NCBI GenBank assembly: GCA_020721085.1
Contig: DYNJ01000006.1
Location: 1 to 34,907, forward strand
Direction: 5' to 3'
Length of the DNA: 34,907 bases
Origin: Sulfurovum sp.
Lineage (GTDB): Bacteria; Campylobacterota; Campylobacteria; Campylobacterales; Sulfurovaceae
Positions 1 through 34,907 of the stretch are shown here, piece after piece. Position 1 is the first letter of the stretch. Each line of letters opens with the position of its first letter. Below the pieces are notes generated by a model that had not been told where the DNA came from, ran no database searches, and saw nothing but the letters and a program-made list of their open reading frames with translations. The position numbers and the translations under genes are program-made.

Positions 1-775
1 GGAAAAACTGATGTCCCAACACGGCAGTGGCTATCGTCGCTATACCCAGCCAAACTACCCCCATAGCGCCCGGCTTGAGAGTCTCGATCTTGTTTGTCTG
101 ATCAGTAAAGGGAGGCTTGCCGCTTGGAACAAAAGAGGACAAAAGTCCGGCGGTCACCATCCACCCCAATAAAGAGGCCGGAAAAAGTGTCAAAAAGTCT
201 ACAAACTCTCCCTTTCCGGCTGCCCAAGCCATCAGTGTCGTAATATCTCCAAAGGGGCTCCATGCCCCTCCGGCATTGGCAGCAACGACAATATTGATAG
301 CCGAAGGAACAAGAAACTCATGGTTGTCCTTGTTGATCGTAAAGAGAACCGTAGAGAGTATCAAGGCTGTTGTGAGGTTATCTGCAACCGGAGAGATGAA
401 AAATGCCAAGAGTCCTGTGAGCCAAAAAAGCTGCTTGTAGGTATAGCCTTTAGAGACAAGTTTGTACTTAAGAACATCAAATATATTTCTCTCTATCATG
501 GTCTCGATAAATGTCATCGCCACAAAAAGAAAGAAAAAGATTTCGGCGATCTCCAAAATCAATGCATCCATCTCATCCTTCAAAGGCTTCGGATCAAGAC
601 CAATGAGAGAAAAATAGATACCTATCAGCATAAACATGGAAGTGCCCATCAAGAGAGCCGGTTTGGCTTTGTTGATACGGTATCTGTCTTCGGCAGCGAT
701 ATAGTAGTACCCCGCAAGGAAGACAGCCAAAGAAAGTATCCCTACCCATGTCGTTGTCAGATCAATTGCGTGCAT
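1..775 (-). CDS. nhaD: NhaD-type Na+/H+ antiporter (3' part runs off the window)
   Basis: Reverse-strand reading from ATG at 775: MHAIDLTTTWVGILSLAVFLAGYYYIAAEDRYRINKAKPALLMG...FLFVAMTFIETMIERNIFDVLK...ISPVADNLTTALILSTVL...NIVVAANAGGAWSPFGDITTLMAW. Ion-transporter (ArsB/NhaD) signature. Absent from the ORF track because it is truncated. Confidence 0.85.
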   Translation of the reverse strand, partial: MHAIDLTTTWVGILSLAVFLAGYYYIAAEDRYRINKAKPALLMGTSMFMLIGIYFSLIGLDPKPLKDEMDALILEIAEIFFFLFVAMTFIETMIERNIFDVLKYKLVSKGYTYKQLFWLTGLLAFFISPVADNLTTALILSTVLFTINKDNHEFLVPSAINIVVAANAGGAWSPFGDITTLMAWAAGKGEFVDFLTLFPASLLGWMVTAGLLSSFVPSGKPPFTDQTNKIETLKPGAMGVVWLGIATIATAVLGHQFF

Positions 776-803
776 TGGATTCCTCTTTGTGCGATCTAGT
801 CCG

Positions 804-2255
804 TTAGTTTTCTATATAATGGGTTCCGAGTGATATTTTGCGCCTGAGCGCCGCATCAACGATCGCCGAAGCGGTATTGAGGCGAAGCCGAAGCAAGCGC
901 CCTATCTGCTTGCTTTTCATATCGTATATCATATTTTTGGCTTCATGCAGCCCATTTTTGGTTCGGATGATACCTACATTTTCCCACATCACCTGGCGCA
1001 ATCTGTCCTTATATGCAGCATCATTGTCTTTGTGAAGAATATTACCGTAATCTTCATCAAAGAGAGGTATTTGGCGGGTGTTTTGCTCTTTGCCCATGAT
1101 AAAATCAACCGCGCGCTTGGCAAATACTACACCTTCGAGCAAAGAGTTGGAGGCGAGACGATTTGCCCCATGCACTCCGGTCGAAGCCGCTTCACCGATC
1201 ACATAAAGCCCCTCAATCCCATCGATACAACCGTTCATATCACTCCTGATACCGCCTATTGCATAGTGAAATGCCGGCGATATGGGTACTCTTTGCTGTG
1301 GAAAACGATACCCTAAAGAGGCGAATGTACGCGTAATATTGGGGAATCGCTGATGAAATCTTGCCTCATCAAACATACTGAAATCCAGATATACCTCTTC
1401 ATTTTTGTACTGTCGTTTGTAGTTAAAAATCGCGCGAGACACAATATCTCTTCCCGCCAATTCTCCTCTTTCGTCATAGCCAAAGAGAAATCTTTCGCCT
1501 TTTTCGTTGACTATATGCGCCCCCTCGCCTCTTAGAGCCTCAGTCAGCAAAAGCTTCCTTGCGTATGGAGTCTTGACAAATACGGTGGGGTGGAACTGCA
1601 TCATCTCCATATCGGCGAGTTCAATCCCTTTTTTGACACATATACCATGGATATCAGCGCTTACCGTACGAGAATTTGTATTATACTGATAAAGCGAACC
1701 GACGCCTCCTGAAGCTATGATCACATCATCGGCATAAATCGTGCTGGGTCTATAATTGACAGTTGCCTTCACCCCATAACACCGACCGTTTTCGATCAAC
1801 AGATCATAAACAAGAGTATTTCGCTGAAGTTCATGCTTGTTTTGTACCATCATGAAGTAGTGCATATACCGTCCCGTAGCATCACCGCCGGCATGCACGA
1901 TACGACCGACCGAATGAGCCGCCTCTTTTGTGTAGAGCAGGCGACCTTCTTCGTCTCGGTCGAATTCCATCCCTTTAGCGATAATATCTGCCGTAGTTTC
2001 CAGACTCGTTCGGCTCAGTATCTCGACAGCTTCACGGTTGTTGTGAAATGCGCCGGCCTCAATCGTATCTTGGATATGCAAAGGAATATCATCTTTGTCA
2101 AGAGCCGTTACCATACCGCCTTGCGCATAGAAGGTATTGCACTCCCACGGGACATCTTTGCAAATGACCAAAACCTTTTTGCTTCGCGGCAGATTCATCG
2201 CAGCATAAAGACCGGCGATACCTGCGCCTATAATCAATACATCATATTTTCTCAT
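804..2255 (-). CDS. nadB: L-aspartate oxidase
   Basis: 483 aa; FAD motif GAGIAGLYAA, NTFYAQGGMVTAL, HSVGRIVHAGGDATG, EALRGEGAHIVNEKGERF, GVHGANRLASNSLLEGVVF. Confidence 0.95.
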   Translation of the reverse strand: MRKYDVLIIGAGIAGLYAAMNLPRSKKVLVICKDVPWECNTFYAQGGMVTALDKDDIPLHIQDTIEAGAFHNNREAVEILSRTSLETTADIIAKGMEFDRDEEGRLLYTKEAAHSVGRIVHAGGDATGRYMHYFMMVQNKHELQRNTLVYDLLIENGRCYGVKATVNYRPSTIYADDVIIASGGVGSLYQYNTNSRTVSADIHGICVKKGIELADMEMMQFHPTVFVKTPYARKLLLTEALRGEGAHIVNEKGERFLFGYDERGELAGRDIVSRAIFNYKRQYKNEEVYLDFSMFDEARFHQRFPNITRTFASLGYRFPQQRVPISPAFHYAIGGIRSDMNGCIDGIEGLYVIGEAASTGVHGANRLASNSLLEGVVFAKRAVDFIMGKEQNTRQIPLFDEDYGNILHKDNDAAYKDRLRQVMWENVGIIRTKNGLHEAKNMIYDMKSKQIGRLLRLRLNTASAIVDAALRRKISLGTHYIEN

Positions 2256-2401
2256 GATCTTGACCCTTTTTGAGTGATCTCTTTTGATCCGTTATCCTCT
2301 ACATAAACAGGTGAAGTTTTGTATCCGCACCCTCCCAAGACGATACAGCAAAGAGATGCTATAATCATCCTATGAAAAATGCGCGCTCGATTCTCTCTCA
2401 T
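2252..2401 (-). CDS. small lipoprotein (LptM/YifL-like)
   Basis: MRENRARIFHRMIIASLCCIVLGGCGYKTSPVYVEDNGS...: basic n-region, hydrophobic core, lipobox LGGC, then GYKTSPVY resembling the LptM/YifL GCGLKGPLY pattern. Start could be 2401 or 2368. Overlaps nadB start by 4 bp (ATGA). The longer track ORF (2542) is likely over-extended. Confidence 0.6.
   Translation of the reverse strand: MRENRARIFHRMIIASLCCIVLGGCGYKTSPVYVEDNGSKEITQKGSRS
2360..2365 (+). promoter_or_regulatory. candidate -10 box (TATAAT) for the DUF721-like gene
   Basis: TATAAT followed by CATCCT then ATG at 2372; predicted +1 coincides with the A of the start codon. Confidence 0.45.
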
Positions 2402-2824
2402 CTTTGCTGTCAACCCCAATTTAAATCCCTTTCGCAATATGCCTGCTACCAAAAGTTTATAGGGCTGCTTGCCCCAAAATTCCAACAGGCGATAGCCTTC
2501 GTCTATATCGATAAATCTACGCTTTTTGTCGCCCTCTCGCATCCGGGATACAAGATGGAGCTTGATTATAATAAAAATTTATTAAAAAGCTTATTAGCCA
2601 TGCTCTCAAAGCATGATCCGCAGTGCTCTCATCTGCGCGCGGAGCATATCGTCATCTTCAACTCCAGATTCTCGGTTCAGCCTCAAGAGGATCTACACGG
2701 CACTGATCCCAAATACCATGAGATCGCCCGTGGGGATTTTGAGATCTGCACCGAAGACGAAGAGCTTCAAAAGCGATTTGAGATGATAAAAAAAGATATT
2801 TTGATCAACAAAGAGATACAGTAG
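2372..2824 (+). CDS. DUF721/DciA-like protein (tentative)
   Basis: 150 aa; N-terminal helix then QQAIAFVYIDKSTLFVALSHPGYKMELDYNKNLLKSLLAML, the general shape of DUF721 proteins. Stop TAG overlaps the GTG start of uvrC. Confidence 0.5.
   Translation: MKNARSILSHLCCQPQFKSLSQYACYQKFIGLLAPKFQQAIAFVYIDKSTLFVALSHPGYKMELDYNKNLLKSLLAMLSKHDPQCSHLRAEHIVIFNSRFSVQPQEDLHGTDPKYHEIARGDFEICTEDEELQKRFEMIKKDILINKEIQ
2579..2597. repeat. 19-bp exact repeat copy 1 (TTATTAAAAAGCTTATTAG)
   Basis: Identical to 27728-27746; AT-rich with HindIII-like core AAGCTT. Confidence 0.7.
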
Positions 2825-4656
2825 TGCTCCTCTCTACACTCACAAAACTCCCCGATAACCCCGGTATTTACCAATACTTTGACCATACCGGCAAGCTGCT
2901 CTATGTGGGCAAAGCAAAAAGCCTCAAAAACAGAGTCAAAAGCTATTTTCGTTTCATCCCAGAATTCAAACCAAACCCGACACTCTCGCTAAGAATACTC
3001 AAAATGCTGGACGAGGCGAAAAGCCTTGACTATCTCGTGGTAGAGAGTGAAGAGGATGCGCTGATACTAGAGAATTCTCTCATAAAACAGCTCAAACCAA
3101 AATACAATATTCTTCTAAGAGACGACAAAACCTACCCCTATCTCTACATTGATGAAAATGAGCCGTTTGCGCGTTTTGAGCTCACGCGCAAGGTCGTCAG
3201 CGGCAAGGCGATCACCTACTACGGTCCATTTCCGAGTGGCGGCAAGGCGCTTTATGATGCCATCTATGAACTCTATCCGCTCGTACAAAAAAAGAGGTGT
3301 CTCCATGAAAAAAAAGCATGTCTTTTTTATCAGATAGGCCGCTGTCTCGCCCCTTGCGAAGGCAAGATCACCCAACAAGAGTATGCTTCTATCATACAGC
3401 AGGTCAAAGAGGCTCTGCGCAAACGAAAGAAACTGACAAGCGCCCTGCAGCAAAAGATGATGGATCTCGCTGTGCAGGAGCGCTTCGAGGAGGCGGCAAA
3501 AATGCGCGACATGATGATGGCTATCGACAACCTGGCGATCACCTCCGATATCGATCTGGCTCAAAATACCGATATAGACATCTTCGCCATACTCAAAGCA
3601 GATGTGCGCGGAGTAGTCGTCAAATTTTTTGTGCGGAGCGGGCGGATCGCTTCGAGCACTTTTAGCTATTTTCGCCATCAAAACAACTTTGACCCTGACG
3701 AAGCCTATAGACAAGCTTTGCTGGAGTTTTATACAGCCGGCACACCGCATATAGCCAAAACAATCCTTACCGCCCACCCTGTCAAAGAGAGTGCAGAGAT
3801 AGCATCAGCACTATCCAAACGACTTGGATACAAGATCGACATTCTCCACCCCCGAAGAGGAGCAAAGGTCAAATTGACCGCTCTTGCTCTGCAAAACTGC
3901 CAAGAACTGCTCAAAGACGACAAGGCAAACGACGCGATAGAACAAGAGATTGCCAGTCTGTTTGACCTCTCCGCACCGCCCTACCGTATCGAAACTTTTG
4001 ACAACTCTCATCTGATGGGCGCAGCAACCGTCGGAGCCATGGTCGTGCAAGACGAAGGGCGCTGGAACAAGAAGAGCTACCGCCGCTATACACTCCACGA
4101 ATATGACGAATACGGTCAGATGCGCGAGATGCTGACACGCAGGATCGAGGATTTCGGAGTTGCGCCTGCTCCCGATCTTTGGATCATAGACGGCGGACAG
4201 GCTCATCTGGCTTTGGCGAGAAAACTGCTTGGTGCAGCGCAGGTCAACCTCGATGTCATAGCCATCGCCAAAGAGAAGCTCGATGCCAAAGCCCATCGTG
4301 CCAAGGGCGCGGCAAAAGACAGGATCTATTGTGATAAAGGGATTTTGGAGCTCAAAGCCAGTGACAGACGACTAGGCTGGATACAAAAACAGAGAGACGA
4401 AGCACACCGTTTCGCCGTCGCCTTTCACCAAAGCAAAAAACGTAAAGATGATCTGCAGGTTTCTTTGCTTGACAAAAAAGGGATAGGAAAAGCGACTGTA
4501 AAAAAACTTATCGACTACTTCGGCTCATTTGAAGCGATAGACAACGCATCACATGACGAGATTGCCAATGTCGCAGGCGGCAAAATTGCATCGATACTCA
4601 AGAATGTCACATACCATCCCACTAATGATCTGCAGTCTAAACGGCAGACAGGATAA
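2824..4656 (+). CDS. uvrC: excinuclease ABC subunit C
   Basis: 610 aa; GIY-YIG start LPDNPGIYQYFDHTGKLLYVGKAKSLKNRVKSYF, CLHEKKACLFYQIGRCLAPCEG, UVR motif, FDNSHLMGAATVGAMVVQDEGRWNKKSYRRY, C-terminal HhH. GTG start. Confidence 0.97.
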   Translation: MLLSTLTKLPDNPGIYQYFDHTGKLLYVGKAKSLKNRVKSYFRFIPEFKPNPTLSLRILKMLDEAKSLDYLVVESEEDALILENSLIKQLKPKYNILLRDDKTYPYLYIDENEPFARFELTRKVVSGKAITYYGPFPSGGKALYDAIYELYPLVQKKRCLHEKKACLFYQIGRCLAPCEGKITQQEYASIIQQVKEALRKRKKLTSALQQKMMDLAVQERFEEAAKMRDMMMAIDNLAITSDIDLAQNTDIDIFAILKADVRGVVVKFFVRSGRIASSTFSYFRHQNNFDPDEAYRQALLEFYTAGTPHIAKTILTAHPVKESAEIASALSKRLGYKIDILHPRRGAKVKLTALALQNCQELLKDDKANDAIEQEIASLFDLSAPPYRIETFDNSHLMGAATVGAMVVQDEGRWNKKSYRRYTLHEYDEYGQMREMLTRRIEDFGVAPAPDLWIIDGGQAHLALARKLLGAAQVNLDVIAIAKEKLDAKAHRAKGAAKDRIYCDKGILELKASDRRLGWIQKQRDEAHRFAVAFHQSKKRKDDLQVSLLDKKGIGKATVKKLIDYFGSFEAIDNASHDEIANVAGGKIASILKNVTYHPTNDLQSKRQTG

Positions 4657-4700
4657 CCAACCATTGCCGTCAATGCTCTTTTTTGCCAGATAGATGCTTA

Positions 4701-5357
4701 TCACACTTCATCTGCTACGATCTGTGCCAGCTCACCAGGGTGTGAGATGAGATGCTCAGCTCCTGCGTCTTTTAGCTCCTGCGCTGTACGAAATCCCCAT
4801 AGCACCCCAACTGCCCGCATACCTGCATTTTTTGCGGTGCGGATGTCTGTAGCGGTATCGCCCACAAAGACGACTTCATGCGGTGCGACTCCCCATGCTT
4901 GCGCAATAGCCAGTGCACCTGCTGGATGCGGTTTGTGAGGGACATGATCTTTTTGTCCGTGCACTTGCGAAAACGCCGCATCGGCAAATATATTTTGCGC
5001 ATAGAGCACCGTGAAAGCGTGAGGCTTATTGGACAGGATACCTAGATGCAGACCTCTGCACGCCAACAGATTCAACATTTCATCTATCCCCTCATACGCT
5101 TTGGTGTGAGCGTGTAGGTTTTGCTCATAGACGAGTTTAAACTGCGCAAGAGCCGCATCCAATTCTACTTCATCTATGTGTGCCGGGAGTGCATTTTTCA
5201 TCAATATCCTAGCACCGTCACCGACAAAATGCCTGTACGCTTCAAGTGCGTGGATAGGATAGCCTAGATCGGAGAGGACGATATTGGCATTGCGCGCAAT
5301 GTCCTGCAAAGAATCCACAAGCGTCCCGTCAAGATCGAAAATCACCCCTTTGATCAT
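4701..5357 (-). CDS. gph: HAD-family phosphatase, phosphoglycolate phosphatase-like
   Basis: 218 aa; VIFDLDGTLVDSLQDIARNAN, GILSNKPHAFT, KPHPAGAL, VFVGDTATDIRTAKNAGMRAVGVLWGF. Confidence 0.88.
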   Translation of the reverse strand: MIKGVIFDLDGTLVDSLQDIARNANIVLSDLGYPIHALEAYRHFVGDGARILMKNALPAHIDEVELDAALAQFKLVYEQNLHAHTKAYEGIDEMLNLLACRGLHLGILSNKPHAFTVLYAQNIFADAAFSQVHGQKDHVPHKPHPAGALAIAQAWGVAPHEVVFVGDTATDIRTAKNAGMRAVGVLWGFRTAQELKDAGAEHLISHPGELAQIVADEV

Positions 5358-5389
5358 CTGCAGATTCCTTGTACCGCTCTTTAGTGGTG

Positions 5390-6880
5390 CTATCTGACCA
5401 AACTTCCTATAGCTTCTCTGGCGATATCCATGAAGCCGTCCGCGCTTGGAAGATACGGGATGAGCCCCATACCGATACCGCCGGTTACCGTCAAGAGCGC
5501 CATCAAAAAAATCAGCGTCGTACTGGTATCAAAAGCAAATTCCTGCTCTTTGCCTTCGTCTTTATTGAAATACATCATCGCGATAAGCCTAAAGTAGTAG
5601 AAGATAGACACGAAAGCGACAAAGACGCCCAATAGAGCGATATAAACATGACCAGATTCAATGGCGCTGACAAAAATATAAAATTTGCCCATGAAACCGA
5701 TCGTCGAAGGAAATCCTGCTAAAGAGAGCATGAAAATAGTCATCATGACCGCCAGATACGGATGTCTGAAGCCAAATCCTCTAAAATCTTCAAAAGTGAG
5801 GTGTTTGTGCTCTTTGGCAGTGAGGAAACTGAGAATCCCGAAAGCTCCCACGGAGCTGAGAAAGTATGAGATCAGATAAAACATGATCGCCGAAGCCGCC
5901 AATTTGTCTCCCGCTCCTATTGAGCAAAGCGCGATCATCATATAGCCTGCGTGGACAATAGACGAGCCTGCCAACATCCTTTTGATATTGTCTTGGATAA
6001 GCGCCAGAAACGAACCGCCGATCAGAGTAAGTGCCGTGATGATCTGCAACGATTGTGACCATACCGCATATACAGGTTCAAAATCTATCAGATATATGCG
6101 CAAAGTGATAGCAAAAAGTGCGATCTTAAAGGTCGAAGCCATAACCATCGCAACAGGAAGAGGTGCGCCGTGATAGACATCGATCACCCATGCATGAAAC
6201 GGTACTGCACCGATCTTGAACAATATAGTCACAATCATCAAAAGCCCGCCGACCGCGATGAGCGTATGATTTGTATGCGGATGCGAGGCGATGTGTTGAT
6301 AAATATCACCGATGATCGTAGAACCTGTCTCACCGTAGACGAGAGCAACACCTAGCATAAAAAGCGCTCCCATCAACGATCCCAAAACGATATATTTCAT
6401 CATTGCTTCCGGGCTTTTTGGATTGGCGGTATTGTAGCCTACCAGTACATAAATACTCAGACTCGCGATCTCAAGCGCAACAAAAGCGGAGATAAGTTCG
6501 TTGGCGTGGGCCAGGATCATCATCCCAAAAACACCAAAAAGCAACAGCGCGAAAAAATCACCGTCAAAGTAGTTGCGGCTTTTGAAATATTCATTGTTGA
6601 TGAGCAGTGTCAGCATCGCACCACCAAGAAACATCATATCAAAAAGAGTAGCAAATGTATCCACGACAAAGCCGTGACCGAAGATATCTACAAATACAAA
6701 GGTATCAGGAGCGGCGGCATAGTGTAAGACATCAATACAAAGCGATATTCCCAATATAACGATTGTGATAAAGTTACGGTTGATAACACTCAACCACGGT
6801 GAAAATCTAAGCAGCATCAGCACAATAGCCCCAATCACTACAATAGCCATGGGCAAAACTAAAAACAGATCATACAGCAT
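5390..6880 (-). CDS. nuoN: NADH-quinone oxidoreductase subunit N
   Basis: 496 aa antiporter-like subunit; FVALEIASLSIYVLVGY, LGSLMGALFMLGVALVYGETGST, HAGYMMIAL; last gene of the nuo operon. Confidence 0.95.
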   Translation of the reverse strand: MLYDLFLVLPMAIVVIGAIVLMLLRFSPWLSVINRNFITIVILGISLCIDVLHYAAAPDTFVFVDIFGHGFVVDTFATLFDMMFLGGAMLTLLINNEYFKSRNYFDGDFFALLLFGVFGMMILAHANELISAFVALEIASLSIYVLVGYNTANPKSPEAMMKYIVLGSLMGALFMLGVALVYGETGSTIIGDIYQHIASHPHTNHTLIAVGGLLMIVTILFKIGAVPFHAWVIDVYHGAPLPVAMVMASTFKIALFAITLRIYLIDFEPVYAVWSQSLQIITALTLIGGSFLALIQDNIKRMLAGSSIVHAGYMMIALCSIGAGDKLAASAIMFYLISYFLSSVGAFGILSFLTAKEHKHLTFEDFRGFGFRHPYLAVMMTIFMLSLAGFPSTIGFMGKFYIFVSAIESGHVYIALLGVFVAFVSIFYYFRLIAMMYFNKDEGKEQEFAFDTSTTLIFLMALLTVTGGIGMGLIPYLPSADGFMDIAREAIGSLVR

Positions 6881-8347
6881 CTATCGATACCTCCCTATGG
6901 CTTGCAGCATCTCAAGCAGTGCGGGCTCAAAAAGTTGCGTAAAGAGCGACGGAGCCAGACCTGTCAAAAGCAGCAGCAGCGCCAATGGAGTAAGTATGAG
7001 CAGATCAATGCGGCCTAGATCTTGAAATCCTGCCGTAACTGTGCTTGGTGCGCCAAAAAGAGTTCTTTGCAGCATCCAAAAGACAAAAGTAATCGCAGCA
7101 ATCATAGTCAGCGCAGCAAATACCCCTACGATCATACTATATTTAAAGGCACCTATGATGATAAGAAGTTCCGCGACAAAACCTCCCGTTCCCGGAAGTC
7201 CTGCGATAGAAAGCGCAAAAAATGAGAAGAAAAAGGCAAATCTCGGCGCCACCTGCGCGATACCGCCCAAATCATCAATGGTGATCGAACGCACACGCCT
7301 ATAGATCATCCCTATCATGATCAATATACCGGCAGATGCAAGCGCATGTGTGGCTACCAGATAGAGACTGCCGTTCCATGTATAGACATTTTCCAGCATA
7401 AGCCCCAGCAAAATAAGAGAGAGGTGTGATCCTGACGAGTAGGCGAACATACGGCGAAGATTGGGTTCCATGATGGCATGTATGGCATAAAAGATCACCC
7501 CGATCAGCGCAAAGACGATCAGTGGAGTGACATAATACTCAAGTGTCGATTCAAATAGCCCAAAACCAAAACGCCAAATACCGTAGATGCCGAGCTTTGC
7601 CATGATCGAAGAGAGAATGACAACTGCGGGTGTTGGAGAGGAGCCATATGCCGGAGCCATCCATGTATGGAAAAGCGGCAAAGGTATCTTGATGGCAAAG
7701 GCAAGCAAAAATCCTGCCGCGACCACGATAGAGGTACGAGGATCAAGCGAAAGCGATGCGATGTCGTTATAAGAAAAGCTCCAAAACCCATGACTCTGAA
7801 AAAACAGATAGCCCATATAGAGCATCGAAAAGAGCATAGCCATCGAGCCGAAGATGGTCATCACGACAATCCTCATGGCGTTATATTGGTTGTCGGTATT
7901 GCCATAGCGACCAATCATGATGAAGACAGGCAACAGCATCGTTTCCCAAAAAAGGTAAAACAAGATCAAGTCAAGTGAAAGTACAGCGCCCAACACGCCT
8001 GTTTGCAGTGCCATCATATTGTACCAATACCCATGCCGTTTCTCTCGCCACATATAAAGATACAGCAGGGGCATAATAAGCGTGATCATCAGTAGCAATA
8101 CCAAAGAGAGAGCATCGACACCGACATAGTATGTGATACCATAGTTTTGGATCCACGGCGCGATATGCACAAACTGCATCCCCGCATGAGGATCAAAGTA
8201 CCATGCAAGAATCCAAGAAAGCCCCAAAACAAAGAGCGATGTTACAATCGCCAAGAGTCGCAACAGCGGTATAGACGCCCGCACAAGACTGCCTAGCAAC
8301 GCTCCAAGAATTGGAATAAAGATGATAAGCGTAAGTATCATATTCAT
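6881..8347 (-). CDS. nuoM: NADH-quinone oxidoreductase subunit M
   Basis: 488 aa; YYVGVDALSLVLLLMITL, FYLFWETMLLPVFIMIGRYG, PLPLFHTWMAPAYGSSPTPAVVILSSIMAKLGIYG. Confidence 0.96.
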   Translation of the reverse strand: MNMILTLIIFIPILGALLGSLVRASIPLLRLLAIVTSLFVLGLSWILAWYFDPHAGMQFVHIAPWIQNYGITYYVGVDALSLVLLLMITLIMPLLYLYMWREKRHGYWYNMMALQTGVLGAVLSLDLILFYLFWETMLLPVFIMIGRYGNTDNQYNAMRIVVMTIFGSMAMLFSMLYMGYLFFQSHGFWSFSYNDIASLSLDPRTSIVVAAGFLLAFAIKIPLPLFHTWMAPAYGSSPTPAVVILSSIMAKLGIYGIWRFGFGLFESTLEYYVTPLIVFALIGVIFYAIHAIMEPNLRRMFAYSSGSHLSLILLGLMLENVYTWNGSLYLVATHALASAGILIMIGMIYRRVRSITIDDLGGIAQVAPRFAFFFSFFALSIAGLPGTGGFVAELLIIIGAFKYSMIVGVFAALTMIAAITFVFWMLQRTLFGAPSTVTAGFQDLGRIDLLILTPLALLLLLTGLAPSLFTQLFEPALLEMLQAIGRYR

Positions 8348-10233
8348 AGAGGACTCCGAGTCATTCTCAGCATCGCCAAGGAGAGCAGCGAAATGCCGAT
8401 AAGAATATAGAGCGCATAATAACGCACTTTGCCGTTCTGAAGTGTTCCAAACGCATCTGCCGCGCCTCTATAACCCAAAAGCATCAGGTTGATAGTACCA
8501 TCGACAAAGAGAGTATCGAAACGATCAAAAAGTATGCTCAGGTAGCGCAGCGGCACAACAACAAGAGCGTTATATATCTCATCGATATAGAATTTATTGA
8601 TGGCCAATGCTCTCCATGGAGTATCCGCTTTAGGTTCTGATGCGCCTTTGCCAAAACGAAGATATGCGAGCATCATACCAGCAAGAGCTACAGCGACACT
8701 CAGTCCGCCCAGCAGATATTCCGTACTGTGATCCACATGATGCACACGGTCACCGAGATGGATAAAAGTACCGAAAAGATTGCTTCCGCCATACGCTTCA
8801 TTGGCTCCCAAAAATCCTGTCAAAGCGCTGCCAGTTGCCAAAACTGCCAACGGCCATTTCATCGACATTCCGACCTCCGTAGTACGGTGCGCTGTTTTGG
8901 CAGGTGTGATGAAGACGATCAAAAACAGTCGGAACATATAATAGGCGGTCAAAAAGGCGGTCAGCACTCCTATTGCCCATATATATATATGTCCTCCGGC
9001 AAAGGCGTGTACCAAAATAGCATCTTTCGAGAAAAATCCGGCAAAAGGCGGGATCCCGGAGATCGCCAATGTGGCGACGAGCATCGTAGCGAAGATCAAA
9101 GGCAATCTGGTCTTGAGTCCGCCCATTTTGAAGATATCTTGCTCGTGGTGAAGTGCGATGATAACCGCCCCCGCACCCATGAAAAGGAGCGCTTTGAAAA
9201 ACGCGTGAGTAAAAACATGAAAGATACCCGCACTGTAAGCGCCAAGTCCGACGGCTACAAACATATACCCAAGCTGTGACATCGTAGAATATGCAAGTAT
9301 CTTTTTGATATCGCTTTGCATACAGGCGATGATCGCCGCAAAAAGTGCTGATGCTATACCGATAGTGGCGATGAAAAGCCCCACGGATGGGATCAGCTCA
9401 TACAAAAAGTCAAACCGTGCCACCATATATACACCTGCCGTAACCATAGTCGCGGCATGAATGAGCGCCGAGACGGGCGTAGGACCCGCCATCGCATCCG
9501 GCAGCCAGACATACAGCGGTATCTGCGCTGATTTCCCCATAGCGCCCACAAAAAGCAGTATTCCGATCGGCGCGAGCAAACCAGGGTCAACCAGACTGAT
9601 ATGCGCACGAATCGCATCAAAGCCAAATCCTTTATCCCCTATCGCCAAAAAAAGCAGAGCCAGACCTATCACAAAACCGAAATCTCCTATGCGGTTGACA
9701 ATGAAGGCTTTGTTTGCCGCGGTAATATTGCCGCTTTCCTGATGATAAAAACCGATCAGCAAATAAGAGGCAAGCCCCACCAGCTCCCAGCCGATAAACA
9801 TAATGATAGGATTTTGAGCCAATACCAAAAGCAGCATTGCTCCCAAGAAGAAGTTAAAATAGGCAAAAAACTTCCCATAACCTATATCGTCTCGCATATA
9901 TCCGGAGGCATAGATGTGGATAAGGGTGCCTATCAACGACACGAATGAGATCATCACGGCACTTAGACGATCGGCCATCAGGCTGAATGCGATCTGGAAC
10001 TCTCCTATATGCAGCCACTCGAAAAGCGTAGAATGGATGACAAATGTCGTATCGTTTGAGAGCATCTGCACTCCCAAGATCAGAGAAAACAGCGTCACCG
10101 CAACGGGTGTAGCGATACCGATGAAGCTATAAATCCGTTCATCTCGCAAGGAGGTGAAAAGATACGCCATCCCCATGATTGCCGCTGAAGCAAAAGGGAG
10201 TATAACGATTAAGAGCAATAGTGTCTGATTCAC
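8344..10233 (-). CDS. nuoL: NADH-quinone oxidoreductase subunit L
   Basis: 629 aa; FMADRLSAVMISFV-type start, FIGWELVGLASYLLIGFY, QIPLYVWLPDAMAGPTPVSALIHAATMVTAGVYMVAR. 4-bp overlaps with neighbours. Confidence 0.97.
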   Translation of the reverse strand: MNQTLLLLIVILPFASAAIMGMAYLFTSLRDERIYSFIGIATPVAVTLFSLILGVQMLSNDTTFVIHSTLFEWLHIGEFQIAFSLMADRLSAVMISFVSLIGTLIHIYASGYMRDDIGYGKFFAYFNFFLGAMLLLVLAQNPIIMFIGWELVGLASYLLIGFYHQESGNITAANKAFIVNRIGDFGFVIGLALLFLAIGDKGFGFDAIRAHISLVDPGLLAPIGILLFVGAMGKSAQIPLYVWLPDAMAGPTPVSALIHAATMVTAGVYMVARFDFLYELIPSVGLFIATIGIASALFAAIIACMQSDIKKILAYSTMSQLGYMFVAVGLGAYSAGIFHVFTHAFFKALLFMGAGAVIIALHHEQDIFKMGGLKTRLPLIFATMLVATLAISGIPPFAGFFSKDAILVHAFAGGHIYIWAIGVLTAFLTAYYMFRLFLIVFITPAKTAHRTTEVGMSMKWPLAVLATGSALTGFLGANEAYGGSNLFGTFIHLGDRVHHVDHSTEYLLGGLSVAVALAGMMLAYLRFGKGASEPKADTPWRALAINKFYIDEIYNALVVVPLRYLSILFDRFDTLFVDGTINLMLLGYRGAADAFGTLQNGKVRYYALYILIGISLLSLAMLRMTRSPL

Positions 10234-10538
10234 GGGTTTTGCTCCTGCGAAAGATTGGTAAAGAAGTCGGCATCGATGGTACGATTGGTTCTGAAAAGCG
10301 TGATGATCATCGACAAAAACACAGCCGCCTCCGAAGCGATGACAGCAATGAGCAACAGCGCCATTACTGTCCCGCCATGATCATTTTGGGCTCGCGCGAA
10401 AGTAGCCAGCATTAGATTGATCGCGTTAAGCATGAGTTCGATCGACATATAGATGACAAAAAGATTGCGTCTGCTGACCGCACCAACCAAGCCGATACAA
10501 AAAAGCAAGGCAGCAAGGGCCAAATAATACTCAGGCAT
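10230..10538 (-). CDS. nuoK: NADH-quinone oxidoreductase subunit K
   Basis: MPEYYLALAALLFCIGLVGAVSRRNLFVIYMSIELMLNAINLMLATF; the 150-aa track ORF is over-extended upstream (alternative ATG at 10541). Confidence 0.95.
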   Translation of the reverse strand: MPEYYLALAALLFCIGLVGAVSRRNLFVIYMSIELMLNAINLMLATFARAQNDHGGTVMALLLIAVIASEAAVFLSMIITLFRTNRTIDADFFTNLSQEQNP

Positions 10539-11040
10539 CATGATCCCCTCCTCTTCGTGAGATGATAATAGCCGCAAGCATTGCGACAAGCAACAAGATA
10601 GAGACCAGTTCGAAAGGCAAGACCCAGTCTGAAAAAAGTGTAGCTCCGACACCGCGAACTGTACCAAACTCTGCCGGCACATCTTTGAAAGAGATCGGCA
10701 TCTTTCCTGCTGTATTGATCAGCAACACAAAAAACGGCAACACCAATAGACTGACTCCTGCCAACCACCTTCTCATATTGGGCTCATCGGGTGTGTAGCG
10801 CTGATGGATATTGACAGATACAATCACCAGCAATGCGAGCGTGATCACCGCACCTACCGCTACCAATATCTGCGCAAGAAAAAGAAAACTTTGATTCAAA
10901 AGCGCGAATATCCCTGACAGCGCTATCATGGCCAGCATAAAGTTCGCCGACGCAAAGACACTGTGACGGCTTGTGATCATCCCCAAGCTGCCGCCGACTA
11001 AAAAGAGTGTCAGTATCCAAAATATACCCTGCTCAATCAT
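10531..11040 (-). CDS. nuoJ: NADH-quinone oxidoreductase subunit J
   Basis: MIEQGIFWILTLFLVGGSLGMITSRHSVFASANFMLAMIALSGIFALLNQSFLFLAQILVAVGAV; start trimmed from the track ORF. Confidence 0.93.
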   Translation of the reverse strand: MIEQGIFWILTLFLVGGSLGMITSRHSVFASANFMLAMIALSGIFALLNQSFLFLAQILVAVGAVITLALLVIVSVNIHQRYTPDEPNMRRWLAGVSLLVLPFFVLLINTAGKMPISFKDVPAEFGTVRGVGATLFSDWVLPFELVSILLLVAMLAAIIISRRGGDHDA

Positions 11041-11572
11041 CTTGCTTCTCCCCTGCATTGTGACAGCGCGAGAAGGTATCGCCAAAACTGCCTGTCTGAG
11101 CCAAAAGCTGCTCTTTTTCCATTACAAAATCTTCCCGTTTGCTGCCGATCACAGAAAATATACCCGTATCCATTCGGATAGCATCGCAGGGGCATGCTTC
11201 GACGCAATAACCGCAAAATACACACTCAAGCAGATCTATCGCAAATCGTTCGGGCATCTTTTCATCAATACCGTCTGTACGCTCGACGGCTTCGATAAAG
11301 ATACAGCTAGACGGACATGCCGTCGCGCACATGAAACAGGCTACACAGCGCACTGAGCCGTCTTCTCTGTGTGTCAGACGATGAAGTCCGCGATATCGTT
11401 CGCTTATGTCTCTCGGCTGCTCTTCGGGATACTCAAGCACATCCACTGATTTGATATCGTTGACATTTTTGAAAAGGTGCTTTGCAGTGATCTTGAGACC
11501 CTCTATGATCGCAGGGATATAGAGTCTATCCTTAAAGGCTGTACCGTATCGTTTGACTACTTTGATCTTCAT
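11033..11572 (-). CDS. nuoI: NADH-quinone oxidoreductase subunit I
   Basis: MKIKVVKRYG...; two 4Fe-4S motifs CVACFMCATACPSSCI and CVFCGYCVEACPCDAI; RYRGLHRLTHREDG. Confidence 0.95.
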   Translation of the reverse strand: MKIKVVKRYGTAFKDRLYIPAIIEGLKITAKHLFKNVNDIKSVDVLEYPEEQPRDISERYRGLHRLTHREDGSVRCVACFMCATACPSSCIFIEAVERTDGIDEKMPERFAIDLLECVFCGYCVEACPCDAIRMDTGIFSVIGSKREDFVMEKEQLLAQTGSFGDTFSRCHNAGEKQDD

Positions 11573-12864
11573 AAGCCGACCCCCACGATCACGATAGCAG
11601 TGACAAAGATGTTCAACAAAGAAAGAGGGAGCAGATAGTGCCATCCCAGCGTCTGAACTTGATCAAAACGAAAACGAGGCAGCGTCCATCTTACGACGAT
11701 AAAAAAGATATTAAAACACATAAGTTTGAAGACAAAAACAGCTATCTGAAGCAGTATGACCGCGATCGCAGTACCTGTGCCCCCGCCTCCAAAGAACACA
11801 AAACAGCCCAATATCAGTTCCAGCACTACACCCATACCGATCAATGCGTATGTAAGTACTTTGGTCTCGAAATCTCGTCCGCCATCGGTCGAGACAGTCG
11901 TTCTGACCGAATTGTTACGACGCATCCACCGGATTATTACAAAAAGAAAAAGAGGCAACACTGCCATAAGTGCAAGTGCGACTATGCCAAAATGAATGTT
12001 TAACATCTCGGTAGAGAGCCAGGGGAGCTGATAGCCGCCCAAAAACATCGTGATGACGACGGCTGAAGCGCTGTTCATAGCGATATATTCGCCCATAAAA
12101 TAGAGGGCAAATTTCATCGCAGAAAACTCTGTCATATGCCCCGATATGATCTCGCTTTCACCTTCGACTACATTGAAAGGGGCGCGGTTGGTCTCAGCAA
12201 AGATGGCGACTACAAAAATGATAAAAGCAAGAGGCTGCACCAATATGCCCCACGCAGGCACCACTCCCAAGACAGTACCGCTTTGCCAGCGCACCATCTC
12301 GTTGAAGTCTATAGTATTATAGGTGAGCATCATCGAAACTACCGCCAACCCCAGCGGAAGCTCATAGCTAAGTCCCATCGAGCCGGCACGCTGCGTACCT
12401 AGGAGCGAATATTTGTTGTGGCTGAGCCATCCTCCGAAAAAAATGCCGATCATCCCAAGTGCACCGATAGCAAGATACCACAATACCCCATAATCAACCG
12501 GCAATGGCTGAATGCGCAGACTCTCTCCGCCAAACTGCACCGTATCGGCAAAAGGTATGACCATAAAAGCAAGCAAAGCCGCAGAGAAGGTAATGGCTGG
12601 AGCGATGATGTATAGCCAGCGGCCTGTTTTGATATGCCCCGGATAATACTCCTCTTTAAAAACCAGTTTGATAACATCGGCGAAGGATTGGACCACACCG
12701 CCTAAACGAAAACCCAAGATATTGGTACGGTTGGGGCCGACACGATCTTGTATCAGCCCTGCGATGCGCCGTTCCAGCCAAACCAGTACAGGGATCATCA
12801 TAAGTGCCAGCAGCGCACCAAGCACGATGGAACCAAGTGTTACAATCAGTGCGGCCGTACTCAT
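11569..12864 (-). CDS. nuoH: NADH-quinone oxidoreductase subunit H
   Basis: 431 aa; VWLERRIAGLIQDRVGPNRTNILGFRLGGVVQSFADVIKLVFKE, EYYPGH, AETNRAPFNVVEGESEIISGHMTEFSAMKFALYFMGEY. Confidence 0.97.
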   Translation of the reverse strand: MSTAALIVTLGSIVLGALLALMMIPVLVWLERRIAGLIQDRVGPNRTNILGFRLGGVVQSFADVIKLVFKEEYYPGHIKTGRWLYIIAPAITFSAALLAFMVIPFADTVQFGGESLRIQPLPVDYGVLWYLAIGALGMIGIFFGGWLSHNKYSLLGTQRAGSMGLSYELPLGLAVVSMMLTYNTIDFNEMVRWQSGTVLGVVPAWGILVQPLAFIIFVVAIFAETNRAPFNVVEGESEIISGHMTEFSAMKFALYFMGEYIAMNSASAVVITMFLGGYQLPWLSTEMLNIHFGIVALALMAVLPLFLFVIIRWMRRNNSVRTTVSTDGGRDFETKVLTYALIGMGVVLELILGCFVFFGGGGTGTAIAVILLQIAVFVFKLMCFNIFFIVVRWTLPRFRFDQVQTLGWHYLLPLSLLNIFVTAIVIVGVGL

Positions 12865-14237
12865 AGTTCTCCCTCTATCATATCGACCAATCTGATCAGA
12901 TCAGGCGCTTCGCCCTCTACCGCCTTTTCACAATGCTGTGTCATCCCATGAATATTTGTGAGACTGCCGCTGCTCTCCGAAAATAAGGATATCGGCAGAA
13001 GAATATCGGCTTTGTGTCCTTGGTGGGTGGCAAAGATGATCTTCAAGCGGCTATCAACGGTTTTGGAAGACGGATGATTGAAGCTGATAAGCAAGTCGAC
13101 AGAACCTTCAGGAAGCCTATGCTCGATCTCTGTACGGTTGATATATTCTATATTTGCCGCCCGCCACGGTTTCTTGAGCCATGTATCTCCGAAACTTTCA
13201 TCATAGTAGCAATCGCTAGGACACAAAACTGTCGCTCCGATACCAGACGCAAATACAATGATCCGCTCAATCTCTTCATTATACAGGTTGGCATCAATCA
13301 AAATTGTGATATTTTGAGCCTCCAAGATCGCTGTTTTGACTGCCTCAAGCGCTTCTTGCTCTGTACAAGAGTCTCCGCCAAGCTCAAACTCTTTTTGGCG
13401 GTTCTCTTGAAGCGCTTTGTAGCTTAGCCGCCCGGCATCACAGATAAAATGACCGTTGACGGCATCATTGCGGCGCGGACGGAAACGATAGATAGTGTCT
13501 TCTTTGTATTTTGCCTTGTTGTGGTCGATGAAGATATTGCATCCCATCGCACAGCCGTGGCACACTGAAGGGGTTGATTTGAGAAACCAGACACGCTGAT
13601 GGAAGCGAAAATCTTTGCTGGTCAAGGCGCCTACAGGACAGAGATCGACTACATTCATAGCATAAGGGTTTTCGAGTTTGCGCCCTGGCATGGTACTCAC
13701 CCGCGCATGGTCACCGCGCCCGATGATGCCCAGCTCGTGGGTCTTGGTCACATCGGCAGTAAATCTGGTGCAGCGCGCGCAAAGTACGCATCGCTCCTGA
13801 TCGAGCATAACATTGCTGCCTAGATCTACATGCTTTTTACCGTGTATTTTTTGTCTCATATCGATATGCGAATCATAAAGACCGTAGTCCATATAGAAAT
13901 CTTGCAGTTTACACTCGCCAGCCTGATCACAGACGGGGCAATCGACGGGATGGTTGATCAGCTCAAGCTCCAAAATACGCTGCCGTACACCATTGATATT
14001 CTCACCTTTGGTACGCACGCCCATACCCTCTTTGACGATCGTATCGCAGGCTATCTGAGGACGCTTTTGACCCTCTATCTCCACCATACACATACGGCAG
14101 TTGCCATCTGCACCAAGAGCTTCATGGTAGCAAAAATAAGGTATCTTGATACCGTTTTGGATCAATACTTCGATGAGCAGGCTGCCCTCTTCTACGCGAT
14201 AATCCTGCGCATCAACCGTTATAGTCACCTGACTCAT
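12861..14237 (-). CDS. nuoG: NADH-quinone oxidoreductase subunit G (short form)
   Basis: 458 aa; 2Fe-2S YFCYHEALGADGNCRMCMVEIEG, HPVDCPVCDQAGECKLQDFYM, CVLCARCTRF, NVVDLCPVGALTSKDFRF, CHGCAMGCNI. C-terminal molybdopterin-fold region much reduced. Confidence 0.92.
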   Translation of the reverse strand: MSQVTITVDAQDYRVEEGSLLIEVLIQNGIKIPYFCYHEALGADGNCRMCMVEIEGQKRPQIACDTIVKEGMGVRTKGENINGVRQRILELELINHPVDCPVCDQAGECKLQDFYMDYGLYDSHIDMRQKIHGKKHVDLGSNVMLDQERCVLCARCTRFTADVTKTHELGIIGRGDHARVSTMPGRKLENPYAMNVVDLCPVGALTSKDFRFHQRVWFLKSTPSVCHGCAMGCNIFIDHNKAKYKEDTIYRFRPRRNDAVNGHFICDAGRLSYKALQENRQKEFELGGDSCTEQEALEAVKTAILEAQNITILIDANLYNEEIERIIVFASGIGATVLCPSDCYYDESFGDTWLKKPWRAANIEYINRTEIEHRLPEGSVDLLISFNHPSSKTVDSRLKIIFATHQGHKADILLPISLFSESSGSLTNIHGMTQHCEKAVEGEAPDLIRLVDMIEGEL

Positions 14238-15490
14238 AAATCCTTCCTTAATTTTGCTTCAAATTCGTCTCTGAATTTGCTGATAAACGAATCTATCACC
14301 ATAGAAACAGCCGGAGCAAAGACGCAAATAGTCTGACCGTTCATGGTGCGGGAGAGTTGTAAAAGTCTATCTATATCAGTGCTTGAGGCAGTTCCCTCCA
14401 AGATGTTATGCACTATAATATCGCTCCATCCTGTTCCTTCACGGCACGGCGTACACTGTCCGCACGATTCATGGCGATAAAATTCAAGCAGATTTTTGAG
14501 CGCTTCGACCATATCTGTATCTTCATCCATCACTATCATCCCGCCGGTTCCCAATGCCGAACGCATCGATTGAAGCGTCTCATAATCCAGTGTTGCACCA
14601 GCGGCCTCTTCGGCTGTCAAGACCGCTGTTGACGCACCGCCAGGGATCACCGCCTTGAGCTTTTTGCCACCCTTGATACCGCCGCCGAAACGGTTGATGT
14701 ACTCCATCATAGAGACGCCGAATTCCGCCTCATAGACACCGGGGCGCTCTACATGACCGCTTATGGCAAAAAGCAGTGTGCCCGGGCTTTTTGCAGTTCC
14801 AAATGCGCGATAAGCCATCGGTCCGTCATAGACGATAAAAGGGACAGACGCGATGGTTTCTACATTGTTTACCAATGTCGGATTGCCAAAATACCATTCA
14901 CACTCTTTTTGTTTGGGCTTGAGGCGCGGATGACCGCGTTTGCCCTCCATAGACTCCAAAAGCGCTGATTTTTCACCGCAGATATACGCTCCGGCTCCAC
15001 GATGGATAGTGATATCCAATGCAAAATCAGACCCATCCGCAGACGCACCAAGATAACCGGCTCTATACGCTTCATCGATAGCAGTCTGCAATATTTGCTG
15101 AAACGGTGCATACTCACCGCGGATATAGATATATGCATGATGGGCATTGATGGCGTAGCAGGTGAGGATGATTCCTTCGATCAGCAGATGCGGGTCTTTG
15201 ACGATGATCTGGCGGTCTTTGAAGGTTCCTGGCTCGCTCTCATCGCAGTTGACGACCAGATAAGAGGGACGGCTGTCGTTTAGAGGCATCAGGCTCCACT
15301 TGTCTCCGGCAGGCGCACCGCCTCCTCCTTTACCGCGCAAACCGCTCTCATGAATCATAGTGATGATCTCATCAGAACTCAGCGCAAACGCCCAATGCAG
15401 CTTCTCATAAGCGCCGTGATTTCTGGCAACCTCGATCGTATGGATCTGCGGGATATCGAAACGGCGGCTTACAATGCGTGCGTCTCTCAT
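14234..15490 (-). CDS. nuoF: NADH-quinone oxidoreductase subunit F
   Basis: 418 aa; GLRGKGGGGAPAGDKWSLMP, YLVVNCDESEPGTFKDRQI, GAGAYICGEKSALLESMEG, ESCGQCTPCREGTGW. Confidence 0.95.
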   Translation of the reverse strand: MRDARIVSRRFDIPQIHTIEVARNHGAYEKLHWAFALSSDEIITMIHESGLRGKGGGGAPAGDKWSLMPLNDSRPSYLVVNCDESEPGTFKDRQIIVKDPHLLIEGIILTCYAINAHHAYIYIRGEYAPFQQILQTAIDEAYRAGYLGASADGSDFALDITIHRGAGAYICGEKSALLESMEGKRGHPRLKPKQKECEWYFGNPTLVNNVETIASVPFIVYDGPMAYRAFGTAKSPGTLLFAISGHVERPGVYEAEFGVSMMEYINRFGGGIKGGKKLKAVIPGGASTAVLTAEEAAGATLDYETLQSMRSALGTGGMIVMDEDTDMVEALKNLLEFYRHESCGQCTPCREGTGWSDIIVHNILEGTASSTDIDRLLQLSRTMNGQTICVFAPAVSMVIDSFISKFRDEFEAKLRKDL

Positions 15491-15960
15491 TCGAGCGCCT
15501 CCAATATCTCATCTATTTTTTGCGGTGTGAGATTTTCATGATACTCTTCATTTATCTGCATCACCGGCGCACTGCCGCATGAACCCAAACATTCCACTTG
15601 AGAAATAGTAAAACGCCCATCTGCCGTAGTCTCTCCTGCCTTGATACCAAGTTTGGCCTGGAGGCGCTCCAGTATCTCGCCCTTTCCGCACAGCGCACAC
15701 GAAAGCGTCTTGCAAAGCTGAATATGATAGGTGCCTACAGGCTCCAGATGAAACATCGTATAAAAAGTAGCGATACGATAGAGTTCCATGCTCGGCAAAT
15801 CACAATACGGAGCGATACAATCGATAGCATCGAGCGTGATCACCCCTTCTTGCTCCTGAACCATCCATAGCAATGGCAATGCCAAAGCATGAGCAGACGG
15901 ATAGCGGCCTTTAAGCTCTTCGATCTGCTCAAGATGTTTTGGCGTCAAAACAAAACTCAT
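15487..15960 (-). CDS. nuoE: NADH-quinone oxidoreductase subunit E
   Basis: 157 aa thioredoxin-like 2Fe-2S subunit; IATFYTMFHLEPVGTYHIQLCKTLSCALCG...VECLGSCGSAPVMQINEEYHENLT. Confidence 0.95.
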   Translation of the reverse strand: MSFVLTPKHLEQIEELKGRYPSAHALALPLLWMVQEQEGVITLDAIDCIAPYCDLPSMELYRIATFYTMFHLEPVGTYHIQLCKTLSCALCGKGEILERLQAKLGIKAGETTADGRFTISQVECLGSCGSAPVMQINEEYHENLTPQKIDEILEALE

Positions 15961-17621
15961 CTATCCATCTCCCCTGCAATAATATTGAGACTTCCCAGTG
16001 TCAAGATCGCATCGCCTACTTGAGAGTTTTCTATGATCTTGGGATAGGCTGCCATATGCAGAAAACTGGGAGGTCTGACTTTGACACGGTACGGCGTACC
16101 GCTGCCGTCAGAAACGATCGTAAAACCAAGCTCGCCGTTTGCAGCTTCGGTAGCGCCGTAAAATTCGCCTTTGGACACTTTGACACCTTCAAAAACCAGT
16201 TTAAACTGATTCATCACCCCTTCAATAGAACCATATACCGCTGATTTGGCAGGAAGCGTGATGCTGTGGTCTTTGATACTGATCTCACCGCCTGGTATTC
16301 GTTTGGCTGCCTGACGGATGATCTTGATACTCTCTTTGATCTCATCGAAGCGGACCATCAGACGGTCATATGTATCACCTACGGCGCCTACCACCATATC
16401 AAAATCAAAAGTATCATAATAGTAGTATGGAGTTGCGAAACGAAGGTCGTATGCCACACCGCTGGCACGGAGATTGGGTCCTGTAAAGCCCAGATCAAGC
16501 GCCCGCTCACCGCTCACCGCAGAAACATTTTGTGTTCGGTCTATGAAAATGCGGTTGTGTTCTATCATGTCAAGCGATTCGCCGACCCCTTTTTCGACGG
16601 AGCGAAGCACACTTTCAAGCTCCGCTTCCCACCCGTTATGAAAGTCATACGCCATACCGCCGATACGCATATAGGAGTTGGTCAGCCGCGCACCCGTAAG
16701 ACGGCTCAGGAAATCATACGCTTCGCCGCGCGGATTGAATAGATACCAATAGTTGGTTTGCGCGCCCATATCCAAAAGTCCTGCAGCCAGACAGACCAGG
16801 TGGTCTATCACTCGTGAAAGCTCGGCAAGTATAACACGGATAAAGATACCGCGATCGGGTATCGTGATACCCATCATATCTTCAACTGCCTTGGCAAAAC
16901 CGATATTGTTCATCAGTGGAGAGCAGTAGTTGAGCCGATCGGTGTAGGGAATGATTTGATTGTAGGTATGATTTTCACACGACTTTTCAAAACCGCGATG
17001 CAGATAGCCGATCTCACTGACTCCTGCCTTGATCTTTTCGCCGTCAAGCGCTACCATCGTTCTTAGAGTGCCGTGGCTGGCGGGGTGAGATGGACCTAGA
17101 TTGAGGATCATCAGATTGTCACGCTGCGCATCAAGACCTTTTTGCTCCAGCAAAGGCGCCATCTCATCCATCAGACTCTGTGCTTGGGTACAGTATTGGC
17201 CTTTGGTGATCTCATAATCCCGTCTCAGCGGATGACCGACAAACTCTTCATGGTTGAGGACGCGTTTGAGGTTTGGATGACCGCCAAAATAGATACCGAA
17301 CTGGTCGAACACCTCTCTTTCCAGCCAATCTGCAGCCTCAAAAATAGAGGTGATAGACGGGATACCTTCATCTATATCATCGACACTTACTTGTATGCTT
17401 ATAACCTTGTCAAAATCGCTGTGGCGCATATGATACATCACCATAAACCGAGCAGACTCTTTTTGGGAAAGTTCGATATAGTCGATACCCGCGATATCAA
17501 GCAGCAGAGTATAGCCATCCTCCTCTTTGAGCGCTTTGATGACCTGCATTAGATCGCTGCTCAAAACCTGATAAACCAGTGTCTGTCCCATATTTTTGAG
17601 TTGCGCCATAGACTCAAGCAT
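15957..17621 (-). CDS. nuoCD: NADH-quinone oxidoreductase fused subunits C/D
   Basis: C part: [39 protein letters not shown] part: [25 protein letters not shown]...GYLHRGFEK. Start at MLESMAQ (17621) with AAAGGA upstream and 8-bp overlap with nuoB. Confidence 0.94.
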
Positions 17622-18132
17622 CAAACTTTCCTTTAAAGTCTTCATGGCGCACTTCGCAGCTCTTTTCGCGCCAAAGCTGCTTTTGGATCGCGACAATAGC
17701 GTCAAGCGCCGCTTCGGGACGAGGCGGACAGCCTGCTACATAGACATCGACGGGAATAATCTCATCAATACCTTGCAAAGTAGTGTAGTTGTCATAAAAA
17801 CCGCCCGAGCAGGCACATGCCCCCATACTGATGACCCATTTAGGCTCAGGCATCTGATCGTAGATCTGCTTGAGGATGGGCGCTTGTTTGTAGCTAATCG
17901 TACCGGCGACCAGAAGAAGATCAGCTTGGCGCGGGGAAAATCGTAACACTTCCGCACCAAACCTAGAGACATCATAGCGGCTCGCAGCGGCAGCCATAAA
18001 TTCTATAGCGCAACACGCTGTGCCAAAGACCATCGGCCACAGCGAGCTTTGACGCCCCCAGTTTATCACTGCATCAAGCCGTGTCGTGATGATCGCATCT
18101 CCCAACAGATGGTCTGTTGCGCTCATGTCCAT
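17614..18132 (-). CDS. nuoB: NADH-quinone oxidoreductase subunit B
   Basis: 172 aa; [88 protein letters not shown]. Confidence 0.97.
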
Positions 18133-18482
18133 TTGAGTACTCCTGATTTATATACATAAAAAAGTCCCGCGACAAGCAATCCCATGAAGACAAACATCTC
18201 CATCATCCCAAAAAAACCAAGCTCTCGGAGGTTTAGCGCCCATGGAAACATAAAAAGTATCTCTACATCAAAGAGTAAAAAGATAATTCCGACGGTATAG
18301 AATTTGATATTGAAACTCTCAAGCGGATCTTTGTGTGTAAGCCGAATTCCGCTCTCATATGATTCATTTTTGCGCTCATTGTCACTGAATGCACCCAAAT
18401 AGCGGGTAAAATGGAAGGCGACCGGCAACGCGATCACCAAAACAGCGATAACCGCCGATGCAAGTGCCAAATTACTAACCAA
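18123..18482 (-). CDS. nuoA: NADH-quinone oxidoreductase subunit A
   Basis: 119 aa; [44 protein letters not shown] start with AAGGG 8 nt upstream. Confidence 0.93.
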
Positions 18483-18541
18483 AACTTTTTCCCTTATATA
18501 ATTATTATATATTCTTATAATATTTATTATTTATAATGTGT

Positions 18542-18547
18542 ATTATA
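18542..18547 (-). promoter_or_regulatory. candidate -10 box for the nuo operon
   Basis: TATAAT on the minus strand ~60 bp upstream of nuoA; several other AT-rich candidates in 18490-18540. Confidence 0.3.
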
Positions 18548-18671
18548 GCATGGATTAACTGCGATACTGCTTTGAAGCGGAAACAAAAAAGATACTTTTT
18601 TTATCCCAATACAAGCCGTAAGGCTCCAATCTATCCTATTTTGTATTGAAAGTATCGTTCTATAAGGTTCA

Positions 18672-18677
18672 TATAAT
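18672..18677 (+). promoter_or_regulatory. candidate -10 box for the PAS/Hpt/kinase operon
   Basis: TATAAT ~40 bp upstream of the structured leader; no clear -35 at standard spacing. Confidence 0.35.
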
Positions 18678-18712
18678 TATAAACTCTATACTATATGAAG
18701 ATAAGTTTTATC

Positions 18713-18823
18713 TATTAAGTAAGCCAGACTTGTTGTGAAGCAGGGTCGGAAAACTATGGGTCTTGGGATATCAAGATCGCCAGGTTGCAAATCCCGGTTT
18801 TTCATAATTAAATGATTACTTAA
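18713..18823 (+). ncRNA. structured 5' leader, candidate GEMM-I-like (c-di-GMP-I) riboswitch
   Basis: Bounded by perfect 9-bp inverted repeat ATTAAGTAA (18713-18721)/TTACTTAAT (18815-18823). Hairpin CUUGUU-GUGA-AGCAGG with a GNRA tetraloop, then GGGUCGGAAAACUAUGGGUC, 7-bp hairpin GGUCUUG-GGAUAU-CAAGAUC, then GCCAGGUUGC. Resembles the GEMM-I order: GNRA hairpin, GGGACGCAAAGCC, P3, GCCGGGUUGCC. The 5' part fits poorly. Confidence 0.5.
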
Positions 18824-18841
18824 TACAATTAAAACAGATGA

Positions 18842-19285
18842 ATGAAAAGGTATGTATCAATTATGGAAAAATCAACTCCTGTAGATGAAAAGTATATTTT
18901 TGACGATGGGGTCATCGTGAGTGAAACTGACCTAAAGGGGATCATCACTTACTCTAATCGAAAATTTTGTGAAATAGCGGGATACGACAAAAAAGAGCTG
19001 CAAGGCAAAAATCACAATATTATCCGCCACCCGGATATGCCAAAGATCGCCTTTAAGGGTCTTTGGGAAACCATCCAGAGTGGTCAAAACTGGAGCGGTG
19101 TCGTCAAAAATCTTCGTAAAGACGGGCGTTATTATTGGGTGCATAGCTATATCACTTTAGCATTCAAAAACAATGAGCATGTCGGATATATTGCGGCACG
19201 CAGACCTGCAAGCAAATTGGAGATCGAAGAGGCGGAAAGCTTATATGCAAAGCTTTTAGAGGCAGAAAACCAGGTCAAGGAGTAA
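18842..19285 (+). CDS. Aer/CetB-like PAS-domain sensor protein
   Basis: 147 aa; VDEKYIFDDGVIVSETDLKGIITYSNRKFCEIAGYDKKELQGKNHNIIRHPDMPKIAFKGLWETIQSGQNWSGVVKNLRKDGRYYWV (HPDMP motif typical of Aer-like PAS). Real start may be ATG at 18863. Confidence 0.88.
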   Translation: MKRYVSIMEKSTPVDEKYIFDDGVIVSETDLKGIITYSNRKFCEIAGYDKKELQGKNHNIIRHPDMPKIAFKGLWETIQSGQNWSGVVKNLRKDGRYYWVHSYITLAFKNNEHVGYIAARRPASKLEIEEAESLYAKLLEAENQVKE

Positions 19286-19289
19286 GAAA

Positions 19290-20909
19290 ATGTACTATAT
19301 TGTCAATCTTGACAAACAAATCGTTGGAGCAGATAACGAATTTTTGAATCTAGCAGAAACTGATAACCTGCAGCATCTGTTCAAGCAGACGATAAATGGC
19401 ATGATTCAACTGCATACAACAAGTCATGATACCATAGAGATGATCACGCCAACTCAAACATTAATACTTCAAACATCCATCCATCCAATGATGACTATAA
19501 TGGGTGAACTCATGCTGGTTCAGATCGAAAAGGCGGAGATCGGAATGCATTCTGCGATTCGTCAAGAAGATATAGGTATAGTCGATATCAAAGAAGACGA
19601 ATCCTCGCCTATCCTTCTTGCGGAGCCAGCAGAGGAGGAGATCCAATTCAAAACAGACAATGAAGAGATTTTGCATGATTATCATACGGATACGATTTGG
19701 CTTGCCATAGAGCCGGAAGCACAAATCAGTACTATCAGTGAAGAAGTCGTGCCGCTATCAGGACATTTAGAAGATCAGCCGCATATAGACGACTCTTTTG
19801 CAGAGCCTCAAGAAGAGGAGTTCCAACTCAAGCAAGAGGAAGAGAAAAGCACCAAAGATAACTATACCGATATTGTCAAGCCGGTCAAGGAGCCAGAGGA
19901 AGCGGACAAAACCGCACATGAAGAGCTAATACCGCTACTGGAGAATTTAGAAGTGCATACAGCGGATGACTCTTTTGTAGACCTCCGTAGCAATGAAGAG
20001 CTATTGCAAAGCTCTGAAATACTGGCTGAAACCCGACTGCATAACGAAGCAGATGAGACTCCGATACTGATCCTTGAGAAGGAAGAGCCTTCGGCTACGC
20101 AAGAAATAAAGCCTGATAATTTGTCATCTGACGATCTCTTGCCTTTGTCTGCAGATATCAATTGGGTGATCGATATAGAACATAATAGTTATCTATTGGG
20201 TATTTCCAAAGAAGATTATGTTGATTTTTTGAATGAATTTATTGATAAAGCAATTGACCTGCAATCAGACATACTAGACAAAAATGGTCATGAACAGCAA
20301 AAAATCTTTATGTCACTCAAAAAAATGGCCGAAATTCTTCATCTGCCCGCCATGCCGGATCTTCTGGAACGCATCATTCAAAGAGATGCAAATAAACTGG
20401 ATTTTTATCTTCAAGAATTCTATGGTGGTCTTAAAAGGCTAACAACACATACAACAAAAAGACAAATTCAACCTTCAGCTGCAACAGAAGAGCCGGCGGC
20501 TCGAACACCTATCGAAGAGGTTGCGCCTGAAGCAGTTCATGCAGAATCTATCTGTGATCTCGATCTGAGCCAAGTCAAGCCGATCCATTTTGATTTTAGT
20601 CCAAAAGAGGCCGCAGCAGATCTAGGTCTTCCTACAGAGTTGGTATATGAATTTTTCAATGACTTCATCCATCAAGCCAATGTCGAAAATGCGACCTTTA
20701 TAAACGCATGCAAAAAAGGCGATGTTGATACTATTCACAAAACAGGACACAAGCTCAAAGGCGCAGCTAGCAACCTTAGGATCAGACCGCTTGCCGCCAC
20801 TTTGGAAGAGATTCAATATTGTCAAGACAATTCCCGTTTTGAACCTTTGCTCAAGAAATACTGGGGACAATTATTGGCATTTGGGCTCTTTATAAAAAAC
20901 AAATCTTAA
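19290..20909 (+). CDS. Hpt-domain phosphotransfer protein with acidic repeat linker and a second, degenerate Hpt-like domain
   Basis: 539 aa; C-terminal Hpt motif HKTGHKLKGAASNLRIRPLA (HxLKG at His487); central Glu-rich repeats; residues ~299-384 resemble the C-terminal Hpt but lack the His. Confidence 0.75.
   Translation: MYYIVNLDKQIVGADNEFLNLAETDNLQHLFKQTINGMIQLHTTSHDTIEMITPTQTLILQTSIHPMMTIMGELMLVQIEKAEIGMHSAIRQEDIGIVDIKEDESSPILLAEPAEEEIQFKTDNEEILHDYHTDTIWLAIEPEAQISTISEEVVPLSGHLEDQPHIDDSFAEPQEEEFQLKQEEEKSTKDNYTDIVKPVKEPEEADKTAHEELIPLLENLEVHTADDSFVDLRSNEELLQSSEILAETRLHNEADETPILILEKEEPSATQEIKPDNLSSDDLLPLSADINWVIDIEHNSYLLGISKEDYVDFLNEFIDKAIDLQSDILDKNGHEQQKIFMSLKKMAEILHLPAMPDLLERIIQRDANKLDFYLQEFYGGLKRLTTHTTKRQIQPSAATEEPAARTPIEEVAPEAVHAESICDLDLSQVKPIHFDFSPKEAAADLGLPTELVYEFFNDFIHQANVENATFINACKKGDVDTIHKTGHKLKGAASNLRIRPLAATLEEIQYCQDNSRFEPLLKKYWGQLLAFGLFIKNKS
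19620..19976 (+). repeat. degenerate tandem repeat (about 2 units of ~60 codons)
   Basis: Unit 1 AEPAEEEIQFK...YHTD...EPEAQ...EEVVPLSGHLE...DDSF and unit 2 AEPQEEEFQLK...NYTD...EPEEA...EELIPLLENLE...DDSF. Confidence 0.65.
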
Positions 20910-20929
20910 AAAGGAAGGGAATAGATATT

Positions 20930-23900
20930 ATGACTATTCGAAATAGACTTAAACTGATCGGCTTGGTTCCGATTATTCTGTTGTTTTTGCTATCAAGCTA
21001 CTTTTTGGTAACATCGTATCAAAGTTTTGAAAAAGCAAATGCACTCAAAACAGTCTTAAACAACAATGCGGTTTTGAACGATGTCCTTGTTCAGACAGGT
21101 AAAGAACGGGGTTTGACAGCTCTTTATATCGGATCAGGCCGCAAAAACTTTGCAGATCCTCTCAAAAAACAAAGAACTGAGCTAGATGCTTCAATACAGA
21201 AGCTTCAAACAAGTCTCCAGACCGAAGCCAAAGCGCTTTTGCCTTTCCTTCCGGGCATATCAAATATTATCGATACCGAAAAATACCAAATGCTTCTGAA
21301 CAATATAGGCACTCTTCCAAATATCAGAAGCAAAGTTGATGATGCAAGCGCTGTATTTACTAATATATTTTTTGACGGTTATACTAAGTCAATCGCAACA
21401 CCGACCTTGAGCAATCTTCTACAGACACAAAATTTTGCATTGGATACCGAACTCTCTTCGTTGATCATGACGCTGAGTCAGATTGATATCGCCAAAGAAA
21501 ACACAGGCCTAGAAAGAGGTTTTGTATCCTACTTTATAACCAAAAAAATTTCGATGTCTTTTGAAGAAATGGCTCTTTGGGACAGCTTCAAAACCAAGGC
21601 CAACGGATTTGATCCTTTAAATATTGGAGACAAAGAGATCTCCGGCAAGATTGCCGGGCTTTACGGTGAAGAAGAGAACAAAATGATGCTCTCCGGTCTT
21701 GCAGAAACCTCATCTGCCATTCAAACCGATGTCGACAATGGTGACTACACAGAAGATCCGATAGATTGGTTTACTCTGCAGACCAAAAAAATCACATTGC
21801 TCTCCAAGGCGCAAACTATTGTCGCAAGCAAGCTCTGGGATAAGTCTACAGCTTATCTAAATATGCAGATTGCAATACTTGCGATCTCTTTTTTGATCTG
21901 GCTACTCTCGATTATTCTTGCATATTTAGGCTACTCAACCGTCAAAGATATCACCAATAATATCAAGGAGCTCGAAAGCGTAATCAACCATGCTGTTGAT
22001 GAGATGAAAATGAGCGATAAATATATCTCGTCTGATACAGCATTGATTGAAAATATTGACCTTGACACGCATGAAGGGACAAAAACAGCTTATAGATTTT
22101 TGGAAAAACTAGTCGAAGTTGCCAAAGAGGATAAACAAACAGCCCTTCATGCAAACGAAGCAAAATCTCTCTTTTTGGCAAATATGTCGCATGAGATCCG
22201 TACACCTCTAAACGGAATTGTCGGCTTTACAGAGCTGCTCAAGACCACAAGCCTTGATGATGAACAGCAAGAGTTTCTGTCAATTATTTCAAAAAGTTCC
22301 GAAAACCTTCTGAGCATCATCAATAATATCCTTGACCTCTCCAAAGTAGAGAGCAAAAAGGTTGAAATAGAAAGTATAGTATTTGATGCGGAAGAGGAGT
22401 TTGAGAGCACTATTGAAACCTATGGTGTAAGTGCTGCGGAGAAAAATATAAATCTCAACTTCTTTATGGATCCTACCATCAGCAAAAAACTAAAAGGTGA
22501 TCCGACCAAGATCAAAGAGGTATTGATAAATCTTTTGAGCAATGCAATCAAGTTTACCAGCTACGGCGGTGAAGTCAATCTTGAGATCAAAAAAATTGAG
22601 GGAGATAACGGTACGAATAGTAAGATTCTATTTAGAGTACAAGACAACGGTATCGGTATGACCAAAGATCAACAATCAAGAATCTTTGAGGCATTTTCAC
22701 AGGCAGACATCTCTGTAACAAGAAAGTATGGCGGCACGGGTCTTGGATTGACGCTTTCTAAACAGTTTGTAGAATTGATGGGTGGACATTTGGATCTCGA
22801 AAGTGCCAAAGATCTCGGTACTACCTTCTTTTTTAGCTTGCCTCTAGAGGAAGTTGCATCCACTGATACTGATCTTTTTAATCGATTTACCGCACTCACG
22901 ATCGGAAAATATCAACAAGAGATCCCGACCAAGCTTGACACCTATTTAGAACAATACTTTGGCTATTTCGGTACCAATGTAAAGCATTTCGAATCAGTCG
23001 GTGAACTCAAAGATCTTAAAGATAGCGGCGTGTGCCAAAATTATTGGATCGATATTGACAAAACCAAACAAAATATTATCGATTCACTACCCAACATCAG
23101 CAGTTCTAAGCTCATCATTATCGCCAATGTGACAAGCAGAAGCAAGATCGAGGCATTAGGCAATATTAAACAAGACAACATTATATACAAGCCGGTTACC
23201 TCAACCAAGATCAAAGAGATGCTCTTTAGGAGTATTAATATTGCTCCGACAATAGAAAAAGATATCGTTTTGCAGGAAGGCGAAGATCGGTTTGACGCCA
23301 AGGTACTTGTCGCAGAAGACAACATCATCAACCAAAAACTTATTCGCCGTATCCTTGAAGGCTATGGGTTAACAATCGAGATCGCAAATAATGGTCTTGA
23401 GGCATTTGAAAAAAGAAGAAATGGTGATTATGACCTTATCTTTATGGATATTCAAATGCCTGTAATGGACGGTATTGAAGCTTCTAAAGAGATACTTGAC
23501 TACGAAGAGGATGAAGAGTTGCATCATGTCCCGATCGTTGCACTGACAGCCAACGCTCTCAAGGGAGATAGAGAGAGGTTCTTAAATGAAGGAATGGATG
23601 ATTATGTTGCCAAGCCGCTTGAAGTTTCAGAGCTCCTAATTATTCTCAACAAATACCTTAAAAACAAGTCACCTGATAGACCCTTTGTCACTCCGATAGC
23701 AGATGAAATGGTAACGGACAAAATGGAAAAATCTATCGAAACCCCAATAGCTCATGAAGAGGCTATAGACAGTGACGCACATCAAGTCAAAAAGATTTTG
23801 ATCGCAACATACTCTCTTTTTGAAAATCGCCTATTGGAAAAAATGATCCGCAACCTAGGATATAAATTTGACACACTTGACGAATCTTCAGACGCTCAAA

Positions 23901-24100
23901 TACATATAGAGTCTGGCGAGTATGATATAATTATTGCCGGAGATGATATTGAACTCGCAGATTCAACTGTATCACAATATAAAGTGGCTAAAATTGAGCT
24001 TTCAGACACAAAAGACAATGATAGATCTATACAATTATCCGATCTCTCCAAGGAGAAGTTGGAGCAAATGATCAATAACCTTAGAGGATATGAAAGATGA
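20930..24100 (+). CDS. NIT-domain hybrid sensor histidine kinase with receiver domain(s)
   Basis: 1056 aa; N-terminal TM, NIT-like GKERGLTALYIGSGRKNF...LKKQRTELDASI, second TM ~310-340, HisKA LFLANMSHEIRTPLNGIVGF, HATPase LLSNAIKFTS/DNGIGM/GGTGLGL, REC VLVAEDNIINQKLIRRIL...DLIFMDIQMPVMDGIEA...ALTANALKGD...DYVAKPL. Confidence 0.93.
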   Translation: MTIRNRLKLIGLVPIILLFLLSSYFLVTSYQSFEKANALKTVLNNNAVLNDVLVQTGKERGLTALYIGSGRKNFADPLKKQRTELDASIQKLQTSLQTEAKALLPFLPGISNIIDTEKYQMLLNNIGTLPNIRSKVDDASAVFTNIFFDGYTKSIATPTLSNLLQTQNFALDTELSSLIMTLSQIDIAKENTGLERGFVSYFITKKISMSFEEMALWDSFKTKANGFDPLNIGDKEISGKIAGLYGEEENKMMLSGLAETSSAIQTDVDNGDYTEDPIDWFTLQTKKITLLSKAQTIVASKLWDKSTAYLNMQIAILAISFLIWLLSIILAYLGYSTVKDITNNIKELESVINHAVDEMKMSDKYISSDTALIENIDLDTHEGTKTAYRFLEKLVEVAKEDKQTALHANEAKSLFLANMSHEIRTPLNGIVGFTELLKTTSLDDEQQEFLSIISKSSENLLSIINNILDLSKVESKKVEIESIVFDAEEEFESTIETYGVSAAEKNINLNFFMDPTISKKLKGDPTKIKEVLINLLSNAIKFTSYGGEVNLEIKKIEGDNGTNSKILFRVQDNGIGMTKDQQSRIFEAFSQADISVTRKYGGTGLGLTLSKQFVELMGGHLDLESAKDLGTTFFFSLPLEEVASTDTDLFNRFTALTIGKYQQEIPTKLDTYLEQYFGYFGTNVKHFESVGELKDLKDSGVCQNYWIDIDKTKQNIIDSLPNISSSKLIIIANVTSRSKIEALGNIKQDNIIYKPVTSTKIKEMLFRSINIAPTIEKDIVLQEGEDRFDAKVLVAEDNIINQKLIRRILEGYGLTIEIANNGLEAFEKRRNGDYDLIFMDIQMPVMDGIEASKEILDYEEDEELHHVPIVALTANALKGDRERFLNEGMDDYVAKPLEVSELLIILNKYLKNKSPDRPFVTPIADEMVTDKMEKSIETPIAHEEAIDSDAHQVKKILIATYSLFENRLLEKMIRNLGYKFDTLDESSDAQIHIESGEYDIIIAGDDIELADSTVSQYKVAKIELSDTKDNDRSIQLSDLSKEKLEQMINNLRGYER

Positions 24101-24459
24101 ATGTTTTGATCGTAGATGATGATATGATCAACAGAATGCTCATAAGAACTCTCTTGCGAAAAAATCCTAAAATCACAGGGATTGTAGAGGCAGAAAATGG
24201 ATCCGAAGCATTAGAGAAGATTAAAAGTCAAGGGAATATTGATCTGGTGCTGCTTGATGTAATGATGCCGATCCTCAATGGTATAGAGTTTCTCAAAATA
24301 TTCCGTGCCAATATGGCATATGCGCATATTCCTGTCATTGTATTGACAACAGACGATACGCGCAAAACAGAAGTTTTTACGAATGGAGCCAATGACTTCC
24401 TTCGAAAACCCATAATGGAAAAAGACCTCACCGGTAAAATCGACCTGTGGTCGGCATAG
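24097..24459 (+). CDS. stand-alone response regulator receiver (CheY-like)
   Basis: 120 aa; MNVLIVDDDMINRMLIRTLL...LVLLDVMMPILNGIEFLK...VLTTDDTR...GANDFLRKPI. ATGA overlap with the kinase gene. Confidence 0.92.
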   Translation: MNVLIVDDDMINRMLIRTLLRKNPKITGIVEAENGSEALEKIKSQGNIDLVLLDVMMPILNGIEFLKIFRANMAYAHIPVIVLTTDDTRKTEVFTNGANDFLRKPIMEKDLTGKIDLWSA

Positions 24460-24557
24460 GATTCTATCCGCTTGTTCGACTCTTGTCTCATCTTTATTGT
24501 TTAGAATATTTTTGAATTCTCATTAATTGTGATATGTACTTATAGCGCGCTAAACTT

Positions 24558-26975
24558 TCAGATCAGTGCAACTCGTAACACCTCTTCGATACGCTTCACG
24601 GCGATAATCTCTAGATTTTCTTTGACCTCATCGGGAATATCATCTAAATCTCTTTCGTAGTTTTTGACAGGTATCAATGCCTTGGTGATCCCTGCCTTAT
24701 ATGCAGCGATAAGCTTCTCTTTAAGTCCTCCGATAGGCAGCACTTTGCCCGTGAGCGTCAACTCTCCTGTCATGGCGATTTTGTTGTTGACCTTTTTGCT
24801 GCTCAATATAGAAGCGATCGCTACTGCCATCGTAATCCCCGCACTTGGACCGTCTTTAGGCGTAGCGCCTTCGGGGACATGTAGATGCAGATTGTAGCGT
24901 CTATATATCTCGCTTGCATCTACGATACTCTTCTCTTCTTGTTCTTTTGTATCCAAGGGTATGCTCTCCCTTAGGATTGATATCGTGCCTCGGTCTATCA
25001 GTATTTTGACGACACTATAGGCGATCCTGGCGGACTCTTTCATCACATCGCCAAGACTGCCTGTCAGCTCAAACCCGCCTTTTCCTTTGATCTTGATCGC
25101 TTCGATAGTTAACACATCACCGCCTACCGCAGTCCATGCCAAACCGTTTACGACGCCTATCTGCGGCTCCTCATCTACCTGTGAAATCTCAAATACCTTT
25201 TTATCTGCAAAATGATCCAGATTTTTCAAAGTGATCGAGATCTTCTCTTTGGTATTGTCTTCTAGCAGTAACCGTACGCTCTTGCGCATCAATGCCGCCA
25301 ATTTGCGTCTGAGATTTCTCACTCCGGGCTCTCGCGTGTACTCTTCGATCAATTTCTTCAATGCAGGATCAGAGATCGTCCATTCTCGCTTCTCTAAAGC
25401 ATGTTTTTTGATCTCCTGGGGGATCAGATATCGTTGGGCAATTTGAAATTTCTCATTTGGAGTATAGCTGTTAAGAGCGATGAACTCCATCCTGTCGCGC
25501 AATGGCGCCGGGATCCTTGAGATATCATTGGCGGTCGCGATAAAGATCACTTTGCTTAGATCGATATGAAAGTTTAAAAAAAAGTCACGATAACTGGCAT
25601 TTTGCTCAGGATCCAGTATCTCCAGCAATGCCGCGGTAGGATCTCCCCGCTGGCTTCGTCCTACTTTGTCGATCTCATCGAGTACGATTACGGGGTCCAT
25701 CTTTTTTGCCTCGATCAGCCCTTGCACAAGTCTGCCGGGCATAGCGCCTACATATGTCCGCCTGTGACCTCTAAGCTCATTGACATCTTCCATACCTCCA
25801 AGAGCTATCCTTACCAACGGCCGTTTTAGCGCTGTAGCAATGGAGTTTGCCAAAGATGTTTTCCCGACACCCGGAGGTCCGGAAAAACAGAGGATCACTC
25901 CTGCGGCATCACTTTTTTTGGTACCTCTGAGCTCTGACAGTTCGCGCACAGCGAAAAACTCTACTATGCGTTCTTTGGGTTTTTCCAACGAATAGTGGTC
26001 ATTGTCAAGCTCGTTTGCCACATCTTTGACGCTCAATCTTTTGCCTGAAAATTTCCCAAACGGTATATCAAAAACCAGCTCCAGATATCCCTGCAAGATA
26101 CCGGCATCACCGCTATCGGGGTGTATCCGTGCCAAGCGATCCAACTGCTTCTTGATCTCATTGTACCCATCTTCCCGGAGGTGAGGTCTGATCGCTTCAA
26201 GCTTCTCTCTAAAATGGGCAATCTCCTCCTCTCTTTTTGTATCTACCCCCAAATCCTTTTGTATCTGCTTGAGCTGCTCCTTGAGAAAATACTCTTTATT
26301 GGTTTGTTCGATTTTACTGTGGACTTTATTGCGTATTTCTCGTTGGATTTTAGCGGATTCGATCTCAGTGATGATGATATCGATAAGTGTAAGCAGACGC
26401 TTTTCGATATCATTTTCGATATAAAGCCCGTATGCTTGACCTTTCCCCAGCTTAAGCATCGAAGAGACCAGATCAGCGATCCTGTGAGGCTCATCATTCT
26501 CCTCTATAGTACGCAGCAAATCGGCAGGAAACGCACTATTGACAGAAGAGAGCTGTTTGATCTTGTCGCGCAATACATTCATCAATGCATCAACCTTGAG
26601 TCGGTTATAGCTGCTATTTGGAACGATATCTATCACGGCACGCAGTCCTGCCCCTTCTGCCTGATCTACGATCATCCCTCGCGCAAGCCCCTGAAAGAGG
26701 ATCTTAACACGCCCGTCAGGTATATGCACCTTGCGCATGATAGAACCGACCACACCGTATGTGTAGATGTCATCAAAGTTGCGATTGCCCTCATTGCCCT
26801 CTTTGGTAGTGGTGACAAACAGCAGTGAGTTGTTCTCCATGGCATAAGTGGCAGCATCGATATCTTGTTGCGAACTCAAAAAAATAGGACTGATCATAAA
26901 TGGATATAAAAACAGATCATCCTCTACAACGACCGGCAAAATCGTCGGGAAAGCCTCATAATGATTTAATTGCAT
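24558..26975 (-). CDS. lon: ATP-dependent protease La
   Basis: 805 aa; FSGPPGVGKTSLANSIA, DEIDKVGRSQRGDPTAALLEILDPEQN, catalytic PEGATPKDGPSAGITMAVAI with downstream Lys. Confidence 0.98.
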   Translation of the reverse strand: MQLNHYEAFPTILPVVVEDDLFLYPFMISPIFLSSQQDIDAATYAMENNSLLFVTTTKEGNEGNRNFDDIYTYGVVGSIMRKVHIPDGRVKILFQGLARGMIVDQAEGAGLRAVIDIVPNSSYNRLKVDALMNVLRDKIKQLSSVNSAFPADLLRTIEENDEPHRIADLVSSMLKLGKGQAYGLYIENDIEKRLLTLIDIIITEIESAKIQREIRNKVHSKIEQTNKEYFLKEQLKQIQKDLGVDTKREEEIAHFREKLEAIRPHLREDGYNEIKKQLDRLARIHPDSGDAGILQGYLELVFDIPFGKFSGKRLSVKDVANELDNDHYSLEKPKERIVEFFAVRELSELRGTKKSDAAGVILCFSGPPGVGKTSLANSIATALKRPLVRIALGGMEDVNELRGHRRTYVGAMPGRLVQGLIEAKKMDPVIVLDEIDKVGRSQRGDPTAALLEILDPEQNASYRDFFLNFHIDLSKVIFIATANDISRIPAPLRDRMEFIALNSYTPNEKFQIAQRYLIPQEIKKHALEKREWTISDPALKKLIEEYTREPGVRNLRRKLAALMRKSVRLLLEDNTKEKISITLKNLDHFADKKVFEISQVDEEPQIGVVNGLAWTAVGGDVLTIEAIKIKGKGGFELTGSLGDVMKESARIAYSVVKILIDRGTISILRESIPLDTKEQEEKSIVDASEIYRRYNLHLHVPEGATPKDGPSAGITMAVAIASILSSKKVNNKIAMTGELTLTGKVLPIGGLKEKLIAAYKAGITKALIPVKNYERDLDDIPDEVKENLEIIAVKRIEEVLRVALI

Positions 26976-27041
26976 AATATTATAATACCTTTTTTTTTAT
27001 CTTATGGCGGCAAATCCGCCAGTGCAGTTAGTTTATGATTA

Positions 27042-27683
27042 TTAGTCGATGATCTTGCCTACAAAACCTTGTTCCGGCATCTCGATATCACTCATCTTTA
27101 AAGCTGATTGACTGTTTTTTTGTCGATAGATTTTTGCTGCCTCTTTTTTGCCGGTTCTATCATAAAGCGCAGCGACATTTTCATTGAGAAGATACTGACT
27201 CATATTCAGCCGTACCGAGATAGTGTCGTTCAAAGGCTTATATACCGATCCGGGGTAGCGTGCTGTAAATTTGGTACTGTTCTCTGCCGTATCCAGGATC
27301 AACTTTTGATCTTTGTTGACATCAACAATACCGAAGAATGCGGATTTGAGCTTCATAAAGTCGCTATATTCCAGCTCATCACTGGTAGCAAATCGTTTGT
27401 TATACTCGTCAAAATAATAGTTCGCTAACAGATACTCATTTTCGTCCATATGCGCGTGTGCCAGCATCATGATAGCGGTCGGAAGCAAAGGAGAGCTGAC
27501 ATGCTCGCTTCTGAGCGATATAAAATACTCATCCGCCTTCTCAAGCTCTGTTTGAACGATCGACTCCACGATCTTTTGATACCAATAGCTTGCCGGCTTG
27601 TTGTATTCTGTCACTTTATCTTTTTCTGCACATCCGACAAATATTATCGCGATCATGATCGCACTCAACAGCATTCTGCCCAT
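27042..27683 (-). CDS. bamD: outer membrane protein assembly factor BamD-like lipoprotein
   Basis: MGRMLLSAIMIAIIFVGCAEKDKVTEYNKPASYWYQKIVESIVQTELEKADEYFISLRSEHVSSPLLPTAIMMLAHAHMDENEYLLANYYFDEYNKRF: lipobox and TPR-like BamD pattern. Start trimmed to 27683. Confidence 0.85.
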   Translation of the reverse strand: MGRMLLSAIMIAIIFVGCAEKDKVTEYNKPASYWYQKIVESIVQTELEKADEYFISLRSEHVSSPLLPTAIMMLAHAHMDENEYLLANYYFDEYNKRFATSDELEYSDFMKLKSAFFGIVDVNKDQKLILDTAENSTKFTARYPGSVYKPLNDTISVRLNMSQYLLNENVAALYDRTGKKEAAKIYRQKNSQSALKMSDIEMPEQGFVGKIID

Positions 27684-27727
27684 AGTGTTACCTTTTTCTA
27701 TAATTGATCTATTATCATATCTCAAAG

Positions 27728-27746
27728 TTATTAAAAAGCTTATTAG
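27728..27746. repeat. 19-bp exact repeat copy 2 (TTATTAAAAAGCTTATTAG)
   Basis: Identical to 2579-2597; lies between the divergent bamD and proC genes. Confidence 0.7.
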
Positions 27747-27754
27747 ATTTTTGC

Positions 27755-27760
27755 TATAAT
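27755..27760 (+). promoter_or_regulatory. candidate -10 box for proC
   Basis: TTGCTATAAT, 28 nt upstream of the proC start region. Confidence 0.45.
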
Positions 27761-27788
27761 TGAGAAAATCATTTCAAAAGGAGTGAGT

Positions 27789-28538
27789 GTGGAAGTGACG
27801 ATCATAGGAAGCGGAGCAATGGCGCACGCACTTGCCGGTGGACTTGCCACGCATCATGAACTCGAATTTGTCGCCAGAGACGAAGCAAAAGCAAGAAATC
27901 TTTGCGATCAGTTTGGAGGATCGTTTGCCCCTCTTGACGGCTACGATATCAGCGACAAAACTATCTTGCTGTGTATCAAACCATATGCCCTAAAAAGTGT
28001 TGCCGCTAAGCTTGCCGGAGAGGCGAAGACCCTTTACTCTATCCTAGCCGGCACTCCTATCGCTTCGCTATGCTCCCTGATCAAAGCCAGGCAGACCGTC
28101 AGAGCAATGCCCAATATCTCAGCTGCCTTCGGAGCGTCCGCCACTGCGCTTACAGGCGATGAATCAGTCAAAGTTGAGGCAATCGCCCTCTTTGACACGA
28201 TAGGCAAGAGTCTTTGGGTCGATAGTGAAAAAGGGTTAAATATCGCTACCGCCATAGCCGGAAGCGGTCCCGCCTATCTGGCGCTTGTCGCCGAAGCGAT
28301 GATGGACGGAGGAGTCAAGCAAGGACTCAAGCGGGAAGAGAGTATGATATTAGTCAAAGCACTCTTTGGAGGATTTGCCCCGCTGCTCAATGCCCAACAC
28401 CCTGCCTTGATCAAAGATGCTGTCATGAGTCCCGGAGGTACCACGGCGGCCGGCTACGCGACGCTGGAAGCCGGCAAGGTGCGAGACAGCTTCATCAAAG
28501 CTATCGAAGCGGCATTCAAAGTAGCTCAAGGAATATAG
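27789..28538 (+). CDS. proC: pyrroline-5-carboxylate reductase
   Basis: MEVTIIGSGAMAHALAGGLA...TVRAMPNISAAFGASATAL...AIAGSGPAYLALVAEAMMDGGVKQGL...VMSPGGTTAAGYATLE. GTG at 27789 is better spaced from AAAAGGAG than the track start at 27783. Confidence 0.95.
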   Translation: MEVTIIGSGAMAHALAGGLATHHELEFVARDEAKARNLCDQFGGSFAPLDGYDISDKTILLCIKPYALKSVAAKLAGEAKTLYSILAGTPIASLCSLIKARQTVRAMPNISAAFGASATALTGDESVKVEAIALFDTIGKSLWVDSEKGLNIATAIAGSGPAYLALVAEAMMDGGVKQGLKREESMILVKALFGGFAPLLNAQHPALIKDAVMSPGGTTAAGYATLEAGKVRDSFIKAIEAAFKVAQGI

Positions 28539-28565
28539 AAGCACCTTTTCAACCGGTTTTGCCAT

Positions 28566-29348
28566 CTATATCACAACTTGTTCTATCTCTATCTTCTCGC
28601 CAAGTATCTGTTCAACCATGGCGGACTCTATCACTCCGGTAGCTGCGATGTGAATACGATTGCAGCCTCTATTAATATGTCCTTTTTCTTCAAGCAGATG
28701 CAAGACTCTTTTGGAGATCGCATCGGCAGTTTGCACGAGAGCCACCGGATGGCTCATCACCCGCTCTATTGCTTTGCTTATAAGAGGATAATGCGTGCAG
28801 CCCAGCACGATGGTATCGACATTTGCCTCCCTCATAGGAGCGAGCCAATCCTCCAGCATAGCTATAGTCTGTGGCGTATCTGTATCTCCCTTTTCGATCT
28901 GCGCTACCAATCCAGAACATGCCTGTTCGAAATATTCCACATCATACTCTAGTGATAATGTGCCTATTAAGTGTTTGTATTTTTTGCCGCCCAGTGTCGC
29001 CGGTGTTGCCAATATCCCTATCTTTCTTGTCTGAGTATGCGCAAATGCCGGCTTTAGTCCCGGCTCGGTACCTACTATGACAAGATACGGAAACAGCAGT
29101 CTGAGTTCCTTGATAGCTGCGGAGGTGGCGGTATTGCAGGCGACCACAAGAGCGTCTATATGATGATTTTGGATGAGATAATCTGTAATAGAAACACTAA
29201 AATCCAAAATCTGCTCTTTGGACTTTTCGCCATAAGGGGTGTTTTGGGTATCAGCGACATAATAGATCTCCACGCCGCGCAAATGTTTCATCATGGCGCT
29301 AACCACAGTCAGCCCGCCAAGCCCGGAATCAAAAACGCCGATGGTCAT
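28566..29348 (-). CDS. murI: glutamate racemase
   Basis: 260 aa; IGVFDSGLGGLTVVSAM, YVADTQNTPYGEKS, ALVVACNTATSAAI, IVLGCTHYPLI. Confidence 0.97.
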   Translation of the reverse strand: MTIGVFDSGLGGLTVVSAMMKHLRGVEIYYVADTQNTPYGEKSKEQILDFSVSITDYLIQNHHIDALVVACNTATSAAIKELRLLFPYLVIVGTEPGLKPAFAHTQTRKIGILATPATLGGKKYKHLIGTLSLEYDVEYFEQACSGLVAQIEKGDTDTPQTIAMLEDWLAPMREANVDTIVLGCTHYPLISKAIERVMSHPVALVQTADAISKRVLHLLEEKGHINRGCNRIHIAATGVIESAMVEQILGEKIEIEQVVI

Positions 29349-29368
29349 CAGACACCTCTTCTCTTAGA

Positions 29369-30715
29369 TTACGCGCCCTCGTTCATGATCGACAAGAATT
29401 CTTCGTTATTTTTGGTTTTAAGCATTTTAGAAAAGAGAAATTTGAGCCCCTCAACCTCTTCCATCGTCTGCATTGCATTGCGCAGCGCCCAGACTTTTTG
29501 CAAAACTTCAGGTCTGGTCAGAAGCTCCTCTTTGCGAGTTCCGGACTTGGTCACATCAATCGCAGGATAGATGCGGCGATCGGCGATATGCCGGCTCAGG
29601 ATCACTTCAGAGTTTCCGGTTCCTTTGAACTCTTCAAATATTACCTCATCCATGCGGCTTCCCGTCTCGATAAGAGCGGTAGCGATGATCGTCAGGCTTC
29701 CGCCCTCTTCAATATTTCTCGCGGCGCCGAAAAATCTCTTTGGCTTATGCAAAGCATTGGCATCCACGCCGCCCGAGAGTACCTTGCCTGAGCTTGGCGT
29801 TACGGTATTGTAAGCACGCGCGAGCCTAGTGATAGAGTCAAGAAGGATAATGACATCTTTGCCAAGCTCCACGCGTCGTTTTGCCTTCTCGATCACCATC
29901 TCTGCCGTTCTGACATGGTTTTGTGCAGGCATATCAAAGGTAGAACTGTAGACTTCACCCTTGACCGATCGCTGCATATCAGTGACCTCTTCGGGCCGCT
30001 CATCTACCAATAGCACCATCAAGGAGGCATCAGGATTGTTGTGGGTAATCCCGTGAGCCAGCTCTTTGAGAAGCTCTGTTTTGCCGGTTCGCGGAGGTGC
30101 GACGATTAGCGCTCTTTGGCCCTTGCCTATCGGAGTAAAGAGATCTAATACACGCCCTGTGAGCTTCATGGGATTGTACTCAAGTTTGAGCTTTTCATTG
30201 GCATAAAGCGGGGTAAGATTGTCAAAGAGCGGGCGCTGCTTGGACTTTTCGGGCGGAAGATAATTGATCGCTTCAATCTTGAGCAGCGCATAATACTTCT
30301 CTTGATCTTTTGGCTGTCTGACCTGCCCTGTGACTATATCACCGTTACGCAGTGCAAATCGTTTTACCTGCGTAGCGCTGACATATGTATCATTTTCTGA
30401 GTTGGCGAAGTTGCCGTCGCTTGAGCGCAAAAATCCATACCCGTCGTTCATGACTTCCAATATGCCGGTAAAAAGTATAAAACCGCCTTGGCTTACCTGA
30501 GACTTTAGGATTTCAAAAATGAGGTCTTTACGCTGAAACTCATTGGGGTTTTCCACATTGACCTCTTTGGCGATCTCGATCAGATCGGAGAGCGGTTTTT
30601 GCTGAAGGGCTTCTATCTTGTAGCCGTCAACAGGCACATGGGTTCTATTGTTTTTTTTATTGGCACTGCCATTTGGTCTTTTGTTTTCGTTTTCAGGAGT
30701 ATATTCGCTCATCAT
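29369..30715 (-). CDS. rho: transcription termination factor Rho
   Basis: 448 aa; [84 protein letters not shown]. Confidence 0.98.
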
Positions 30716-30793
30716 TCCTCTTAGTTTATGATTTGATAGACAATTATGAAGTTTATATGAATAACCAGAAGTATTTACAATCTGAAAATGAAT

Positions 30794-30799
30794 ATTATA
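30794..30799 (-). promoter_or_regulatory. candidate -10 box for rho
   Basis: GCGGTATAATATTC on the minus strand, giving a predicted leader of ~70 nt. Confidence 0.4.
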
Positions 30800-30860
30800 C
30801 CGCTATTTTTCATGTAGTAGAGGAATTATAAACTAATTAAACTTAAAAAGACAAATTGCA

Positions 30861-31250
30861 TCATGCCAGCGCGTACATAAGCAAAATAGGATATAGACTC
30901 ACACCTGTCAGCAAAAGCCATGGACTCATCGGTTCTTGTAAAAACGGTCCAATCGCATCGTCTGCTTCCATACGCACAAAAAGCTTCTGCATCATAGTGA
31001 TTTTCAAAAACAGATCGGTAACTTTGAGGACCAGGACTGTCATCATCCAGCCATTAAATATACCAGTCGCCAAAATTACAAAAAGCACAAAATAAAAAGA
31101 TGGATGCATTAGGAAAAAGACAAAAATAGATTGCCTGTAGAAGCGATATCCGTTGGCAAGCAAGCCCTCTATCGTATCTGCTCTTTGCCACCATGCCTCA
31201 AAAAGCTCACATATCATCATTATCACAACAAACAAAACAGCAGGTTCCAT
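30861..31250 (-). CDS. small integral membrane protein of unknown function
   Basis: 129 aa with about three to four hydrophobic segments; no recognised family motif. Confidence 0.65.
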   Translation of the reverse strand: MEPAVLFVVIMMICELFEAWWQRADTIEGLLANGYRFYRQSIFVFFLMHPSFYFVLFVILATGIFNGWMMTVLVLKVTDLFLKITMMQKLFVRMEADDAIGPFLQEPMSPWLLLTGVSLYPILLMYALA

Positions 31251-31299
31251 AGGCAGGATTTTACCATTTTTCCGCTAAAATCTCGGATAGTTTAATAAA

Positions 31300-31368
31300 G
31301 GGGTGCCTCTAAAAATTTTGACCCCGATAGCCCTCAAGGGAGTTTTTTAGAGGCGCGCCCCCAAGGAG
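31300..31368 (+). promoter_or_regulatory. structured leader hairpin immediately upstream of the ccoI Shine-Dalgarno
   Basis: GCCTCTAAAAA (31305-31315) pairs perfectly with TTTTTAGAGGC (31344-31354); GGGG 31300-31303 can pair with CCCC at 31358-31361 or alternatively with CCCC at 31322-31325. SD AAGGAG at 31363-31368. Confidence 0.6.
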
Positions 31369-31373
31369 TTTTA

Positions 31374-33779
31374 TTGGCAAAAGTAGCCTGTACCCACTGT
31401 AACCTCGAATTTGACGAAGCGGTGATGATCAAAGAAAATGCTGCGGACAGGCAGCTCTATTTTTGCTGCAAGGGGTGCCAAGGTGTTTATCATCTGCTCA
31501 ATGACGAGGGACTGGGAACTTTCTATGACAAACTGGGCGACACCAAGCTCCAGCCGGCAAATCAGATAGGCGGTGATCTAGAGCATTTTGATCTTGATGG
31601 GTTCAAAAAAAGATATATTACCCAAAGCGATGACGGTCTGATGACGGTCAATCTCATCATAGAGGGGATCCACTGCTCCGCGTGTGTCTGGCTCAACGAA
31701 AAGGTGCTGCACAAAACTGAAGGCGTGATTGAAGCTACGATCAACTATACCAACAACAAGGCCAAAGTAGTCTGGGATCCTGAAGTTATCAAGCTATCCA
31801 AGATCATCGAGACGATACGCGCTATCGGATACAACGCCTATCCATACGACCCCAAACTTCAAGAGGAACAAGCAGTCAAGACGCGCAAATCATACTATTC
31901 CCGTATCCTTGTAGCGGTATTTGGGACGATGAATATTATGTGGATAGCCATCGCGCAATACACCGGCTACTTTACCGGTATGGAACAGGAGTTTAAAAAT
32001 ATCCTCAATGTCGCAGAGTTTTTGATATCCACTCCCGTACTGTTTTATAGCGGTTGGATCTTTTTTCGTGGCGCATGGTACGGATACAAAAACAGGGTAG
32101 TCAATATGGATACCCTGGTCGCATCCGGTTCGCTTTTGACCTATACATACTCTATTTATGCCATGATTTCACAGCATGGAGAGGTCTATTTTGATTCTAC
32201 TACGATGATCATAACATTCGTATTGGTAGGTAAATATCTGGAAGTTCTCAGCAAAAAAAAGGCTGTCGATACACTAGACTCAATCATGGGAAGCACACCG
32301 ACCGAAGTGACATTGATCATCGACGGTGCCAAAAGCCTTATCGGTATCGAAAATGTCCGGATCGGCGACACGATCGAGCTAAAACCTGGCGAAAAAGTGG
32401 TGATCGACGGCAAAGTTACACAAGGCCAAGCCTCCTTTGATGAGAGCTCATTGACAGGAGAGAGCAGACCCGTATATAAAAAAGAGGGTGATGATATCTT
32501 GAGCGGTTCGATCTGCCTTGATTCTGTGGTGCGATACCAAGCTGTCAAAGACGCCTCTCATTCACTGCTAAGCTCTATCGTCAACCTCCTCGAAGAGTCC
32601 ATCACCAAAAAACCGGCGATTGAGAAGCTTGCCAATAGCATATCCGGCTACTTCTCGACTATTATTCTCGGTATCGCTATTTTGACCCTGATCGGATGGT
32701 ACTATACCACGGGCAATTTCGAACACTCCCTGGTCGTCTCCATCTCTGTAGTCGTGATCGCCTGCCCATGCGCGCTTGGGCTGGCAACGCCTATGTCAAC
32801 TCTGGTAGGCATCAGCATCGCTGCCAAACGGGGGATTCTCTTCAAAGAGGCGGGACACCTGGAGACTATGGCGAAATGTACCGTACTTGCCCTAGACAAG
32901 ACCGGCACCATCACCCAAGGCAAACCCAGCGTAATCAATGCAGACATCAAAAAGGGTTTTGATCCCGTACAGCTCTATGCACTGGCTGCCACCTCCAATC
33001 ACCCTGTCAGCAAAGGCATCACTCTTTGGCTTCAAGACCATTATGAGCATCTGCCGGAAATATCTCTGCACCAGATCAAAAGCATCGAAGCCAAGGGAAT
33101 AGAGGCGTATGACCGTGAGACGAAACTGCTTGGAGGCAACGCCTCTTTTATGAAAGAATCAGGTATATTGGTCGATATTGCCTCTGAGCATACACTTTTT
33201 TTGTTTGCAGCGGGAGGAACGCTTCAAGCGCTTTTTGAACTCGATGATACGATCAAAGAGGGAGCCAAAGAGTCCATCGCTGGGATCCAATCACTTGGCA
33301 TCAAAACACTCATGCTTACCGGCGACCATAAGCAAAACGCTGGGCGCATCGCCAAAGAGGTTGGTATTGACAGCGTATATGCCGAACTTTTCCCTCAAGA
33401 CAAATCAGCTCTCGTCAACCGCCTTCACGATGAAGGCGAGATAGTCGTCATGGCGGGAGACGGGATCAACGACTCTATCGCTTTGGCGTGCAGTGATATC
33501 GCGATCGCCATGGGAGGGGGTGCTGATATCGCTATCAATGTCAGCGATGTAGTCATGATAGACGAAAAACTCGGCAACATTCATGACGCCTTCCGTATCG
33601 CACGGCGCACATATCGCGCCATCAAAGAAAATATAGGATTTTCGATCCTCTACAATGCAGTGACCGTGCCGCTTGCCGTTGCGGGCTATGTTAATCCGCT
33701 TGTCGCTGCGCTCTCGATGAGTCTGAGTTCACTGATCGTTGTCGCCAATGCAATGCGCATCAAAAGGCTGAAGTTTTAG
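31374..33779 (+). CDS. ccoI: heavy-metal (Cu) translocating P-type ATPase, CcoI/FixI-type
   Basis: 801 aa; N-terminal CTHCNLEFDEAV...YFCCKGCQGVYHLL metal-binding domain, HMA GIHCSACVWLNEKVL, CPCALGLATP, DKTGTIT, GDGINDSIAL. TTG start. Confidence 0.88.
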   Translation: MAKVACTHCNLEFDEAVMIKENAADRQLYFCCKGCQGVYHLLNDEGLGTFYDKLGDTKLQPANQIGGDLEHFDLDGFKKRYITQSDDGLMTVNLIIEGIHCSACVWLNEKVLHKTEGVIEATINYTNNKAKVVWDPEVIKLSKIIETIRAIGYNAYPYDPKLQEEQAVKTRKSYYSRILVAVFGTMNIMWIAIAQYTGYFTGMEQEFKNILNVAEFLISTPVLFYSGWIFFRGAWYGYKNRVVNMDTLVASGSLLTYTYSIYAMISQHGEVYFDSTTMIITFVLVGKYLEVLSKKKAVDTLDSIMGSTPTEVTLIIDGAKSLIGIENVRIGDTIELKPGEKVVIDGKVTQGQASFDESSLTGESRPVYKKEGDDILSGSICLDSVVRYQAVKDASHSLLSSIVNLLEESITKKPAIEKLANSISGYFSTIILGIAILTLIGWYYTTGNFEHSLVVSISVVVIACPCALGLATPMSTLVGISIAAKRGILFKEAGHLETMAKCTVLALDKTGTITQGKPSVINADIKKGFDPVQLYALAATSNHPVSKGITLWLQDHYEHLPEISLHQIKSIEAKGIEAYDRETKLLGGNASFMKESGILVDIASEHTLFLFAAGGTLQALFELDDTIKEGAKESIAGIQSLGIKTLMLTGDHKQNAGRIAKEVGIDSVYAELFPQDKSALVNRLHDEGEIVVMAGDGINDSIALACSDIAIAMGGGADIAINVSDVVMIDEKLGNIHDAFRIARRTYRAIKENIGFSILYNAVTVPLAVAGYVNPLVAALSMSLSSLIVVANAMRIKRLKF

Positions 33780-33799
33780 CCCGGATTATGCAGTAGGGT

Positions 33800-34030
33800 T
33801 TAATCAGGCGGTCTATACTTTTTTTTGCGCTCCTCTTCTCTTTTGCGCCGTTTCTCATCCATCATCTGCGCATCTCGGAGGTCTTCTGGATTGTCATATC
33901 TGGCGCCGTCAATAAACTTTGACTGATCATCAAACTGCCCTGTCTTGACACCCCACAATAGAGCTATCAGCCCTAATGCTCCAAGAAAAGTAGAAACTCC
34001 GAGCATCAATATAACTATGCTACCGCTCAC
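33800..34030 (-). CDS. ccoS: cbb3-type cytochrome oxidase assembly protein CcoS
   Basis: VSGSIVILMLGVSTFLGALGLIALLWGVKTGQFDDQSKFIDGARYDN matches the CcoS pattern (LGxxGLxAFLWxxKxGQYDD). GTG start at 34030 with AAGGAG 7 nt upstream; a TATAAT lies at 34055-34060, so the track start (34075) is too early. Confidence 0.82.
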   Translation of the reverse strand: MSGSIVILMLGVSTFLGALGLIALLWGVKTGQFDDQSKFIDGARYDNPEDLRDAQMMDEKRRKREEERKKKYRPPD

Positions 34031-34191
34031 TCTCAGGCTCCTTATATTTTGTGACATTATAGCATAACCACACAACTAAAACGAAAAGAGCCGATCTTGA
34101 TATCAAAAATAAAAACTATGATTTTATACACAAAATGAACAAAAATATGATATAGTTATATGAATGAATATCAAAAAGGAAGATTAGGTTT

Positions 34192-34767
34192 ATGAAAAAA
34201 TTTGTTTTTGCAATGGCTTGTTTAGGTACGCTTCTTTGCGCTCAAAGCACAGTCGGACTCAATATCAACAGTGAAGATATCGAAGCAGAAGGATCGATGG
34301 ATATAAGCTCTTTTGCCAACAGCGGAGGCGGCGGAACTGCCTATGTGGTCGATGCTAACTTTATCTATACCGAACGGGATGATACTCTTTTTGGTATCGG
34401 AGTGAGCGCGCACAATAGCTTCAGCGGACTTGAAGGACTCAATTTTGCCTTTGGAGCAAAGCTGATTATGCTAGATGATTTTGTAGCACTGCCGCTGATG
34501 GCGGAAGCCTCATATACACTGCCGCTGATCGAGACGATTCCTACGACAAGCCTCAGCGCCAGATTTTTGTATGCACCGCAACCGCTATCCTTCTCTGATG
34601 CCGAAAACTATCTTGAATTTCGCGCCGAAGCCGCTATGGAGGTGATCAGCTCCGTCTCAGTCTATCTAGGATATCGCAATATCGAAACAGAATATATCGT
34701 CTGGCATAAAGATACATACGAAACATACAATGACAGTGTGTACGGCGGACTCAAAATGGGTTTTTAA
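34192..34767 (+). CDS. YfaZ-like outer-membrane beta-barrel protein
   Basis: 191 aa; signal peptide MKKFVFAMACLGTLLCAQ, then VGLNINSEDIEAEGS, amphipathic strands, C-terminal VYGGLKMGF ending in Phe. Confidence 0.7.
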   Translation: MKKFVFAMACLGTLLCAQSTVGLNINSEDIEAEGSMDISSFANSGGGGTAYVVDANFIYTERDDTLFGIGVSAHNSFSGLEGLNFAFGAKLIMLDDFVALPLMAEASYTLPLIETIPTTSLSARFLYAPQPLSFSDAENYLEFRAEAAMEVISSVSVYLGYRNIETEYIVWHKDTYETYNDSVYGGLKMGF

Positions 34768-34822
34768 CACGCTTTGGGTCTTGATATGCTATGATTTTAC
34801 AAGCCATCAAGGAGGGGTTATA

Positions 34823-34907
34823 ATGCATATTTTAGTGACCGGAGGCGCCGGCTATATAGGTTCTCACACAGTTGTACTGCTACTTGAAGCAGGATATGAT
34901 GTCATAG
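34823..34907 (+). CDS. galE: UDP-glucose 4-epimerase (5' part, runs off the window)
   Basis: AAGGAGGGGTTATA-ATG; MHILVTGGAGYIGSHTVVLLLEAGYDVI, Rossmann GGAGYIGSH. Confidence 0.9.
   Translation, partial: MHILVTGGAGYIGSHTVVLLLEAGYDVI

Follow-up and report, generated by a model that had tools for sequence, protein, structure and literature searches.

Does the leader of a phosphorelay operon in Sulfurovum sp. contain a riboswitch and, if so, of which class, for which ligand and with what effect on the genes that follow? The segment in question, 18713-18823, is part of a 34,907-nt stretch of DNA that we analysed as a whole (the window). It sits in a 359-nt gap between a minus-strand nuo gene (nuoA-like, 18123-18482) and a plus-strand operon, and an initial annotation had described it as a divergent GEMM-I riboswitch, or a new structured RNA, controlling that operon. 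On the nuo side, we also noted a NuoC-NuoD fusion in which the 30-kDa and 49-kDa complex I subunits are joined in one 582-aa ORF (15957-17705, minus strand) of this Campylobacterota nuo operon.

Identity of the leader RNA and the operon it precedes

When the whole window was searched with cmscan, 18713-18792 (plus strand) matched RF01051 at 54.2 bits (E 4.4e-8), 19 bits above the gathering score of 35, with a full-length alignment (model 1-87) that contained no non-standard pairs; no other Rfam family exceeded its own gathering score. A model built from the lineage scored the same segment at 76.9 bits (E 9e-17; second-best match in the window, E 0.84), with the window aptamer among its 28 training sequences. 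A check against the two c-di-GMP models, as the initial annotation had suggested, gave a match above the cut-off for RF01051 and none up to E 1 for RF01786 (c-di-GMP-II), which rules out the latter identity. The c-di-GMP-I-GGC family (RF03167) overlapped the RF01051 site in a short search that retained the match, but its 47.4 bits fell short of the family's gathering score (59), and at position 47 the consensus G is an A in the window. A weak match to Yfr8 (E 0.61, under the cut-off) was set aside. Because the RF01051 score exceeds the Rfam cut-off, a new RNA class is ruled out, and the description of the RNA as divergent was dropped as well, given the margin and a 5´ part that is typical of Sulfurovaceae. 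By each decisive computational test, the window aptamer is an ordinary RF01051 member. Taking together the Rfam score, the domains encoded by the operon and the leaders of orthologous operons, we consider the original assignment to be right in its main point and put the probability at roughly 0.93 that 18713-18792 is a c-di-GMP-I (GEMM-I) riboswitch of the downstream phosphorelay operon. The remainder of 18713-18823 is its predicted expression platform.

The features of the leader and operon are collected in Table 1. For the first gene, ATG 18863 is the more likely start over ATG 18842, since the alignment with relatives begins no earlier than residue 8 or 9 of the ORF as listed. The aptamer ends 70 nt before this likely start, has a TATAAT upstream and occupies the same leader position in 11 relatives. 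The reported Campylobacterota -10 motif is gnTAnaAT (PMC3847290). With the predicted start near 18684 lying ahead of 18713, none of the three results that the initial annotation had listed as refuting was encountered.

Table 1. Positions of leader elements, predicted ligand-contacting bases and operon genes in the window
Feature	Position	Strand	Basis
Candidate -10 box TATAAT; predicted transcript start ahead of the aptamer, near 18684	18672..18677	+	sequence
Predicted c-di-GMP-I (GEMM-I) riboswitch aptamer	18713..18792	+	RF01051, lineage-built model, covariation in 44 relatives
Putative outer stem, 5´ arm, 10 bp, overlapping J1/2 and the 5´ strand of P1	18713..18722	+	perfect inverted repeat
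G corresponding to Vc2 G20, where cGAMP-sensing GEMM-Ib has A	18723	+	G in 44/44 aptamers
P2: CC/GG, 3x3 internal loop, six-pair stem, GUGA (GNRA) tetraloop 18735-18738	18724..18749	+	RF01051 alignment, covariation
A corresponding to Vc2 A47, which stacks between the ligand bases	18750	+	A in 44/44; matches A41 in PMC6274999
P3 with closing strand AACU / GGUU and variable CUUG..CAAG hairpin	18752..18786	+	RF01051 alignment, covariation
Predicted ligand-pairing C, corresponding to Vc2 C92 and to C75 in the cGAMP aptamer	18788	+	C in 44/44
Putative outer stem, 3´ arm (UUACUUAAUA)	18816..18825	+	perfect inverted repeat
Likely Shine-Dalgarno AAAAGG for start 18863	18845..18850	+	sequence; relatives have AAGGGG in this position
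First gene, single-domain PAS protein	18863..19285	+	PF08447
Hpt-domain protein	19290..20909	+	PF01627, slightly under cut-off; position conserved among relatives
Hybrid histidine kinase: NIT sensor, HisKA, HATPase, receiver	20930..24100	+	PF08376, PF00512, PF02518, PF00072
Single-domain response regulator	24097..24459	+	PF00072

Structure and predicted ligand of the aptamer

Covariation among homologous aptamers, another check that had been proposed at the outset, was found in 12 of the 18 modelled pairs, which changed on both sides across 44 aligned sequences; the pairs concerned include five of the six in the P2 stem and six of the ten in P3. In this alignment, which was fitted to the structure and with which a separate MAFFT alignment of 28 sequences agrees, 98.9% of cells were paired, and the covariation score was 0.517, compared with 0.266 after shuffling and at most 0.181 when partners were slid. 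The GNRA-capped hairpin of the initial annotation was located at 18729-18744, with the GUGA tetraloop closing P2, and the CUUG/CAAG hairpin and GCCAGGUUGC are both present in the sequence. The GCCAGA that precedes P2 had been read as extra and as a misfit to GEMM; since AAAGCCAAAC...GGACGGAAAGCC is the standard 5´ form among the aligned Sulfurovaceae aptamers, we regard it as mainly typical of the lineage. The P1 that had been drawn, GUAA/UUGC, did not hold up: the UU of UUGC (18785-18786) pairs with AA 18752-18753 to close P3, and the C (18788) is the predicted partner of the ligand. The probable P1 is short, with three A-U pairs in the window (18714-18716/18790-18792), corresponding to three of the four in columns 2-5/105-108, where support was modest: 50.6% of cells were paired across the aptamer set versus 30-45% at most slides.

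Two bases are unusual. Position 18727 is A in 42 of the 44 aptamers and 18746 is A in 40, while the G and U found there in the window are each unique to it; both changes could lower ligand affinity. They lie opposite one another in the internal loop of P2, where a G-U pair between them is possible.

The three bases expected to determine the ligand are kept: positions 18723, 18750 and 18788, which we take to be G20, A47 and C92 in Vc2 numbering, are invariant in all 44 aptamers. The register of 18723 was verified against C15-G40 of P2, A14 and A41 in the solved cGAMP aptamer, in which A41 is the junction base and J1/3 contains G74-C75 (PMC6274999). In the c-di-GMP aptamer, a G20A mutation allows cGAMP to bind (PMC7288161). 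Given this shift and the invariance of the three bases, c-di-GMP, rather than cGAMP, is the predicted ligand.

We also examined the c-di-GMP machinery of the source genome, which has eight GGDEF and six EAL domain matches. All five intact GGDEF domains carry GHxxGD, the canonical c-di-GMP type, and none of the five, in an assembly that is 87% complete, has the D-to-S change at D344 that marks Hypr cGAMP synthases (PMC7288161). These observations bear on whether the RNA might instead be a GEMM-Ib riboswitch, with the same fold and 3',3'-cGAMP as its ligand. The fold is common to both classes, and C21-G46 at the base of P2 in the window resembles C15-G40 in P2 of the cGAMP aptamer (PMC6274999); however, the class-separating base is G, not A, in the window and in 44/44 relatives, and with the GGDEF domains lacking the Hypr change we consider a cGAMP sensor highly improbable. 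No PilZ domain was matched in the source genome at the same 87% completeness, and RNA may be a main c-di-GMP reader there.

Occurrence ahead of orthologous operons

A search with RF01051 in 99 related genomes detected GEMM-I in 33, the highest copy number being 13. In the Sulfurovaceae, a sulfur-oxidising group related to Campylobacter, RNA probably serves as a c-di-GMP reader at up to that many places per genome. Some relatives carry tandem aptamers, two or three in series (G002:C204:1177-1460; G039:C1:356375-356583; G049:C465:4809-5036), and at L008 a divergent promoter region holds a back-to-back pair of aptamers, one facing each way (1253-1328, minus strand; 1501-1589, plus strand). The source genome (G000) has a second GEMM-I at C19:4085-4159 (L004) and a third at C81:2067-2115 (L005), the latter under the Rfam cut-off and interrupted by an assembly gap; we ruled out that this short match is half a riboswitch, its 3´ half being a run of N. 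The genes after these two aptamers look exported, one encoding a large secreted repeat-type protein and the other a lipoprotein-like protein. At L021, GEMM-I precedes what by sequence is an unrelated-looking histidine-kinase-type protein, and given this locus too, signalling genes may be a recurring GEMM-I target.

To the PAS-protein query, the scanned genome contigs yielded 80 loci, about 33 of which, mainly in Sulfurovaceae, show the same gene arrangement with the kinase downstream. At ten loci (L037, L039, L040, L041, L044, L051, L052, L055, L057 and L060) a same-strand GEMM-I lies just upstream of the PAS gene. These ten leaders all exceed the Rfam cut-offs and score 70-83 bits with the lineage-built model, in whose training the window aptamer was used and none of the ten was. 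With G022, eleven other genomes have GEMM-I in this leader, and the conservation ahead of orthologous PAS/Hpt operons that the initial annotation had named as a point to check is therefore found. In the riboswitch-bearing relatives, the aptamer is preceded by a conserved promoter-like stretch, TTTTTAGTTTAATTGTTATAAAGTTTTAG, which in operons without the riboswitch lies near the start codon.

Many orthologous operons lack GEMM-I, including the nearest kin of the window (L036 and L063) and the same-genus operons examined (L125-L128 and L132). On a tree of the PAS, kinase and receiver sequences, the trait required four changes, compared with 9.7 in shuffles. Together, the absence from the nearest kin and the four changes lead us to conclude that the association between GEMM-I and the operon is real, yet was gained or lost several times. 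Such a pattern also invites the view that the window aptamer is a decayed or non-regulatory copy carried passively in the leader: its closest operons (L036, L063 and L125) have no GEMM-I, and two otherwise near-invariant bases are altered. All 18 modelled pairs are nevertheless standard in the window aptamer and the three ligand bases are retained, and we think decay very unlikely.

Expression platform, direction of control and relation to known riboswitches

We next consider how a c-di-GMP-I riboswitch could act on this operon. The inverted repeat around the aptamer is perfect, as had been noted, though 10 bp long (18713-18722/18816-18825) rather than 9 bp. In dinucleotide-preserving shuffles of 18690-18862, perfect repeats of at least 9 bp occurred in 5.7% and of at least 10 bp in 1.6%, so the repeat alone is only modestly surprising; a 10-bp complement between the 5´ flank of the aptamer and the post-aptamer leader was seen in 0 of 300 leader shuffles. 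No comparable outer stem was found in the 11 relatives. P2 and P3 can form alongside the outer stem; P1 competes with it, and junction bases 18718-18722 are paired within it. The earlier statement that P1 and the outer stem exclude each other accordingly stands for the short P1 placed here, with the junction buried, and not for the P1 then proposed. As a perfect 10-bp stem that would bury ligand-junction bases, it is the best candidate for the switch in the window.

Energy models placed the aptamer fold approximately level with the best fold for a transcript ending at 18792. For a transcript extended to 18820, the best fold, in which the outer stem is joined by pairing of the P2 loop strand with 18793-18808, was about 7 kcal/mol under the aptamer fold (5.5-6.9 kcal/mol below it for the competing fold). 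The near-equal folds at 18792 and the gap by 18820 would leave a time window for ligand action. In the mechanism we favour, c-di-GMP would bind the junction of P2, P3 and the short P1, as family membership predicts. Without ligand, the full leader is modelled to fold into the competing structure, which would bury the ligand junction and the P2 strand; bound ligand would exclude this structure and expose the ribosome-binding site, turning the operon ON by translation and not by an intrinsic terminator, with the likely effect that c-di-GMP sets the amount of phosphorelay.

In the window leader, the modelled unpaired fraction of the Shine-Dalgarno sequence was 0.60 with the aptamer and 0.41 without it, while shuffles gave a change of +0.02 (sd 0.10). 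The change had no consistent sign across 12 leaders, and a direction read from exposure in bound versus free ensembles was set aside for this reason. Because the sign varies and the outer stem is absent from the 11 relatives, we can only infer platform and direction, and ON by translation is a weakly held preference for the window operon, its odds only slightly above even. The fuller proposal, in which a long-range stem that buries ligand junction J1/2 gates ribosome access and tunes phosphorelay dose, with the riboswitch repeatedly gained or lost ahead of the same operon in Sulfurovaceae, is speculative, and we would not expect it to hold in every part.

The opposite direction is conceivable, if the less favoured one: on ligand binding, a released strand (in the window UUUUUCAU and in relatives CUUCUU) would pair with the Shine-Dalgarno sequence, and c-di-GMP would repress the operon. 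The pairings UUUUUCAU/AUGAAAAG in the window and CUUCUU/AAGGGG in relatives are possible, and exposure drops when the aptamer forms in L041, L039 and L060, whereas in the window it rises and the pairing with the Shine-Dalgarno sequence is within the range of leader shuffles (155/500). A conserved anti-P2 or anti-Shine-Dalgarno strand (CACUUCUU in relatives, UUUUUCAU in the window) was also tried and rejected, its hybridisation energies being unconvincing against leader shuffles (32/500 for P2 and 155/500 for the Shine-Dalgarno sequence in the window; 76-453/500 for the others).

Compared with either translational scheme, transcriptional attenuation appears improbable. Here a terminator (GCCAGG..CCCGG or UUGGGAU/AUCCCGG, then U5) would form unless c-di-GMP holds the 3´ strand of the aptamer, as in the cGAMP pilM switch, where the terminator takes the ligand-pairing C (PMC9262584). 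Besides this precedent, U5 at 18798-18802 follows CCCGG, and GCCAGG/CCCGG can pair with one mismatch. Against it, a terminator scan found no intrinsic terminator, the stems are short and interrupted, and the T5 run, the only clear terminator-like part, has no counterpart of five or more after the aptamer in any relative. The UUGGGAU/AUCCCGG hairpin of the initial annotation, and the role given to it as a riboswitch expression platform, thus found no support in the scan or in the relatives, and translational control of the operon remains our preference.

We found no published account of GEMM riboswitches in Epsilonproteobacteria, a weak form of evidence given the many subscription papers outside the search, nor one of GEMM-I in this operon context or lineage (Sulfurovum-type, sulfur-oxidising). 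For C. jejuni, a study of Campylobacter and Helicobacter reported no metabolite riboswitch beyond TPP (PMC3847290). The riboswitch belongs to a known kind, and its setting is of moderate interest; it would tie c-di-GMP to a conserved phosphorelay and offers an entry point for experiments.

Among known systems, c-di-GMP-II (RF01786) has in common with the window its predicted ligand and not a model match. The c-di-GMP-I-GGC family belongs to the same clan as RF01051 and overlaps it here at a score below its own threshold. The GEMM-Ib cGAMP riboswitches of Geobacter (pilM, Gs1761) share the fold and C21-G46 with the window but have A at position 20, where the window has G, and no Hypr GGDEF was seen in the source genome. 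Closest is RF01051 (c-di-GMP-I) itself, with which the window has in common P2 with its GNRA loop, P3, G20/A47/C92 and a predicted position in the 5´ leader. The window differs in the base of P2, which is GC/GC in RF01051 and CC/GG here, as is typical of Sulfurovaceae, in its weak 3-bp P1, and in G18727 and U18746, unique among the 44.
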